From an uncultured Saprospiraceae bacterium (lineage in GTDB: Bacteria; Bacteroidota; Bacteroidia; Chitinophagales; Saprospiraceae): a stretch of DNA of 64,000 bases. The notes beneath the pieces were generated by a model that saw nothing but the letters and a program-made list of their open reading frames with translations, had not been told where the DNA came from and did no database searches. The stretch lies in NCBI GenBank assembly GCA_937921775.1, contig CAKZUK010000077.1:1-64000 (forward strand), in the 5' to 3' direction. The stretch's first letter is position 1. Each line of letters opens with the position of its first letter. Below, piece by piece: positions 1 to 64,000 of the stretch. The translations under genes and the position numbers were made by a program.

Positions 1-86
1 GTAGTACGCTGGGGCCTGGAGTTATGACCAAAATCAGTACCGTTACTAGCTAAGAAATCCATGTTGTGAGTTCCATGATCTTTGGT

Positions 87-268
87 TTATAGAGCAATTT
101 TTATTTTATTCATAACGACAACTAGTGTAGCCAATCCTTGCACTCCTACTAGCTTTGCAACAGTTGTTTTATCACGAGAATTAGCTAGTGTTTCATTTTG
201 GCAACAGGTTCAAATAAATCTTCTATTTTGAGTAAATCATTTATTTGTTCATAGCTGACACCTATCAT
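87..268 (-). pseudogene. Decayed remnant resembling the C-terminus of an ornithine cyclodeaminase-family protein
   Basis: Reading the minus strand from ATG 268 gives 26 codons (MIGVSYEQINDLLKIEDLFE...) to a TAG at 187-185. The next frame continues without a start and reads NSRDKTTVAKLVGVQGLATL before a TAA at 89-87. The second part resembles the C-terminal block of the ornithine cyclodeaminase/mu-crystallin family, where an Arg-rich turn is followed by ITVFKSVG-like and DLATA-like stretches. The first ATG overlaps the stop codon of the upstream aminotransferase (ATGA), as in translational coupling. I read this as one gene broken by a frameshift or stop, with its 5' part deleted. The family match was judged by eye and is moderate; a chance small ORF is possible. 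Confidence 0.4.
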
Positions 269-1389
269 TTGCCTACTAAATTTTCTGTTACAAATGCTTC
301 AAATTGTTCTAAAGCTTCAGGTATTTTTATTCTACCCAAGCCAATTCTAAAATAACCTGGATAATCATAGACCCCACCCGGAAGTATTAAAGTATTCCTT
401 TTTTTCAAAACTTGTTCAGCGAAAAGCATATCGTCTGTATCAAAATTCATTTTCACAAAAGCGATTGGCCCTGCATTCGGTCTGTACCATGAAAATAAGT
501 CTGCATACTTTGCAAAAAAGGCATCGTAATGAGGCAAATTAGCTTGGATGATTTCAAGATTTCTAGCTAGAATAGACTGTCTATTTCTCAATGCAACTCC
601 TGCTAAAAATTCGCTTGGGCCTGCATTACAAATTGTTGTATACTCTTTAAGAATTGCAATTTTTTCTAAGATTGCTGAATTTTGCGTCGACAACCAACCT
701 ATTCTCAAACCTGGCAAACCATAAGCTTTTGACATAACACCTACAGAAACACCATTTTCATAGGCATCGGCAAATGAGGGGATCGCAAAGGATCGATCAT
801 GTTCCAATTCTCGATAAACTTCATCACAAAAAATAATCGTATTATTGACTCTTGCAATTTCAATAATTACTTGTTGCTCTTCCTTTGTAAAAAGAAATCC
901 GGTAGGATTGTGTGGGGCATTTAAAAAGATAGCCTTAGTTTTACTGCTAACCATTTTCTTTAATTCCTCTATGTCAAAACTAGGTACCTTTCCTTCATAG
1001 TGTACGTCCCAATTCAACACTTTACAAGCTATGCTTTCTGGTACGGACTGCAAGGATTGATAACAAGGTGATTGCACAATGACTTCATCATCTGAATCAA
1101 GCATTGCCTGTGCAAACAAAAATATCGGTTCTTGCGCTCCGGTACAAACGATTAAATCCGCTGCAGTTATCTTGCTATATATAGCAGAAATGTCTCGTCT
1201 TAATTCTGGTTTGCCTTGTGTGGTCGTGTAACCTAACCAAGTGTTATGAAAGGCCTCTTTTGCTCCTGATTCCAATGCAAGTAGATCAGCAATGGTCATT
1301 GCTTCACAATCAGAGTTGCAAAGCGAATATTTTGCAGTGTGCTCGTGTAGTGAATAATAACGTTCTAATTTGAATGGTTTTATTTTCAT
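265..1389 (-). CDS. PLP-dependent aminotransferase, class I/II fold
   Basis: The 374-residue protein has the full fold-type I aminotransferase signature. A substrate-loop NAPHNPTG lies at residues 157-164, the pyridine-nitrogen Asp and partner Tyr lie in CDEVYR near 188-193, and the Schiff-base lysine is K221 in VMSKAYGLPGLRIGW. Length is normal for the family. The N-terminus (MKIKPFKLERYYSLHEHTA) resembles the VioD/capreomycidine-synthase-like branch more than AspC, but the substrate cannot be told from sequence. The gene is followed directly by an apparent cyclodeaminase-like remnant whose start overlaps its stop codon, so it may once have been the first gene of an amino-acid conversion pair. 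It is cytoplasmic, with no signal peptide. A 107-base gap separates it from the upstream methyltransferase. Confidence 0.9.
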   Translation of the reverse strand: MKIKPFKLERYYSLHEHTAKYSLCNSDCEAMTIADLLALESGAKEAFHNTWLGYTTTQGKPELRRDISAIYSKITAADLIVCTGAQEPIFLFAQAMLDSDDEVIVQSPCYQSLQSVPESIACKVLNWDVHYEGKVPSFDIEELKKMVSSKTKAIFLNAPHNPTGFLFTKEEQQVIIEIARVNNTIIFCDEVYRELEHDRSFAIPSFADAYENGVSVGVMSKAYGLPGLRIGWLSTQNSAILEKIAILKEYTTICNAGPSEFLAGVALRNRQSILARNLEIIQANLPHYDAFFAKYADLFSWYRPNAGPIAFVKMNFDTDDMLFAEQVLKKRNTLILPGGVYDYPGYFRIGLGRIKIPEALEQFEAFVTENLVGK

Positions 1390-1496
1390 GATTAAAATGC
1401 TTATTAGTATTTACAATCCTTGTTCGACACACCATTTCTTATATACTATGCTTAAGCAAAGCTATATGAGATCACAACTAATTGATTTCTCAATCA

Positions 1497-2234
1497 TCAC
1501 CTCTTCTTCGCAACCATTACATAGGTAGGAAAGGCATAAGTTTGCCTATCAATTATTTCCAGAATATCGAAATTATTTATGGCTAGGAATAGTTCCATTT
1601 CATTTTTTGTAAATGACCTTGCAGTCTCCGTATCCTTTCCTATCTCTTTATACCCCGCCTCCGTTTCTTTGCTGTATTTTGAATCCCAGATTAAGTCCAT
1701 TCCATAATTTAAATTTAATCGCCAAGTACTTTCACGCATATAATGCTCCCCTCGAAAACTCGCCTTATGAATGATTGTTTCTCCACTTAATATTTCAGGA
1801 ATAAATCTATTGGCATCAATGAAATCAAAACAAAATAGCCCGCCTTCTTCTAAGTTATCATGAATACTTTTGAAGGCTAAATTTACATCTTCGTTTTTCA
1901 ACAAGTAGCTTATTGATCGTCCTGTTATCAATGCACTTGACACTAACTTTTCAAGTTTAAAATTTCGCATATCCCCTTCTACAAAGAGGTTGTTAGGATT
2001 TTTCCTTTTTGCTATTTCCAGCATTTCAACACTCAAGTCTAAGCCTAGGTAATTAAATCCGTTTTCACTAAATAGTTTAGAAAGGTTACCTGTCCCACTT
2101 CCTATCTCTAAAACACTTGTCTTGTTGTACTTACTTAATATTTGACTATAGAAATTGTATTCTTCTTTGTAATCAATAAATGTAGCATACATCGCTTCAT
2201 AAATTTCGGATAGCTCGCTGTATAATTTACTCAT
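1497..2234 (-). CDS. Class I SAM-dependent methyltransferase
   Basis: The 245-residue cytoplasmic protein has the Rossmann-type motif I VLEIGSGTGNLS at residues 41-52, an acidic residue ending strand 2 (LGLDLS), and the motif III/IV region ALITGRSISYL. The C-terminal half (WRLNLNYGMDLIWDSKYSK) resembles small-molecule methyltransferases in which a beta insertion binds the substrate. It starts three bases after the stop of the GNAT gene upstream, so DAO-type oxidase, GNAT and this enzyme form one operon. The substrate is unknown. The grouping of an amine oxidase, an N-acetyltransferase and a methyltransferase suggests modification of small amines, which is inference only. Confidence 0.87.
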   Translation of the reverse strand: MSKLYSELSEIYEAMYATFIDYKEEYNFYSQILSKYNKTSVLEIGSGTGNLSKLFSENGFNYLGLDLSVEMLEIAKRKNPNNLFVEGDMRNFKLEKLVSSALITGRSISYLLKNEDVNLAFKSIHDNLEEGGLFCFDFIDANRFIPEILSGETIIHKASFRGEHYMRESTWRLNLNYGMDLIWDSKYSKETEAGYKEIGKDTETARSFTKNEMELFLAINNFDILEIIDRQTYAFPTYVMVAKKR

Positions 2235-2237
2235 TTT

Positions 2238-2759
2238 TTAGTTTATTTCCAATTTCATCAAAATATCGACCTGCTCCTCATCACCTAAAATAAATGAATG
2301 TTTGTCAAATGCTATAAAACCATTTTTTTCATAAAACCGAATGGCTCTTGGATTTTTTTCCCATACGCCCAACCAAACATAATCCACCTCTTTTTTCTTC
2401 GAAATTTCTATTGCTTTTGCTAAAAGTAGCTGGCCTACATTTTTTCCGTAGAATTCCTTTAAAACATAGATCCGTTCAATTTCAAGACTATTTTCATGAT
2501 TCGTTTCCGTTTGAGAATGGCCCACATTTGTTTTTAAATATCCAATTATATTATCCTCTAATAGTGCAAAATAAAATGTACAATCTTGGTCGGACAATTG
2601 AATGCTCAGTTTTTCAATTAAAAATTCACTGCTTAAATATGCCGCTATATTTTTGGCACTATTATTTGAAGAAAAAGCTTCTGCAAAAGTTTGTTTACCA
2701 ATCAATTGCAATTGACTTATTTCAGTTAATGAAACCTTTTCTAAGGTAATCTTTTTCAT
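2238..2759 (-). CDS. GNAT-family N-acetyltransferase
   Basis: This 173-residue protein shows the GNAT core: strand beta4 IERIYVLKEFYG (about 94-105), then the acetyl-CoA pyrophosphate loop in the form YGKNVGQLLLAKAIE (104-118), and the C-terminal YVWLGVWEKNPRAIRFYEKNGF, which is motif B with the conserved N-x-x-A-x-x-F-Y. It transfers an acetyl group from acetyl-CoA to an amine; the substrate is unknown. It lies 11 bases downstream of the FAD oxidoreductase and 3 bases upstream of the methyltransferase, all on the minus strand, so it is the middle gene of a three-gene operon. Confidence 0.9.
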   Translation of the reverse strand: MKKITLEKVSLTEISQLQLIGKQTFAEAFSSNNSAKNIAAYLSSEFLIEKLSIQLSDQDCTFYFALLEDNIIGYLKTNVGHSQTETNHENSLEIERIYVLKEFYGKNVGQLLLAKAIEISKKKEVDYVWLGVWEKNPRAIRFYEKNGFIAFDKHSFILGDEEQVDILMKLEIN

Positions 2760-2770
2760 TTCTTAATGAG

Positions 2771-4081
2771 TTAAAATAAACGCCCTGATTTTTTTCTTTT
2801 AGTATATAAATTTACGGATGGGTTAGCAAATGATTTCAGCATTCTACGATACATTTTGCTAGGTTTATCCTCCTTACCTAATAGTAAATCCGCAGCCAGT
2901 AAACCATAGCACATACAACCTTTGGCTCCAATCCCAGACATCCCAGCGATTACTGCTATGTTGGCATCTAGCCGTCCATATTTATTAAAGATAGTGGATA
3001 CTATTGGGATTTTTGTTCTTGTCTCTGCATAAACGCAATTACAGCTACTTACTTCTTCAATATCTTTTTTTGACAGATAGATTTCAAACATTTCAAGATG
3101 CTTCTTAAAATGTTTTTTTATCCATTTTAAATCTTTCTTTTGAGGTTTTTCGTCCCAAACCTTTTGAAGATCATGAATATTTCTTCGCCTTTGATGCCCT
3201 CCTGCTTTGAAAATTGGAGAAACTCCTTCTTCCTGTTCGGATATCATGGCAAAGTATTCTTTTCCAATTTGCGAAAAGAAGGGGAAGCCATTGTGCAATG
3301 CTTTTTTCTCGACATCTGTTAATTGAGCATAAGCTTCATCCTTGATTTTCAAAAATGATTGTACCACTTTTTTAGGGGTGATAAGTCTATTAAAATATGG
3401 TGCAAACTCTTTAAGCGTATCTGCGATATAAGCTCCTGAAGAAACAAGCACCTTTTTTGCCTTTAGGATTTGTGTTTTTTTGGTCTTTGTATTTAAAATA
3501 CTAAGTTCAAAAAAATCCTCTTTTTTGATAAGGCCAACAACTTGATGTTCGTATTTAATCTGGCCTCCTTTCTTTTCTATTCCTGCATGCAATTTTTTCA
3601 ACAATGCGCTAGGGTTTAAAGTACCCGAGTATTGCCTATGCTCTCTTACGATAATCGTATCGTCAGGAATGGACATGCTAAATTTCCTGAAAGAGGAATT
3701 TGGTGAAGCCGTTCTATAGTCTCTTTTTTGTTTTTTAAATCTGAATTTTTTAATCTTAGAATGGTATTCATCTCTATGAAAAAGATAGGAAACTGGTGAG
3801 GTGGAATAGATCTCATCAATACGATGTGCTTGCTTTGGATCTTCCGTGTTTAAAAAGTCAAGCAACTTAGCGACTTCTTTTACCGTTTGCTTATGCACAT
3901 AGGAGAAGACATCTTTTTTAGGTCCCAGACTTCTAGAAATACGTGCCTTTCCATAACTCGAACCTTGAGAATAATTTGCACCTTGTTGCTCAATCATGGT
4001 TACTTCTGCGCCACGTTCCACTAATTTCCAAGCCACAGAACTCCCCATTAATCCTCCACCTATAACGATTATATTTTCCAT
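2771..4081 (-). CDS. FAD-dependent oxidoreductase, DAO/sarcosine-oxidase type
   Basis: The 436-residue protein begins with a dinucleotide-binding fold, IIVIGGGLMGSSVAWKLVERG, followed by the acidic end of strand 2 (MIEQ), which binds the FAD ribose. A segment near residues 205-225 (KAKKVLVSSGAYI) matches the second FAD-contact strand of the DAO family, and a late IAVIAGMSGIGAKGCMCYG corresponds to the conserved C-terminal flavin loop. Two Cys residues in GCMCYG could provide covalent FAD attachment, as a single Cys does in monomeric sarcosine oxidase and N-methyltryptophan oxidase; this is inference. The protein is unusually lysine-rich and a little longer than MSOX (about 390). It heads the operon with the GNAT and methyltransferase genes. 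It probably oxidises a secondary amine or amino acid. Confidence 0.85.
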   Translation of the reverse strand: MENIIVIGGGLMGSSVAWKLVERGAEVTMIEQQGANYSQGSSYGKARISRSLGPKKDVFSYVHKQTVKEVAKLLDFLNTEDPKQAHRIDEIYSTSPVSYLFHRDEYHSKIKKFRFKKQKRDYRTASPNSSFRKFSMSIPDDTIIVREHRQYSGTLNPSALLKKLHAGIEKKGGQIKYEHQVVGLIKKEDFFELSILNTKTKKTQILKAKKVLVSSGAYIADTLKEFAPYFNRLITPKKVVQSFLKIKDEAYAQLTDVEKKALHNGFPFFSQIGKEYFAMISEQEEGVSPIFKAGGHQRRRNIHDLQKVWDEKPQKKDLKWIKKHFKKHLEMFEIYLSKKDIEEVSSCNCVYAETRTKIPIVSTIFNKYGRLDANIAVIAGMSGIGAKGCMCYGLLAADLLLGKEDKPSKMYRRMLKSFANPSVNLYTKRKKSGRLF

Positions 4082-4260
4082 TTATCTGTTTTGATTTAAT
4101 TAAGTGACGGGCCAAAATTATTTGGTATTTTACTATTTCTCTAAATTCACTAAGCGGTTGACCGATAGGGAATTAGCGTGTAAATTTAGAAAAATGTCAA
4201 AAGGAGAATGCTAAATAATTCCGTCAAACTACTTAAGCCTTAGAAGTTGTTTTAACCTAC

Positions 4261-4872
4261 TTAGGAATATATTCGAATGACTTCCCCCGTCACTCTCCCC
4301 ATCACAGATCTTCTATAACCGTGCAACATTTTATCCATTGGAATAGGAGGATGGCCTGGAAAATAACTTTCATACTTATGGTATGCATCCATAACCACTC
4401 CAGATGAGACGACATTAAGCCTAATCTTTTTTCTCATTTCTATAGCCGCAGCTTGTACAAAACTATGTATGCCTCCGTTGACCATAGCGGCACTTGTTGT
4501 TTGATAAACTGGGTCATCTGCAAGTATACCCGTGGTAAGTGTAATGGAACCTTTCTTTCGTAAGCATTTATGTGCATAGCGAACTACATTAACCTGTCCC
4601 ATCAATTTGCTTCGCAAACCAATATGGAAATCAGCTTCAGAAAGATCTTTGAGTGGTGCCCACTTTGCCTCGCCGGCGGCACATATTATGGCATCTATTT
4701 TACCAGTTTTTTTGATTTGCTTATAGAGCCTTTTTATTGATTTAGTATCTGCGATATCTACAGGGTATTTTTCAGAGCTTCTTCCAGCGACAATAACTTG
4801 ATGCTCTTTTGAAAAATATTCTACAATTCTTTTACCTATTGTTCCTTTGCCGCCAATGACTAATATTTTCAT
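4261..4872 (-). CDS. Short SDR-family oxidoreductase
   Basis: The 203-residue protein starts with ILVIGGKGTIGKRIVEYF, a nucleotide-binding GGxGTIG loop at residues 7-13, followed by VIVAGRS, the Arg-Ser pair that usually selects NADP(H). IDAIICAAGEAKW contains the SDR NAG-equivalent. The classic YxxxK active site is not seen; its place reads SAAMVNGGIHSFV. This is typical of a compact SDR branch of about 200 residues, so catalysis, if any, differs from classic SDRs. It lies 88 bases downstream of an ArsR-type regulator on the same strand, a common pairing for this branch, and is probably controlled by it. Confidence 0.85.
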   Translation of the reverse strand: MKILVIGGKGTIGKRIVEYFSKEHQVIVAGRSSEKYPVDIADTKSIKRLYKQIKKTGKIDAIICAAGEAKWAPLKDLSEADFHIGLRSKLMGQVNVVRYAHKCLRKKGSITLTTGILADDPVYQTTSAAMVNGGIHSFVQAAAIEMRKKIRLNVVSSGVVMDAYHKYESYFPGHPPIPMDKMLHGYRRSVMGRVTGEVIRIYS

Positions 4873-4960
4873 AATTACTTGTGTTAAATTAAACTTGTTT
4901 CTGTATTAAACTATCCTTATTTTTTAATCTAAATTTGAACATTGGATTTGAAGATTTGCA

Positions 4961-5263
4961 CTAAAGAAGAAATTTGGTATACTGCTTAATGGTGTCTTCA
5001 TTCCTTTTAAAGTAAGACCATTTTCCATGTCTGGTAATAATTAGCAATCCACATTTTTCCATATTTGTCAGGTAGGTAGAGATAGTAGATTGTGAGAGCC
5101 CTGCTTTTTCTTGAATGTAGGTTACGCAAACACCATCCTCAAAATGCTTTAAAGTCTCGTGAGGAGGGAAATTCTTTGCGGGCTCTTTTAACCATTCTAG
5201 AATTTGAACTCTTGGCTTATTAGATAAACATTTACCTATTTCTGTGGCTAACTTTACATCCAT
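4961..5263 (-). CDS. ArsR-family winged-helix transcriptional regulator
   Basis: This 100-residue protein is a single winged helix-turn-helix domain. KPRVQILEWLKEP is the first helix pair, GVCVTYIQEKAGLSQSTISTYLTNMEKCGLL is the HTH with its recognition helix, and GKWSYFKRN is the wing. It lacks the ELCVCDL metal site of ArsR/SmtB sensors; one Cys in the equivalent place (DGVCVTY) and a second in EKCGLL suggest thiol or redox sensing, which is inference. It precedes the SDR gene on the same strand, and a perfect 12-bp palindrome lies 22 bases upstream of its start, which fits autorepression. Confidence 0.9.
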   Translation of the reverse strand: MDVKLATEIGKCLSNKPRVQILEWLKEPAKNFPPHETLKHFEDGVCVTYIQEKAGLSQSTISTYLTNMEKCGLLIITRHGKWSYFKRNEDTIKQYTKFLL

Positions 5264-5285
5264 AATACAAATGTATCTATAATCC

Positions 5286-5297
5286 TCGATATATCGA
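5286..5297. promoter_or_regulatory. Perfect palindrome TCGATATATCGA, candidate ArsR operator
   Basis: The twelve bases TCGATATATCGA read the same on both strands. They sit 22 bases upstream of the start codon of the ArsR-type regulator, where a self-repressing dimer would bind over the promoter. The position and symmetry are seen; binding is inferred. Confidence 0.5.
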
Positions 5298-5621
5298 AAT
5301 AATGTTTAAATAAATTAGTGCCCTAAAGTAAGGTGCAGAATTAACGACCATCGACATCCTAATATTCGCTCTCAAACATTAGGCTAGCCTCTTATCAAAG
5401 CATAAAGTCAACACCACTCAACCCCAATCAGACTATCACAGTAATGGCTATTTATTTTTCAAAAAACTCCTTTCCCTATTTCAAGTAAACCATCTACCAT
5501 CAAAATCATTTTTAAACTGAACTAGGCTCCAATTCAATTTAAATAATCCTACTGCTTCATTTCTCAAATTTTCCCTATCTTCCATCCCAAAACCAATAAA
5601 ACAAACAAGCTTCTTCAAAAC
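5298..5621. other. Intergenic region between divergent genes, no gene seen
   Basis: This 324-base stretch separates the minus-strand ArsR gene from the plus-strand phosphoesterase-like giant gene. I see no convincing ORF, RNA gene or strong hairpin. It must hold the promoter of the downstream gene, but no clear TTTG/TAnnTTTG pair stands out. Confidence 0.5.
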
Positions 5622-8600
5622 ATGCCCGATATGACCAAACCATTATTGAGAACGATATATCTCTCCCTATTTATTTTAATCGCTTCTTCTTGTGCCAACT
5701 ACAAACTCCACAATGCCGAACCAGATAAGAACGTCGCTGGGAATAATATAAGCCACAGCTCCCCCATTTCCCATTCCATATTCCTAATCGGTGATGTAGG
5801 AGAAGGCTCTCCCGAGGCTGCTGCTCCAACGCTAAAGCTACTACAAAAACATTTAGATGATGCTTCTAAAAACAGTTCTGTCATATTCCTAGGCAACAAC
5901 ATTCAAAAAGGAGGAATGCCTTCTAAATCAGATAAAAAGAAGCGAGCTGCTGCTGAAGATTTCTTAAACCAGCAGCTTAGTGTTTTAGAAAACTATAAAG
6001 GTCAGCCTATCTTCCTTCCTGGTAATCAGGATTGGAAAAAGTATGGACAAAAAGGGGTAAAACGGCAAGAGAAATATATTGAGTCGATGCTAAATAAAGG
6101 TATCGAAGATGAAGACGATTGGAATAATTATTTTTTACCCAACCAAGGATGTCCGGGACCCGACGTTATAGAAATCAACGAGCAGCTCGTCATCATCGTA
6201 ATCGACTCACAGTGGTGGCTAAAGGACTGGGAAGAACAACCCAACATCAACGCGGGCTGTGACGTAAAAAGTCGCGAAGCCTTTGCACTCGAACTAGAAG
6301 CAACAATCAAAGATCACAAAAATAAAAATATCGTTTTTGCAGCGCATCACTCGTTTAGAAGCGTGGGACCACATGGCGGGAAATTTAGTGCCAAAAACCA
6401 CCTATTCCCTATGACAACCGATGTAGAAAAAGGCTATATGCCACTACCCGGAGTCGGTAGCCTTTTCCTCTTCTTGCGAAGCGCTGGCATTCTTCCTCAA
6501 GATGAAGCCAACACACATTATAAAACACTAAAACAAGCTGCTTTAAAACCTGCTCGCGATAATGGTGAATTCATTTTCGTATCTGGCCACGACAATAGTT
6601 TGCAATACCTAAAATCTCGTGGACAACATTTCGTAGTCTCTGGCTCAGGTGCAAAAAGAACAGCAACTTCAAAAAAGAATGCCATTTTTAGCTACGGACA
6701 AAAAGGTTTTTCCAAAATTGATTTCTATCAAGATGGATCATCCTTTCTATCTTTCTTTGTCTCTAATGAAGATGGAACGGAAGGCACTGAGGTTTTTCGA
6801 ACCAAAATAAAAGGACCTCTACCCAAAGTGAATCCAGATGATTTACCCCAAAGTTTCCCAGTTTATGAATCTAAGAAAGACAGCCTCCTTACTTTTCCTT
6901 CTACCAGAAAAATAAAACCACTGGGGCCTTTTGCAACTTATATGTTAGGAAAACGAAGACGTGACGTTTATCTGGTAAAAAACAACTTTGCGACTTTAGA
7001 CTTATCTACCTTTAAAGGCGGTTGTACTGTCATCAAAAAAGGTGGTGGTAAACAAACCAACTCGCTACGACTAGCTGGAGCTGACGGAAAAGAATATGTG
7101 ATGCGATCCCTCACTAAGGATCCAAGTAGAGGTGTCCCCTACCCTTTCAACCAGTTAGCTGTCGTCAACTTTTTATTCAACGAGACTTTCCTAGGGACAC
7201 ACTGCTACGCACCTCCTACGCTAGGACCAATATCCGACGCTGCTAATGTTTATCACACCAATCCTAATCTCTATTTCATTCCAAAACAACCCGCACTTGG
7301 TGCTTACAATGATTATTTTGGTGATGAAGTTTATGTCGTGGAAGAACGCGCATCTAAGAGTTGGCCGGAAGCAGATTTCTTTGGGAATGCCAAGAAGTTT
7401 GTGAACACACCAAAACTGCTTTCGAAACTGGAGAAGAGTCGCAAGCATCACGTCGATCAGAAATGGGTAGCAAGAAGTAGACTATTTGATGTACTGATTG
7501 GAGATATTGACCGCCATGGAGATCAATGGCGCTGGGCAGTATCAAAAGATGAAAATGACGAAAAGGTCTACCGCCCTATTCCGCGAGATCGCGACAATGC
7601 CTATTGTACCTACGATGGCTTTGCTTACAAGCTCTTGAAACCCTACCATTATATTGTAAAGATGTTGGGTATTTATGAAAATGAGGTACCTAATCCAGCA
7701 CATACTTACTATAACGCCCGCCACTTTGACCATACCTTCCTCAATGAATTGACCTTGGAAGATTGGCAAAAAGAAGCTGCTTATATTCAAGAGCAGGTCA
7801 CCGATGAAGTGATCAAAGAAGCGATGACTATGTTTCCAAAGCACATTTACGAAATGACGGGGACTAAAATTGAAAAAGTCCTGATGTCTCGCCGCGACAA
7901 TGTTCAGCAAATTGCCAAACGAATGTATCTCTACCTTGCCAAAAAATCAATGGTGCGGGGTACCGACAAACGAGAATATTTTGAAGTCATTCGTACTGAC
8001 GACGAGCATACCACCGTCAGCATGTATGACTCCAATAAGAAAGGGGAGAAAAAAGAACTGCTCTATCAGCGTGTTTTCAAAACTTCAGAAACAAAAGAAA
8101 TCTACCTCTACGGGCTCGGTGGTGACGACGTTTTCAAAATTAAAGGCGAAGTTAATGCTGGCCTAAAAGTATTTGTAGTAGGCGGCCCGGGTAATGACGA
8201 ATTTGATGATACTTCCGTAGTAAAAGGTCTTGGTAAAAAAGATCGTTTTTACGATACAAAAGAAGGGAATAAAACACAATTTGGTGTAGAAGCAAAAAAT
8301 AAGCAAACCAACATTGCCAGAAAAAATATCTACGAATATTTAGGTAATCATTTTGATGCATCTACCTTTGTTCCATTCCCTTCTATCGGTTTTAATGCCA
8401 GTGATGGTTTCAAAATTGGTTTCTCCGGAAAAGTTATCCTTAATCGTTTCAACAAAGCGCCTCATGGAGCCATTCATAATTTGGGCATCAACTATGCCTT
8501 CGGTACAAAAGGAATTGACTTGGCATATAATGCCGTTTTCTTTGAGGCAACGGAACATTGGGACTTTGTCCTAAATTCAGAATTTCGCAACAATCGATAT

Positions 8601-9407
8601 GCCTTCAACTATTTTGGTATCGGCAACAACAGTTCACAAGAGCTAGGAGACCTTCCCTTTTATCAGGTACAACAAAGTATGGCGCAGCTTGATTTTGGTT
8701 GGCAACGACGATTCAACAATGAGATTGGCAATGTTTCAATCCGCCCGCTCGTCCAATGGTCAGAATTTAGAGATACCGAAGCTCGATTTATCAACAGTGA
8801 TGACAATGGACTGAGTCCCGAAGATCTGGAATCCCGCTGGTACGCAGGAGCAATGATTGATTTGAATTTTTCAAATACTGACAACCCTATTTCCCCACGT
8901 GATGGTTTTAGTTTTAAAAATACAGCGAGATGGCAAACGAACCTAACTGGTAGTGAACGAAATTTTACAACATTTGGCAGCAGCTTCACCTTATATAAGT
9001 CATTCCTTAAAAAACGTAACCTTGTTTTTGCTAGTCGCCTAGGTACAGATTTGATTCGAGGAAACTATGATTTTTTCTATGCTCCCGCTCTTGGTCAAGA
9101 TGAAAATATCCGTGGTTATTATGGCCAACGATATAGAGGAGAAACCACCTTTTTCCATACGAGTGACCTGCGTTTGGCATTGGGAAGTTTTAAGAATTCA
9201 ATTTTACCTTTTAGTTTCGGAATTACAGGTAGTTACGATTATGGTCGTATATTTGACGATGCTGATAGCGGCGATGCTTGGCACTCTAGTTATGGTGGTG
9301 CCCTTTGGATTGCTCCTTTAAATGTTTCCATCATTTCCTTCAGCTACAATCAATCTGCTGATGGTGAAGGTGCTCGATTTAAGGTTGGTGTGGGACATGC
9401 TTTTTAA
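5622..9407 (+). CDS. Outer-membrane protein with metallophosphoesterase-like, kinase-like and beta-barrel domains (copy 1)
   Basis: The 1261-residue protein has three parts. An N-terminal signal with a lipobox-like SSC (Cys24) suggests a lipoprotein; a second Met at residue 4 is an alternative start. Residues about 52-400 are a calcineurin-like phosphoesterase fold: GDVG (57-60) keeps the motif I Asp, but motif II is GNN (91-93) instead of GDN, motif III is GNQDW (134-138) instead of GNHDW, and the last motif is GHDN (322-325) instead of GHxH. Residues about 430-800 carry GGGKQT (474-479), YVMRS, DIDRHGDQW (628-636) and DRDNA (656-660), a layout like HipA/CotH/Fam20-type kinases. About 910 to the end is an Omp85-like barrel ending in a Phe-terminated strand (KVGVGHAF). 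A paralogue lies at 12465-16142. Metal binding and catalysis are doubtful. Envelope location is well supported; the function is unknown. Confidence 0.85.
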   Translation: MPDMTKPLLRTIYLSLFILIASSCANYKLHNAEPDKNVAGNNISHSSPISHSIFLIGDVGEGSPEAAAPTLKLLQKHLDDASKNSSVIFLGNNIQKGGMPSKSDKKKRAAAEDFLNQQLSVLENYKGQPIFLPGNQDWKKYGQKGVKRQEKYIESMLNKGIEDEDDWNNYFLPNQGCPGPDVIEINEQLVIIVIDSQWWLKDWEEQPNINAGCDVKSREAFALELEATIKDHKNKNIVFAAHHSFRSVGPHGGKFSAKNHLFPMTTDVEKGYMPLPGVGSLFLFLRSAGILPQDEANTHYKTLKQAALKPARDNGEFIFVSGHDNSLQYLKSRGQHFVVSGSGAKRTATSKKNAIFSYGQKGFSKIDFYQDGSSFLSFFVSNEDGTEGTEVFRTKIKGPLPKVNPDDLPQSFPVYESKKDSLLTFPSTRKIKPLGPFATYMLGKRRRDVYLVKNNFATLDLSTFKGGCTVIKKGGGKQTNSLRLAGADGKEYVMRSLTKDPSRGVPYPFNQLAVVNFLFNETFLGTHCYAPPTLGPISDAANVYHTNPNLYFIPKQPALGAYNDYFGDEVYVVEERASKSWPEADFFGNAKKFVNTPKLLSKLEKSRKHHVDQKWVARSRLFDVLIGDIDRHGDQWRWAVSKDENDEKVYRPIPRDRDNAYCTYDGFAYKLLKPYHYIVKMLGIYENEVPNPAHTYYNARHFDHTFLNELTLEDWQKEAAYIQEQVTDEVIKEAMTMFPKHIYEMTGTKIEKVLMSRRDNVQQIAKRMYLYLAKKSMVRGTDKREYFEVIRTDDEHTTVSMYDSNKKGEKKELLYQRVFKTSETKEIYLYGLGGDDVFKIKGEVNAGLKVFVVGGPGNDEFDDTSVVKGLGKKDRFYDTKEGNKTQFGVEAKNKQTNIARKNIYEYLGNHFDASTFVPFPSIGFNASDGFKIGFSGKVILNRFNKAPHGAIHNLGINYAFGTKGIDLAYNAVFFEATEHWDFVLNSEFRNNRYAFNYFGIGNNSSQELGDLPFYQVQQSMAQLDFGWQRRFNNEIGNVSIRPLVQWSEFRDTEARFINSDDNGLSPEDLESRWYAGAMIDLNFSNTDNPISPRDGFSFKNTARWQTNLTGSERNFTTFGSSFTLYKSFLKKRNLVFASRLGTDLIRGNYDFFYAPALGQDENIRGYYGQRYRGETTFFHTSDLRLALGSFKNSILPFSFGITGSYDYGRIFDDADSGDAWHSSYGGALWIAPLNVSIISFSYNQSADGEGARFKVGVGHAF

Positions 9408-9513
9408 CTGAGAAATTTTCATCTATCGCATTTGGTGTCTTACACCTTTTAAACAACTTCAGACCTAAATTACAGTACGCATTGAAATTGATTTATTTTA
9501 GAAAAGACCAAAT

Positions 9514-10764
9514 ATGAGTAATAAAATTCTCAAAAAAGTAGAACAGTACGCAACTGATGTTCTAAAAAACGAATTGTCGAAAGACTTGACTTATCATAAC
9601 TACGACCACACCAAAATGGTTGTGGATGCTTCTACAACGATTGGTAAAGGTGAGCAACTCAGTGACGACGACTTAGAGGTTTTGCTAATTGCTGCCTGGT
9701 TTCATGATCTTGGTTATAAAGAAAAACCGCTTGGTCATGAAGAAAGAAGCAAAGCCCTCGCAGAGGCCTTCTTGAAAAAAGAAAATCTAGCTGCTGAAAA
9801 AATTGAAAAAATTGCCGCATGCATTCTTTCTACTCATATTGATGCCACACCATCCAATCAACTCGAAGGGATACTTTGTGATGCAGACATGTCACACATT
9901 TATAGCGGTGACTACGAAGAACATGCTTTACGGCTGCGACAAGAATGGGAAAATATTCAAAAAGAAAAGAGTACAGATACCGAATGGTCTCAAAATAATT
10001 TGAACTTTATTAGCCGTCATCAATTTCATTCTACTTTTGCAAAAGCAAATTATCAAGAAAAAAAAGAAAAGGTCAAAAGTAAGCTAGAGAAACAATTAAG
10101 TAAACTCGAAAAGAAGATGGACAAGAGCATGATGACCGAATTGGGGATCACTGCTTCCGAGTTAAAGAACTTGAAGAAAAAGTTACAGAAAGCAGAAGGT
10201 CGTCCAGAGCGTGGTATCGAAACCATGTTTAGACTTACCTCCAAAAACCACCTCGACTTAAGTGGTATGGCAGACAGCAAAGCCAATATTATGATATCGG
10301 TCAACTCGATTATCATTTCTATTTTGATTGGTTCGCTTATGCAAAAGCTGGATACCAATCCGCATTTGATTCCGCCAGTTATCATCCTACTTACGGTAAA
10401 TCTCGCTTCTATGATTTTTTCAATCCTCTCTATCCGCCCCAATGTTACCAACGGACTTTTTACCCGAGAAGATATTGAAAACCAAAAGACCAATTTATTG
10501 TTCTTCGGCAACTTCCATAAAATGACTCGTGATGATTATCATTGGGGTATGAACCAATTGATGGACAATGCTTCTTTTCTTTATTCTTCTTTGATTGATG
10601 ATATTTATTTCCTTGGAGTTGTCCTAGCGACTAAGTATCGTTACCTCCGTATCTCTTACAATATTTTTATGTATGGAATCGTAGTTGCTGTAGTTGCTTT
10701 TATTATCTCCAACTACTTTGCAGTTCCTATTATAAAAATCCCTGTGCAGGTGCCGATGAAGTAA
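9514..10764 (+). CDS. HD-domain phosphohydrolase fused to a Pycsar-effector-like (PycTM, DUF5706) membrane domain
   Basis: Residues 1-140 form an HD domain with the full metal set: H32 (NYDHT), H64-D65 (WFHDLGY), H108 (STHID) and the Asp pair in LCDADMSHI (123/125). HD enzymes commonly cut cyclic or linear nucleotides. Residues about 170-232 are a Lys/Glu-rich coiled coil. Residues about 236-416 match the PycTM/DUF5706 layout: LTSKNHLDLSGMADSKANIM, two adjacent membrane helices (about 260-275 and 286-306) and a third near 382-404. In Pycsar antiphage systems a PycTM protein is the membrane effector activated by cCMP or cUMP. No pyrimidine cyclase gene is visible in the window. The gene lies 106 bases after the phosphoesterase-like giant and 75 bases before a K+ channel, probably in one transcription unit. 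The defence role is inference. Confidence 0.85.
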   Translation: MSNKILKKVEQYATDVLKNELSKDLTYHNYDHTKMVVDASTTIGKGEQLSDDDLEVLLIAAWFHDLGYKEKPLGHEERSKALAEAFLKKENLAAEKIEKIAACILSTHIDATPSNQLEGILCDADMSHIYSGDYEEHALRLRQEWENIQKEKSTDTEWSQNNLNFISRHQFHSTFAKANYQEKKEKVKSKLEKQLSKLEKKMDKSMMTELGITASELKNLKKKLQKAEGRPERGIETMFRLTSKNHLDLSGMADSKANIMISVNSIIISILIGSLMQKLDTNPHLIPPVIILLTVNLASMIFSILSIRPNVTNGLFTREDIENQKTNLLFFGNFHKMTRDDYHWGMNQLMDNASFLYSSLIDDIYFLGVVLATKYRYLRISYNIFMYGIVVAVVAFIISNYFAVPIIKIPVQVPMK

Positions 10765-10839
10765 ACAGATTTGAGATTTAACCCATTCTTGGTCGGCCTA
10801 TAAAGTCCGAAGACCGAGATCCTGAGAAAACCATTTACA

Positions 10840-11484
10840 ATGCAAACACAAACTGAAATCAAGCAGCAGTTATGGTTATTATTAATGCTGGTTCTTTTTC
10901 TGATTCTTCCAATTCCTGCAGTTTTAGTTCCCGATGCTTTTCATTTCATCTTCACAATTGCCCATTCCCTACTCGTGCTAAGTGGTATCATTGCAGTTGC
11001 GGATGGCAAGCGACATAGTTTGCTTATTTTCATTTTAGGAGGCCTTAGTTTTATTCTAGTTTGGATTTCATTTTTTAATACCTCTAGCTATATACTCGCT
11101 TGTACCAAAACGCTCAGCCTTTTTGCTTTTTTCTTTTATCTTTCTTTTCTTCTTTATGGCAAAATCGGTAGGAACAAAGAAGTTAATTTAGAAGTAATTC
11201 TTGGTGCCATATCCGGCTACCTCTTATTAGGTTTGATGGGAGGCTTACTTTTTCAAGGATTAGAATTGACTGTCCCCCAATCATTTAACATTAACTATTC
11301 AGTATATAATTTATATGATCTTAATTATTTCAGCTTTGTTACCTTGACAACACTGGGCTTCGGAGATATACTTCCAACAAATCAGGCAGCGAAGTCGCTG
11401 GTCGTTCTGTTAAGTATAGCAGGACAATTGTATTTGACTATTTTAATTGCTATGTTGGTTGGTAAATATTTATCCAGAAAATAG
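10840..11484 (+). CDS. Ion channel with K+-type selectivity filter
   Basis: The 214-residue integral membrane protein has hydrophobic helices at about 11-30, 36-53, 60-78, 90-106 and 117-138. A pore helix follows, with the selectivity filter TTLGFGD at 170-176, and an inner helix at about 184-209. TLGFGD replaces the classic TVGYGD, a variant that occurs in prokaryotic two-pore-helix channels (Ion_trans_2 family). There is no RCK/TrkA_N cytoplasmic domain, so gating is probably by membrane or lipid state. It would pass K+ across the inner membrane as a tetramer. It sits between the HD-PycTM gene and the PAP2 gene, 75 and 64 bases away, on the same strand. Confidence 0.88.
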   Translation: MQTQTEIKQQLWLLLMLVLFLILPIPAVLVPDAFHFIFTIAHSLLVLSGIIAVADGKRHSLLIFILGGLSFILVWISFFNTSSYILACTKTLSLFAFFFYLSFLLYGKIGRNKEVNLEVILGAISGYLLLGLMGGLLFQGLELTVPQSFNINYSVYNLYDLNYFSFVTLTTLGFGDILPTNQAAKSLVVLLSIAGQLYLTILIAMLVGKYLSRK

Positions 11485-11548
11485 AGACCATTTCTAACTT
11501 TGTAAGTTCAAAGAATAATAGTTAATTTAGTTCCCTAAAATAAAAACC

Positions 11549-12358
11549 ATGAAGCAAATAATAAGCAATAGCTTAATCATCGTATTTTTCTTAATAAATG
11601 CAGCTCAAGCTTTTGCGCAAAGCCCTTACGAAATTTCCGTAAAAAGAGATCTCCCAATCCTAACACTTGGATTGGCAGGCGGTATTGGATCAGTAGCGGC
11701 TGACTTTGGTATCACCCCTCTAGTTCCTGGGCAAATAAACCAAAGAATAGCCAATCCAAATGACGTCAATAGCTTTGACAGGAGAGCAATCGATTTCTAT
11801 TCGTCAAGTGCTCGTAGAAATAGTGATATTCTCCTATATAGTAGCTATACCTACCCTTTTTTATTTTTACTCAACAAAAAAAGTCGAAATGAATTTCTGC
11901 CTATTGGAGTCATGACAGCAGAGGTCGTTCTAATCAATGGATCACTTACAGCTTTTACAAAAGGATTCGTTCAACGAGCTAGACCATTTGTTTACAATCC
12001 TGATGTTGACATAGAAGAAAAATTAGGGAAAAATGCACGTCTATCATTTTACTCTGGGCATACTTCAGTCGTCTCTTCTCTTAGCTTTTTTGGAGCAAGA
12101 GTATTTAGCGATTATCATCCAGACAGTAAATGGAAACCTATCATTTGGTCAGCAGCTGCCCTTATTCCTGCTGCTACCGGTTACTTCCGTGTAAAAGGTG
12201 GTAAGCATTTCCCTACAGATGTGATCACTGGCTACATTACTGGCGGGCTGATCGGCTATTTCATTCCAGTACTCCATCGAAAAAAAGATAACGATCAAAA
12301 AGTAGGCATCAATATTTATCCAGGACCTACTAGTCTTGGCATGACCATGACCTGGTAA
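11549..12358 (+). CDS. PAP2-superfamily phosphatase, exported
   Basis: The 269-residue protein has a signal peptide ending AQAFAQ and the three PAP2 catalytic motifs intact: KGFVQRARP (K-x6-RP), YSGHTS (the SGH motif), and RVKGGKHFPTD (R-x5-H-x3-D). The enzyme removes phosphate from lipid or isoprenoid phosphates through a phospho-His intermediate. The signal peptide and sparse membrane helices suggest a periplasmic or outer-membrane-associated member. It lies between the K+ channel and the second phosphoesterase-like giant, all on the plus strand, so the cluster is enriched in phosphate-transfer folds at the envelope. Substrate (lipid A, undecaprenyl-PP or phosphatidate) is not resolvable from sequence. 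Confidence 0.9.
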   Translation: MKQIISNSLIIVFFLINAAQAFAQSPYEISVKRDLPILTLGLAGGIGSVAADFGITPLVPGQINQRIANPNDVNSFDRRAIDFYSSSARRNSDILLYSSYTYPFLFLLNKKSRNEFLPIGVMTAEVVLINGSLTAFTKGFVQRARPFVYNPDVDIEEKLGKNARLSFYSGHTSVVSSLSFFGARVFSDYHPDSKWKPIIWSAAALIPAATGYFRVKGGKHFPTDVITGYITGGLIGYFIPVLHRKKDNDQKVGINIYPGPTSLGMTMTW

Positions 12359-12464
12359 AAACGTATAGGGCTACCTCTTATTTTCGTCGATTCTGAATAG
12401 TCCTCTGATATTCTTCCAAGAAACAGTTTTCACTCCTCACTCGATCTCAAGTGCTCCAATTAAT

Positions 12465-15400
12465 ATGATGAAATTTTTGTTTACACAAGTCTTTATACTT
12501 AGCCTAATTTGCCTCAGCAGTTTCAATGATTTATCTGCACAAAGCAGTAAGCAAGAACACAGTGTTTTTTTATTAGGCAACTTGGAAAGCTTATCCGCAG
12601 AAGCCCCCGAATTAGATGCCATCCAATCTGTTCTGGAAAAAGAAAAAGGCTTATTTACCGTTTTGGTCAATGGTGATTTTATTGACAAAAATGGTTTTGG
12701 TACTTCAGCAGATACTAAAGATATCGCAAAGGTCGAACGGCTCTTAGAATGGGTTAAAGACAGAGGAAGCATCGTTTTTATACCTGGTGACAAAGAATGG
12801 GACAACGGAGGCAAAAAGGGATTAAAAAAAGTAAATGCCTTACAAGATTTTTTAGACACCAAATCGACAAAGGCTTCACTCCTCTTTCCTCGATCTGGTT
12901 GCCTTGGCCCTGAAGTAATCGACGTGGGAGATCATTTGCGTATCATCGCCATCAACTCTCCATGGTTTCTCCAAAAGAAACGTCCGGAAGAAGAAGACAC
13001 CGATTGTAAGCTACTCAACGAACACGAATTTTGGGATGAACTCAATGATGAATTGGCAGACTCCGACAATCGAAATGTTATTGTGGCCGTTCATCATACA
13101 CCTCTCTCTTATGGAAAATATGCTGGTTACAAACTATTAAAAAAACACTTTGCACCTCCCATTATAGGATCCATGATCGCCTCCTTTCATCAAAACGTTG
13201 GTGGGCCAAATGATTTGAGCAATGAACATTTAAAGCATTTTTCCAAACAACTTTTTAGCAAAACCAAACAGCATCCCGGACTCATCATCACCGCTGCTCA
13301 TGAATACGATTTGCAGCTTTTACAAAAAGATGGTAACTATTATATCAACAGCGGAGCACTAGCAAAATCAGAAAAGGTAGCCAGAGGAAAAGAAACCATC
13401 TTCCGTTCTGGAAAAACAGGTTTTGTAAAACTTATTTTCCAAGAAAATGGACAAGTCGACTTTAAAAGCTACGACATCACCGAGCGGAAAAATATTAGTG
13501 AAACTTACGAAAAAACTTTATACGCAACTCCCTGCGAAATCACTCCTAGCCATACGCCAAAAAACACCTTATACAATCCTTGCAAAGAAGATCAGGTTTA
13601 CAATGAATCTGATATTCCAGACCTTCCCATATCAGGCAGCGCCGTTGCCGGAAAACACTACGACGTCTGGTTTTTGCAACGCTGGTTGCTAGGTGAAAAT
13701 TATCGAAGTACCTGGACTACTCCCCTTCACAATGTTCCTTACGTCAACCTGGACACAATGTATGGCGGGCTCACTCCTTATGCGAAAGGAGGTGCGGCAC
13801 AAACGACTTCTCTAAAATTCAAATCCGAAGATGGTCAGCGGTTCGCTTTTCGTTCTATCGACAAAAATCCGACGAAGCGGATGGAAGAAGATTTAGCGAT
13901 CAGTATATATGGTAAGTTATCAAAAGATCGAACATCTCATCAGCAACCCTATGGTTCAATCGCAGTGGCCGCATTAATCGACCAGCTCGGTTTACCCAGC
14001 TCTGACCCTCAGGTATATCTACTTCCTGACCATCCTAAACTCGGACCTTTCCGAGAAGAATTTGCCAATACCTTTGGTCTTTTAGAACTAAAACCAAAAG
14101 GCACAAAGAAAACGGATAATGCCTTTAGAGATGCCACCAAGGTTGTCAGTTCTTTTCAAATGTACCGTAAACTATTGGATGATAATGATCATCAGCTCGA
14201 TATTCCAAACTATGTAACCGCACGAATTTTTGACATGTGGATTGGGGATTGGGATCGCCACGAAGGCAACTGGAAATGGCTGGCTTACAAGGATAAAGAT
14301 GCTTACACCTATCGTCCTTTTCCTAAAGATCGAGACAAGGCTTTTTCAGTCTTGAATGGTATTTATGGTATTCGAATGCTCAAGCCTTTGTATATCAATA
14401 AAGAAGATTTTGCAAACAACTACGGCAATTTAAAATATCTGAATTTTAAAAGCAGAAATATGGACCGCTGGCTTACCAATACCTTTACCTATGAGGATTG
14501 GCTAGCTGAAGCTAAACGAATTCAGGAAGTGATGAGCGATGAGGTGATTGATGCCGCACTTGCTACCATGCCTTCTGAAGTGCATTCTTTGTCAGCTCCG
14601 CGCATTCGCAGCGTTTTACAAAAGAGGCGAGACAAACTTCCAAAAATGATTCGCGAATATTATAAAATGTTGGTTCGCCAAATTGATCTGGTTGGTACCA
14701 ACTCGCGAGAATACTTTGAAATCACTCGTTTAGAAAATGGGGATGTCCGAGCCCAAATTTATGACCTAAAAAAGAATGGCAATCAAGGAAAACAAATTCT
14801 AGATCGGACTTTTAAAAAGAGTGAGACCAAAGAGATTAGAATCTATGGTTTGGGTAAAAAAGATGTATTTAAAATTTCAGGAGAAAGTAAAAAGAGCATC
14901 TTGGTTCGAATCATCGGTGGTGATGGAGAGGACAAAATCGAAGATAGCTCAAAAGTAAATGGCCTTAAAAAGCATACTAAGATTTACGATAAACGTAACA
15001 AGGACTTAGTCTCCATGAGCAGTGAAACGAAAAAGATGCAAACGAATGAGATCATGACATTCGAATCGGGAGCTCTGTACAACTATGGTGACGCCATATT
15101 CCTCCCCTTTTCGTCATACAACAGAGATGATGGAGTTGCACTTGGCGTTTCTGGTAGCATCAAACAGCATGCCTTTAACAAGCCTGACTTTGCCAGAATA
15201 TTTAGAATTCGTGGTTCGGTAACGACTAAGAAAAATTACAACTTCAATATTGATGCACAGTTTCGACATGTCATCAAGCAATGGGATATGGTAGCAGGAC
15301 TTAGCATCGCTAGTCGTGATAAATCCATGGTTCGTTTCTATGGCTACGGCAATGAAGTTATGCTAAACGATAGTTTGAGGGATGCAGGTTATTATACCAA

Positions 15401-16142
15401 TTTTTCCAATTCACAACAGGCTTATATTGGTTTGACCAATACCTTCTGGCAAAAATCGACATTCACTGCAAGGTTAAAATTTGACTTTAGGGATATCGAT
15501 GCGACTCCCGACGATCGGACAGCTCCATCCATTTATGATCTTCTCCCTCCAAACAATGGTTTGGGAGAAACCACCACCTTCGGGCCTGAGTTTGATTTCA
15601 ATCTCGATTTTCGAGACAATGCTGCCTTCCCAACGAAAGGCATGCAATTTACATTGGGCAATTATTCATTTTACAATAGTGATCTCAAGGATTTGGGCGG
15701 ACATTCCAAAACGGCGCTTTCTGCCTTCATGACAAAAGGTATTAAGATTCCGGTGACCCTTGCATTAAAAGCTGGCCTTGAATATTCCTATGGCGAAGTT
15801 CCGTTTTACTATCAGAGCTTTTTGGGTCAACAAGGCAATCATCGTGGCTTCCTTAAGAATCGTTACGGAGGCGATGCTGTTGGATTCTTAAATACGGATT
15901 TACGCTTTCATTTAGGTAAATTGGCTACGCCCTTAGTACCTATTAAATATGGTATTTTTGGTTTGTATGATATAGGTCGAGTTTGGGCAGATGGTGAGGA
16001 TTCAGACATCTGGCATTATGCTTGGGGCGGCGGAATCTACTTGGTACCTTATGCTGAAAACTTCAATTTGACTTTGACCTTTGCTAAAGCAGATGGAGAG
16101 GATCGATTGTTTAGTTTCCGGGTTGGATTTTTTGTACGGTAG
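12465..16142 (+). CDS. Outer-membrane protein with metallophosphoesterase-like, kinase-like and beta-barrel domains (copy 2)
   Basis: This 1225-residue paralogue of the 5622-9407 protein has the same order of parts but a normal signal peptide ending in LSAQ. In the phosphoesterase-like domain (about 30-340) motif I is GNLE (38-41, Asp lost), motif II keeps Asp in NGDF (69-72), motif III is GDKEW (108-112), the HH pair is kept (210-211) and the last motif is AHEYD (278-282). The kinase-like domain has GGAAQT (442-447), RFAFRS (459-464), DWDRHEGNW (595-603) and DRDKAF (622-627). The C-terminal ~330 residues form a barrel ending FRVGFFVR. The two paralogues have lost different metal ligands. Identity between them is highest around the DRH region and in the linker NSREYFE/DKREYFE. 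It ends the envelope cluster; the next gene is convergent. Confidence 0.85.
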   Translation: MMKFLFTQVFILSLICLSSFNDLSAQSSKQEHSVFLLGNLESLSAEAPELDAIQSVLEKEKGLFTVLVNGDFIDKNGFGTSADTKDIAKVERLLEWVKDRGSIVFIPGDKEWDNGGKKGLKKVNALQDFLDTKSTKASLLFPRSGCLGPEVIDVGDHLRIIAINSPWFLQKKRPEEEDTDCKLLNEHEFWDELNDELADSDNRNVIVAVHHTPLSYGKYAGYKLLKKHFAPPIIGSMIASFHQNVGGPNDLSNEHLKHFSKQLFSKTKQHPGLIITAAHEYDLQLLQKDGNYYINSGALAKSEKVARGKETIFRSGKTGFVKLIFQENGQVDFKSYDITERKNISETYEKTLYATPCEITPSHTPKNTLYNPCKEDQVYNESDIPDLPISGSAVAGKHYDVWFLQRWLLGENYRSTWTTPLHNVPYVNLDTMYGGLTPYAKGGAAQTTSLKFKSEDGQRFAFRSIDKNPTKRMEEDLAISIYGKLSKDRTSHQQPYGSIAVAALIDQLGLPSSDPQVYLLPDHPKLGPFREEFANTFGLLELKPKGTKKTDNAFRDATKVVSSFQMYRKLLDDNDHQLDIPNYVTARIFDMWIGDWDRHEGNWKWLAYKDKDAYTYRPFPKDRDKAFSVLNGIYGIRMLKPLYINKEDFANNYGNLKYLNFKSRNMDRWLTNTFTYEDWLAEAKRIQEVMSDEVIDAALATMPSEVHSLSAPRIRSVLQKRRDKLPKMIREYYKMLVRQIDLVGTNSREYFEITRLENGDVRAQIYDLKKNGNQGKQILDRTFKKSETKEIRIYGLGKKDVFKISGESKKSILVRIIGGDGEDKIEDSSKVNGLKKHTKIYDKRNKDLVSMSSETKKMQTNEIMTFESGALYNYGDAIFLPFSSYNRDDGVALGVSGSIKQHAFNKPDFARIFRIRGSVTTKKNYNFNIDAQFRHVIKQWDMVAGLSIASRDKSMVRFYGYGNEVMLNDSLRDAGYYTNFSNSQQAYIGLTNTFWQKSTFTARLKFDFRDIDATPDDRTAPSIYDLLPPNNGLGETTTFGPEFDFNLDFRDNAAFPTKGMQFTLGNYSFYNSDLKDLGGHSKTALSAFMTKGIKIPVTLALKAGLEYSYGEVPFYYQSFLGQQGNHRGFLKNRYGGDAVGFLNTDLRFHLGKLATPLVPIKYGIFGLYDIGRVWADGEDSDIWHYAWGGGIYLVPYAENFNLTLTFAKADGEDRLFSFRVGFFVR

Positions 16143-16176
16143 CGCGTAGCAGGAACCTTGCTCTAGCTGTCTGGAA

Positions 16177-16192
16177 TTAGCCTTTAGGCTAA
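16177..16192. repeat. Short perfect inverted repeat between convergent genes
   Basis: TTAGCC at 16177-16182 and GGCTAA at 16187-16192 can pair over a four-base loop. It lies between the stop codons of the convergent genes at 16142 and 16273. There is no T-run after it, so it is at best a weak bidirectional stop. Confidence 0.3.
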
Positions 16193-16272
16193 GGATCGGG
16201 ACTATTCAATAAACTGTGTTTTTAAATATCAACATGAATCAGCATTTTCAACTGGTGTTTAACTTTTCGCTA

Positions 16273-16704
16273 TTATTCCTTCTCTCCTCTTATCGCTTCA
16301 ATGCCCTCAAGCCATTCCGCAGGTAAAGAAGCTTTCTTCAAGGTAGTATAATCATAGGCTACAATACTCTGTTTAGAAACGGCAGCCAATCGTTGATGCT
16401 TTTCGGAAAAAACAGAGCACTCCATAATAAAGCGATCTTCGAGCACTTCGATAGTACGAGTACCAAGTACAGCGGTATCGGGGAAAGTCATTGGAAAAAT
16501 ATATTTGCATTCCTGCCAAGCCAATATTGCTCCAATACTTTTCTGAAAAGAGATATTCATTCCTATTTTGGCGAAATAATCAATCCTTGCTGACTCTGCC
16601 CACCGGAGGTAAATCAGATTGTTGATGTGATTAGCGGCATCCATTTCACCCCATTGAGCGGGAATTTTGATGATATGACTATATAGATCTAAGGTGATTT
16701 TCAT
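16273..16704 (-). CDS. Hotdog-fold acyl-CoA thioesterase (4HBT family)
   Basis: I chose the ATG at 16704 (MKITLDLYS) because the longer reading adds 24 hydrophobic residues that fit no hotdog protein. The 143-residue enzyme has the 4HBT start IKIPAQWGEMDAANHINNLIYLRWAESARIDYF, which is the HINN active-site helix region, and the strand pair RFIMECSVFSEKHQRLAAVSKQSIVAYD. It should hydrolyse acyl-CoA thioesters in the cytoplasm; chain length is unknown. It is convergent with the upstream giant gene and stands alone. Confidence 0.87.
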   Translation of the reverse strand: MKITLDLYSHIIKIPAQWGEMDAANHINNLIYLRWAESARIDYFAKIGMNISFQKSIGAILAWQECKYIFPMTFPDTAVLGTRTIEVLEDRFIMECSVFSEKHQRLAAVSKQSIVAYDYTTLKKASLPAEWLEGIEAIRGEKE

Positions 16705-16937
16705 AAAATAGGTTAGTTTTTCTATCAAATAGAGATGCAAAAGTGGGTAAAATAGAAAATTGTTGCTGAAAAGCAAATATTAGATCAAATCTGAAAAAGC
16801 CTTTATTTAAGGGTAATTCATGCAAAAAAGTAATCAGGAATCAGCTAAAACGTAAAAAAAATTAATAAAAAAGCCAATTTAAGTGTGACATTTTCAATTC
16901 GAAGCGTCAAAAGAGTACACAAATACAAAATTTATAG

Positions 16938-16945
16938 TATTTTTG
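16938..16945 (+). promoter_or_regulatory. Candidate Bacteroidota -7 promoter element TATTTTTG
   Basis: TATTTTTG fits the TAnnTTTG -7 consensus of the Bacteroidota housekeeping sigma factor and lies upstream of the RRM gene. A convincing -33 TTTG at the right distance is absent. Confidence 0.35.
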
Positions 16946-17097
16946 TAATAGCTAAACTAAGCTATTCGGCTAATTTCTTATCTCTTCTGATTTATTTTAC
17001 CTTAATTTCTTAGTTTTCTAATTTTAACGTTCTTGAGAGCACGTGAACAATATTCTGTATTGTTTATGAGTTTACAAAGGGACAATTTTTTATTTAC

Positions 17098-17110
17098 CCG
17101 AATTTCGGGA
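17098..17110 (+). promoter_or_regulatory. Perfect small hairpin CCCGAATTTCGGG before the RRM start codon
   Basis: CCCGAA and TTCGGG pair almost without a loop, about 17 bases upstream of the RRM protein start. It is too far from a T-run for an efficient terminator (TTTTAATTTTTATTTTT follows), but the arrangement could act as a weak attenuator or as a translation-controlling hairpin. Confidence 0.35.
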
Positions 17111-17127
17111 TTTTAATTTTTATTTTT

Positions 17128-17472
17128 ATGAATATTTTTGTTGCAAAACTAAATTTCGACACAAGAGAGTCGGATTTAAAAGAAGCTTTCGAAGGCTACG
17201 GAACTGTTGATTCCGCTAAAATCATTATGGACAAATTTTCTGGCAAGTCAAAAGGTTTTGGCTTTGTTGAAATGCCAAACGATGATGAAGCTCAGGCTGC
17301 TATTGACGGTCTTAATGACCAAGATTTTGACGGCCGTACGATCGTTGTTAAGAAAGCAGAACCACGTGAAAACCGTGACCGCAGAGGCGGTGGTGGTGGA
17401 TTCAATCGTGGCGGCGGCGGTGGCGGTGGCTACGGCGGCGGCGGCGGATACGGTGGTGGAAACCGTTACTAG
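17128..17472 (+). CDS. Glycine-rich RRM RNA-binding protein
   Basis: This 114-residue protein has a single RRM: RNP2 is NIFVAKL at residues 2-8 and RNP1 is KGFGFVEM near 46-53, with the four-strand core ending at TIVVKKAEPR. A C-terminal tail (about 84-114) is almost all Gly with Arg, Tyr and Phe, an RGG/GGY-type low-complexity tail as in cyanobacterial and plant cold-induced glycine-rich RNA-binding proteins. It binds single-stranded RNA and probably acts as an RNA chaperone in the cold. A long AT-rich leader precedes it and a strong terminator follows, so it is monocistronic. Confidence 0.93.
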   Translation: MNIFVAKLNFDTRESDLKEAFEGYGTVDSAKIIMDKFSGKSKGFGFVEMPNDDEAQAAIDGLNDQDFDGRTIVVKKAEPRENRDRRGGGGGFNRGGGGGGGYGGGGGYGGGNRY

Positions 17473-17528
17473 TATTGACGAGAACGAAAGAAGTATTTTA
17501 AGCATTCTTTCGATGTAGAATATTTAAG

Positions 17529-17561
17529 GCCCTGGGATTCGTCCTGGGGCTTTTGTGTTTT
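17529..17561 (+). terminator. Rho-independent terminator of the RRM gene
   Basis: A nine-base-pair stem, GCCCTGGGA and TCCTGGGGC with two G-T wobbles, closes a stable TTCG tetraloop and is followed by TTTTGTGTTTTT. It lies about 57 bases after the stop codon. Confidence 0.85.
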
Positions 17562-17761
17562 TGGACTTATCAATTGAAACCTAGCTAACAAGCAAATGTA
17601 AATTGGAATACTCGTCTGTCGCAGACTATGCATTTGAAGAGACATTCTAAGTCTAATTCTATTTTTTTTTTAGCTTTATGAGAAAGACTTGAATGCCTCG
17701 CTGACTAAATCTTAAAGAATAACCCAGTACAATTAACCATTTTCAAACTCCAACTTCCTTC

Positions 17762-19204
17762 ATGAATAGGTCCCACTTCCGATTTTCAACTCTTACACTT
17801 ATTTGTATTTGCCTTTTTGCAAAAAATAATTCACTAAACGCACAGACCGACGCACATTACTGGACACACCAGTTTGGAGCCAAAGGTCTCCTACTCAACG
17901 GGGCAGTCATTGCATCCACAGAAGATGAAACCGCTGTTTTCTACAACCCGGGAGCAATGACGAGTGATGATGATTTCAACTTATCCCTTTCATTTCTAAC
18001 CCCCTCCTACTCTATTTTACGAACTAAAAATTACTTGGGTAACGGCAACACTATTTCCGACAAGAACTTGGGATTTGCTCCTGGTTTGGGTTCCTTGGGA
18101 TTCAATCCTTTTGGTAGCGAAAAGGTACGGATGGCCATCACTTCTTTTACTCGTTTTAAATCTAATATCCGCTTTAGAGATCGAATTGTTGTTGACATCA
18201 ATAGCAATCCTGATGAGTTATTTATTGGTAACTTAGAGTTTGAACGTCGATTGTCAGAACGATGGTTTGGTGTAGGTGCGTCTTACAAATTTTCAGAATA
18301 CTTGTCATTTGGTATATCCCAGTTTATGACGTTTCATAGTGAGAGTTCCACCTTTTCAATTCAAAAGGAATTGGTTGATAAATTTGATCCCAACAATTTA
18401 ATTCTAGGATGGAGAAGTAAGGTCAAGTATTCTTTTGCAGCCAAAGGAGGTATGATTACCAAACTCGGCATGCTGGCCAAATTTGATAATATCAAACTTG
18501 GAGTAACCATCACCACTCCTACCTACAATTATTTTCTAAGCCGGGCTTCTTATGAATACGATGATTTAAAAACCTACGGACAGGATAGTACCAAACTTAT
18601 TTCTAACTTGAGTAGTACCAATCTCGAAGGCTACAAAACACCTTTGTCAATCGGCTTGGGAATGGACTTTCCATTTAGAAGATCGCATATTTCATTTTCC
18701 GTTGAGTACTTTGCAGGTATTGATAACTACAATGTAATCGACGATAGTAATGACCCATTCAACGGGCTTTCACCTAATCCCGAAAAAATACCAATTCTCA
18801 TCAAAGCAGGAAATAAACGATTGATAAATGTAGCTATTGGAGCACAAACCAAACTTAGTGAAAAATTTAGCCTGATATGGGGTTTCCGTACCGATTTCAA
18901 CCAACGTGAGATTTCTCAGAATTCTTCCTCCGCACAATTCCTGTCAACCACTCCTAATGTTTATCACGTATCTTTTGGTAACTCATTGGAAATTTGGAAC
19001 AGTACCTTTTCCTATGGATTTGATTACGGCTTTGGCCGAAAAAGAAACGATACTCAACTCGTCGATTTCTCTGATGTGAATAATACAAATCTCTTTGACT
19101 TCACTAGTAACGGATCTGTTATTTCTGAATTTAAAACCTTAAATTTTATCCTAGCCTATGATTTCCGTTTTCGCAAAAAGCGGAAGAAGAAGGGAACGAA
19201 TTAG
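17762..19204 (+). CDS. FadL/OmpP1-like outer-membrane transport protein
   Basis: The 480-residue protein has a signal peptide ending NSLNAQ and then the N-terminal hatch-like sequence of the OmpP1/FadL/TodX family: AVIASTEDETAVFYNPGAM, in which the E-x-x-A-x-x-x-NPGAM pattern is characteristic. The rest is a series of amphipathic beta strands ending in FILAYDFRFRKKRKKK. The basic tail after the last strand is unusual. It forms a 14-strand barrel that lets hydrophobic molecules cross the outer membrane laterally; the substrate is unknown. The gene stands alone and converges with the transporter gene at 19252. Confidence 0.85.
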   Translation: MNRSHFRFSTLTLICICLFAKNNSLNAQTDAHYWTHQFGAKGLLLNGAVIASTEDETAVFYNPGAMTSDDDFNLSLSFLTPSYSILRTKNYLGNGNTISDKNLGFAPGLGSLGFNPFGSEKVRMAITSFTRFKSNIRFRDRIVVDINSNPDELFIGNLEFERRLSERWFGVGASYKFSEYLSFGISQFMTFHSESSTFSIQKELVDKFDPNNLILGWRSKVKYSFAAKGGMITKLGMLAKFDNIKLGVTITTPTYNYFLSRASYEYDDLKTYGQDSTKLISNLSSTNLEGYKTPLSIGLGMDFPFRRSHISFSVEYFAGIDNYNVIDDSNDPFNGLSPNPEKIPILIKAGNKRLINVAIGAQTKLSEKFSLIWGFRTDFNQREISQNSSSAQFLSTTPNVYHVSFGNSLEIWNSTFSYGFDYGFGRKRNDTQLVDFSDVNNTNLFDFTSNGSVISEFKTLNFILAYDFRFRKKRKKKGTN

Positions 19205-19205
19205 A

Positions 19206-19249
19206 ATAGGAATTAGAATGTCCACTGACGGGGAATATTCTAATTCTTG
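19206..19249. repeat. Inverted repeat built on the word GAATTAGAAT
   Basis: GAATTAGAAT at 19210-19219 and its exact complement ATTCTAATTC at 19237-19246 flank a 17-base centre. It lies in the 47-base gap between convergent genes. The same word occurs in the intergenic islands at 30.2-30.4 kb and 37.8-37.9 kb. No long T-run follows. Confidence 0.6.
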
Positions 19250-19251
19250 TC

Positions 19252-21681
19252 CTACTTGATCTTCACATTCCCCACCGCATTCACAAACAAAACATTCCCT
19301 ACTTTGTCATAGCGTTGGAAAGCAGAAGTCCCTTCATGCTTTATCAACTTAGGATGGAAACCTACGATGGTTAGATCAGCATCAGCGGAGGTTGCATTGA
19401 TGATCGAATCAGTATTTGAATCTCCTTTTCTGGTAATAAACTTCACATTACTAGATGAGATTGGAAGCTGACCTTGCTTGATGAGGTCGTACAAGCGTTC
19501 GCGTTCCCTTTCAATACTGTCTTCAGGATAGAGTGCAAATATCTTAATCTCCGCATCTTTCCAGTCTTTATGACCAATGATAATGTAAGCCAACAAAATC
19601 ATTAGATTGGCATTTTGATAATCACTAGCTGTGAGCCATATATGAACTTGCTTTTTCAAGCCAAACCCTCGTTCCGAAGTTCCCAAAACCAGTACATCAA
19701 AATCAACCGATTTGATAAGTTGAAAGTTATCGACAATATCAGTCAAACTAGTAGGGCTGCTCCTAGAAAATTCAAAAATCAACAAGTTATTTTCTGTACC
19801 AGCAATTCCAGGAAGTTGAATCACCTGCGCAATACTAGAAGTATAAGAAGGACTGACCAGAGTATCCACATATATCTTACTTTCAGAGAGTTCAGCCATA
19901 TTGATGAGCCGCTCTTTGCAAGCTTTGGCTTCGTTGTTGGTTTCACGAGAAAGGTAACCAGTGATCTGATGGATGTACGTTCCAAAACCATATTTTTGAG
20001 AAATCCAACGGAGCAAATCAAAGGCACCAAGTCGTTGAAAGGTATTGCCCGAAAAAGCGATAGCAGAGGGCCTCCAACTCTTGTTTTGTTCTTTATCGGC
20101 CTTTTGTAAAAAGACTTGTAGCTGTCGGCTAAACTGAAAAATAACCCCTTGGAAAATAACCGCCATACTCTTCTTATCATCATTATAATGTGCAATGATG
20201 AAGTAAAGCAAGACCATCATTAAAATGGCAATAAAGGCATAAGCTGCATTCATAAAAAACATCAAACCAAAACAAGCTACTGCACCAAATAATGAAATAA
20301 CCCAACGGGATTTAAATCTAGGACGGTATGAGGGATCGGCAGCAAAATGGTTGAGGAATGAAATCAAACAAAGCGAACCATATGTCACCATGAAAAACAT
20401 GGAGATGATTTGCGCTACGCTGTCTAGTGCACCAGCCATGATAAATGCGGCGGCGATTCCAATCGTTACCAAACTTGCATTAAAGGGCTCGTCCTTTTCC
20501 TTCGTACCTTTTCCTAGCCATTGATTCACTTTGCTTGCAGGAAAAATATGGTCCCGCGCAATTGCTTGTAAGGTACGAGGTGCCACCATGATTGATCCGA
20601 GTGCAGAAGAGATAGTAGCTGCTGCCAAACCTAAAGGAATCAACCACCAACCTTGCCAAGCAATATCCGCCATCACCAATTTGGATGTATCTGCCAGGTC
20701 ATGTGGACTTGCAGAAGTGGTCAATTTATAAGCCATAAAAAAGTAAATAATCATCCCGACAATCGTACCAGCCAGCGTTCCAAGCGGAATAGATCTCCCC
20801 GGATCTTTCAAATCACCGGAAAGTCCTACACCTGCCGTCATTCCTGTAAAGGCAGGAAAAATAATGGCAAAAACAGTGAAGAACCCCAATGGAATCAGAG
20901 GACTATTAGATGAACTCTCTGAAGAATTTTCTATTGGACTTAGGTTTGGACTTGCGAGTGAATCATCGACCTGTCCCTGGTTTATGCTTGTCGCTCCCAG
21001 CGTATCGACTGGGAATGAATCGGCTTGAATCGTTACAGCTCCTTGCTCGGGACTAGCTATCTCCACTACTTCCATTTTGTCAGCAACAGTAGCCATAGCA
21101 TCGAAGGTATGCGTTTGGCTGTAATCAGTTGTTCCTACAAAGAAAGCAATCAATGCAAGTCCTAGAGTAGCCACTACGACGTACAAAGCCTTGACGCCCA
21201 TATCTGCTCCTTTGGTCAACATGATGTAGGTCAAGCCTAAAAGCGCAGGTATCCCGACTGTTTGTTTTTGACGGAGGAGCCAAACCAACCATGAAGGCAT
21301 TGCAAAGCTTGCAATTAAGTAATCGAAAAGTGTATTAAAAGCTTCGGCGAAAGCCATGATATAAAAAGCGACACTAATGGCTTGCGACATATAGAGTGCA
21401 AGCCCTATCGCGGAACCAATGACCAAACCAAATGAGCGGGAAATAATGTAATACTCTCCCCCACCCTCTACTTTTTGATTGGTTGCAATTTCGGCAATAG
21501 CCATAGCCGTAGGAATGGTGACTGCGTGTCCGATCAGTATAATAGCGATGGTTCCCAAAAAGCCTACATTTCCTACTGCAAATCCAAAACGTAGGAACAT
21601 AATAGCTCCTAGAATGGTGGAAATGGCAGTGAAGAAGACTGGTGCTGTGCCGAATTTTTGTAGGGTATTTTTTGCTGACAT
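19252..21681 (-). CDS. Cation-chloride cotransporter / amino acid permease-like transporter (APC superfamily)
   Basis: I chose the start at 21681 (MSAKNTLQKFG), which removes 13 extra residues. The ~809-residue protein has the APC core, starting with KFGTAPVFFTAISTILGAIMFLRFGFAVG, the SLC12-like first helix with an unwound Gly segment, and about 12 membrane helices to residue ~510. Between helices an 80-residue polar insert rich in Ser, Asp and Gln (about residues 190-265) interrupts the core. The C-terminal ~280 residues are soluble, like the cytoplasmic domain of SLC12 carriers, and include a segment resembling a universal-stress fold (ADLTIVGFHPKLIKHEG). It probably couples Na+/K+ and Cl- or amino acid movement. 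The true substrate cannot be assigned. Confidence 0.83.
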   Translation of the reverse strand: MSAKNTLQKFGTAPVFFTAISTILGAIMFLRFGFAVGNVGFLGTIAIILIGHAVTIPTAMAIAEIATNQKVEGGGEYYIISRSFGLVIGSAIGLALYMSQAISVAFYIMAFAEAFNTLFDYLIASFAMPSWLVWLLRQKQTVGIPALLGLTYIMLTKGADMGVKALYVVVATLGLALIAFFVGTTDYSQTHTFDAMATVADKMEVVEIASPEQGAVTIQADSFPVDTLGATSINQGQVDDSLASPNLSPIENSSESSSNSPLIPLGFFTVFAIIFPAFTGMTAGVGLSGDLKDPGRSIPLGTLAGTIVGMIIYFFMAYKLTTSASPHDLADTSKLVMADIAWQGWWLIPLGLAAATISSALGSIMVAPRTLQAIARDHIFPASKVNQWLGKGTKEKDEPFNASLVTIGIAAAFIMAGALDSVAQIISMFFMVTYGSLCLISFLNHFAADPSYRPRFKSRWVISLFGAVACFGLMFFMNAAYAFIAILMMVLLYFIIAHYNDDKKSMAVIFQGVIFQFSRQLQVFLQKADKEQNKSWRPSAIAFSGNTFQRLGAFDLLRWISQKYGFGTYIHQITGYLSRETNNEAKACKERLINMAELSESKIYVDTLVSPSYTSSIAQVIQLPGIAGTENNLLIFEFSRSSPTSLTDIVDNFQLIKSVDFDVLVLGTSERGFGLKKQVHIWLTASDYQNANLMILLAYIIIGHKDWKDAEIKIFALYPEDSIERERERLYDLIKQGQLPISSSNVKFITRKGDSNTDSIINATSADADLTIVGFHPKLIKHEGTSAFQRYDKVGNVLFVNAVGNVKIK

Positions 21682-21799
21682 TGTTTTTTTTGATGGATCA
21701 CTGTGTTGACAGACCTTCATTTAAAGAACAAGATTACAGAGAAAATCTTAGATTTTAAAATTGCGAAGTGACTTAAGCAGATAAAAAATCACTCTCGAC

Positions 21800-21832
21800 A
21801 AAAAAGCTAACGATTGCAAAGCGATCGTTAGC
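21800..21832 (-). terminator. Rho-independent terminator, minus strand
   Basis: GCTAACGAT (21806-21814) and ATCGTTAGC (21824-21832) form a perfect nine-base-pair stem with a nine-base loop. On the minus strand it is followed by a run of T (A at 21800-21805). It lies just downstream of the lipoprotein gene at 21853-22581 and would end that operon. Confidence 0.8.
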
Positions 21833-21852
21833 CTATATAAAATAGTACTCCC

Positions 21853-22581
21853 TTAGAAATCCAAATTCGAAGCTACCTCTACCCTCGCCCCTTTCTCCGC
21901 AAACACCTCCTTCCAAAAGCGATTCGCCTGGCGGATAAAGTCATCAGAATTTTGATTACGGTGGTTGATCACATAGATCTCTGTACCGTTCAAATTTGGT
22001 AGCTCGCAGCCAAACACTTCAGGCCACTTCACCTTTAGCACATCTAGGTTCTTCTTGTGCTTGTACATACTACCTCCAGTGGAATGCTCCAACATATCGG
22101 AGTAAAAAATCGCTACCTTTCTTCCGCTGCCTTTCTTACTGACCAACTTGTTCAGATTGTGGCACATCGGCTCATAGAGGTAAGTATTCTCCATCGCTTT
22201 TGCTTCACCTGCTACTACATCCTTCATCGCTGATTTTAGCTTTCGCTTAAATACCGAATAGTCTACCGGCGGATTAAACTCATTCATATCCGCAGGCATG
22301 GGCTTATAGCTCATTCGCTTCACTTCATTGGACCCCAGATCAGTAATTGGTATAATCGCCACTTCTCCTGCAGTACAAGTCTCCAATGGAAATAAGGAAT
22401 TGATCTTTCGCAAATCTTTCTCCCAGTTTTCTTGCAATTTTTCAAAATTCAGTTGATCTGTATAGTCTACAAAAACATAGACCGTGTTAGTCGACTCCGA
22501 TTCACATACGGAGGAGCCACAGGAACTCAGTAACAACATTGTTACAATTCCTAAGAATAAAATTGACTTTAAATTTTTCAT
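21853..22581 (-). CDS. Lipoprotein of unknown function, vWA-like core
   Basis: The 242-residue protein has a lipoprotein signal with lipobox LLLSSC (Cys21). After it, NTVYVFVDYTDQ resembles the first strand and MIDAS-like DxxDx loop of a von Willebrand A or similar Rossmann-like domain. A later KVAIFYSDMLEHSTGGSMY looks like the central strand and Asp loop of the same fold, and TEIYVINHRNQNS is a further strand. It should be anchored in the inner or outer membrane facing the periplasm. It is 85 bases downstream of the membrane protein at 22667-23929 on the same strand and ends with a strong terminator, so the two form an operon. I do not recognise the family. Confidence 0.75.
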   Translation of the reverse strand: MKNLKSILFLGIVTMLLLSSCGSSVCESESTNTVYVFVDYTDQLNFEKLQENWEKDLRKINSLFPLETCTAGEVAIIPITDLGSNEVKRMSYKPMPADMNEFNPPVDYSVFKRKLKSAMKDVVAGEAKAMENTYLYEPMCHNLNKLVSKKGSGRKVAIFYSDMLEHSTGGSMYKHKKNLDVLKVKWPEVFGCELPNLNGTEIYVINHRNQNSDDFIRQANRFWKEVFAEKGARVEVASNLDF

Positions 22582-22666
22582 GATATTTTGTTTTGTGTTG
22601 GATTTCGCCCAATTAGTTAATAATAAAAGAATATGAATTGAAATTGGAATTCAAAGACCTCCACTG

Positions 22667-23929
22667 TTACACCAACTCACTAAAGTCATCCTGCACAATA
22701 GCTTCCAATTCCTGCACCGCCACATGCGCCACTTGACTTGAATCACTCTTCCAATAAGCAGGTACCGTTTCCTGATCTGCACGATGCCTCCGATTACTAG
22801 ATCGGTAGCGATTAATAGACTCGTGACAAAGTGAGTTCATATAATCTCCAAAGTTGGCAATGTGAACGATGAGCGAATTATGCAATTCTGTGACCATTAA
22901 GATCTTATCGAGCATATCCGTTACCGAGTTGGATTTTCCGTTGGTCAATTGTGAAGACTTATTGCTTTTAGCAATCAAATCGTTAAATCGCTTGATCAAA
23001 GTTGGTCGCTCGTAGTGAAAGTTCTTATAGTGCTTCTCAAAATCGTCGATGCTGTCATGTGCTAGAAATCCCAGCACTACACCGATACCAATCAATAAGA
23101 CATTAAAAATCAATGCTACTAAAAATTCACTGTTTCCAAAAGCGTTGTTATATGATACTCCACTCATGATCTGAGTAAAGGGTATCTCCTCACCAGCTTC
23201 TAGTGCTTCACGCATCAGGTCTTGTGCCTGAAAGAAAATGAAACGGAACAATGAGATCAAAACCGAGAAAGAAGCTAAAACCGAAGTCATGAATAGTGCC
23301 CACAACTTATTGCTTAGTCCGTCATTCCATCGCTTGTAGAATTTGCCGCATAAGTGCGACATAATTGGTATTGCAATAACCAATAATATTCCTGCCATCA
23401 TGGTAGGCACCGGTCCTAGTCTGAATGCCTTAAATACGGTGTTATTCAGAGGCAACTCCATGATACCTAAAGCGATAAGAACCGCATAGATCAACCATTG
23501 GTGCTTGAGCAAAAACTTGATCGCGTTGGTTTCGCCAGTAGGGCGATCATGATCTATTTTTGCCTTTTGGAAATTGGTTTTTATATCAGACATTCGATAT
23601 AGTATACTTCCTTCATTCGTGTTGTACAAGCGCTCTAGCATCGAACTATAGCGAGCTTTGAGTTGCTGTACCAAACTCATTTCATTGCTAATGCGGGTAC
23701 GGTAGAGCGAACCGTATTTGGTTATTAACTCTCTTTCAAAGTCACTGCTAAAAACATCTCCTCCCGGAATATTCTGCAAACCTTCTTCCTCGCCCACCTT
23801 GCTAGCTTTTGACAAAATCTCTTCGTGTTTACTTTCCACAAAGCGATAGTCTAAACTACCGGTGTCAGAGTTGATCAGATTTACTTCTGCATGTGACTGG
23901 TTGATGATTTGCTTTAATTTTTCTTTCAT
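22667..23929 (-). CDS. Membrane protein of unknown function, partner of the downstream lipoprotein
   Basis: The 420-residue protein begins with ~140 soluble, charged residues predicted to be helical (possible coiled coil near 85-130). Four hydrophobic helices follow: about 145-163 (WLIYAVLIALGIMEL), 174-192 (MMAGILLVIAIPIMSHLC), 208-232 (LWALFMTSVLASFSVLISLFRFIFF) and 266-290 (FLVALIFNVLLIGIGVVLGFLAH). The C-terminal ~120 residues are soluble again. It is co-transcribed with the vWA-like lipoprotein. I know no family for it. Confidence 0.7.
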   Translation of the reverse strand: MKEKLKQIINQSHAEVNLINSDTGSLDYRFVESKHEEILSKASKVGEEEGLQNIPGGDVFSSDFERELITKYGSLYRTRISNEMSLVQQLKARYSSMLERLYNTNEGSILYRMSDIKTNFQKAKIDHDRPTGETNAIKFLLKHQWLIYAVLIALGIMELPLNNTVFKAFRLGPVPTMMAGILLVIAIPIMSHLCGKFYKRWNDGLSNKLWALFMTSVLASFSVLISLFRFIFFQAQDLMREALEAGEEIPFTQIMSGVSYNNAFGNSEFLVALIFNVLLIGIGVVLGFLAHDSIDDFEKHYKNFHYERPTLIKRFNDLIAKSNKSSQLTNGKSNSVTDMLDKILMVTELHNSLIVHIANFGDYMNSLCHESINRYRSSNRRHRADQETVPAYWKSDSSQVAHVAVQELEAIVQDDFSELV

Positions 23930-24580
23930 TGTTTGATGTTTTAAAAGTGAACTTGTTTAAAAATATGCCTTTGGAAGATGCTCTAAAATGACCTTCTCCT
24001 AAAGGAGAGAGGCTTATCTAGTTCCTATTTAGCTTCCTATAAACATTGCCTCAGCACATAGCAAAGCCATGGAGCCAAAATGTTATTTTAGCATAATAGG
24101 TGGAGCAAAGTCTTCAAGCTTCACTCCTGTTCGGGTGTTTTTTTTAAGTTAGACCCTTCGACTTAGTAGAAGTTTCCATATTGTCAACCTGTGCTAAGTC
24201 GAAGGATCCAAGCTCAAAACACTCAATTCAAACTGCCTTAATTATTTATATCCTTATGATAGGTTTTTTATTATTCTGGGTCAATTTCACTCGATTAGAA
24301 TTGTGAGAATATCGACGGAGGAAGCTCGCTTCGCTCAAGTTGGAAGCTGGAGGCAAGGACATGGAATTACCCATAGACCTGAAGTGTCACAATTGAATAC
24401 ACTTCCCTCTTTTTAGTCTCCACTTCCAAGTCCAATATTACAACCCAGCTGACAAAGCTCGAATAACAAAGCTATAATATCAATGCTTTTCATTACATTT
24501 GTTATGCAAGGATTTAACTTCATTTCTGAAAAGAAGTACTTATTTAACTTAAATCAACATCAACTTAATACCTATCATTT
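23930..24580. other. Long intergenic region with palindromic elements, no gene
   Basis: This 651-base gap between divergent genes contains no credible ORF. It holds a CTCCTAAAGGAG palindrome near 23996, the 12-bp inverted repeat at 24155-24205, and a segment near 24320-24430 in which TTGGAAGCTGGAG and CTCCACTTCCAA are imperfectly inverted. The last ~100 bases should hold the promoter of the T9SS gene at 24581. Confidence 0.5.
24155..24205. repeat. Perfect 12-bp inverted repeat
   Basis: CCTTCGACTTAG at 24155-24166 and CTAAGTCGAAGG at 24194-24205 pair exactly across 27 bases. No T-run follows on either strand. It belongs to the style of intergenic palindromes found elsewhere in the window, though its sequence is not shared with them. 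Confidence 0.7.
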
Positions 24581-26497
24581 ATGAAAAAAATTATACCCCT
24601 CTTGGTTGTAGCCTTCTTTTTTTTAGGTCAACTAAACGCTCAAAGCACTAAAGCATTCACAAACACAAATGTGTTGAAGCCTGCTCCAATGCCTGATAAA
24701 AGCGTAGAAACGCTTTTACAAAACCAATCAACTGCACCTGCTGGCGCAATCAACCATACGCCTGCTTCAGCAGCCATACGGACAAACGTGGGTTCTCTAG
24801 GAACGACCATTATGGATGTACAAACTTATGGTTCTACCCCTAATCGGCTCGTCAACCATGGCAACGGTGAATTATCCGGAATATGGATGATCGGATATGA
24901 TGCAAGCGGTGGCTGGTCAGATCGTGGAACAGGATATAACCAAATTACTGGCGAAAGCTGGGGGGCATCTCCATCTGATCGACTGGAAGGTGATGTAAGA
25001 ACTGGATTCCCATCTTTTGCTGCAACTGCAAGCCAAGGAGAAATCATGTTTACACATAAAACACCTCCACCGTATGAGCATTACTCCTATGCTAAAAACT
25101 TTACGGATACAGACTGGGAGCAAGGTACAATTCCAAGTAATACACCTGCTGGAATGCTTTGGCCAGTTGTCGCAAGTGATGCGCAAAATGGTAATGATTA
25201 TGTTCACGTTATTGGTATTACTACTGCTGTAGCTTTTGGCGGTCAAGAATACGAAGGAATGGATCCACATTTACTGTACTATCGTTCACCAGACAATGGA
25301 GCAACTTGGGATCAAGTTGATATCATCATTGAAGGAATTGACAGCTCGCTTTACAACAGCATAAATGCACAAGGTTATGCCATTGATGTGAAAGACAATT
25401 ACGTTGCTATTGGTGTTTTTCAAAGCTGGGGAGATCTAGCAGTTTATAAGTCAGATGACTATGGTTCTACTTGGAGCAAACATATGGTTCTTGACTTTCC
25501 TGTAGAGAAGCACGATGCTGCTAATAACTCTTATACTTTTGCTGAATTATACAACTCTGACTTTAATGGCCCTGATTCATTAGCTATTTTTACAAATGAC
25601 GAATCTGGTTCTGTACTAATCGACAATAATGGTCAAGTACATGTCTTCTTTGGTGAGATGTACGTTATTGATGATCCAACGTTTGGCGCTGGTTACTATC
25701 CAGGATGGAGCGGCCTACGCTACTGGAATGAAACTTTTGGAGTTGATTCTACTAATCTAATTGCTGACCTAGTAGATGTCAATGGGAATGATTCGCTTGA
25801 TGTTGCGCAAGATGCTTGGGGTTTCTACTCTACCTCATTGACCAGCCATCCAAGTGCTGGAATTGATGCTGACAACAATATCTATCTGAGCTACATGGGC
25901 TTGACAGAGGAACATATGAATAATACGCAGCAACAACACTATCGCCACATTTACCTATTAAAATCGGAAGATGCGGGTGTTACTTGGACAGAACCTTATG
26001 ATATGGTAAATGATGATTTTTATGATGCTGAATTTATTCCATTTCTTGAAACCGTTTATCCAGCAATGGCGCGCCATGTTGATGAGCATATTCATTTTAT
26101 TTTTCAAGAAGACTTATCTCCAGGTCTAGTTGCATGGGGTGATGAAGATCCTCCAGAAGCAAGTAACATCATCTACTTCTCCGTGACTAAAGATGACTTT
26201 GCAAATGCGATTACGATCAACACGGAAGATTTGACGAGTAATCTTTTCGCTTTAAGCGTAACGCCTAATCCTGCCTCTGATAACTTTGTGGTTAATTATG
26301 ATTTGGCTAGTGCTGGCGCTTCCCAAATTGGTTTATACAACTCAGTTGGTCAGTTGTTAAAATTAGTTGAATTGGATGAACAGGCGGCTGGGCATTATCA
26401 ATTACCAATGTCATTGGAGAATCAAACTACAGGTATTTACTTTGTTCAGATTCGATCTGGCGAAGCCTTTGCTACGGTTAAGTTAGTGGTAGAATAA
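24581..26497 (+). CDS. Secreted Asp-box (BNR, sialidase-like) protein with T9SS type A sorting domain
   Basis: The 638-residue protein has a signal peptide ending QLNAQ. Three Asp-box motifs of the form S-x-D-x-G-x-T-W are visible: SPDNGATW, SDDYGSTW and SEDAGVTW, each ending a beta-hairpin of a propeller blade as in sialidases and exo-glucosidases. The sialidase Arg triad and FRIP motif are not obvious, so enzymatic activity is unproven. The C-terminal ~80 residues (LSVTPNPASDNFVVNYDL through GIYFVQIRSG) are a T9SS type A sorting domain, which directs transport across the outer membrane and usually cell-surface attachment. A strong terminator follows; the gene is monocistronic. Confidence 0.88.
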   Translation: MKKIIPLLVVAFFFLGQLNAQSTKAFTNTNVLKPAPMPDKSVETLLQNQSTAPAGAINHTPASAAIRTNVGSLGTTIMDVQTYGSTPNRLVNHGNGELSGIWMIGYDASGGWSDRGTGYNQITGESWGASPSDRLEGDVRTGFPSFAATASQGEIMFTHKTPPPYEHYSYAKNFTDTDWEQGTIPSNTPAGMLWPVVASDAQNGNDYVHVIGITTAVAFGGQEYEGMDPHLLYYRSPDNGATWDQVDIIIEGIDSSLYNSINAQGYAIDVKDNYVAIGVFQSWGDLAVYKSDDYGSTWSKHMVLDFPVEKHDAANNSYTFAELYNSDFNGPDSLAIFTNDESGSVLIDNNGQVHVFFGEMYVIDDPTFGAGYYPGWSGLRYWNETFGVDSTNLIADLVDVNGNDSLDVAQDAWGFYSTSLTSHPSAGIDADNNIYLSYMGLTEEHMNNTQQQHYRHIYLLKSEDAGVTWTEPYDMVNDDFYDAEFIPFLETVYPAMARHVDEHIHFIFQEDLSPGLVAWGDEDPPEASNIIYFSVTKDDFANAITINTEDLTSNLFALSVTPNPASDNFVVNYDLASAGASQIGLYNSVGQLLKLVELDEQAAGHYQLPMSLENQTTGIYFVQIRSGEAFATVKLVVE

Positions 26498-26550
26498 TTT
26501 CCATTCAATCTATTGTAAACCCAATTTCCGCACATTACTTACTAGTAGCG

Positions 26551-26586
26551 AAAAGCCCGGACACTTATTTGTGTTCGGGCTTTTTT
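26551..26586 (+). terminator. Rho-independent terminator, probably bidirectional
   Basis: AGCCCGGACAC and GTGTTCGGGCT pair (one G-T wobble) over a six-base loop. TTTTTT follows on the plus strand and a shorter T-run on the minus strand. It can end both the T9SS gene (stop 26497) and the convergent gene at 26646. Confidence 0.88.
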
Positions 26587-26645
26587 GCTTAGAAGGTGGA
26601 TCTTTCAGAAGGAGAATGTCACCTGCCTACTTCCGGTACTATCTA

Positions 26646-27668
26646 CTACTTAGGGCAAGCAGCAGAAAGCGTTTCCGAGTCAAGGGTATCGTAAAAAGAG
26701 TCAAGATAAGTCAACATTTCTTTTCGTGATTTTTTCGGAAGCAATTTAGTTGATTTAATCAGATTGTAAATAGCCTTCTTTTTGGATTCGAATAGTTTAA
26801 TAGTTGGCTTTATATTTTTTAGTTCATCTGGTGTCCCCAGATAAACACGTTGAGTTAGCGTCGTCAAGCCATAGCTTGAGTCCGCCTTACCATAAGAAGG
26901 ATTTACAATTCCAGAAAAATCAAAATCGTATGGAATCACCAAACGCTTATCGTCTTTCAACATAAACTTGGTGTTCTTTTCATAATTAGTTTTCCAATCT
27001 GTGTTACCAATCATGTACTGAAACAATGACATGGTTTGGATTTGATTGGCATCAACTTCAAGTAGTGGAGTCAAGTCGTCCGTTTTCTTAAATTTCTCAG
27101 CGCTCAATCGAGATCGGACTTGAGATGCATCTTCAATCAAAAAAGCATATTGACTAAATGTATGGTCTGACTGCGTGTCTTTATAAGTTACGTTGATGAG
27201 TTGTACTCTAAAACTTGCGTCAGTAATCTCGTTATAGATTTTATAGGCAAGGTATTCCTTTAACAAAAGTGCTTTAGCTTCTTCGTGATCATCCGCGCAG
27301 TAGTTTACCAGTTTCAAATCATCATATTTAGCTAAACCGGCAGATGACAAATCATCTTTTTCAAAGTAGATTTTCAATGGAGGTGTTTCGCTACAAGTCA
27401 TTCTTCTATACTTACCTCTCAATTTTAGTTTGATATCCCAATTCTGTTCTGCTCCTGTATCATCCGTATAAGAAAATACCGCAGAATGCTTTTCTTCATT
27501 TCTGATATTCGCAGTCAAAGTATCTAAGTCAACAGCAATAGTTACATTGATTACTTCTTCAGCAGAAAGTTGATCAAAAATACTAGGTCTGGCTGGTTCG
27601 CCTGTTGGATTAGTAGCAAAAGCTAAGGTGGAGAGGAATAAGAAGAAAATTAAACTGTTAAGTTTCAT
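26646..27668 (-). CDS. Exported CotH-like (atypical kinase-fold) protein
   Basis: The 340-residue protein has a signal peptide ending in TLAFA. The rest resembles the CotH kinase family: LKLRGKYRRMTC near residue 80 (the IRLRGNSSR-like strand), PPLKIYFEKDD, KLVNYCADD followed by ALLLKEYLAYKIYNE, MIGNTDWKTNYEKN near 217-230 (catalytic-loop equivalent), and RLVIPYDFDFSG near 242-253 (the metal-binding D-F-D). CotH proteins phosphorylate other extracytoplasmic proteins. The classical ATP-contacting Lys is not identified with certainty. It stands alone and is convergent with the T9SS gene. The same IGNTDW/DFD layout is echoed in the kinase-like domains of the two giant proteins at 5.6 and 12.5 kb. 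Confidence 0.72.
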   Translation of the reverse strand: MKLNSLIFFLFLSTLAFATNPTGEPARPSIFDQLSAEEVINVTIAVDLDTLTANIRNEEKHSAVFSYTDDTGAEQNWDIKLKLRGKYRRMTCSETPPLKIYFEKDDLSSAGLAKYDDLKLVNYCADDHEEAKALLLKEYLAYKIYNEITDASFRVQLINVTYKDTQSDHTFSQYAFLIEDASQVRSRLSAEKFKKTDDLTPLLEVDANQIQTMSLFQYMIGNTDWKTNYEKNTKFMLKDDKRLVIPYDFDFSGIVNPSYGKADSSYGLTTLTQRVYLGTPDELKNIKPTIKLFESKKKAIYNLIKSTKLLPKKSRKEMLTYLDSFYDTLDSETLSAACPK

Positions 27669-27829
27669 TACTGATTTTTTATATAATATGTTCGTTAATT
27701 GGGGAGCGGCTCCTTTAGCCTTCTAATGACACAAATTTCGAGCTAAATACAGGTGCAAAATAGGTCAAAAAGAGGTCTTCTAGGGTTAAAATGGGACTAA
27801 GTGTAGATTATTAACGACGAGCGAGGCCT

Positions 27830-27955
27830 TGCCGCGAATATCAGTCGCAGTTTCAATGACAATCGCAATGGAATTTCAGTTAAATCAACAATTTCAGTTT
27901 CAGTTTTCCCGCATTCGTGGAGGAGTAGAAGTTTCAATGGCAATGGAAGATTACA
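27830..27955. repeat. Low-complexity intergenic island with GTTTCAATG words
   Basis: GTTTCAATGACAATCGCAATGG near 27850 and GTTTCAATGGCAATGG near 27931 are direct near-copies, with repeated AATTTCAGTT words between them and a CGCATTCGTGGAG segment near 27910 that recalls the TCGTGGAG core of the 34.4-kb island. It fills most of the gap between the CotH-like gene and the AraC gene. Confidence 0.5.
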
Positions 27956-27965
27956 GCATATGAGG

Positions 27966-28856
27966 CTAGACCAAGCTATAGCTATCCCTAAATGCAGATG
28001 GCTTAAAGCCCGTATATTTCTTAAAGTACTTAACGAAATTGGTGGTCTCCTCAAAACCGGAACGATGCGCTATCTCTTTAACAGTCAAGGAGGTATTCAT
28101 GAGAAGGCGTTTGATTTCGATGATTAAAAAGTCATTGATGTAATTTTTTGCAGGTTGGTCCAGCATCTCTTGAGTGATACGGTTGAGTTTCTTGGTAGAA
28201 ATCAGAAGTTGATCTGCGTAGAACTTTACTTGACGGGATTCGCAGATGTGCTGGGCGAGTAACTTTTGGAATCGTTTGAACTCATCATGGTATTTAGAAC
28301 GTGGGCTTAGCTGGCGGTTTTCCTTGCGGATACGCTCGGCCATGCATAGAAATATTTTTAACGAGGAATGTATGATCTCTTCTGTCAACAGGTCGTCTGG
28401 TGCATCAAACTCTTCTTTTATTCTTTTCACTAAAGTGGAAAAAACTGCCAACTGATCTTTTTTCAAATTGATAACTGGTGAATATAGGTGGTAATTGTAC
28501 AAACTGAGTTGCTGCATTAGGTTGGAACCTAAACTTCCTTTTTCCAAAAACTCTTCGGTAAACAACAGGAAGTAGGCTTTGCGTTCCCAACTTTTTTCAA
28601 AGGCGTGTACTTGTTCTTTTGAAATAAAAATAATGCTGCCCTTTCGATATGGATAGGTTTTGAAGTCAACGGTGTGTAGCCCCTCCCCTTCCAAAATAAA
28701 TAGAATGGCATAATACCGTATTCGATGTGGTCGAAACGGGTTGTGATTTAAATCTGCTTCCAGCAATACTTCTCGGTTGCTTACGATCTGAAAGCCGAAG
28801 TCTTTCTTGTGGACTTGGACCAGGTCTACTGAGGGTATTTCTTTTTTTTCTTTCAT
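27966..28856 (-). CDS. AraC-family transcriptional regulator
   Basis: The 296-residue protein has an N-terminal cupin-like sensing domain (about 25-150, with HTVDFKTYPYRKGSIIFISKEQVHAF) and a C-terminal double HTH of about 100 residues: VKFYADQLLISTKKLNRITQEML is the first HTH and TVKEIAHRSGFEETTNFVKYFKKYTGFKPSAFR is the second with the conserved GFxxxxNFxxxFKKxxGxxPxxFR pattern. It starts 2 bases after the sensor kinase gene on the same strand, so it may belong to that operon. Its ligand and targets are unknown. Confidence 0.92.
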   Translation of the reverse strand: MKEKKEIPSVDLVQVHKKDFGFQIVSNREVLLEADLNHNPFRPHRIRYYAILFILEGEGLHTVDFKTYPYRKGSIIFISKEQVHAFEKSWERKAYFLLFTEEFLEKGSLGSNLMQQLSLYNYHLYSPVINLKKDQLAVFSTLVKRIKEEFDAPDDLLTEEIIHSSLKIFLCMAERIRKENRQLSPRSKYHDEFKRFQKLLAQHICESRQVKFYADQLLISTKKLNRITQEMLDQPAKNYINDFLIIEIKRLLMNTSLTVKEIAHRSGFEETTNFVKYFKKYTGFKPSAFRDSYSLV

Positions 28857-28858
28857 TG

Positions 28859-30184
28859 TTATGTGCTAATACGTAAAAACCCACTTGCGTGCAATCCTAT
28901 CTCAAATCTCGTCCAACCAGAGTCCAAAGTACGCAAAGAAAACTGCGCATTATGATTCATCAAAATCTCTTTCACTAAAGTAAGTCCTATTCCTTGCCCG
29001 TCCATCTTTGTACTAAAAAACGGGCTGAACAATTGATCCGCTTCTTCCTGGGTCAAACCAGATCCATTATCCTCAATACGAATCGCAAGTGGTGTTTCAA
29101 TAAGTTGAACCCGAATCGTACCTTTCTCTCCGATAGCTTCTATAGCGTTTTTCACAATATTGACCAAAGCTTGATCCATTTGACGCAAGTCCAAGTTTGT
29201 AAAAATTTCTTTTTCAGGTAACTGTAAATCAAAATTAATTTGCTTTGCTTTCCCCTGTGCTTCCATCAATCGAGTAATATCACTAAGCATTTTCTGTAAA
29301 GAAATTCGCTCCATAAAGGGCTCAGGCAAACGAATCACAGAAGCAAAGTTTCGCATAAACAAATTGAGGCGTTCGTTCCGATCCTTTGCAATAGAAAGAG
29401 AGGCCTTGGCTTCTTTATCCAAGTCAGGATCTTCCATTTCATAAAACTCCATCAACGAACTCAAAATAGAATTAATCGCCCCCATTGAGTTGTTGACCTC
29501 ATGTGCCATCATTCTAATCACTTTTGCATATGCCTTCTTCTCTGCTTCCAATATCTCTTTTGACAATTCTTGAATCAAAATAAACTTACGTTCAAATCCT
29601 TGATGAATAAACCTAGACGATTGGCATTTATAGCGTTCTGTACCGCGTAAAGCAATCACTTTAGAACTATCCGGTTCCATCGCGGCAATCGCATTTAAAA
29701 GTGGATGATCAAAATCACTAAACGGTTTATTCCTCCAAGTATCTGATATTTCTAAAAAATCCAAAGCCTTCGGATTTACCTCAGACAGACGGTCATCATA
29801 ATCCAAAATTACAATCCCAGTTGGAGACGCTTGGATCAGTTTTTCTAGGAAATAATGTTGTTCCTGCAAGGTGGTCCTTTCTTGGCGGATATTGTCGATC
29901 ATATCGTTGTAAACATTGATGAGTTTATCCATCTCATGGGAACCCGTTTTTACAAACTTAACATTGAAATCTTTATCGCGAATAGCATCTACTCCACTCG
30001 CCATAAATTCGAGTGGCTGAATAAAAGAACGATACAATCGGTAGGACCAAATAAGCGAAATAATAATTCCAATTTCTGCCAAAAAGAAATACAGTTTTTG
30101 CTCACCTAATACTTCGTACACCAGCCAGCCTATTAGAGCATGGATGATTAGAATGAAGATGATGTATTTTATTTTTAAGGACAC
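28859..30184 (-). CDS. Two-component sensor histidine kinase (NtrB-like, HAMP-PAS)
   Basis: The 441-residue protein has two membrane helices in the first 50 residues (IIFILIIHALIGWLVYEVL and FFLAEIGIIISLIW) with almost no periplasmic loop, a HAMP-like segment to about 105, a PAS domain (SPTGIVILDYDDRLSEVNPKAL) and the phospho-acceptor H-box MMAHEVNNSMGAINSILSSL. The ATPase domain has the N-box (LVNIVKNAIEA), G1 (IEDNGSG) and G2 (GQGIGLTLVKEIL). With no outer loop it probably senses an internal or membrane signal. The H-box HEVNN is of the NtrB-like type that pairs with sigma-54 regulators, and such a regulator lies 226 bases upstream at 30411-31766. Confidence 0.92.
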   Translation of the reverse strand: MSLKIKYIIFILIIHALIGWLVYEVLGEQKLYFFLAEIGIIISLIWSYRLYRSFIQPLEFMASGVDAIRDKDFNVKFVKTGSHEMDKLINVYNDMIDNIRQERTTLQEQHYFLEKLIQASPTGIVILDYDDRLSEVNPKALDFLEISDTWRNKPFSDFDHPLLNAIAAMEPDSSKVIALRGTERYKCQSSRFIHQGFERKFILIQELSKEILEAEKKAYAKVIRMMAHEVNNSMGAINSILSSLMEFYEMEDPDLDKEAKASLSIAKDRNERLNLFMRNFASVIRLPEPFMERISLQKMLSDITRLMEAQGKAKQINFDLQLPEKEIFTNLDLRQMDQALVNIVKNAIEAIGEKGTIRVQLIETPLAIRIEDNGSGLTQEEADQLFSPFFSTKMDGQGIGLTLVKEILMNHNAQFSLRTLDSGWTRFEIGLHASGFLRIST

Positions 30185-30410
30185 AGTGAGGAATTAGAAT
30201 GTGAATGTGAATTTCAACTCGAATGCAATTTCAACTGTAATGACATATAAACGCGAATAAAGCTCAGTTTCTATTTTTTTTATGTGGTTCAAAAAACAGT
30301 GATGTATGAACTAGAATTCCCTACGATCGTGAGCTAAGATAGTGTGAAAATTCTAATTCCCTGCTGTCTTCCAGCCAGGCAGGTTCTAATTCCTATTCCC
30401 CCCTTTATTC
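30185..30410. repeat. Intergenic palindromic island
   Basis: This gap between the response regulator and kinase genes is built of repeated words: GGAATTAGAATGTGAATGTG at its left end, CTACGATCGTGAG at 30321-30333, and a 33-base segment at 30359-30391 whose complement matches the tandem unit at 37810-37875 at 29 of 33 positions. TTCTAATTCC occurs twice around it. There is no gene in it. Confidence 0.7.
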
Positions 30411-31766
30411 TTATTCAAAATACGGAATATCATATTTTGCGAGACGTCGATACAAAGCACTACGTGTCAAACCCAAAGAACGTGCAGTGGCACTTACCTT
30501 ATTATTATGAAAATCCATTGCTTTTTTGATCATCTTAATTTCCATATCTTCTAAAGAGATTTTACCAACATCAGGAAGGGTAATATTTCCATCTGCAGGC
30601 TTCCGATATTGTTGTTGAAAATCGCTAGCGATCAGTTCGTCTTTGGTAGCGATTAAAACAGTACGTTCAACCAAGTTTTTTAATTGGCGAATGTTACCAG
30701 GAAAAGATTGGGTCATGAGCCATTCCATTGCGCTTTTGTGGACAGACAAGTTTGGTTTTTCGTAATTTTTCCTGAGATTTCCAATAAAGAAATCTACCAA
30801 CAAGGGGATATCTGTTGGTCTTTCTCGTAAAGGTGGAATCACGATTTTTATGAGATTAATTCTATAGTAAAAATCTTCCCGAAATAGTTCTTGATTAACC
30901 ATCGCTTCCAGATCTTTATTGGTTGCACTAATCACACGAACGTCGATTTTCTTAGTCTCACTACTTCCCAAAACTTCGTAGGTATGCTCTTGAAGCACTC
31001 GTAATAATTTGACTTGATTGGACAATGGCAAATCTCCAATTTCATCCAGAAATATCGTTCCCGTATCTGCCATTTCAAAACGACCTCTTCGATCAATCAC
31101 AGCATCAGTAAATGCCCCTTTTTTGTGTCCAAACATTTCACTTTCAAATAAAGAAGATGAAATACCCCCAAGATTTACTTTTACAAAAGGGCGATCGGCT
31201 CGCTGACTTTCATAGTGGATGGCTTCAGCAATAAGTTCCTTGCCCGTTCCACTCTCGCCTTGCACCAGCACCGAAGCGTTGGTACGAGCTACGTGCTGAG
31301 CCATTTGAAGCACATCTTTGAAGGCTGGATCTGCTCCAATTATATTTTCAAAATTGTAAGAGCTTCCAATGCCCTCGGGGATAGGTTTGGTCAACTTAAG
31401 AATGGTCCGAATAGAATCGAGTAATTTTTTGTTATCCCAGGGCTTGGCAATAAAATCTTTGGCCCCAGCCTTCATACCTTCCACTGCGAGTTGTACCGTC
31501 GCCCAGCCCGTCATGAGGATCACATTCATTTTTGGCTCAGCGGCAATAATCTTATTGAGCATTTCCAAGCCTTTCTTGCCAGACGTGTCAACGGTATAAT
31601 TCATATCGAGCAACATCAAATCGGGCTTAAACGCCGAGATGGTTTCCATGATTTCTTGCGGTCGATTAACGGACTGGCACTCGAAGCCAGATTTTTTCAG
31701 CAGCAGTAAGAGGGATTGGCATACTGCCTGATCATCGTCTACTATTAGTATTTTTGGTTTTGTCAT
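30411..31766 (-). CDS. Sigma-54-dependent response regulator (NtrC family)
   Basis: The 451-residue protein has a receiver domain with the acidic pair (VDDD) and phospho-acceptor Asp in LMLLDMNY, an AAA+ domain with Walker A GESGTGKE, the sigma-54 contact loop as GAFTDA rather than GAFTGA (a variant found in working activators), Walker B TIFLDEIGDLP, and the arginine-finger region. The C-terminal Fis-type HTH reads KVSATARSLGLTRSALYRRLAKY. It activates sigma-54 RNA polymerase at -24/-12 promoters. Such a promoter candidate lies at 37681-37699, at the head of the neighbouring efflux operon, whose genes run on the same strand up to this gene. Confidence 0.94.
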   Translation of the reverse strand: MTKPKILIVDDDQAVCQSLLLLLKKSGFECQSVNRPQEIMETISAFKPDLMLLDMNYTVDTSGKKGLEMLNKIIAAEPKMNVILMTGWATVQLAVEGMKAGAKDFIAKPWDNKKLLDSIRTILKLTKPIPEGIGSSYNFENIIGADPAFKDVLQMAQHVARTNASVLVQGESGTGKELIAEAIHYESQRADRPFVKVNLGGISSSLFESEMFGHKKGAFTDAVIDRRGRFEMADTGTIFLDEIGDLPLSNQVKLLRVLQEHTYEVLGSSETKKIDVRVISATNKDLEAMVNQELFREDFYYRINLIKIVIPPLRERPTDIPLLVDFFIGNLRKNYEKPNLSVHKSAMEWLMTQSFPGNIRQLKNLVERTVLIATKDELIASDFQQQYRKPADGNITLPDVGKISLEDMEIKMIKKAMDFHNNKVSATARSLGLTRSALYRRLAKYDIPYFE

Positions 31767-31821
31767 TTTTATTTTTTGTTGTTTTCTATAGTGAGACTAC
31801 TTTAGTGAGATCGCTGTGCTC

Positions 31822-32988
31822 TTAGTCCTCATGTAAAGCCAAAGCAGGATGAATAACAGCCGCCTGTCTGCTGGGATAAAATGTACAGACCAAAACTAAA
31901 ATAAAAATGATAAAGGCTGCTATTGCCATTGCATAATAATAATTAATGTTTTCTATTTCGAAGAGCTGCATCAAGGGAAATTGTATGGCAAAGAAGAGCC
32001 CTACCAATATTCCGAAAAGAGTAATCATGAGAATTTCTCCGATAAATTGTCGCGATATTTCACCTTGGGTCGCTCCAATGGTTCGGCGAAGGCCAATTTC
32101 TGCTTTTCGTTTGCTGATGTTGTACCACAAAACCCCGAAAAGGCCGAGTGCTACATTAAAGACCAAAAATCCGCAGATAATAAGTAAGGCTGTAATTGGA
32201 ATCCAATAACTTTTAGACGATTCAATTCTATTTTTTTCTAAATATTGAATAACGCAATCGTTCTTTTTAGTAACCTGATTCATCAACTTATTGATCTTTT
32301 CTTCGAGTACTGGACCGCTGTTCTCTTTGACTCGCATATACATCATGGCAGTCCTATCGGAAGTAATGGGAGCATGGAAAAAAGTAGCCTGATATTCATC
32401 TTCAAATTCTCCTTCGTATTTATAGTTATCAATGACACCAATGATTCTGTTTTCTTTATCAGAAAAAATGAAGAGACTGTCCATATAGAGTCGATCTTTA
32501 AAATACAAATCTCGAACCTTTTTAGTGATCACTACTGGTTTATACTTTTCGTTTTTATCGTTTTCATTAAACCAGCGACCTTCTATTACGTTCAAGCCCA
32601 TTGTCTTTTTAAAATCTTCTCCTGCATGGAATATTCTTGAAGACCATTCAAATCCGTTGTCATCATTGGTAGACGTAGACATAGAACCACTAAAAGGTGT
32701 AATGGAATTTCCAAAAGCAACCGATTCCACTTCACTGAATGAAAGTAATTCGCGCTTAAGTGACTGTTTCATTTGAACCATATCTATAGAATCCTCTTCC
32801 CAAAGATTCATGTAGCCCATCCACACGTTCTCCGTATCGAAGCCTAGGGGCGTATTGTAATTTCGCATCCGTTCTGTGATAAGCGTAAACACTGCAAATA
32901 GGATGAAGAAAGAAAGTAGGATTTCTAAAAAAAGTAAAAAATTGCTGCGCTTTTTATTCCAGATTAATATGAGAATATGCTTGATCAT
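31822..32988 (-). CDS. MacB-like ABC transporter permease (FtsX domain), first of two
   Basis: The 388-residue protein has one N-terminal membrane helix (FLLFLEILLSFFILFAVFTL), a periplasmic domain of ~220 residues, and a C-terminal FtsX domain with three helices. The cytoplasmic signature between them, LWYNISKRKAEIGLRRTIGATQGEISRQFIGE, matches the ISxRxxEIGxRRAxGA coupling motif. It ends ATHPALALHED-like, as usual. Its start codon overlaps the stop of the partner permease by four bases, so the two are translationally coupled and probably form a heterodimer with the ATPase at 34687. Confidence 0.93.
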   Translation of the reverse strand: MIKHILILIWNKKRSNFLLFLEILLSFFILFAVFTLITERMRNYNTPLGFDTENVWMGYMNLWEEDSIDMVQMKQSLKRELLSFSEVESVAFGNSITPFSGSMSTSTNDDNGFEWSSRIFHAGEDFKKTMGLNVIEGRWFNENDKNEKYKPVVITKKVRDLYFKDRLYMDSLFIFSDKENRIIGVIDNYKYEGEFEDEYQATFFHAPITSDRTAMMYMRVKENSGPVLEEKINKLMNQVTKKNDCVIQYLEKNRIESSKSYWIPITALLIICGFLVFNVALGLFGVLWYNISKRKAEIGLRRTIGATQGEISRQFIGEILMITLFGILVGLFFAIQFPLMQLFEIENINYYYAMAIAAFIIFILVLVCTFYPSRQAAVIHPALALHED

Positions 32989-34331
32989 AATTGGTTTTGT
33001 TTTAGGGCATTTACGATATGAATTTTTGACATTTTGTAAGCGGGAATAAGTCCCGAAAGAATACCAAAAAGTAAACAGATTAACATACTTAAAAAGAACA
33101 CTTTGAAGTTAAAAGCCAAAATTGTATCTCCTAAAATCTGACTGCTGTTGATTACATTCAATAATATCAGAGCTAGAATAAATCCAATTAATCCACCAAT
33201 AAAAGTTAGGATTATATTTTCAAAAACAAACTGAAACAGTATGGTTCCTGAGTCTGCACCGAAGGCTTTGCGCACGCCAATTTCGGCGGATCGTTCCATG
33301 ATGCGACTGATATTAATGTTGATTAAATTTAGAGTTGGTAGCAAAACAAACAAGGTCAATAAACCGATCATAATCGTAAGAAACAATCGAACACTTTTCT
33401 TGGGGTTCGCTTCAAGAACAACACCAGATGCATATCTTTGAAAAAAGGAATAAGCATGTATTTCCAACTTATTGAAATTTGTATTATTTCCTTTTCTTGC
33501 CACGGGATCAGTACTATCTGCTATGCGTTGGATATCCGCAATAATTAATGGTACAGACGCCTTATCCTTTCCCATAAAGACGCCAGTAAAACTTCCCAAG
33601 TAAGATTGACTCTTAAATACTTCCTGCCCCATTTCTAAGTAGGGAATATATAATTGACCTGCAATCGTTTCCTCCCGACTAGACACCTGCTTCACCACAC
33701 CTAGCACTTTATAGTGTTTATCGTTCACAAAAACATCTTCTCCTAGCACTCCTGTTGTTCTTCCAAAATATCCCTTAGCTGCCTTATCCGAAATCACAAT
33801 CACTTGTTGTTGATTTTCCACATGAGTTTCTGTATAATTCTCACCTTCTATAAATTCAAAATCAAAAATTTCCCAGAAAGAATTATCGGTATAAATAGCT
33901 TCAAAAGTTAGCTTATTACTATTAAGGAAAATATCAAACGAAGTACCTGAAGTATAAAAACTGTACTTCTCTACTCCTTGCACTTGTCGTAAATGCTTAT
34001 CCAGCAAAGCATACCCAGCAGATGAAGAACTCATCGACGAATTCCTTTCCTGATAAGAGTAAGTAGTATCGTAAACCATCAAGCCCTTGACCATGCTCGA
34101 ATCTATAGCAGGTATGGTATCATTGACAATTTTCTTTAAAGCGATACGTGGTACAAACACCATTTTGTCCTTCTCAGTCAAGGGGGCATGGTCACCTAAT
34201 TCTGTTTCCAAAAATGAAGTAACCAGCATCAGGATCATTAGTGTGAAGCTGATTCCGAAAAGGCTAATAAAGGTGAAGAACTTTTTTCGTCCCAATACCT
34301 TTATGGCTAGTTTTAGATAATTTTTTAGCAT
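32985..34331 (-). CDS. MacB-like ABC transporter permease (FtsX domain), second of two
   Basis: I chose ATG 34331 (MLKNYLKLAIKVLGRKKFFTFISLFG), because 56 further upstream residues read through an intergenic palindromic island. The 448-residue protein has the MacB layout: first helix (FTFISLFGISFTLMILMLVTSFL), a long periplasmic MacB_PCD domain, and three C-terminal helices with the signature ISRIMERSAEIGVRKAFGADSGTILFQFVFEN between them. It overlaps the next permease gene by four bases. It should work with the ABC ATPase at 34687 and the adaptor at 36403 to move a substrate out of the periplasm or membrane. Confidence 0.93.
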   Translation of the reverse strand: MLKNYLKLAIKVLGRKKFFTFISLFGISFTLMILMLVTSFLETELGDHAPLTEKDKMVFVPRIALKKIVNDTIPAIDSSMVKGLMVYDTTYSYQERNSSMSSSSAGYALLDKHLRQVQGVEKYSFYTSGTSFDIFLNSNKLTFEAIYTDNSFWEIFDFEFIEGENYTETHVENQQQVIVISDKAAKGYFGRTTGVLGEDVFVNDKHYKVLGVVKQVSSREETIAGQLYIPYLEMGQEVFKSQSYLGSFTGVFMGKDKASVPLIIADIQRIADSTDPVARKGNNTNFNKLEIHAYSFFQRYASGVVLEANPKKSVRLFLTIMIGLLTLFVLLPTLNLININISRIMERSAEIGVRKAFGADSGTILFQFVFENIILTFIGGLIGFILALILLNVINSSQILGDTILAFNFKVFFLSMLICLLFGILSGLIPAYKMSKIHIVNALKQNQL

Positions 34332-34343
34332 TGTTTTTTTATT

Positions 34344-34680
34344 TTGATAAAAGAAAAGTCCGAAGACGGAAGTCCGAAGTTTCACTCGATCGTGGAGTTC
34401 CGCGTTCGCGTGAAACTTCCGTCTTCGGTCTTCGCAAGTCGACCGAGAATTGATCTTGGCGTCCGGAACAAGGTCTAAATGTAAAATGTAAAACCGCAAA
34501 ATTTAAAATATAAAAGTTTGCCCGCGAATGCGAAAACGCTTTGTTTACTACGATTTTCGGTAACTTTTACATTTTGAGTTTATCATTTTGCGGTTTTACA
34601 TTTAAAAACATTCCTAAGGGCCATGCAGTCCAAATATTGATACAACTGCATTCTTGGCCGGCCTGTTCTATCTTCCGTCT
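34344..34680. repeat. Intergenic palindromic island inside the efflux operon
   Basis: Two nested palindromes fill the 355-base gap between the ATPase and permease genes. CCGAAGACGGAAGT (34360-34373) pairs exactly with ACTTCCGTCTTCGG (34415-34428). A 19-base arm at 34484-34502 (AATGTAAAACCGCAAAA inside it) pairs exactly with 34585-34603. Between them, 34430-34466 carries a 37-base segment whose complement recurs at 50745-50781 with 33 of 37 positions equal. The core CTCGATCGTGGAG is at about 34385-34397. Confidence 0.8.
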
Positions 34681-34686
34681 TTATTC

Positions 34687-35352
34687 TCACAGCACCTGAC
34701 TTCCATCAAACAAGCGAACCAAACGATTCGTCTTGCGTGCCATCGTTTCATCGTGAGTTACCATAATGATGGTTGTATTATTTTCTTGATTTAGTCGAAG
34801 TAGGATGTTCATTATTTCGTTGCCCATTACACTGTCCAGGTTTCCGGTGGGCTCATCCGCTAGGATGATTTCGGGATTACCCACGATGGCACGCGCGATA
34901 GCAACCCGTTGCTTTTGCCCACCGGAAAGTTGTCCTGGAAAGTGACTCATTCGGTTTTTTAATCCAACTTGCACAAGTGCCTCCTCAGCTAGTTGACGAC
35001 GTTTTGCGGAACTTACATCTCTATATAAAAGTGGTAGCTCTACATTGTCCACAACTGAGAGGTCATTGATTAGATGAAAACTTTGGAAAATAAATCCTAG
35101 ATGCTTGTTTCGAAAACGAGCGATTGCTTTTCCATTATAATCTTGGATGGTATCGTTTCCAATTTTAATTGATCCCTCTGAAGGTTCATCGATCAAACCA
35201 ATAATATTCAGCAGGGTGCTTTTTCCGCAACCAGATGGGCCCATTACCGAGAGGAACTCACCCGCTTTTACTTCCAGGCTGATCTTGTTGAGCGCCATGG
35301 TTTCAATGGTTTTGGTACGGTAAATCTTACTTACGTTTTGTAGGTTTATCAT
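34687..35352 (-). CDS. MacB/LolD-type ABC transporter ATP-binding protein
   Basis: The 221-residue protein is a single nucleotide-binding domain with Walker [11 protein letters not shown]-loop FIFQSFHLI, signature LSGGQKQR, Walker [14 protein letters not shown] and the switch His in VTHDE. The short length and DEPTGNLDS are typical of the LolD/MacB-type ATPases that drive mechanotransmission by FtsX-type permeases. It lies between the periplasmic protein and the two permeases, on the same strand, and should power them. Confidence 0.96.
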
Positions 35353-35384
35353 TGAATTGTTGTTTTTATTTTGAAATCAAAAAA

Positions 35385-35517
35385 TTGGAAATGAGGACTT
35401 GCAAGCTGGGAGGTTTCACCCGACCGCGAAGTCATGCTAGCTTGTCTGTCGGCCAGACGGGGATCAGATAAATTCCACCTTAGCCTAAAAACTTCCAAGC
35501 TCCAAGTCCCCTCTTTG
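35385..35517. repeat. Intergenic palindromic island
   Basis: GAGGACTTG near 35393 and CAAGTCCCCTC near 35505 are inverted at the ends. Inside are TTCACCCGACCGCGAAG (35415-35431) and TCGGCCAGACGGGG (about 35443-35462), whose complement CCCGTCTGGCC recurs in the 38.6-kb island. Confidence 0.6.
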
Positions 35518-36333
35518 CTAATAATCTCCGTTCGATACTAGATTTATAATATCAAGACATAGTTTCTCTAGCTTCTCAAAAGCTGAGGCAGACAAAGTCT
35601 TTTTATTCAGTTTAATTTTACAAGAATTAGCTTCAATTTCGATTCGGTAGCCTCCATCTTCTTTGTTATCTTTCCATACTTGCTTTTCATAACTAGCGGT
35701 AGAAGTATCCTCCAATGCAGCCCTTATTTTTTCTACAATAACTTCTTGCATTCCTTCTGAAAAGGTCGCTGCCAAATTTAAAGAATTATCATTTTCGTTG
35801 ATTGATACAGCAGTTGCTTCTCCTTTATCCGAACCTGCAATTGCCAAGTTAAGGAATCCATTCGATTTACTCTTGGTACTAATCGTAGTACGTGTCTCTG
35901 TTTTTGATGTGGTACGAGTTGGCTTGTGATCTACCTCACTTGAGACCTTTGACTGTTCACCTAATAGTGCAGCAACTTCTTCACCCAAATCACACAATTG
36001 ATTATAGCGATTTCGATTCAACCCTTTCTTGTTTATCTTGATATTACAACGCTTCTTATTCAAGCGAAAAATATAACTTGGATCTGTAGTACTCGCATCT
36101 TCCCAAACATAAGCATTTTTACTAGTCACTTTGGGTTCCACTTCCAACACTCTTGAAACTTCCTCAATGATCGCCTCCGTGGTTTCATCATCAATCGCCA
36201 TACTAAAAAGAGCATCTAAAGAGAATTTTTTTTCTTCGTTAGTAATGGAGATACTTGACTTCGTCTTTTTAGTTTGTGCAAATGTGGTATTCACGAATAA
36301 GAGGCTTAGGATAATTAGACATAAATTTTTCAT
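35518..36333 (-). CDS. Periplasmic protein of unknown function with an internal duplication
   Basis: The 271-residue protein has a signal peptide ending NTTFAQ. Its mature part holds two copies of a ~65-residue unit separated by a Ser/Thr-rich linker. The first copy contains YVWEDASTTDPSYIF, then CNIKINKKGLNRN and a final LCDLGEEVAALL. The second contains QVWKDNKEDGGYRIE, then CKIKLNKKTLSAS and LEKLCLDIINLV. Each unit has one conserved Cys before IKxNKK. The gene lies between the adaptor and the ATPase of the efflux operon on the same strand, so it may be an accessory factor. I know no family. Confidence 0.75.
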   Translation of the reverse strand: MKNLCLIILSLLFVNTTFAQTKKTKSSISITNEEKKFSLDALFSMAIDDETTEAIIEEVSRVLEVEPKVTSKNAYVWEDASTTDPSYIFRLNKKRCNIKINKKGLNRNRYNQLCDLGEEVAALLGEQSKVSSEVDHKPTRTTSKTETRTTISTKSKSNGFLNLAIAGSDKGEATAVSINENDNSLNLAATFSEGMQEVIVEKIRAALEDTSTASYEKQVWKDNKEDGGYRIEIEANSCKIKLNKKTLSASAFEKLEKLCLDIINLVSNGDY

Positions 36334-36402
36334 GGCTTTAGTTTTATATTGTTTTAAAAAATATTTTCACATTAGAGTTTATGAACAGAGAAGTAGAAAT
36401 TC

Positions 36403-37650
36403 CTATTCCAATTCTACTTTATCAAAGCGTTCGTATGATTTCATATCAGAGATAATCACTTGGTCTCCTGCTTTCAAATCACCTCCAGTTATTTCTACAT
36501 AGTTGGAATTCGTGACTCCCAGATTAATTTTTCTACGCACAGCTTCCTTACCGTTTACAACAAATACGTCCTGATTGATTGCGCCGTTAATTCCTGGGCC
36601 ATTTCTGAGTCGGAGTACATTCTCCTTTCGGTTACTAATGAGGAAGACTTCTACACGCATGTTTGAACGGAGGGCAGGATGGTTATTTTCGTTGAGTGTG
36701 ACCACAAACTCGATGGTGTTATTTTCTATAGTAGGAAGGATGCTACTGATTATTCCTTCCAAGTTACTATCGTTGATTCTTACACGCACGGGCATTCCAG
36801 ATTTGACCACCTTAGCATAGCGATCAGAGCAACTTGCTTCAACTCGGAAGCCATCAAGATTCGCAATTCGTACAAGCGCCTCACCTTCAGTTACTTTTTT
36901 GCCGATTGATTCATTCACCCAAGTAACGACACCAGGACGAGATGCTTTTACAGAAGTCGCATTGAGTTTATTACTTAGCTCTGTGATCTTTTTGTCTTGC
37001 ATCATTACTTCCAATTCCAGATTTCGTCGATCGCTGGTGATCACTGCTTTTCGGAATTCAAGCTCGTTGTTCAATTTCTTTTTTTCGAGTTCAGAGATTT
37101 GTAAAGCCAAGCCTGCCTTTTTCACTTCCTGCATAGTTGCGCCACCAAATGACTCTAGGTATTTGACATCTTCCAGTGCTGATTTGAGGCTGAAAACTTC
37201 GAGGTTTTTTATTTGTGCGTTGTAATCGAGTTCACGAAGATTTTTGTCGTATTCTAGTTTTAGTCGAGTGATGTTATTTTTTCGTAATTCCAATTGATCT
37301 TTGAGTGATTCAAGTTCGAGACGAATGTATGCCTGATCGAGATCCATAATCAGGTCGCCTTTTTTTACTTCAGTTCCAGATTTTAGGAATACATTTTTTA
37401 TCTCTGTAGAAATGGGTGCATTTATTTGTTGTTCAAACGAAGGCAGTACCAAACCGGAAGCTGAGATAGTATTCTCTACAGTCCCCATTTCTACCCTTGC
37501 TTTCACAAAATCTTTTTGTTTAACAGTGGTCGTCAGCAATTTGCGTAAGCCGAAGAAGGCAACTACTAAAACAGCAATTGCTACTAGTATTTTTAGCCAG
37601 CGGGACTTGTTCCCATTTCTTTGTTCGCCTATTGAAATTGTTCGATCCAT
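36403..37650 (-). CDS. Periplasmic adaptor (HlyD/MacA-type membrane fusion protein)
   Basis: The 415-residue protein has an N-terminal membrane helix (ILVAIAVLVVAFFGLRKLL). A barrel-sandwich half follows (VLPSFEQQINAPISTEIKNVFLKSGTEVKKGDLIMDLD), then a long coiled-coil hairpin (about 108-220), the second half (ATSVKASRPGVVTWVNESIGKKVTEGEALVRI) and a beta-barrel/membrane-proximal C-terminus. It should bridge the MacB-like permeases and an outer-membrane channel, which is not encoded here. It is the first gene of the operon; a -24/-12 promoter candidate lies 31-49 bases upstream of its start codon. Confidence 0.93.
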   Translation of the reverse strand: MDRTISIGEQRNGNKSRWLKILVAIAVLVVAFFGLRKLLTTTVKQKDFVKARVEMGTVENTISASGLVLPSFEQQINAPISTEIKNVFLKSGTEVKKGDLIMDLDQAYIRLELESLKDQLELRKNNITRLKLEYDKNLRELDYNAQIKNLEVFSLKSALEDVKYLESFGGATMQEVKKAGLALQISELEKKKLNNELEFRKAVITSDRRNLELEVMMQDKKITELSNKLNATSVKASRPGVVTWVNESIGKKVTEGEALVRIANLDGFRVEASCSDRYAKVVKSGMPVRVRINDSNLEGIISSILPTIENNTIEFVVTLNENNHPALRSNMRVEVFLISNRKENVLRLRNGPGINGAINQDVFVVNGKEAVRRKINLGVTNSNYVEITGGDLKAGDQVIISDMKSYERFDKVELE

Positions 37651-37680
37651 GATTTTTTTTGTTGATGTTCAATTAATAAA

Positions 37681-37699
37681 CGCCAAGGGCTGTGCCAAA
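37681..37699 (-). promoter_or_regulatory. Candidate sigma-54 promoter of the efflux operon
   Basis: The minus strand reads TTTGGCACAGCCCTTGGCG. Its TGGCAC-N5-TTGG differs from the TGGCAC-N5-TTGC consensus only in the last base of the -12 box, with the required 10 bases between the GG and GC/GG positions. It lies about 30 bases before the adaptor start, and a sigma-54 activator is encoded at the other end of the gene group. Confidence 0.7.
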
Positions 37700-37775
37700 A
37701 ACCATAACTCTGACTATCAGTTATTTATGTAATTTTATTTTACTAAAGCTGTTCGATATCGAACGCTTTTGTTTG

Positions 37776-37975
37776 GAAATGGAATGGGGCGAGTGGGAAT
37801 GGGGATTAGAATTAGAACCTGGCTGGCTAGAAGACAACTGGGAATTAGAACCTGGCTAGCTAGAAGACAGCTGGGAATTAGAATGGCCTTCTATCGTGAA
37901 TGGGAAGCAGACTCGACGGATATGCCTTTCGAGTACGATCAATTGAGCTATGCCAGCTGAGCCTAGTAGAAGCTA
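37776..37975. repeat. Intergenic island with a tandem 33-bp repeat
   Basis: Two 33-base units at 37810-37842 and 37843-37875 (AATTAGAACCTGGCT...GAAGAC...CTGGG) are identical at 31 positions and followed by a partial third (AATTAGAAT). TCTATCGTGAATGGG follows at 37890-37904. The complement of the unit occurs at 30359-30391 with 29 of 33 positions equal. No gene is seen; the short open frame through it is a product of the repeat. Confidence 0.8.
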
Positions 37976-37986
37976 AGTACGCTTCT

Positions 37987-38541
37987 TCAAACAAACAAAT
38001 CAGGAAACAAAAGATAAGCCTTCATAATAAAGCTAACAGAGTCACCGATCCAAATATTGCCATCCTTTATCATCTGAATGACTTGTTTTGGTTCAAGTAA
38101 AAGTAGTTCAATGTTTTCTGTGATTTCAAGGTTTTGTTTAGAATTGAAGGTAAGATCTTTAGCAAGAAAACCGTAGGTGCTTAGATTGCATTTGGTGGGG
38201 ATGCTGGAAATTTTTCCGAGAGGAATGAGTTGATCTGCTTGAGCTCTAATACCAGTTTCCTCCTCCAACTCAGCTAATGCCGAATCTTCAATTGATTTAT
38301 CTTTTTGTTGGAAACCTGCGGGGAGTTCTATTACCGTTTCGCCGAGTCCGTGTTTGTATTGGCTGACTAGTACGACTTTGTTTCCTGTAGTAATGGGAAG
38401 CACCATTCCTACATCTCCAAGTGGTGAGATAAAAAAATCATCTACAATAGTGCCATCTGGTAATTCTACCGTATGTAGAAGGATTGGAAACCAACTACTT
38501 GGTGATACGTCTTTTTCATTTAGTACTTTCCACTTACTCAT
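37987..38541 (-). CDS. Nudix hydrolase (ADP-ribose pyrophosphatase-like)
   Basis: The 184-residue protein carries a Nudix box in the stretch ELPAGFQQKDKSIEDSALAELEEETGI. The essential glutamates of E-x-x-E-E are present, but the Arg that normally starts R-E-x-x-E-E is Ala (LAELEEETG). The helix before it (VSQYKHGLGETVIELPAGF) resembles the ADP-ribose pyrophosphatase (NudF) group, in which a Q-Y-R/K strand contacts substrate. It should hydrolyse a nucleoside diphosphate linked to a moiety X, in the cytoplasm. It stands alone between two palindromic islands. Confidence 0.88.
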   Translation of the reverse strand: MSKWKVLNEKDVSPSSWFPILLHTVELPDGTIVDDFFISPLGDVGMVLPITTGNKVVLVSQYKHGLGETVIELPAGFQQKDKSIEDSALAELEEETGIRAQADQLIPLGKISSIPTKCNLSTYGFLAKDLTFNSKQNLEITENIELLLLEPKQVIQMIKDGNIWIGDSVSFIMKAYLLFPDLFV

Positions 38542-38559
38542 GGTGTTTTTTTTTGTTAG

Positions 38560-38690
38560 AAAATAAAAGTGGGAAGTTTACCACTATCGCGAAGTTTACC
38601 TAGCCCCCGTCTGGCCACTGGACAGCTTAGGCTGTCGAGTGAGCTTCCTACTTCCCTCCTTTGTCATCCAGAGCGAATCTGTCTACTCGG
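38560..38690. repeat. Intergenic palindromic island
   Basis: GTGGGAAGTTTACCACTATCGCGAAGTTTACC (in two parts at 38568-38600) is followed by CCCGTCTGGCC (about 38607) and GGACAGCTTAGGCTGTC, which is an inverted GACAGC/GCTGTC pair. It ends with ACTTCCC, inverted to the GGGAAGT at the start. It shares CCCGTCTGGCC with the complement of the 35.4-kb island. Confidence 0.6.
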
Positions 38691-38718
38691 CGCAGCCAGA
38701 TAAAATAGAAGCCCCTCC

Positions 38719-39117
38719 CTACTCTCCCAAACTAATCATAAAAAACACAACTGAAAGATACCCCCAAAATAAACTAAAAAGGACATGGACAATACTTTCA
38801 AATCGTTTTCCTTTCCAAAGCGCTGAAGAGTATCCAAAAAACTGAATCAACAAACGTATAAACCAAAAGATAGCAAAACCTAAAGCAAGCTTTTGTCCCA
38901 ATGCTGTTTCGGTCATTTCACTTGACGCGACAACACATAGCAATCCCATCAAAAAAACTCCAAGTGCCACAAAAAAAGTATGGACATAAAACATTTCTCG
39001 ATTTATCAAACTTAATGATCTGAGGTCATTTTTCCAATCAAAATACTTTGGAAAAATAACGTGTGCTAGAGCAAGCAGCATTAGTGTTGATCCGATTATT
39101 TTAAGATGTAATTCCAT
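38719..39117 (-). CDS. Small membrane protein of unknown function
   Basis: The 132-residue protein has four hydrophobic helices: about 4-22 (LKIIGSTLMLLALAHVIF), 43-63 (FYVHTFFVALGVFLMGLLCVV), 76-95 (LALGFAIFWFIRLLIQFFG) and 108-128 (IVHVLFSLFWGYLSVVFFMI). It overlaps the methyltransferase gene upstream by 17 bases and is the last gene of a four-gene operon. I do not recognise a named family. Confidence 0.75.
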   Translation of the reverse strand: MELHLKIIGSTLMLLALAHVIFPKYFDWKNDLRSLSLINREMFYVHTFFVALGVFLMGLLCVVASSEMTETALGQKLALGFAIFWFIRLLIQFFGYSSALWKGKRFESIVHVLFSLFWGYLSVVFFMISLGE

Positions 39118-39874
39118 GTTTTATCTTTTGGGATTTTTCAAGAATAAATGCGCTGACAAAAGCTGTCATTTTTTTTTCATTGGAAATATACAATTGAGAT
39201 GATTCAAATGTACCTTTCCAAGCTACAAGAGGCATAAAATGAAAGAAACCAAGGTTGTAGGCCAGTAGATTTGGTAAATCGCGAAGATGTTCGACCAAGA
39301 CAATTTGGCCATCTGTTTTTAATATTCGGTTCAACTCTTTAAAGAATTGATTGCGCTCCTCAGCAAGTCGGATTTCATGCGCGGCAAAGATGAGAAATAT
39401 TTGGTCTACAGATGCATCGTCCAAAGGCAGTTGCTTCGTTTTTACAGACTGCGTATTCGGAAAAGGCGGGTAAGCTAGCCGAGCTCGCTTGATCGAAACT
39501 TCCGTGTGCAAAGTCGGATCATAGAAATCAAACACAAGTAATTCTGAACTTGGAAATTTGCTTTTCAGCAAAACGCTCGTCTCATCAAACCCAGCATTAA
39601 TATTCAGCATTTTCTCTTTTGCAGAAATGCCCAAATCATCTAACCAATCCATTTTATAAAAGTCGGAAAGATCATAAACATAAAAAGAAACGATCAGTGA
39701 AATAAGCGTAGTTAAGAAAATAAGAATCGCCAGAATAATTGTGTAAAATCGGTAAGATTCACTAAATAAGGGAGTCAACAAAATCAAAATTGATAATATA
39801 GCCAAGGCATAGAAATGCCAATTAAAACGTATGATATTCCATACTCCTTGAAATGGTTTTCTTAATTGTTCCAT
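39101..39874 (-). CDS. Membrane-anchored class I SAM-dependent methyltransferase
   Basis: The 257-residue protein starts with two membrane helices (about 17-37 and 41-68), followed by a soluble methyltransferase-like domain. Motif I is divergent (EKMLNINAGFDETSVLLKSKFP in place of VLDxGxGxG), while the later VDQIFLIFAAHEIR and ILKTDGQIVLVEHLRD match motifs II and III. It probably modifies a lipid or membrane-bound substrate. It overlaps the genes on both sides (13 and 17 bases), so its expression is coupled to the DUF2071-like and small membrane proteins. Confidence 0.78.
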   Translation of the reverse strand: MEQLRKPFQGVWNIIRFNWHFYALAILSILILLTPLFSESYRFYTIILAILIFLTTLISLIVSFYVYDLSDFYKMDWLDDLGISAKEKMLNINAGFDETSVLLKSKFPSSELLVFDFYDPTLHTEVSIKRARLAYPPFPNTQSVKTKQLPLDDASVDQIFLIFAAHEIRLAEERNQFFKELNRILKTDGQIVLVEHLRDLPNLLAYNLGFFHFMPLVAWKGTFESSQLYISNEKKMTAFVSAFILEKSQKIKHGITS

Positions 39875-40602
39875 GTTTCTTTTCTACCTTTTTTCCACGA
39901 ATAAGGAATATCCTTGAGCACAAATGCATTCGCCAAACGAAGGTCCGTTAAATTTAACTGTTCCAAAAATCCAAATTGATACTGAAGTACTTCTACTGGT
40001 TTTGGAATCCAATTCGATCGTACTCCTTCAATAATCAAAACCTCCTTTTTGACTGAATCATAAGTAAAAGTAAATGGCAGTGGACCTGCAAATCGTCGAG
40101 CCTCTTTCCATTCCGAAAATGGAGAATGACCTGGCAAACCTGCATTCTGATTATTCAGATTTACCTGCACTTTAAAATTAGATTTTTTTGAAGTAATTTC
40201 TGTCAATTCATTTTCCGTGCGATAAAGAATATCAGTTGTTGTGTAATTGTATTTTGTAAAAATATTCCCCAACCATTCCATCTTCTTTTTATCGGTTTCT
40301 GATTTGATGATATACAAACCCCGTAATCGCTTTCCAGTAGGGCTATGATATTTTACAAAAACTCTATATCCAATCAGAAAGAAATCATTGCCTATTATTT
40401 TTGGAAAACCTTTGGGACGCAACCCTGATGTTTGCACCATGGCGACTGCTATGAATGCCCATTTATCCTGGAAGCTATCTAACTCTAAGCATTCGGGTAA
40501 CATCGATTCGAGTTCTTCCTTCGGAATGGCGAAGGTCAATACCAAGGACTGCTCGAAAAATGCTTCGACGGCGAAAGGATGAGATTTTGAAAAGATGAAC
40601 AT
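39862..40602 (-). CDS. DUF2071-like (YqjF-type) protein
   Basis: The 246-residue protein fits the DUF2071 pattern, whose fold is related to acetoacetate decarboxylase: IPKEELESMLPECLELDSFQDKWAFIAVAMVQTSGLRPKGFP near the start, then FFLIGYRVFVKY and a later GPLPFTFTYDSVKKEVLIIEGVRSNW. No signal peptide is present. Function of the family is not established. It lies 15 bases after a DoxX-like gene and overlaps the methyltransferase gene by 13 bases. Confidence 0.72.
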   Translation of the reverse strand: MFIFSKSHPFAVEAFFEQSLVLTFAIPKEELESMLPECLELDSFQDKWAFIAVAMVQTSGLRPKGFPKIIGNDFFLIGYRVFVKYHSPTGKRLRGLYIIKSETDKKKMEWLGNIFTKYNYTTTDILYRTENELTEITSKKSNFKVQVNLNNQNAGLPGHSPFSEWKEARRFAGPLPFTFTYDSVKKEVLIIEGVRSNWIPKPVEVLQYQFGFLEQLNLTDLRLANAFVLKDIPYSWKKGRKETWNN

Positions 40603-40617
40603 TAGTTAATAATGAAG

Positions 40618-40980
40618 TTATTTAAAGTTATTCCAATAAACCAATCCACAAAACAATAGCGCAAACAAAAAATTCAGCCCACCCCACATCAACAAATCTC
40701 GTACAAGAAAAAACTCCAAGAAGTTCATGGTCAATACAACAGCAATTTGTAATATACTGTTTACTCTTTTCTCAAAACCACTTAGAATCCAAATGGCCAT
40801 TATGATTTCGGAAAAACCTATGAGTTGACTGAGTAGAGGTGCATATTCGGTTCCCAATATTGCTCCAACAATCTCCTGATGTCGGGGCACTTGATTCAAT
40901 ACTTTACAGTACAGGCCATTTACCAACCAAACGCCCGCGATTAAATAGGTGATTGTTTTTTGGAAAAAGGGTTTTGACAT
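40618..40980 (-). CDS. DoxX-like membrane protein
   Basis: The 120-residue protein has four short membrane helices (ITYLIAGVWLVNGLYC, LIGFSEIIMAIWIL, ILQIAVVLTMNFLEFF and LNFLFALLFCGLVYW). The pattern W-x-x-x-G-L-x-x-K at the end of helix 1 and G-x-x-E at helix 2 are typical of DoxX/DoxD-like proteins. It heads the compact operon at 38719-40980. The role is unknown, perhaps redox or small-lipid linked. Confidence 0.78.
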   Translation of the reverse strand: MSKPFFQKTITYLIAGVWLVNGLYCKVLNQVPRHQEIVGAILGTEYAPLLSQLIGFSEIIMAIWILSGFEKRVNSILQIAVVLTMNFLEFFLVRDLLMWGGLNFLFALLFCGLVYWNNFK

Positions 40981-41137
40981 TAGGGATTTTAATTGGCAAG
41001 ATAGGAAAAAGTTGACGCTATCCCTTCAGTAGTCGCTTGATTCGACTAGGCTTACCCCTTGTCTGATCTAGCGCAAAGACCGCTTCAATATTTAATATTT
41101 CACAACAAGATACTCATTGAGTTTAAGGCTACCAGTT

Positions 41138-41962
41138 CTAATCTCCCTCAGAAGAAATGAGCCTGCGAGCACGCGAGCCAAACATCAAAACAATCCCCAC
41201 CAAAACAAAAGGAACACTCAACCATTGCCCCATGTTCCCAATCATGTTAGCCTCAAATCCTACCTGATCAATCTTAAAGAATTCAATCAATATTCGCATC
41301 AAAAATAACAAAGTCAAAAACAAACCAAATACAAATCCATCTCCCTTAGTCGTTCTAGTTCTATGATAAACCTGTGTCAACAAAACAAACAACAACAAAT
41401 AAGCAATAGCCTCATACAGCTGCGCAGGATGACGCGGCACCATATCAACTCGACTAAACACTACTCCAAAAATAGAATCCGTTGATCGGCCCAATATTTC
41501 TGAGTTCATAAAATTTCCCATCCGAATAAAAGCCCCCGTCAAAGGAATTGCTACAGCTACCTTATCCAGAATCGGCAGCAACTTCACTTTCGTTTTCCAA
41601 CTAAAAAGTACAATAGCGATCAATACCGCGATAGCTCCGCCATGACTCGCCAAACCAGCAAAGCCCACAAACTCAAAACCTCCACTACCCCACCGAAATG
41701 GCAAAATAATTTCTAAGGGCCGCGACAAAAAATAATCTGGTTCATAAAACAAACAGTGCCCCAGGCGAGCTCCCACAAAAGTTCCTACAAAAATATACTT
41801 CGCCAATCGATCAATATCTTCGATCGACAAACTTTCACGCAAATACTGCCGTTTCACCCAGCTATAACCCAAAAATAAGCCAGCCGCAAACAACAAACTA
41901 TAATACCTAATAGAGACTCCTCCAAACAAGTGGACAAGCTCTGGACTCACATCCCAAACCAT
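41138..41962 (-). CDS. lgt: Prolipoprotein diacylglyceryl transferase
   Basis: The 274-residue integral membrane protein matches Lgt over its whole length. It starts with IRYYSLLFAAGLFLGYSWVKRQYL, has the essential His region GGFEFVGFAGLASHGGA, the Lgt signature GAFIRMGNFMNSEILGR and RHPAQLYEA (usual HPSQLYEA), and ends with seven helices in total. It transfers diacylglycerol from phosphatidylglycerol to the lipobox Cys of prolipoproteins in the inner membrane. The window also encodes lipoprotein clients. It appears monocistronic. Confidence 0.97.
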   Translation of the reverse strand: MVWDVSPELVHLFGGVSIRYYSLLFAAGLFLGYSWVKRQYLRESLSIEDIDRLAKYIFVGTFVGARLGHCLFYEPDYFLSRPLEIILPFRWGSGGFEFVGFAGLASHGGAIAVLIAIVLFSWKTKVKLLPILDKVAVAIPLTGAFIRMGNFMNSEILGRSTDSIFGVVFSRVDMVPRHPAQLYEAIAYLLLFVLLTQVYHRTRTTKGDGFVFGLFLTLLFLMRILIEFFKIDQVGFEANMIGNMGQWLSVPFVLVGIVLMFGSRARRLISSEGD

Positions 41963-42262
41963 AATTTTTATTTTTTAATTAGAAAAGAATCTTTAACCTA
42001 AAATAAGTGGTCAAGTTTTTTACATTTTAATTCAGCGCTAGCTAAATTTGAAAACTTCTGCCGTCTTCCACTTTCCATCAACACAACAATCTCCGCGCCT
42101 CTACAGCTTCCACTAAGTGCTTGAGCAACGCTGCACCTATTTGTCTCTACATGCAAAAACTCACTTAAGAGAAAACTCAATTTTATAAGTCAGTTGAAGG
42201 ATCCCTGTTCCTTCCCGCGATTGCCTATCCGCTAAGCAAAGGGGCTAATCATTTTTTCAAAA
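41963..42262. other. Intergenic region, no gene seen
   Basis: This 300-base gap between two minus-strand genes has no convincing ORF or strong hairpin. CGCTAGC and CCGCTAAGC words occur but no long inverted repeat. Confidence 0.4.
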
Positions 42263-42454
42263 TCATCCTCCAGCACAACAAGTAACCATCATCATCAAGG
42301 CAAGCAAAGCAAGCGACCAATGTCGACTAAAAATATTCATCTCATATATTTCCTCAGCTTCAGTCAACAAACCAAGTAGTTCTTCTCGGGGAATCGAATC
42401 CAAACTCTGTCGACATTTATAAATCCCCCAAGCAGGCTTTAATTTATCCAGCAT
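42263..42454 (-). CDS. 63-residue single-pass membrane protein, possible anti-sigma partner
   Basis: The protein has a soluble N-terminus (LDKLKPAWGIYKCRQSLDSIPREELLGLLTEAEEIYEMN) and a C-terminal membrane helix (LALLALMMMVTCC), ending in Gly-Gly. Its ATG lies 11 bases inside the ECF sigma-factor gene, so it is translationally coupled. ECF sigma factors are usually followed by a membrane anti-sigma factor; this one would be unusually small and lacks the zinc HxxxCxxC motif. The assignment is inference from position. Confidence 0.6.
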   Translation of the reverse strand: MLDKLKPAWGIYKCRQSLDSIPREELLGLLTEAEEIYEMNIFSRHWSLALLALMMMVTCCAGG

Positions 42455-43031
42455 AATTCGTCAATGTTTTATAATGTTCTTTCAACTTTGTTTTGATCCG
42501 GTTAAGTCGCGAGCCAACATTGGTACTACTAATCTCCAACATCTCCGCAATCTCAATATTCTTATAGCCTTCCAAATACAGAATAACTAAAGCTTTGTCA
42601 TCATCATTCAATAGTCCGATTACCTGCTGGAGTAAGAGTACATCATCATCACTTGCCGTATTTGCTAAGGCAGACCATCCACTATCTAAGCTCTCCGCTT
42701 TGATTTTCCGTTGTTCATTTCTCCGTTTCGCCAAAAGCGTGTTCAAACTCACTTTGTATATCCAGGTACTCACTTTAGATTCGCCTCTAAATGATGCCCA
42801 AGCTTTCCATAATTGGACAATCACATCCTGTTGAGCATCTTTCTTATCTTCTACCTGAGCATAGTAAAGACCACACAGGCTATTGACAATACCCTGATGC
42901 GCTTCTATTACTTTTAGAAATGCAGTCTTTTTGTTCACTCTCTTATTTTTATAATGTGAAGTTTCTCTTAAAGCAGGAAGGTTCTCTAAATCCAAATAAA
43001 CTTCGCGATAGAGTGCTCTTCCCATCTCCAA
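42444..43031 (-). CDS. ECF RNA polymerase sigma factor
   Basis: The 195-residue protein has sigma region 2 (VEDKKDAQQDVIVQLWKAWASFRGESKVSTWIYKVSLNTLLAKRRNE), where the usual D-A-E-D-L-x-Q-E is replaced by DKKDAQQDV, and region 4 (LNDDDKALVILYLEGYKNIEIAEMLEISSTNVGSRLNRIKTKLK). It lacks region 3. The first ~31 residues are not typical; a GTG at 42938 (VNKKTAFLKVIEAHQG) gives a standard-length alternative start. It directs transcription of its own regulon. Its stop overlaps the start of the 63-residue membrane protein. Confidence 0.92.
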   Translation of the reverse strand: MEMGRALYREVYLDLENLPALRETSHYKNKRVNKKTAFLKVIEAHQGIVNSLCGLYYAQVEDKKDAQQDVIVQLWKAWASFRGESKVSTWIYKVSLNTLLAKRRNEQRKIKAESLDSGWSALANTASDDDVLLLQQVIGLLNDDDKALVILYLEGYKNIEIAEMLEISSTNVGSRLNRIKTKLKEHYKTLTNYAG

Positions 43032-43450
43032 ATCTTCTGTTCTTTTATATTAGTATCCAATTTATCAAAAACGTCACAGATCCCACCAAATATTTTATCA
43101 ATCCGCTCTTTACTCCTACCAAAACTTTGATTTTCAAGGTTTATTTTAAAAAATCCATCCTTCTTCTGCTCAGTTCAGCAATCAGCTTGCTTCACAATAG
43201 TGCTTATCTATTTCTGAGGAACGAATGATAAGGAAGTTCTAATTGCTCTAAACTTAAGACAATAGTAAAACTTAGTAGCCTTATCCAAAAGGCAAAATTC
43301 CAAAACCATGTCCAAGCACCATAAAAATTGTCGTGAGATTACCATTATTCATATTTAAATTAAATTAAAACTATCGCTCAGGAACATTGGTTTGGAATAT
43401 TTTCTATTTTTAATTTTCTGTATAACACCAACAAACGATAAAACTATACT
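43032..43450. other. Intergenic region between divergent genes, no gene seen
   Basis: This 419-base AT-rich stretch has no convincing coding frame. The open frame on the plus strand across 42920-43228 is hydrophobic and antisense to the sigma gene at its start, so I do not call it. It must contain the sigma-factor promoter on the minus strand. Confidence 0.4.
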
Positions 43451-43825
43451 ATGCCAAAACCATTAGACAGAACCGGATATGAATATCTTCGATTCCGCTC
43501 TTGGGAGCTGCACCAAAAAGGATGGAAACAAAACCAAATCGCCGAAGCCTTAGGCGTAAATCAATGCACCATTAGTAAATGGATTCGCAGAGCTTCCACC
43601 CAAGGCGTTTCTGCATTACACACCAAAAAAGCTTCTGGCCCTCAAGCTAAATTAAGCTCAGAAAACATTACTCTTCTAAAAAAACACATTCAAGCAGGTG
43701 CGCAATACCACGGTTATCCAGATAATATATGGACCAATTCCAGAATACAAAAAGTAATAGCAGAACTCTTTGATATCAATTACTCGGTACAACACGTTGG
43801 TCGCCTGCTCAAAGAAAATTCATGA
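43451..43825 (+). CDS. Orphan IS630-type transposase N-terminal HTH protein
   Basis: The 124-residue protein has the double HTH/winged-helix N-terminus of IS630-family transposases: LRFRSWELHQKGWKQNQIAEALGVNQCTISKWIRRASTQG as the first HTH, a Gly/Pro linker, and IWTNSRIQKVIAELFDINYSVQHVGRLLKE as the second. In complete elements the Lys-Lys-Leu-Gly-Trp stretch and a DDE catalytic domain follow; here the frame stops right after GRLLKENS. No DDE remnant or terminal inverted repeats are found within the 439 bases downstream. It may be a transposase fragment, the first ORF of a split element that lost its second, or a domesticated DNA-binding protein. Confidence 0.7.
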   Translation: MPKPLDRTGYEYLRFRSWELHQKGWKQNQIAEALGVNQCTISKWIRRASTQGVSALHTKKASGPQAKLSSENITLLKKHIQAGAQYHGYPDNIWTNSRIQKVIAELFDINYSVQHVGRLLKENS

Positions 43826-44264
43826 TGAAATAAGTACTGAAGTTCGAGCTAATTATCGCTCAAGCCTTACTCAAATTTGACTTAATGAGCGAGTCATCCT
43901 TTTACAAAATATTCCAATCCTATATTCACAAAAACATCTGTGATACTCTTGTGAAATCCTCGTGAACAAATCCAAGCACTTATAGGTTAGATTTGTAGCA
44001 GTCGAGTAATTGATTTGGAAAGGCATCCCTTTTTTTATCAACTATAAGACACGAAATTACTATAGCGTTTAGACTAAAATGGGTTTAATATACTAACATA
44101 TACCCATTCTAGAATAAACATACAATAATCCAAACTTATGTCTTCTGAGAAGGCATATTACCTAAAATTCAGATTCTCTAATTTACGCTCTCGACAACAG
44201 ATGATTTCATCTGACTGTCCCTAATTTTTATTAGCTTTTTTTAACAAAAAACAAATTCCTATTT
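43826..44264. other. Intergenic region upstream of the giant repeat gene, no gene seen
   Basis: The 439 bases hold no ORF of note. TAGATTTG at 43988-43995 fits the Bacteroidota -7 consensus but would leave a ~260-base leader and lacks a clear -33 box. No IS630 DDE-domain remnant or element end is recognisable. Confidence 0.4.
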
Positions 44265-47200
44265 ATGAAAAAATCAATCCTCCTTGTTCTCGGAATTTTG
44301 TTCAGTTTCACTTATCTGCAAGCCCAATGTGACGCAGTAGGTGGAACGATCAGCACCACGGATCCCACTACGATCTGCGCAGATGGCAATTCCCCTGACC
44401 CAATTAATGTTGACCTTACGGGTAACATGGGTACGAACTCCTCTTGGGTCATCACTGATCCGAATGGCAACATTTTAGGTTTACCTCCCGGTCCTCCATT
44501 TGATTTGGATGGCGCTGGTGCTGGTACCTGCCTCATCTGGCATCTTAGTCATGAAAATGATTTAACGGGTGCAGTAATTGGAAACAACGCAGCAGACCTT
44601 GGTGGTTGTTTCGAATTATCAAATGCAATCACTGTCAACCGATCCAATGGAGAAACTGATGGCGGTAATATCGCCACAACTGACCCAACTGTCATTTGTG
44701 TAGGTGACGGTATTGATGATATTATTGATGCGACCCTTACGGGAAATGTTGGTACCAACTCTATTTGGGTAATCACAGATGATGCCCTTGATATTCTTGC
44801 TCTACCTACAGCACCTCCATTTAATTTTGAAGGAGCTGGTACTGGTATCTGTTTGATCTGGCACCTGAGCTACGAAGATGGTTTAGAAGGCGCAGTCGTT
44901 GGTGGTAGTGCACTCGACTTGCAAGGCTGCTTCAGCCTTTCTCCTGACCCAATTGCAGTTACTCGATTTGGAGTAAACGGCGGTGAGCTAAGTACCTCTG
45001 ATGGTGCTACAGAATTAGCAATTTGTGCGGGTGATGGTATCTCTGATGCTTTTGATGTAAACCTTACGGGAACAGAAGGAATGAATTCAGGATGGGTCAT
45101 CACTGATCCTAATGGAAATATTTTAGGCCTACCTATGGCACCACCATTTGACTTGGAAGGTGCTGGCGAAGGTGTTTGCTATGTATGGCACATCAGCTTC
45201 CAAGATGGTTTGGAAGGGGCTGTTGTTGGAAATAATGCCGCTGACCTGAATGGATGTTTTGATTTATCAAACCCAATCATTGTTACACGTAATGGTGTTA
45301 ACGGTGGTGAATTGGCAACTACTGATGGCGCAACTGAATTAATGATTTGCGCAGGTGACGGTAACTCAGACGCATTTGATGTAACACTTAGTGATGCAGA
45401 AGGTGCCAATTCCGCTTGGGTGATTACTGATCCTGCTGGAAATATTTTAGGCTTACCTACTGCTCCACCTTTTGATTTGGAAGGTGCTGGTACTGGCGTA
45501 TGCTACCTTTGGCACTTAAGTTTTGAAGATGGCCTAGAAGGTGCTGCGGTTGGCAACAACGCTGCTGATCTTCAAGGATGCTTTTCTTTATCCAACCCGA
45601 TCATCGTTACTCGTACCGGTGTCAATGGTGGTGACTTAACTACTACTGATGGTGCAACTGAATTAACGATTTGCGCTGGCGACGGCAACTCCGATGCTTT
45701 CGATGTAACGCTTACCGGTACTGAAGGTGCTAACTCAGCTTGGGTAATCACTGACCCTGATGGAAATATTTTAGGCTTACCTACTGCTCCACCTTTTGAT
45801 TTAGAAGGTGCTGGCGCTGGTAACTGCTACATATGGCACTTAAGCTTTGAAGCGGGTTTAGAAGGTGCTGAAGTTGGCAACAACGCCGGCGACCTTGTTG
45901 GCTGCTTTTCTTTATCAAATCCTATTATTGTCAACCGATCTTCTGGTGACACAGATGGTGGAACTATTACAACAAATGATCCAACAGAAATTTGTGCAGG
46001 CGATGGTATTGGCGATCCAATCGATGTTATTTTAACTGGAAACCTTGGAACCAACTCTGCATGGGTGATCACTGATCCAGATGGAAATATTTTAGGCTTA
46101 CCTGCTAGCCCTCCTTTTGACTTGGAAGGTGCAGGTACTGGTGTTTGCTATATCTGGCACTTAAGTTTTGAAGATGGTTTGATGGGTGCTGCTGTTGGCA
46201 ACAATGCAGCTGACTTACAAGGATGTTACGACTTGTCAGATCCAATCATCGTTACTCGTACCGGTGTCAATGGTGGTGACTTAACTACTAGTGATGGAGC
46301 AACTGAACTAGCAATTTGTGCGGGTGACGGTAGCTCTGATGCTTTCGACATAACACTTAATGATGCAGAAGGAACTAACTCCGCCTGGGTCATTACTGAT
46401 ACTGATGGAAATATTTTAGGTCTACCTACTGCTCCTCCATTTGATTTAGAAGGTGCCGGTGTTGGGACTTGCCTCATTTGGCACTTGAGCTTTGAAGATG
46501 GACTGGAAGGCGCTGCCGTTGGTAACAATGCTGCTGATCTTCAAGGATGTTTTTCTTTATCTAACCCAATTACTGTAAACCGATATTCTGGTGATACCGA
46601 TGGTGGAATTATTGTAACCAATGACCCAACTGAAATTTGTGCGGGTGACGGAATTGCAGATCCAATTGATGTTGCTTTAACAGGAAACGTTGGAACGAAC
46701 TCCGCTTGGGTTATCACTGATCCTGATGGAAATATTTTAGGCTTACCTACTGCTCCCCCATTTGATTTGGAAGGTGCTGGCCAAGGTACTTGCTACATCT
46801 GGCACCTAAGCTTTGAAGACGGTTTGACTGGTGCAGCTGTTGGCAACAATGCCGCTGACCTGCAAGGATGTTATGATTTGTCTGAGCCAATCATCGTCAC
46901 TCGCAATGGTGTAGATGGTGGTGAATTGGCAACTAGCGATGGTACAACTGAATTGACGATCTGTGCGGGTGACGGTACCCCTGATCCATTTGATGTTACC
47001 CTTGCCGGAAACAATGGAACGAACTCTGCATGGGTAATCACCGATGCAGATGGAAATATTTTAGGCTTACCTGCTGGTCCTCCTTTTGACTTGGAAGGAG
47101 CGGGTGCTGGTGTTTGTTACCTATGGCACTTGAGCTTTGAAGATGGATTAGAAGGTGCGGCTGTTGGCAACAATGCTGCTGACCTTAGTGGATGTTATGA

Positions 47201-50200
47201 TTTGTCAAACCCAATCATCGTTACGCGTAATGGTGTGAATGGCGGTGAATTGGCGACTACCGATGGTACAACGGAATTGACAATCTGTGCTGGTGATGGT
47301 ATCCCCGATCCATTTGATGTTACCCTTACCGGAAATAATGGAACGAACTCTGCCTGGGTAATCACCGATACAGATGGAAATATTTTAGGTCTACCTACTG
47401 CTCCACCATTTGACTTAGAAGGTGCTGGTGCAGGTACTTGCCTTATATGGCACCTAAGCTTTGAAGACGGTTTGGAAGGTGCTGCTGTTGGCAACAACGC
47501 TGCTGACCTTAGTGGCTGCTTTAGTTTATCAAATCCAATCGTTGTTACTCGCTTGACTGGTGCGGATTGTGGAAACACTTGCGACGTTGAAGGAGGTGAT
47601 CTTACGACGACTGACGGTGCAACCGAATTAACGATCTGTGCAGGTGACGGTAACTCTGATGCTTTTGACGTAAGTCTTAGTGCAAATTCAGGAATGAATT
47701 CAGCTTGGGTCATCACTGATCCGAATGGGAATATTTTAGGATTACCTATGGCTCCACCCTTTGATCTAGAAGGTGCTGGCACTGGTGTTTGCTATGTATG
47801 GCACATTAGTTTTGAAGATGGCTTAGAAGGTGTTGTGGTTGGAAACAATGCGGCTGACCTTCAAGGTTGTTTCAGTTTATCAAATCCTATCATCGTTACG
47901 CGTAATGGTGTTGATGGTGGTGAGCTTGCAACTACAGATGGCGAAACCGAATTGACGATTTGTGCAGGAGACGATATATCGGATGCATTTGATGTCAATC
48001 TTACGGATACAGAAGGAACAAACTCTGCATGGGTAATCACTGATGCAGATGGAAATATTTTAGGATTGCCTATGGCTCCTCCATTTGATTTGGAAGGTGC
48101 TGGTGCTGGTGTTTGTTACCTATGGCACTTGAGCTTTGAAGACGGTCTAGAAGGTGCTGCGGTTGGCAACAATGCTGCTGACCTTAGTGGATGTTATGAT
48201 TTGTCAAATCCAATCATCGTTACTCGTTTGACTGGTGCGGATTGTGATGTACCATGTGATGTAGAAGGAGGTACACTTAGTACAAATGACCCAACTGAGA
48301 TTTGTATTGGAGACGGAAATCCAGATCCAATTAATGTAGACCTTAGCGGAAACACAGGTAGCAATTCTAAGTGGTTGATCACGAATGAAGATGGCCTTAT
48401 TTTAGCCATGCCACTTGGTTCTCCGTTTGATTTAGAAGGCGCTGGCTTTGGTGGTACTTGCTTGATCTGGCACCTAAGCTATGAAGATGGTTTGGTTGGT
48501 GCTGAAAATGGTAATAATGCCGCAACTGATCTGGTAGGTTGCTACAGTTTATCTAATCCGATTGCAGTACTTAGAACTTATGTAAACGGTGGTACATTAG
48601 CTACTACTGATGGTGCAACTGAATTAAATATTTGCGCAGGTGACGGTAACTCTGATGCATTTGATGTCAATCTAACTGACAATGAAGGCGCCAACTCTGC
48701 TTGGGTCATCACTGATGCAGATGGAAATATTTTAGGTTTACCTACTGCTCCACCATTTGATTTGGAAGGTGCTGGTAGTGGTGTTTGCTATCTATGGCAC
48801 TTGAGTTTTGAAGATGGCCTGGAAGGTGCTGCTGTTGGCAACAATGCGGCTGATCTTGAAGGTTGCTTCAGTTTGTCAAATCCAATTATCGTTACACGAA
48901 ATGGTGTAAATGGTGGTGAGCTTGCAACTACGGATGGCGCAACTGAATTGACGATCTGTGCTGGCGACGGTATCTCTGACGAATTTGATATAACACTAAC
49001 GGATAATGAAGGAAGCAACTCCGCATGGGTGATCACTGATCCAAATGGAAACATTTTAGGTCTACCTACTGCTCCACCATTTGATTTGGAAGGTGCTGGT
49101 GCTGGTACTTGCTACGTGTGGCACCTGAGCTTTGAAGATGGCCTGACTGGTGCAGCTGTTGGTAACAATGCGGCTGATCTTACAGGTTGTTTTAGTTTAT
49201 CCAATCCAATTATCGTTACTCGATTGACTGGTGCAGATTGTTCTCAAGGAGTTGATGTTGAATTAGACATTAGTGTGGACAACTTACTGTATGACCAATA
49301 CGAGCATGTAATTTACACGGTTACGGTAAGTAATGCTGGAACTGAAACAGCGACCGGAGTAACTGTTGCTGCTGGTTTGCCAAGTGGTATGGTTTATTCT
49401 GACCATGATACTGACAAAGGTTCTTATAGCCTTTACTTTGAGACATGGACTGTTGGTTCTTTGGAAGCAGGAGAGACTGCAACTTTGGAATTAGACCTCT
49501 TTACCTTGATTGAAGAAGTAGACATTACGAACTTCGTACAGGTCATGACAACGGATCAAGCAGATGTTGACTCTACACCGGGTAACGATACCGATGATAC
49601 TCCAGACGAAGATGATGAAGCAGCAGTTACTATTAGTCCTGCTAGCAATGGTGGTACTGGAACAGGTGAAGGTGATGCTGATCTATCGCTTAATCTTTCT
49701 GTGGAGAATAATGAGTATGAGCAATACGAGCACAGTTTCTGGACTTATACTGTAACGAACGATGGACCAGACGAAGCAACTGGAATCGTAGTAAGCATTA
49801 CTGAGCCATCTGGATTTAAGTATACGGGCGATGATGCATCTACTGGAGATTACAGTGACTGGTTTGAAGAATGGGAAATTCCATCATTGGCAGTAGGTGA
49901 AACGGCAACACTGATTATCGACTTCTATGCTGTAACTGATGAGGAGGTAACTTACTTCACTGAAATTGCCATTGCGAATGAAAACGATCCTGATTCTACA
50001 CCAGGTAATGATACAGATGAAATTGCTGACGAAGACGATGAAGCTTCTATTACACTAACAGAACTGAATGGTTTTGTTGGAGGTGGCGGAGCATCTACCA
50101 ATGGCGCTAGCAACAACAGTGTAACTGCATCAGAACTTGCGTTTAGCAATCTATATCCTAACCCTGCGACTGAGCAAATAAGCTTGGTAATAGGTAGTGC

Positions 50201-50396
50201 TACTGATTTAGAAACGACCTTACATATTTTCAACTTACAGGGAAGTATATTGATGGAACAAAGCGTTTCGTTAACGAAAGGAATGAATCAAGTTGAATTA
50301 GATATTACTGCTTTACCGACCGCTGCTTATGTTATTAAAGTAACCGATCAGGAAGGTAAACAAGCGTATAAGAAGTTTACGAAAATGAATAATTAA
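44265..50396 (+). CDS. Giant T9SS-secreted protein with fifteen ~107-residue repeats and two DUF11-like domains
   Basis: The 2043-residue protein has a signal peptide ending TYLQAQ. Residues about 24-1658 are fifteen tandem repeats of 103-115 residues. Each has the frame GGxLxTxDGATELxICAGDG, NSAWVITDxxGNILGLP, PPFDLEGAGxGxCYxWHLSF and GNNAADLxGCFxLSNPI, with three conserved Cys. Longer linkers with an extra Cys pair (ADCGNTCD, ADCDVPCD) follow repeats 10 and 12. Two DUF11-like domains follow (about 1663-1785 and 1802-1930), each with an Asp-rich tail (PGNDTDD, possible Ca2+ ligands). A T9SS type A sorting domain begins near 1955 (LYPNPATEQISL) and runs to the end. It should be exported to the surface as a long fibre-like adhesin or structural protein. 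I recognise no named family for the repeat. Confidence 0.9.
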   Translation: MKKSILLVLGILFSFTYLQAQCDAVGGTISTTDPTTICADGNSPDPINVDLTGNMGTNSSWVITDPNGNILGLPPGPPFDLDGAGAGTCLIWHLSHENDLTGAVIGNNAADLGGCFELSNAITVNRSNGETDGGNIATTDPTVICVGDGIDDIIDATLTGNVGTNSIWVITDDALDILALPTAPPFNFEGAGTGICLIWHLSYEDGLEGAVVGGSALDLQGCFSLSPDPIAVTRFGVNGGELSTSDGATELAICAGDGISDAFDVNLTGTEGMNSGWVITDPNGNILGLPMAPPFDLEGAGEGVCYVWHISFQDGLEGAVVGNNAADLNGCFDLSNPIIVTRNGVNGGELATTDGATELMICAGDGNSDAFDVTLSDAEGANSAWVITDPAGNILGLPTAPPFDLEGAGTGVCYLWHLSFEDGLEGAAVGNNAADLQGCFSLSNPIIVTRTGVNGGDLTTTDGATELTICAGDGNSDAFDVTLTGTEGANSAWVITDPDGNILGLPTAPPFDLEGAGAGNCYIWHLSFEAGLEGAEVGNNAGDLVGCFSLSNPIIVNRSSGDTDGGTITTNDPTEICAGDGIGDPIDVILTGNLGTNSAWVITDPDGNILGLPASPPFDLEGAGTGVCYIWHLSFEDGLMGAAVGNNAADLQGCYDLSDPIIVTRTGVNGGDLTTSDGATELAICAGDGSSDAFDITLNDAEGTNSAWVITDTDGNILGLPTAPPFDLEGAGVGTCLIWHLSFEDGLEGAAVGNNAADLQGCFSLSNPITVNRYSGDTDGGIIVTNDPTEICAGDGIADPIDVALTGNVGTNSAWVITDPDGNILGLPTAPPFDLEGAGQGTCYIWHLSFEDGLTGAAVGNNAADLQGCYDLSEPIIVTRNGVDGGELATSDGTTELTICAGDGTPDPFDVTLAGNNGTNSAWVITDADGNILGLPAGPPFDLEGAGAGVCYLWHLSFEDGLEGAAVGNNAADLSGCYDLSNPIIVTRNGVNGGELATTDGTTELTICAGDGIPDPFDVTLTGNNGTNSAWVITDTDGNILGLPTAPPFDLEGAGAGTCLIWHLSFEDGLEGAAVGNNAADLSGCFSLSNPIVVTRLTGADCGNTCDVEGGDLTTTDGATELTICAGDGNSDAFDVSLSANSGMNSAWVITDPNGNILGLPMAPPFDLEGAGTGVCYVWHISFEDGLEGVVVGNNAADLQGCFSLSNPIIVTRNGVDGGELATTDGETELTICAGDDISDAFDVNLTDTEGTNSAWVITDADGNILGLPMAPPFDLEGAGAGVCYLWHLSFEDGLEGAAVGNNAADLSGCYDLSNPIIVTRLTGADCDVPCDVEGGTLSTNDPTEICIGDGNPDPINVDLSGNTGSNSKWLITNEDGLILAMPLGSPFDLEGAGFGGTCLIWHLSYEDGLVGAENGNNAATDLVGCYSLSNPIAVLRTYVNGGTLATTDGATELNICAGDGNSDAFDVNLTDNEGANSAWVITDADGNILGLPTAPPFDLEGAGSGVCYLWHLSFEDGLEGAAVGNNAADLEGCFSLSNPIIVTRNGVNGGELATTDGATELTICAGDGISDEFDITLTDNEGSNSAWVITDPNGNILGLPTAPPFDLEGAGAGTCYVWHLSFEDGLTGAAVGNNAADLTGCFSLSNPIIVTRLTGADCSQGVDVELDISVDNLLYDQYEHVIYTVTVSNAGTETATGVTVAAGLPSGMVYSDHDTDKGSYSLYFETWTVGSLEAGETATLELDLFTLIEEVDITNFVQVMTTDQADVDSTPGNDTDDTPDEDDEAAVTISPASNGGTGTGEGDADLSLNLSVENNEYEQYEHSFWTYTVTNDGPDEATGIVVSITEPSGFKYTGDDASTGDYSDWFEEWEIPSLAVGETATLIIDFYAVTDEEVTYFTEIAIANENDPDSTPGNDTDEIADEDDEASITLTELNGFVGGGGASTNGASNNSVTASELAFSNLYPNPATEQISLVIGSATDLETTLHIFNLQGSILMEQSVSLTKGMNQVELDITALPTAAYVIKVTDQEGKQAYKKFTKMNN
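44334..49240 (+). repeat. Fifteen tandem ~320-bp coding repeats
   Basis: The DNA of the giant protein repeats in units of 309-345 bases. The most conserved stretch is GATGGAAATATTTTAGG, found nearly unchanged in most units, whereas synonymous sites elsewhere differ widely between units. Repeats of DPTEIC type (1, 2, 6, 8, 13) alternate with DGATELTIC type, so copies come in at least two subfamilies. Confidence 0.9.
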
Positions 50397-50425
50397 TTAT
50401 TGACAAATAGTATAGTTTAATAGTT

Positions 50426-50462
50426 CCCGAATTCTGATTGATCAGAATTCGGGATTTTTTTT
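50426..50462 (+). terminator. Strong rho-independent terminator of the giant repeat gene
   Basis: CCCGAATTCTGAT (50426-50438) and ATCAGAATTCGGG (50441-50453) pair over 13 bases with almost no loop, followed by a run of T at 50455-50462. It lies 30 bases after the stop codon. Confidence 0.92.
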
Positions 50463-50564
50463 GTTTAGGTGGGAATGAAGATTTGGGGATTTTTTGGTCA
50501 CTGAACTCTGCATTTAACAGGTCGACCAGCAATTCAGTTGTCTGGATTTTTGGCTCCATTACTT

Positions 50565-50790
50565 CTAGTAAAATTTTTAAAACTGTCAGGTTTATCTAGC
50601 AGCTAGACAGGCCGACAGTGCAGGATGTAAAAATCAAAATGTAAAAGTGGCCGAATACCGTAGCCAACAATGTGTCTTTACGATAGTGAGAAAACTTTTA
50701 CATTTCACATCCTGCTTGGTGGTCCGACAGATTTACCCCCTCATCCGGATGCCAAAATCAATTCTCGGTCGACCTGTGAAGTGAATCTAC
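50565..50790. repeat. Intergenic palindromic island
   Basis: GCAGGATGT (50617) with AATGTAAAAGT, and ACTTTTACATT with ACATCCTGC (to 50715), form an interrupted inverted repeat around a ~45-base centre containing TTACGATAGTGAG. CTAGACAGGCCGACAG precedes it. 50745-50781 is the partner of the 37-base segment at 34430-34466 (33 of 37 equal on opposite strands). The rest of the 714-base gap to 51110 shows no gene. Confidence 0.75.
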
Positions 50791-51110
50791 AACTTTCTGC
50801 TTCCAAATTCCAGCGCTTAAACAGTGACCAAATCTCTAATTTATCGTCTAATAGCGACAGGATTAAACATAAATTAACAGTTAAATAGTTGATTTTCTCC
50901 ATTAGTCCCCATAGCTTTGCATTGCAAGTTATTACAATGTGAATACAGAAATTCGTAATAAAAAAAGCGTATTTCATTGACTAGCAAGGCAATATTCCTC
51001 CCTTAATTCAGATATAATGTGATTGCCCTAGGCATCATGCTTTATACTTAGAAATCACAAAACCCCGTTATTGGGAATAATATTTGTGTTTTATTTGGAA
51101 ATATCTCTTT

Positions 51111-51767
51111 ATGCAGAAACTTAAAGACCGTATTAAATCTTCGACTTTACTTAGCTCCTTAGCGCATTTCGCTTTGAAGCCACGTAATCAGTACAGGCCA
51201 CGATGGTGGGTCCGAAACATATTGAATCCTTTTAAACACAAAAGAGGAAAGGGAACAGTAGTATGCCGATATACGCGAATGGACTTGATGCCTTACAACA
51301 AGTTTGAGATGGGCGACAAATGCCTTATCGAAGATTTTGCGACCATTAATAATGCGGTTGGAGACGTCTTTATTGGTAATCGATCCTTGGTTGGTCTATC
51401 CAGTGTAGTGATCGGACCGGTAACAATAGGTGAAGATGTGATGCTTGCGCAGCATGTCGTTCTGTCTGGACTTAACCATAGCTATCAGAATACACGAATT
51501 CCGATTAAAGATCAGCCTGTGACTACGCTACCTATTATAGTAGAAGATGGTGTTTGGATTGGAGCTAATGCAGTAATTACTGCGGGCGTAAAAGTAGGAA
51601 AGCATGCAGTGGTTGCAGGAGGAGCAGTAGTAATAAAAGATGTGCCAGCCTACTCTGTTGTTGCTGGTAATCCAGCAAAGGTAATCAAGCAGTATAGTTT
51701 TAAAACAGATAATTGGGAGCGCGTAAAATCAGATAACTTATATGAGCTTACTGAGTTAAGAGTTTAA
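51111..51767 (+). CDS. Hexapeptide-repeat (left-handed beta-helix) acyltransferase
   Basis: I chose ATG 51111 (MQKLKDRIKSS) because the longer reading adds only nine uninformative residues. The 218-residue protein has hexapeptide repeats typical of WcaF/LacA-like O-acetyltransferases: CLIEDFATINNAVGDVFIGNRSLVGLSSVVIG, then TIGEDVMLAQHVVLSGLNHSYQNT (with the catalytic His), IVEDGVWIGANAVITAGVKVGKHAVVAGGAVV and the closing YSVVAGNPAKVIK. It should acetylate a sugar or glycan using acetyl-CoA, perhaps in surface polysaccharide synthesis. No other polysaccharide genes are adjacent. Confidence 0.92.
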   Translation: MQKLKDRIKSSTLLSSLAHFALKPRNQYRPRWWVRNILNPFKHKRGKGTVVCRYTRMDLMPYNKFEMGDKCLIEDFATINNAVGDVFIGNRSLVGLSSVVIGPVTIGEDVMLAQHVVLSGLNHSYQNTRIPIKDQPVTTLPIIVEDGVWIGANAVITAGVKVGKHAVVAGGAVVIKDVPAYSVVAGNPAKVIKQYSFKTDNWERVKSDNLYELTELRV

Positions 51768-51771
51768 TTTT

Positions 51772-53151
51772 TTAAGCGACCTTATTTTGTAGCGTATCCG
51801 TTTCCATTGCCAATGGATTTTCCTTTGGCAAGCGAATGACAAAAGTAGTCCCTTTATTCTCTTGGGATTTCAAGCTGAGCTCACCACCGTTATGTACCAC
51901 AATTTTCTTGCAGATAGCTAATCCGATTCCGGAACCACTGTATTCACCCTGAGTGTGTAATCGAGAAAACATTTCAAATACCTTCTCAAAATATTGTTGA
52001 TCAATACCTATTCCATTATCGCTTACTCGGATGATCACATCATCGCCTTTTATTTCGGAACTGATCTTTATAGTAGGTTCTACGCTCTCATTGTATTTAA
52101 TGCCGTTGCTAATCAAATTCTGGAAAAGGAGGATCATCTGTGATTCGTTACAGACAATACTTGGTAATTTCTGAATGTGGATTTTCACACCTTTACTGTT
52201 GATCGTATCTTGTAGATTAAAAATTACACGTTTCATCAAATCATAAAGATTGGTTTCTTTAAATTCAACACGTCCACCATTATTGATCCTAGAGTATTCC
52301 AAAATATCCTGAATGAGGTTGTACATATGCTGTGCATTCGACGAAGCTATTTCGATGTATTCGCGGAGTTCCGGTTTGGCATCTTTAGGTAATCTTCGAT
52401 CTAATAAATTGAGAAAGCTATTGACATTGCGAAGGGGTGTTTTTAAATCATGTGATGCCACGTAAGCGAATTTTTCTAGTTCAATATTAGCTGTTTCCAA
52501 TTTATTATTTTGTACTGACATCTCTACTTGATTTCGCCTCAACTCTTCATGTTTTTCCTTTAAAGATTCTAATAATTTCATTGAATCTTCTTTAATAGCT
52601 TGATTTTCTTTGATAAACATAACAGACATTATCAAAATAGCAATCGCTGAAAAAATGAATATATAATAATAAGTAGATTCACTCAGGTTATTTTTCAGTA
52701 AGACTTCTCCTCCAAAAACAAAATAAAATTGTATCAATGTATAGCCAACGATTGCTATCGAAAGAATAATAACCTTTTCAATCGTTTTTTCAAAAAAGAT
52801 ATTTATCATTAAGAAAAAAGCAAATAGTATAAATTCCCCACCAAAGTTACGGCCAAATAACAGAACCAGTAACAAAGAAATAGCTAGTCCCTGTAGGGTA
52901 AAATACCAGCGTGCCAATTCATATTTTCGTAAATATTGAAAGAAAAAGGTCATTCCCAATAAGCAGGACGTTGATAGAGCTATAGATGAACCAATAAAAT
53001 CACTAAGAAATACTTCATTAATAAATTTGAGAAATATTCCCCCGACAGTCATTAGGGCGACTTGATTTAGCAACTGAATTCGCTTCCTTTCGGAATATGA
53101 TAATTGGTCATGCGAACCTATTGATGTAATTTTCTCTAATAAAGGAATCAT
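51772..53151 (-). CDS. Membrane sensor histidine kinase (7TM-like N-terminus)
   Basis: The 459-residue protein has about six to seven hydrophobic helices in its first 185 residues, then a coiled coil (KLLESLKEKHEELRRNQVEM) and a HisKA H-box (FAYVASHDLKTPLRNVNSFLNLLDRR). The ATPase domain has N-box (LISNGIKYN), G1 (VSDNGIGI), F-box (FEMFSRLH) and G2 (GSGIGLAICKKIV). The HisKA-HATPase end resembles bacteriophytochrome-type kinases. No receiver or partner regulator is adjacent. It converges with the acyltransferase gene, whose stop is 4 bases away. Confidence 0.92.
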   Translation of the reverse strand: MIPLLEKITSIGSHDQLSYSERKRIQLLNQVALMTVGGIFLKFINEVFLSDFIGSSIALSTSCLLGMTFFFQYLRKYELARWYFTLQGLAISLLLVLLFGRNFGGEFILFAFFLMINIFFEKTIEKVIILSIAIVGYTLIQFYFVFGGEVLLKNNLSESTYYYIFIFSAIAILIMSVMFIKENQAIKEDSMKLLESLKEKHEELRRNQVEMSVQNNKLETANIELEKFAYVASHDLKTPLRNVNSFLNLLDRRLPKDAKPELREYIEIASSNAQHMYNLIQDILEYSRINNGGRVEFKETNLYDLMKRVIFNLQDTINSKGVKIHIQKLPSIVCNESQMILLFQNLISNGIKYNESVEPTIKISSEIKGDDVIIRVSDNGIGIDQQYFEKVFEMFSRLHTQGEYSGSGIGLAICKKIVVHNGGELSLKSQENKGTTFVIRLPKENPLAMETDTLQNKVA

Positions 53152-53207
53152 TTAATATATAAGGCAAATATTGTACCTACTACACTTGCTTAGTTTTCAG
53201 CAATTCA

Positions 53208-54065
53208 CTAAGCATTCTTCTCTTCATAAGAAACCCTAAATTGATTAGGTGTTTTTGACATAATTTCCTTAAATTTTCTGTTGAAATAAGAGATGTTATT
53301 ATAGCCACATTCAAAACAAATTTCGGCAATGGTTTTATCCGATGTCATTAGAAGTTTAGTAGCATGATTAATGCGGAATTCATTAATGATTTGAGTAAAT
53401 GTTTTCTTCGTTTCCTTTTTAATAAATTTGAAAAAAGCTGCTTCGGTAAGATTGATTAAAGCAGAAATTTCTTTGATCCGAATTTCCTTCATGTAATTAT
53501 CAAGAATATGATTGTACACTACCTTTATTCGATTGAGGTTTACAGCCTTAAAGTCAAGCGCATATTCCTTTGAACATATTTCAATCACTTCATCGGACTC
53601 AGAAAGAATATGCAGTAGCTCAAGCAGATGAAGCAATTGAGTAAATCCATCGCTTTTCATGATTTTTTTTATCACTTTTTTAGCTGCCTTATTCGTTTCT
53701 CCTTTAAATGCCAAACCTATTTGTGCTCTATTTAGCATTATTTTAATATTCCTGAATTCTGGTTTTGAATAAAATTCATTAGAAAGAAAATATTGATTCA
53801 GCTGAATCACGTACTGAACACACTTCATTTCAGTGGTAAAACCGTGCGGAAGGTTGGACCCTAAAAGTACCAAATCATTATCCTCATAGTTAGATATATC
53901 ATTTCCCACAAACCGCTTTCCACTACTCTCTTTAGTAAAACAAATTTCGATCTCTGGATGATAATGCCAGGCCTGACTAAGCAAAGGCCTGCTCTTTCGC
54001 TTAATTAATTTGGCGAGGAAAGATCTCTCAGGTTTATCTAATATTATTTCGTAGCCAGGTTTCAT
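53208..54065 (-). CDS. AraC-family regulator of the adjacent glycoside/glycerate locus
   Basis: The 285-residue protein has an N-terminal cupin domain with a metal/sugar-pocket-like HYHPEIEICF near residues 33-42 and LLGSNLPHGF near 68-77. The C-terminal AraC double HTH reads IRIKEISALINLTEAAFFKFIKKETKKTF and IAEICFECGYNNISYFNRKFKEIMSKTPNQFR. This form is typical of sugar-sensing AraC regulators. It is transcribed divergently from the TonB-dependent receptor gene (173 bases between starts), which heads the glycosidase-symporter-kinase set, so it most probably activates that set in response to its substrate. Confidence 0.92.
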   Translation of the reverse strand: MKPGYEIILDKPERSFLAKLIKRKSRPLLSQAWHYHPEIEICFTKESSGKRFVGNDISNYEDNDLVLLGSNLPHGFTTEMKCVQYVIQLNQYFLSNEFYSKPEFRNIKIMLNRAQIGLAFKGETNKAAKKVIKKIMKSDGFTQLLHLLELLHILSESDEVIEICSKEYALDFKAVNLNRIKVVYNHILDNYMKEIRIKEISALINLTEAAFFKFIKKETKKTFTQIINEFRINHATKLLMTSDKTIAEICFECGYNNISYFNRKFKEIMSKTPNQFRVSYEEKNA

Positions 54066-54173
54066 ATGAACAATAATACTATAAAAATATGATTAAAAGC
54101 ATAAAATGTATAGAATAGTGTCATAACAGGATAGTTTAATATATGCCGACCATTAAGCACTTGCCCTACATTT

Positions 54174-54186
54174 GTAAAGCATTTAC
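54174..54186. promoter_or_regulatory. Near-palindrome GTAAAGCATTTAC in the divergent promoter region
   Basis: GTAAA and TTTAC flank GCA, a 13-base dyad within the 172-base gap between the AraC regulator and the TonB receptor gene, 51 bases before the receptor start codon. It overlaps a TTTG that could serve as a -33 box. It is a candidate operator for the divergent regulator; AraC proteins often bind direct rather than inverted repeats, so this is uncertain. Confidence 0.35.
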
Positions 54187-54237
54187 GCATTAGTCAGTTT
54201 AATATTCTGTATCAAGTAATAATTTCAAAAATAAAAT

Positions 54238-56826
54238 ATGAAATTCCAATTTAACCTAACCAAGACTTGGGGCTTATTTCTGTGCCTACTATTAATCAGT
54301 GGTTTTTTACACGCTCAAACCACTGTTACAGGAAACATTTCCGATAATTCGGGAAATCCTCTTATCGGAGCAACCATTCTCGTTGTCGGTACCAATGCGG
54401 GAACCGTCACTGATTTAGATGGAAATTATAAAGTTTCAGTACCCGATGGGGCAGAAATTTTAAAAATTTCATATACTGGGTTTGCATCTCAGGTGATTAA
54501 TCTTTCTACTTACAGTGGAACGGTTGATCTTGTTTTGGAAGCCGATCAATTAGCACTCGACGAAGTAGTGGTCACAGGTACATTCAGCGGACGTTCTCAA
54601 AAAGAGTCCCCTATTTCAATGACCTACCTCAATAGCAAGCAGCTGCAAAGGTTGGCTGCCAGTTCACAAGCGGATATTCTCCGAACAATTCCAGGTATCA
54701 CTGCTGAAGGTGGTGGTGGCGAAGTCGCTACCAATGTATTTGTTAGAGGAATGCCCTCTGGTGGTCAATTCCAATTCACTCCTTTACAAGTGGATGGTAT
54801 GCCAGTACTAAGTACTTTTGGATTAAACTCATCGGCGCATGACGTTTACTTTAGAAATGATATTGGTATCCGAAACCTAGAATTCGTCAGAGGTGGTGCT
54901 TCTACCCTCTTTGGCACTGGTTCAGTTGCTGGTATTATCAATTACAGTAGTGTGACTGGTGGTCCGGAAACAAAAAGTAAAGTACAACTAGAATGGGCGG
55001 AAGGCGGAAGAGTGAAAACAGATTTCCTCACTTCTGGACCTATCAATGAATCTACCTTTTATGCCGTATCCGGATTTTACCGCTACGATGAAGGTCCACT
55101 CGAAACAGGACTCCCTACCAGAGGTCATCAGATAAGAGCTAACATCAAAAAGTTATTCAACAATGGTAAAAGCACCTTCACTGTCTCTGGTCAAATGATA
55201 GACGACAATGTTCAATTCTACCTACCTTATCCTTTAGCAAACGCAGATGGAGAAAAAGAAAGACCAGATGGCAATGACGGAGAAACCGTTTACACCATGT
55301 TGACTTCTCAAGCAACTGACTTTTCTTTTGACACACCGAATGGACGATTCGAAACACCAATTGGTGATGGTGTGAGCACTCAAGGTGGTTACCTTATGCT
55401 CGACCTCAAACATTCTTTTGCTGACGATTGGAAACTTTCGTCAAAAGTAAAAACAGCTAAATATGATCACTGGTTTAATCTATTCCTCGACGGTGATGGC
55501 CCGCACAATACACCTGAAGCACAGGCGGACTATCTCGCCGATAGAGAATTGCCTTCCAACGCAACATTTAACTATGTAGACACAGGAAGGCCTCTAGCGG
55601 GGAGTGATTTGCTTTTCCAAAATAGAGTACTTGATAGAGAGAGACCTATGGAAGAAATAGTAGGAGAACTAAACTTGACAAAGAAGATTGATAATCACCA
55701 AATCACCATCGGAACCTTCATGTCTGACACCAAAGCTCAGGACAATAACTGGCTTTGGAACTTCGTAGGTGATTTTAGTAATTCTCCACGAAGCGTAAAT
55801 ATTACATACACCGACACACTTGGAAATTCTGTTCCTTATGCTACAAATGGTTTTATTGGCGGAGGTCAAACTTCAAACAATACACTTGAAAGCATCAAGA
55901 GTGCCATCTACTTGGCGGATGAATACAAAGGTGAAAAATTTAATTTTGATATCGGATTCCGTTATGAAAAAGCTCGAGGAATCATTAGCAAAGAAACGGG
56001 TGTTGGCTCTAATACGTTCAACAAAGGAACGGTATCCGCTTCCGACTTCGCCATTGCTGTAGCAGGTTTATACAAAATAAATTCTTCTACAAATATCTAT
56101 GCGAACTTCTCTAAAGGATATTTTTTCCCAGAATTGAGAAGTGTAAAATTCCCAGCAGCTACTCCAGGACTAACTCAATCTTATGAAACAGAAGGGGTAT
56201 TACAAGGAGAACTAGGTGCCAAATATAGTTCAGGAAAATTAGCTGCTACTGCTGCTTTATTTTACGTTTCACTAAAGGATAGAAGAAGTATTGATTTTGA
56301 AAATAATGCGAATGGTGGTGTAACTGAGGTGGTCAATATTCAAAGTACTCAAACGATTGGAGTGGAAGCCAATGTTAACTATAGCGTCATCTCTGGCCTT
56401 GATCTATATGGTAATTTCACTTTTCAAGATCATGAATTTACGGAAGTGGAAGGCAACCCTGATCAGGAAGGAAATGAGCTAAGAAGACAACCTAACGTTA
56501 TGGGGCTTATTGGTTTATCTTTTAATAAATCAAACTTTGATTTTGATGTGTCAAGTAATTTCCTCGGCTCTAAGTTTGCCAATGATGCCAACACGGTAGA
56601 GCTTGATGGCTTCAACATTGTTCGACTTTCCGCTGGCTATACTATCGATTTAACGAACAAGCAAAACTTAAGACTAGGTATATCTGTCTTTAATTTATTG
56701 GATTCAGCAGGAGTTACAGAAGGTTCCCCAAGACAAGGAAACACTCAAGTTGGTGGTGGCGAATATTTTGTAGGTCGTCCGATTCTCCCTCGAAGAATTT
56801 TCCTTCGAGCAGCATTTAATTTCTAA
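54238..56826 (+). CDS. TonB-dependent receptor with CarboxypepD_reg-like domain
   Basis: The 862-residue protein has a signal peptide ending FLHAQ. A CarboxypepD_reg-like domain follows (about 27-112: TVTGNISDNSGNPLIGATILVVGTNAG). The TonB-box-like segment is ALDEVVVTG near 113, followed by the plug domain (RTIPGITAEGGGGEVATNVFVRGM) and the 22-strand barrel ending RRIFLRAAFNF. There is no SusD partner gene, so it belongs to the single-component type of transporter. It should take up a small substrate through the outer membrane with TonB energy. Being the first gene in front of the glycosidase, symporter and glycerate kinase, it is the likely outer-membrane entry for their substrate. Confidence 0.95.
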   Translation: MKFQFNLTKTWGLFLCLLLISGFLHAQTTVTGNISDNSGNPLIGATILVVGTNAGTVTDLDGNYKVSVPDGAEILKISYTGFASQVINLSTYSGTVDLVLEADQLALDEVVVTGTFSGRSQKESPISMTYLNSKQLQRLAASSQADILRTIPGITAEGGGGEVATNVFVRGMPSGGQFQFTPLQVDGMPVLSTFGLNSSAHDVYFRNDIGIRNLEFVRGGASTLFGTGSVAGIINYSSVTGGPETKSKVQLEWAEGGRVKTDFLTSGPINESTFYAVSGFYRYDEGPLETGLPTRGHQIRANIKKLFNNGKSTFTVSGQMIDDNVQFYLPYPLANADGEKERPDGNDGETVYTMLTSQATDFSFDTPNGRFETPIGDGVSTQGGYLMLDLKHSFADDWKLSSKVKTAKYDHWFNLFLDGDGPHNTPEAQADYLADRELPSNATFNYVDTGRPLAGSDLLFQNRVLDRERPMEEIVGELNLTKKIDNHQITIGTFMSDTKAQDNNWLWNFVGDFSNSPRSVNITYTDTLGNSVPYATNGFIGGGQTSNNTLESIKSAIYLADEYKGEKFNFDIGFRYEKARGIISKETGVGSNTFNKGTVSASDFAIAVAGLYKINSSTNIYANFSKGYFFPELRSVKFPAATPGLTQSYETEGVLQGELGAKYSSGKLAATAALFYVSLKDRRSIDFENNANGGVTEVVNIQSTQTIGVEANVNYSVISGLDLYGNFTFQDHEFTEVEGNPDQEGNELRRQPNVMGLIGLSFNKSNFDFDVSSNFLGSKFANDANTVELDGFNIVRLSAGYTIDLTNKQNLRLGISVFNLLDSAGVTEGSPRQGNTQVGGGEYFVGRPILPRRIFLRAAFNF

Positions 56827-56844
56827 AAAAGTATTATCATACAG

Positions 56845-56889
56845 TTGCATATCGAATGAAGGGAGTAACTCCCTTCATTCGATATGCAA
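56845..56889 (+). terminator. Perfect 21-bp hairpin between TonB receptor and glycosidase genes
   Basis: TTGCATATCGAATGAAGGG(AG) at 56845-56865 pairs exactly with 56869-56889 around the three-base loop TAA. It starts 19 bases after the receptor stop. There is no T-run after it, so it is not a standard terminator; it more likely stabilises the upstream mRNA 3' end, is a processing site, or attenuates downstream expression. Confidence 0.6.
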
Positions 56890-56926
56890 TAGCGTTTAAT
56901 CATCTAACTTATCTAAAAAAATTCTT

Positions 56927-58237
56927 TTGAACACCAATCTAATTGAAGCAGCAAAGAACATTTTAGAATTGAACTGGCGTGATGGGTTCACTATTCCAAC
57001 CAACAAACTGTATCCTTTCCAATGGAATTGGGATTCTGGTTTTGTCAGTCTTGGACATAGCTATTTTAACCTAAACAAATCAATTCAGGAATTAAAATCA
57101 CTTTTTTCTGGACAATGGGAAAACGGGATGGTCCCACACATTATTTTTCATAGTGAAAAGGAAGATACCTATTTCCCAAACTTTGATTTTTGGGATAGCA
57201 ATGTGAATAAAGGTGCCCCCCAAAAACCGAAAACATCTGGTATCACCCAACCTGCTGTTCATGGTTTTGTTCTTGAGAATCTACTGAATAAACATCCTGA
57301 CAATAAAGACTTACTTGCATATGCAAAAGACCTTTTCCCAAAAATAGTCAAGTACCACCAATTCCTTTATACCTACCGCGATCCGCATCGAGAAGGGCTC
57401 ATGGCTATTTTTCATCCTTGGGAATCAGGGAGAGATAATTCTCCGCTGTGGGATGAATCACTTAATAGAATCACAATTGATCGCGATAAACTTCCCGCTT
57501 ACACCAGACGGGACACCAGCATTGCTGATGCTTCTGAGCGACCAACCTCAGACCAATACGATCGCTATGTCTACTTATTGCAATTAGGTAAACTCAACCA
57601 ATATGATGGTCCTGCAATTGTTGAAGAAAGTCCATTTTTAATTCAAGATTCTATGATGAATGCCCTATTAATAAAGTCGAATCAAAGCCTTATCAATATC
57701 GCAGATCGGTTCGGTTTTGATAGTGCTCAGCTCAAGGAATGGCAACAACAAAGTATTCGGAGTTTCAACGATAAATTGTGGAACGAGGATTTAAAAATGT
57801 ATACTTGCTACGACCTCAGAGATGAGAAGCAAATGGCAGTAAAAGAAATTGGAGGCATCACCCCTATCTTTGCGGGAATACCTTCGGTACAACAAGCGCA
57901 ACATCTTTCCGACTATCTGATGGACCTACATAATAGAGATTATTATCTCTGCCCTAGTTTTGATGTAGATAGCCCTCTTTTTGATTCTAAAAGGTATTGG
58001 CGAGGTCCGGTTTGGCCACAAATGAACTGGCTGATTTACAAAGGTCTCATGGATTATAATTTTTTCGAAACCGCTAATATTGTAAAATCAGACTTAATCG
58101 AATTGGTAGACAAACTAGGATTTTATGAATATTTTGAATCCAGAAAATCGGTTGTAAAAAACGCTAGCAAAGGATATGGAGGCGAATTGTTTTCCTGGAC
58201 AGCATCATCCATCCTTGACTTAATCAAATCCAAATGA
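56927..58237 (+). CDS. GH63-type glycosidase, probable glucosyl- or mannosylglycerate hydrolase
   Basis: The 436-residue cytoplasmic protein starts with TTG at 56927; no in-frame ATG lies nearby and the WRDGFTIPTNKLYPFQWNWDSGF start matches the family. It is an (alpha/alpha)6-barrel of the GH63/MGH1-like type. Motifs are WNWDSGF (33-39), HPWESGRDNSPLWDESL (163-179) with the presumed general acid D170, RGPVWPQMNWL, and a C-terminal GGELFSWTASS with the presumed base E420. The family includes bacterial mannosylglycerate hydrolase (MgH) and glucosylglycerate hydrolase (GgH), both of this length. It would release glycerate and a hexose. A glycerate kinase in the same run supports this. No signal peptide, so the substrate must be imported intact. 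Confidence 0.85.
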   Translation: MNTNLIEAAKNILELNWRDGFTIPTNKLYPFQWNWDSGFVSLGHSYFNLNKSIQELKSLFSGQWENGMVPHIIFHSEKEDTYFPNFDFWDSNVNKGAPQKPKTSGITQPAVHGFVLENLLNKHPDNKDLLAYAKDLFPKIVKYHQFLYTYRDPHREGLMAIFHPWESGRDNSPLWDESLNRITIDRDKLPAYTRRDTSIADASERPTSDQYDRYVYLLQLGKLNQYDGPAIVEESPFLIQDSMMNALLIKSNQSLINIADRFGFDSAQLKEWQQQSIRSFNDKLWNEDLKMYTCYDLRDEKQMAVKEIGGITPIFAGIPSVQQAQHLSDYLMDLHNRDYYLCPSFDVDSPLFDSKRYWRGPVWPQMNWLIYKGLMDYNFFETANIVKSDLIELVDKLGFYEYFESRKSVVKNASKGYGGELFSWTASSILDLIKSK

Positions 58238-59805
58238 ATTACATAGACTACCTCGTTATTATCTCTTATATTATTGGATTTCTCTTTCTGGGAAAGTACT
58301 TTGAAAGTTCGAAATCTGGTAAAGATTATTTCCTTGGCGGAAAAAGCTTTGGATGGTTCCCCCTCTCTTTGAGTACAGCAGCCACCCAACTATCTGCCAT
58401 CAGTTTTATTTCAGCGCCCGCTTTTGTTGGCCTGAAGGAAGGCGGAGGAATGATGTGGTTGACCTATGAATTTGCAGTACCTCTTGCTATGCTATTCTTG
58501 ATGGTATTTCTGATACCTCCCATGTACAAGTCAGGCATTGTAAGTGTTTACGAATATTTGGAAAAACGCTTTAGTTCTTCTACCCGATTATTACTCAGTA
58601 TCGTTTTTCAATTTTCCCGAGCCTTTGGTACTAGTGTCATGATTTATACGGTGGCACTTATTTTGGGGTCTGTGATGGATATTCCGATGTGGGTCACCAT
58701 CATTATTATTGGTGTGGTCACCTTAATCTATTCTTATCAGGGAGGAATGAAAGCAGTCGTCTATGGAGATATGATCCAAATGATTATTTTATTCTTTGGG
58801 ATTGTGATTTGCCTGATTAGTGGTTTGTACTATTTAGGAGGCTGGGAAGTTTTTGTTGAACAACTAGATAGAGATCGCTTATTGGCTGTCGACTTTAATT
58901 CAATGGGCTTTGAGAAAGGAGAAGAGTTTGGCTTTTGGCCAATGCTAACGGGTGGTTTTTTCTTATACGTATCTTATTATGGCACGGATCAAAGTCAGGT
59001 GCAAAGATTGTTTTCTGCAAAGGACTTAGGCACCGTCAAAAAAACCTTACTTTGTAACGGCCTGATGCGTTTTCCAATTACCTTGCTCTATTGTATTATG
59101 GGTTTGGTCATTGGTACTTTAGTGGCAACAAATGCAGACTTCAGAGCTATCATACCCGCAGACAAACCTGATTTAATGATCCCACTTTTTATCAGAGATT
59201 ATCTACCACATGGTCTTATTGGAATTTTAATGGTCGCTATTTTCTCCGCAGCCATGTCCTCCTTAAGCTCAGCTATTAACTCCTTAAGTGCCGCGAGCGT
59301 GGAAGACATTTTCAATAGAGACAAGCAACTTAGCAATGAAAAATATATTGCCTACTCTAAATATTCTGCCTTATTCTGGGGGCTTGTTTGTATTATCCTG
59401 GCATTTTTTACCGGAGACATTGCAAAGACCGTAATTGAGGCCATTAATAAGATTGGCTCTGTTTTTTACGGCCCTATTCTCGCTACCTTTATTGCTGCTA
59501 TTGGTATAAAAAAAGTAAATCATATCGGAGCCAATGTTGGTCTTGTTGTTGGTGTTCTCTTTAATGTTTACCTATGGTTGTTTTGTCCAGATATATTCTG
59601 GTTTTGGTGGAATGCTATTGGAGCAATCGTTACTTTGGTTATTGGCTTACTGATAAGTTTAGTTACTACAGGAAAGGAAAAACAGTTATCAGAAGGCCTT
59701 TCTTTCTCCTTTGAAGTTGACTATCCAAAAGCAGGAATACTTTTAGCGTTCTTTGTTGCCATAGTTATTTTGTCCATGAACATTCCAAATCTTTTGAGTG
59801 CGTGA
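58234..59805 (+). CDS. Sodium:solute symporter (SSS family)
   Basis: The 523-residue protein has about 13 membrane helices and the SSS signature: YFLGGKSFGWFPLSLSTAATQLSAISFISAPAFVG in helices 1-2, YGTDQSQVQRLFSAKDL in the middle (the conserved G-T-D-Q-x-x-x-Q-R), and IFSAAMSSLSSAINSLSAASVEDIF, the Na2-site Ser/Ala pattern. It uses the sodium gradient to import a small solute across the inner membrane. Its ATG overlaps the TGA of the glycosidase (ATGA), so they are translationally coupled. The probable cargo is the same glycosyl-glycerate, or a related sugar or glycerate. Confidence 0.94.
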   Translation: MNYIDYLVIISYIIGFLFLGKYFESSKSGKDYFLGGKSFGWFPLSLSTAATQLSAISFISAPAFVGLKEGGGMMWLTYEFAVPLAMLFLMVFLIPPMYKSGIVSVYEYLEKRFSSSTRLLLSIVFQFSRAFGTSVMIYTVALILGSVMDIPMWVTIIIIGVVTLIYSYQGGMKAVVYGDMIQMIILFFGIVICLISGLYYLGGWEVFVEQLDRDRLLAVDFNSMGFEKGEEFGFWPMLTGGFFLYVSYYGTDQSQVQRLFSAKDLGTVKKTLLCNGLMRFPITLLYCIMGLVIGTLVATNADFRAIIPADKPDLMIPLFIRDYLPHGLIGILMVAIFSAAMSSLSSAINSLSAASVEDIFNRDKQLSNEKYIAYSKYSALFWGLVCIILAFFTGDIAKTVIEAINKIGSVFYGPILATFIAAIGIKKVNHIGANVGLVVGVLFNVYLWLFCPDIFWFWWNAIGAIVTLVIGLLISLVTTGKEKQLSEGLSFSFEVDYPKAGILLAFFVAIVILSMNIPNLLSA

Positions 59806-59821
59806 CAAATCCTCGGAATCC

Positions 59822-59925
59822 TATTTAATGCAGTTAGCGTTTGGCAGTTAGCAGTTGGCTTCCCTCAGACGCGTCTGAAAGCGTGGTCGAAGGAAGCCAA
59901 CTGCCAATAGCAGGGAATTTGTCAC
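59822..59925. repeat. Palindromic island inside the glycoside/glycerate gene set
   Basis: GCAGTTGGCTTCC (59851-59863) pairs exactly with GGAAGCCAACTGC (59892-59904). Between them lies a 14-base perfect palindrome, TCAGACGCGTCTGA (59865-59878). A further direct GCAGTTAGC word precedes it. It separates the symporter from the glycerate kinase gene and may weaken read-through. Confidence 0.75.
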
Positions 59926-59970
59926 ACACTCTAATCTTTTTTAACAAAAAGCAAAAACAAAGTCTCCCCT

Positions 59971-61080
59971 ATGCAAATACTAATCGCTTGTGATAAATTC
60001 AAAGGCTCCCTCAGTGCAATGGAAGTCTGCGAAGCAATTGCACGAGGTATAAAAAAATGCAAACTTGAGGTTCACTGTAACTTACATCCCATTGCTGATG
60101 GTGGTGATGGTTCACTGGCTATTATTTCTAATTATCTAAACTGTCAAAAAATCACAGTTGATACAACTGACCCACTTGGTAGAAAAATAAAAGCGAGCTA
60201 TCTTATTTCTGAAAAAGACGCTTACATCGAATTAGCTGCCGCATCTGGAATCGTATTATTATCAGATTCAGAACGAAACCCACTGCTCACCAATACCGCA
60301 GGAACTGGCATACTTATAAAAGACGCGCTTTCTCGTGGCATTCGTAATTTTTATCTCCTAGCAGGCGGCTCTGCTACCAATGATGCAGCCATTGGAATCG
60401 CCCATGCGCTTGGCTTTCAATTTTATGATAAAGACAAAAAGGAACTTCAGCCAATTGGAGACAGCCTTCAATACATTCACTCGATATCTCGTCCAACAAA
60501 TATTATCGAATTCGACTTGACTGTTTTTAGTGATGTAAACAATCCATTATATGGCCCACAAGGAGCTGCGTATATCTATGCTCAGCAGAAAGGTGCAAGC
60601 GAACTAGATATTGTACAATTGAATCAGGGTTTGATTAATTTTTCCAATGTCTTGAAAAAGCAATTTGGAATAGATGTATCACAAGTTGCTGGTGGCGGTT
60701 GTGCTGGTGGAATTGGTGCAGGCCTAGTTGGCCTATTCGATGCTAAACTGGAAAATGGTTTTACCTCACTTAGTACACTCACCTACCTCGAAGCAAAAAT
60801 AAAACAAGCTGACCTCGTCATTAGCGGGGAAGGAAAACTTGACAGCCAAACTTTTCATGGTAAGGTCGTAGCTGGTATCTCTGCTCTTTGCAAAACACAT
60901 GACAAACCTCTAATTACTTTTGCAGGTAGCAATCAATTAAGACCAAATGAATTAGCCCAACTAAAAATCAGCATGGCCTATTCCATTATTTCCAAGGCGA
61001 ATGATTTGCCTGATGCTATGAAGAATGGTGAACGGTATTTGGAGATGCTTGCGTATGAGATGATGGAGGAATTGGAATGA
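59971..61080 (+). CDS. Glycerate kinase (GlxK/GarK type)
   Basis: The 369-residue protein matches the GlxK/GarK glycerate kinase family over its whole length: IACDKFKGSLSAMEVCEAIARGI, HPIADGGDGSLAII, LAGGSATNDAAIGIAHALGFQF, FSDVNNPLYGPQGAAYIYAQQKGA and the ATP-binding VISGEGKLDSQTFHGKVVAGI. It phosphorylates D-glycerate, usually at position 2 for this family. Lying 165 bases after the symporter, it would channel glycerate released by the glycosidase into glycolysis. Length is normal. Confidence 0.96.
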   Translation: MQILIACDKFKGSLSAMEVCEAIARGIKKCKLEVHCNLHPIADGGDGSLAIISNYLNCQKITVDTTDPLGRKIKASYLISEKDAYIELAAASGIVLLSDSERNPLLTNTAGTGILIKDALSRGIRNFYLLAGGSATNDAAIGIAHALGFQFYDKDKKELQPIGDSLQYIHSISRPTNIIEFDLTVFSDVNNPLYGPQGAAYIYAQQKGASELDIVQLNQGLINFSNVLKKQFGIDVSQVAGGGCAGGIGAGLVGLFDAKLENGFTSLSTLTYLEAKIKQADLVISGEGKLDSQTFHGKVVAGISALCKTHDKPLITFAGSNQLRPNELAQLKISMAYSIISKANDLPDAMKNGERYLEMLAYEMMEELE

Positions 61081-61680
61081 TTGCTTAGTACCAAATTTCT
61101 TTACTCTTGTATTTTCAAAAATGGAAAAACATTCATCTACTTTAATATGGAAGGCATACTAAAATGGCTCCTCAACAATCTTTCCGCTTTCGACAATGAA
61201 AGAGAGCGCGAACCCTCAATGGCGAAAACGGATAAGATCATCAAGTAGCAGGAATTTGTTTAGGTATCCATTTGGTTACTTGGATTGGTTCATGTAATTA
61301 ACTTTGTTTATTTGTTCGTTTGAGGTTCCAACAATAAAGCTAAAATACCTGTGTCTTATAGTTCGTTTACTAGCTTAAATCGATATATTAGCAATACCAA
61401 GTTATGCACAAACGAGCTCTGCCTTTACAATTTGGCAAAAAACAAAATTCCTATAAATCCAGTTTTCATCTCAACTATTTATTCAAAATATATTAGTACT
61501 TTGTGTACATAGTTCAATTAGTTTGGAATTAAAAATAACAAATTTAATAGTCTACAACAAAACATAAACGCTATTATTTCCTTAATAAAAAATTCAATTC
61601 CTTAAGGCTACTACAGTTAACAATACATTGAAAACCAAATATTTAAACAATAAAAAACCTCCATTAATTACCTCAAAAAA
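61081..61680. other. Long AT-rich intergenic region, no convincing gene
   Basis: The 600-base gap contains a 33-codon ATG frame at 61147-61248 (MEGILKWLLNNLSAFDNERE...) that I do not trust as a gene, and AT-rich DNA from about 61380 on. TAGTACTTTG near 61495 is close to, but one base different in spacing from, a TAnnTTTG box upstream of the next gene. Confidence 0.4.
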
Positions 61681-63087
61681 ATGGCTTTAAATAATGAATT
61701 CATTCACCTATTCTACTGCCTCTCCGACTCGGAACGGAAGATGTTCACGCTCTACGTCAACAAAAACTATTCTTCAAAAGAAAAAAATATAAATACCCTT
61801 CAATATCTTAAAACTACAAATGGGCGTATCGAAAACTACCAAAAAGACAAACTAATTAAAAAGCTTAAACTCAAATCAACTGATTCTAAAACTATTGGAA
61901 ATCAAATGAGTGAGCTCTACAGCAAATGCCAAGAATGGCTACTACTCGAATCTTTCAGAGCTAATGACATTGACGCTAAGTCATTGTTATTAAGGATAAT
62001 GAATCGAAGAGATTTTAGAGAAAAGTCTTACAAGAAGTGGAATAAGAAGGTGGCACAAAGTCTAAGTAAGGCATCTTACCGAGATATAAATCACCACTAT
62101 TTATCCTGGCAACAAATACATCTCTCTATTTTTCGAGCATCAAAAAAACAACTTGAAGACGATACAAAAGAACAACTGCTAAACAAAGCAGAAGATGAAC
62201 TAGATAGCTTTTATGCATTGGCTAAACTCAGATATTACTATGAACGAATAATAATAGCTCGATTAAAAAACACCGCTTATAATAGTTTTTCTTTAGAAGA
62301 TGCAAACTCATTTTCTAAAAAGCACCTATCTGACATATCTCCATTAATCTGCTATTTTGCCAACATTATCCAAGCAGAGTTAACTAACGACAATTCATTT
62401 TACCATGTAGCTTTGGAAATATTATCTACTAACGATCAGCAAATTCCCCCTTCTGAGCTCCCCACCTACTATACTTGTCTCTCCAATTATGCTAGCAAAA
62501 AGTTCAATGAAGAGAATGGGAAACAACGAATTTTCAATTTACAAGTCTTAGGCCTAGAAAGAGATTGGATAACAGGAGGCGGGCAAATAGCGATTAATTT
62601 ATTTCTTAATTTAGTGAACACGGGATGTCTTTTAGGCGAGATTAGTCTAGTAAAAAATATTATCCAAGACTATGGTTCGAAACTCCCTAAAGAGCAACAA
62701 GAAAGTTGCTTAGCTACTGCTGAGGCGCGTGTTCTTTTTCATGAAAATAAATTTGAAGAAGCACGAGATAAGCTTTTATTAACCCCTTGGGATTTTGAAC
62801 TAGCTTCGCTTCACATCCAAAGTTTATTGATTCGCTGCTGCTACGAAATAGGAGCTGATGAGTTGAACACAGCTAAGACATACTGCATTAATTTTAAACG
62901 AAACATCGACAACTCAAAAACCTTATCCAAGGAGCTGAAGTTACGGTTTTTAAGCTTTATAAAGATTAGTCTAATGTTCTTTCATAAATCACCCAATTGG
63001 GAAAAAATATTGTTGGAAATACAACAAACGGAAAGGATAATCTGCAAAGACTGGTTGCTGGAAAAAGTAAATAACGAATTGATCTGA
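61681..63087 (+). CDS. All-helical protein of unknown function
   Basis: The 468-residue protein has no signal peptide or membrane helix. Its N-terminus (FIHLFYCLSDSERKMFTLYVNKNY) and the following Lys-rich helices (YQKDKLIKKLKLKSTDSKTIGNQMSELYSKCQEWL) look like a compact helical domain. The C-terminal half (TYYTCLSNYASKKFNEENGKQ, CLATAEARVLFHENKFEEARDKLLLTPWD, LHIQSLLIRCCYEIGADEL) has spacing like TPR-type helical pairs, consistent with a protein-interaction scaffold. It is monocistronic with a long upstream gap. I recognise no named family. It is AT-richer than its neighbours. Confidence 0.75.
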   Translation: MALNNEFIHLFYCLSDSERKMFTLYVNKNYSSKEKNINTLQYLKTTNGRIENYQKDKLIKKLKLKSTDSKTIGNQMSELYSKCQEWLLLESFRANDIDAKSLLLRIMNRRDFREKSYKKWNKKVAQSLSKASYRDINHHYLSWQQIHLSIFRASKKQLEDDTKEQLLNKAEDELDSFYALAKLRYYYERIIIARLKNTAYNSFSLEDANSFSKKHLSDISPLICYFANIIQAELTNDNSFYHVALEILSTNDQQIPPSELPTYYTCLSNYASKKFNEENGKQRIFNLQVLGLERDWITGGGQIAINLFLNLVNTGCLLGEISLVKNIIQDYGSKLPKEQQESCLATAEARVLFHENKFEEARDKLLLTPWDFELASLHIQSLLIRCCYEIGADELNTAKTYCINFKRNIDNSKTLSKELKLRFLSFIKISLMFFHKSPNWEKILLEIQQTERIICKDWLLEKVNNELI

Positions 63088-63145
63088 TGCAAACCTGGAT
63101 GAATGATTTAGTTCGTTCAGTACTTAGTACTCCCCCATTATCTTT

Positions 63146-63268
63146 TTAACAAATTATAAGATCTTGTAGTCCGAGGTTACCTCGCACAGCTTGCTTTTGT
63201 TTTATTTTCTTAGCTTCTAATTTTTGAAGTTTAGCAAGTCCTGATTTTTCAATTTTTACGTTTTTCAT
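63146..63268 (-). CDS. Possible 40-residue basic peptide ending in Cys
   Basis: On the minus strand ATG 63268 opens a 40-codon frame: MKNVKIEKSGLAKLQKLEAK, then KIKQKQAVRGNLGLQDLIIC. The N-terminal 25 residues are Lys/Leu-rich and amphipathic, and the only Cys is the last residue. This looks like a short secreted-peptide or RiPP-type precursor (leader then short core) more than random frame, and it lies upstream-facing between a helical protein and a LytTR regulator. No export or modification gene is adjacent. Existence as a gene is uncertain. Confidence 0.4.
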   Translation of the reverse strand: MKNVKIEKSGLAKLQKLEAKKIKQKQAVRGNLGLQDLIIC

Positions 63269-63419
63269 CTTAGTGCGATTTTGAAGGTGACATAAAGTTT
63301 TCAAAATCGAAGACATAGGAATGGCTATTCACACCAATACGGAGTAAAAGAAGTGAATCGATAAGTGTTGTCTTATCAAATTACGATACCATCATTGTCA
63401 TTCGATGAAATAAATATAA

Positions 63420-63617
63420 ATAATAAAAAAAAGAGAATGGTCTAAACCTTATGAAGGCCTGCTTTTTCCTTTTGAAAGAGGGTATTTTAGGAACAAAGAA
63501 TTTTTAGAACTAAAAAAAATCATTCCTTCACTTTCGGATACTCTTTATAAAGACCGAATAGAAGCAGTTAGTTTAAACTCTTTAATAACTTTTGCCCCTT
63601 TTAAAGCTCTTACTTAG
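63420..63617 (+). pseudogene. Startless coding remnant
   Basis: A plus-strand frame is open from 63420 to TAG 63617 and reads REWSKPYEGLLFPFERGYF, then RNKEFLELKKIIPSLSDTLY and KDRIEAVSLNSLITFAPFKA. Its composition looks protein-like (balanced aromatic, acidic and basic residues), but no ATG, GTG or TTG begins it and a TAA precedes at 63417. It overlaps the stop of the convergent LytTR gene by four bases. It may be the 3' end of a deleted gene. I do not recognise the family. Confidence 0.35.
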
Positions 63618-64000
63618 GAGGATTTTATTGTTTTAATTCGATTAGATAATTCTTCTTTATATTTCGGACCAATATTAAGCTTCATATCTTTATCATCTAA
63701 ACCAATGGTAACTTGCCCTTCATTAAAGTTTAACTCAACGATTTTTTGAAGGTTAACCGCATGGGAACGATGAATGCGAATAAGCTGATTGACATCAAAT
63801 TGCTTCAGTAAATTATCAAGGTGGGTAGATACTGTTCTTTTTTTATTGTTGGTATAAATATGAGAAATGCTTCGATCTGCAACAATGGCACAAATATCAG
63901 AAGCATTTAATCGCACATAAGTTGCTTTATCTTTTATGAAAAGATGTTTATTACCCGTTAATATTTCGGGTGCACTGGAGGCTTGATCAAATCCCCTAAG
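63614..64000 (-). CDS. LytTR-family response regulator, C-terminal part (runs off the window)
   Basis: The frame stays open from the stop at 63614 to the window edge at 64000, giving 128 residues of the C-terminus. The ATG/GTG candidates inside are not the true start. It begins LRGFDQASSAPEILTGNK, a linker such as lies after a receiver domain, and then has a complete LytTR domain: HLFIKDKATYVRLNASDICAIVADRSISHIYT, then TVSTHLDNLLKQFDVNQLIRIHRSHAVNLQKIVELNFNEGQVTIGLDDKDMKLNIGPKYKEEL. The recognition signature IRIHRSHAVNL is standard. It binds DNA as part of a two-component system, whose kinase is probably beyond the edge. Confidence 0.88.
   Translation of the reverse strand, partial: LRGFDQASSAPEILTGNKHLFIKDKATYVRLNASDICAIVADRSISHIYTNNKKRTVSTHLDNLLKQFDVNQLIRIHRSHAVNLQKIVELNFNEGQVTIGLDDKDMKLNIGPKYKEELSNRIKTIKSS

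Follow-up and report, generated by a model that had tools for sequence, protein, structure and literature searches.

A predicted locus for uptake and breakdown of glucosylglycerate and mannosylglycerate in a Saprospiraceae genome

Glucosylglycerate and mannosylglycerate are produced by cyanobacteria, red algae and thermophiles. Uptake and use of these solutes by other bacteria are hardly documented in the literature that we searched. The locus described here lies in a window of 64,000 nucleotides (the whole stretch of DNA that was analysed) from an uncultured Saprospiraceae bacterium, whose genome assembly comprises 6.28 Mb in 259 contigs and is about 93% complete. An earlier, sequence-only reading had proposed a utilization locus for the two glycosylglycerates with its own outer-membrane receptor, and this is also the interpretation that best explains our results: the glycerate subsite of the hydrolase, the synteny with a glycerate kinase and the gene pairings found in other phyla all argue that the cluster is very probably a catabolic locus for 2-O-alpha-glycosyl-D-glycerates, namely glucosylglycerate and/or mannosylglycerate.

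The five genes that had been proposed were all found, each scoring above the curated Pfam cut-offs (Table 1), and the ATG of the symporter overlaps the TGA of the glycosidase in an ATGA at 58234-58237, as had been described. The symporter exceeds the cut-off of TIGR00813 (222 against 184 bits). The kinase scores 398 against 23.3 bits with PF02595 and 380 against 168 bits with TIGR00045, and below the cut-offs of both E. coli-type glycerate kinase equivalogs; it is the single PF02595 gene found in the genome (about 93% complete). The receptor carries the plug (63.6 bits), TonB barrel (103 bits) and CarboxypepD_reg domains, and with the SusC model TIGR04056 it scores 111 bits, far under the cut-off of 368. 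No SusD gene was found between or beside the cluster genes in the list of open reading frames or by Pfam, and the cluster is thus not a canonical PUL. Like a SusC/SusD PUL, it combines a TonB-dependent receptor, a regulator and a glycosidase; unlike it, it lacks SusD, falls far under the SusC model and has a small solute as predicted substrate. The perfect inverted repeat that follows the receptor gene occurs nowhere else in the window and an imperfect one precedes the kinase gene; both suggest that the transcript may be subject to mRNA processing or attenuation. Elsewhere in the window (44265-50396), a secreted-looking protein of 2043 residues contains many near-identical repeats of about 105 residues (TICAGDG...PPFDLEGAG...GCFSLSNPI). 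Behind these come conserved-repeat-like domains, and its C-terminal tail resembles, by eye, a type IX sorting signal.

Table 1. Genes and sequence features of the locus (positions in the window).
Feature	Position	Strand	Evidence
AraC-family regulator	53208..54065	-	ORF; divergent from receptor; PF12833 (HTH_18) 67.5 bits, PF00165
Predicted AraC operator TATAGAATAGTGTCATAACAGGATAGTTT, ATAG...ATAG direct repeat 21 bp apart	54109..54137	+	
TonB-dependent receptor, N-terminal CarboxypepD_reg, no SusD partner	54238..56826	+	PF07715, PF00593, PF13715
Perfect 22-bp inverted repeat, receptor-glycosidase gap	56845..56889		fold -36.9 kcal/mol, z -9.1
GH63-type glucosyl/mannosylglycerate hydrolase (predicted), TTG start	56927..58237	+	PF22422 290.5 bits; 2z07 327 bits
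SSS-family symporter	58234..59805	+	PF00474 149 bits, TIGR00813 222 bits
Imperfect inverted repeat, symporter-kinase gap	59848..59907		19-nt arms, 89% complementary; fold z -3.5
Glycerate kinase, GlxK/GarK family	59971..61080	+	PF02595 398 bits; TIGR00045 380 bits

The hydrolase matches PF22422 (MGH1-like_GH) over its full length (residues 29-425, 290.5 bits against a cut-off of 27), and its closest solved relative is the MgH of Thermus thermophilus (2z07, 327 bits, 41% identity over 406 aligned residues). The GgH of M. hassiacum (MhGgH) is more distant (about 195 bits, 31% identity over 411 residues), and the window protein is not filed under the NCBIfam glucosylglycerate hydrolase equivalog NF047898, where it reaches 321.4 bits, under the cut-off of 550. 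An AlphaFold2 model (pLDDT 94) superimposed on GgH (5ohz) with a TM-score of 0.93 and on MgH (4wva/4wvc) with one of 0.91, the best chains of MgH giving an rmsd of 1.5-1.8 A. The residues that bind substrate in MhGgH have been listed (PMC6608630), which allowed a residue-by-residue mapping. The window protein is identical at every glycerate-contacting position named for this enzyme: Y36, W40, Y88, R216, Y375, W177 and Y222 of MhGgH correspond to Y29, W33, Y82, R205, Y357, W165 and Y211, R205 being the equivalent of R216, the carboxylate-binding arginine. Of the substrate contacts that we checked, the sole change is that of Q434 to F422, and Thermus MgH also has a phenylalanine there. The catalytic acid is D170 (SGRDNSP), as had been proposed; it aligns with D182 of MhGgH. 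The base had been placed at E420 (GGELFSW), a candidate that we rejected: E420 aligns with M432 of MhGgH, and the true equivalent of the base E419 is E401 (GFYEYFE). D170, E401 and all seven glycerate-contact residues are invariant in 35 orthologues from Saprospiria, Cytophagia, Flavobacteriia, Chitinophagaceae and Opitutaceae, whereas E420 is not.

Sequence match, fold and the complete glycerate subsite thus agree with the family assignment of the earlier reading and, as judged from the sequence, the window protein is an inverting hydrolase of the MgH/GgH lineage with the whole glycerate subsite. It shares the catalytic pair, the subsite and the phenylalanine with Thermus MgH, from which it differs in lying within a receptor-symporter-kinase cluster and in that its activity is predicted. 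With MhGgH it shares the fold and all checked contacts except Q434, and differs in that MhGgH serves internal recycling after nitrogen starvation (PMC6608630). Glucosylglycerol and glucosylglycolate are not substrates of MhGgH (PMC6608630), which shows the subsite to be glycerate-selective; the conservation of this subsite in the window protein argues for glycerate itself.

We fetched 80 relatives, 66 of them with at least 4.5 kb of sequence downstream and 65 with enough sequence upstream. The nearest relatives of the hydrolase, both in this search and in a tree, are from Saprospiraceae MAGs. A symporter lies close to the hydrolase in 63 of the 66 loci and a glycerate kinase (GlxK) in 54 of 66. 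Because the same neighbours return in dozens of other genomes, among them that of Neolewinella agarilytica DSM 24740 (L023), the cluster is not a chance assembly. Of 395 genomes sampled from the phylum, only 87 have a PF02595 kinase, and a rough estimate gives about 0.001 adjacent kinases expected per locus. Although the loci are related by descent and do not count as independent cases, finding the kinase adjacent in 54 of 66 lies far beyond what chance would give. The adjacent glycerate kinase, which had been expected as the next step, is present in most clusters. Orthologous clusters without the kinase, which the sequence-only reading had counted as evidence against itself, do exist but as a minority: these 12 clusters belong to 11 genomes, every one of which has GlxK elsewhere.

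The phylum-wide sample pointed the same way: 7 of 10 genomes that have a symporter-linked hydrolase also have an adjacent GlxK, but among 9 whose hydrolase stands alone a single one has GlxK anywhere (Fisher p 0.02). The unrelated PF13660 glycerate kinase is present in all 11 hydrolase genomes lacking GlxK, an uncorrected count. Three symporter-linked clusters (L109, L110 and L119) speak against the reading in that their genomes have no PF02595 kinase, though all three have PF13660. GlxK is present in 6 of 6 sampled genomes of the window's family, four of them without the hydrolase, and since the whole sampled family has GlxK, its adjacency is stronger evidence than its presence. In a quick tree, the symporter-linked hydrolases separated from most stand-alone ones (SH-aLRT 96-97); TtMgH and MhGgH fell on long branches, and we do not rely on their exact placement. 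Two hydrolases of Opitutaceae (Verrucomicrobiota) nest among those of Bacteroidota, which suggests a transfer between phyla. The route would be common to many Bacteroidota and at least two Verrucomicrobiota genomes. In Allomuricauda (L078:12991-14316), a GntP-family permease gene follows the symporter at the usual place of GlxK, which lies elsewhere in the genome.

Relatives of the hydrolase were also searched in a plasmid collection, where the closer hits were 31-43% identical. Plasmid pEMTOL04 of Emticicia oligotrophica DSM 17448 has the order LacI-TBDR-GH-SSS-glycerate kinase. Other arrangements keep the hydrolase and exchange its partners: ABC transporter-GH-DUF4147 kinase-ROK in Deinococcus peraridilitoris, LacI-ABC-GH-D-lyxose/D-mannose isomerase-glycerate kinase in Loktanella, LacI-ABC-GH-sugar phosphorylase in Meiothermus, and ABC-GH, with no kinase listed, in Rhizobium, Neorhizobium, Chelatococcus, Thalassospira, Fuscovulum and Roseomonas. 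A homologue from Rubrobacter radiotolerans is 34% identical to the window hydrolase; this species has a characterised MgH, possibly distinct from the homologue (PMC6608630). Shared ancestry does not explain the pairing with an ABC transporter and a DUF4147 kinase in other phyla. A constant hydrolase amid swapped transporters and a non-homologous kinase therefore speaks for convergence, and hence constitutes functional evidence.

A working model may be drawn from these observations. The receptor would carry the solute across the outer membrane and the symporter would bring it into the cytoplasm with Na+, where the hydrolase would split it into a hexose and D-glycerate. The kinase would then convert glycerate into 2- or 3-phosphoglycerate for glycolysis, and the hexose would be phosphorylated by a kinase encoded elsewhere. 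The AraC protein would bind the operator and activate the locus in the presence of the solute or of a product. The substrates of the receptor and of the symporter are those that we infer from gene position only.

Which hexose is released? A narrower version of the above explanation, which does not exclude it, is that mannosylglycerate (digeneaside) is the only natural substrate and glucosylglycerate is none; we consider this possible though doubtful. Several neighbours point to mannose: phosphomannose isomerase (PMI) genes follow GlxK in two Winogradskyella clusters (L053 and L054); an Opitutus MAG encodes, within its hydrolase cluster (L068:7805-10489), a fusion of a ROK kinase with a PMI-like domain, joined by a middle region that has no Pfam match; and the Loktanella isomerase noted above would fit as well. 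In Rhodothermia-like genomes, moreover, the homologue is divergent from genes for mannosyl-3-phosphoglycerate synthase and phosphatase. F422, shared with Thermus MgH in place of Q434 of MhGgH, is a further argument. However, Thermus MgH cleaves glucosyl- and mannosylglycerate with similar efficiency (PMC6608630), and other neighbours point to glucose: the flavobacterial locus L114 encodes, between symporter and kinase, a GH13_18 enzyme with the motif ITETN, (T/S)ETN being the signature of glucosylglycerate phosphorylase (PMC7178133), and Meiothermus has its sugar phosphorylase beside the hydrolase. The cluster of the window contains no additional hexose-specific gene (PMI or phosphorylase), and no type I PMI was found in its genome (about 93% complete), which has two ROK kinases and weak cupin matches (PF01050). 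Use of both hexoses is the simplest reading for this cluster, and the hydrolase probably takes both glucosyl- and mannosylglycerate. A Sediminibacterium cluster (L079:8635-11320) has two tandem copies of the hydrolase, possibly one per hexose.

The place of the receptor and regulator in the locus needed closer scrutiny. In the sister locus L001, the closest relative (hydrolase 89-90% identical), both genes are missing: L001 matches the window on both flanks, the 3.7-kb AraC-receptor segment is absent, and about 240 bases (L001:9755-9995) stand in place of window positions 53182-56921. Therefore, the receptor is not indispensable and the module can be lost or gained. The structure model of the receptor is of moderate quality (pLDDT 76), and its nearest solved folds are siderophore receptors, which is uninformative on the substrate. 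These observations, together with the hairpin that separates receptor and hydrolase, could mean that the receptor and AraC regulator serve another substrate, for example a siderophore, and are mere neighbours of the hydrolase unit. We find this improbable, because receptor orthologues (43-73% identical) occupy the same position across Bacteroidota classes, with a receptor near the hydrolase in 45 of the 65 relatives, and on the Emticicia plasmid, and because in L013 (Lewinella cohaerens DSM 23179), where the receptor is missing at the locus, an operator-like site precedes the hydrolase.

This operator-like site is a new element of the locus. An AraC or LacI regulator lies near the hydrolase in 47 of the 65 relatives, and in those from Saprospiria and Cytophagia an AraC orthologue is divergent at the same place as in the window. 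Unbiased counting of dyads at 29 AraC-receptor junctions revealed one pattern present in 18 of them, compared with a maximum of 7-8 in shuffled sequences. It extends to TATAGAATAGTG-N10-ATAGTTT, whose two ATAG half-sites stand 21 bp apart, an arrangement typical for sites of AraC-family regulators. Such a site was found at 24 of the 29 junctions, mostly 120-130 bp upstream of the receptor, and once in the window. A matrix built from 19 sites was run over 1.44 Mb of loci. The top 26 hits all adjoin an AraC gene of the window's type: 24 at AraC-receptor junctions, the one in L013, and one in Kordia (L056) before an AraC gene that follows the hydrolase at a distance of about 5 kb. With shuffled sequence, 2 hits passed a threshold of 13, which is much lower than the scores of these 26. 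We thus propose TATAGAATAGTG-N10-ATAGTTT as a conserved predicted operator of AraC/receptor junctions. More tentatively, there may exist a widespread, uncharted regulon of Saprospiria and Cytophagia in which AraC controls, through this site, the active, TonB-driven scavenging of glycosylglycerates and perhaps also of their acylated forms. If so, these osmolytes would serve as a carbon currency that is traded far outside the marine flavobacteria.

Could the hydrolase act instead on another small alpha-disaccharide such as trehalose, kojibiose or glucosylgalactose, the kind of substrate used by GH37 and other GH63 enzymes, with the kinase being incidental? The window protein has weak trehalase and GH63 Pfam matches, and such proteins are annotated in databases as "trehalase family glycosidase". 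Nevertheless, YgjK and the trehalases are much more distant in sequence and in fold (TM-scores of 0.71 and about 0.62), the glycerate subsite is invariant, and glycerate kinases of two unrelated families recur with the hydrolase across phyla, making this alternative very unlikely. Just as implausible is a role in turning over glucosyl- or mannosylglycerate that the cell itself has made, the kind of recycling that follows nitrogen starvation in mycobacteria (PMC6608630), rather than in scavenging: stand-alone homologues, some beside mannosyl-3-phosphoglycerate synthase and phosphatase genes (L121, L123 and L124), would suit such a role, but the window's hydrolase is clustered with a receptor and a symporter, and a search for MPGS (PF09488) found none in its genome (about 93% complete).

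The hydrolase and kinase families were already known, and parts of the route had been predicted before in marine flavobacteria. Zobellia galactanivorans has genes for digeneaside (mannosylglycerate) degradation, with homologues in Maribacter (Barbeyron 2016, as cited in PMC8072126), and digeneaside is among the possible substrates of loci in North Sea Flavobacteriia (PMC6298971). The Zobellia genes, from another member of the Bacteroidota, concern the same predicted substrate class, and going by that citation the clusters that we found in Flavobacteriia may be the same; many of these have a LacI regulator where the window has AraC. Glucosylglycerate phosphorylase (GGaP, GH13_18) genes frequently have a glycerate kinase alongside (PMC7178133), a likeness to the window's locus, which differs in using a hydrolase in place of phosphorolysis by an unrelated enzyme. 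Our literature search found no report of a locus of this kind in which mannosylglycerate is linked to a TonB receptor. What the present analysis adds is the predicted operator, the AraC variant and the convergence across phyla.

Very probably, then, the predicted locus allows the uptake and burning of protective solutes released by algae and other microbes, and it offers named genes, a predicted operator and a catalytic map for testing who eats glycosylglycerates. The hydrolase recurs alongside varied transporters and glycerate kinases of two unrelated families, and would therefore be a good genomic marker of glycosylglycerate carbon flow.

Finally, acetyltransferase and deacetylase genes are found in some clusters. 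In Bacteroidota, a GNAT acetyltransferase gene lies beside the hydrolase in L002, L003, L004, L007, L010, L014, L020, L025, L053, L109 and L111 (placed between hydrolase and symporter), a different GNAT gene comes after the hydrolase on a plasmid of the alphaproteobacterium Ruegeria (L150:8323-8745), and PIG-L deacetylase genes come after it in Fuscovulum (L157) and Chelatococcus (L160). Such neighbours might indicate that acylated substrates are used.
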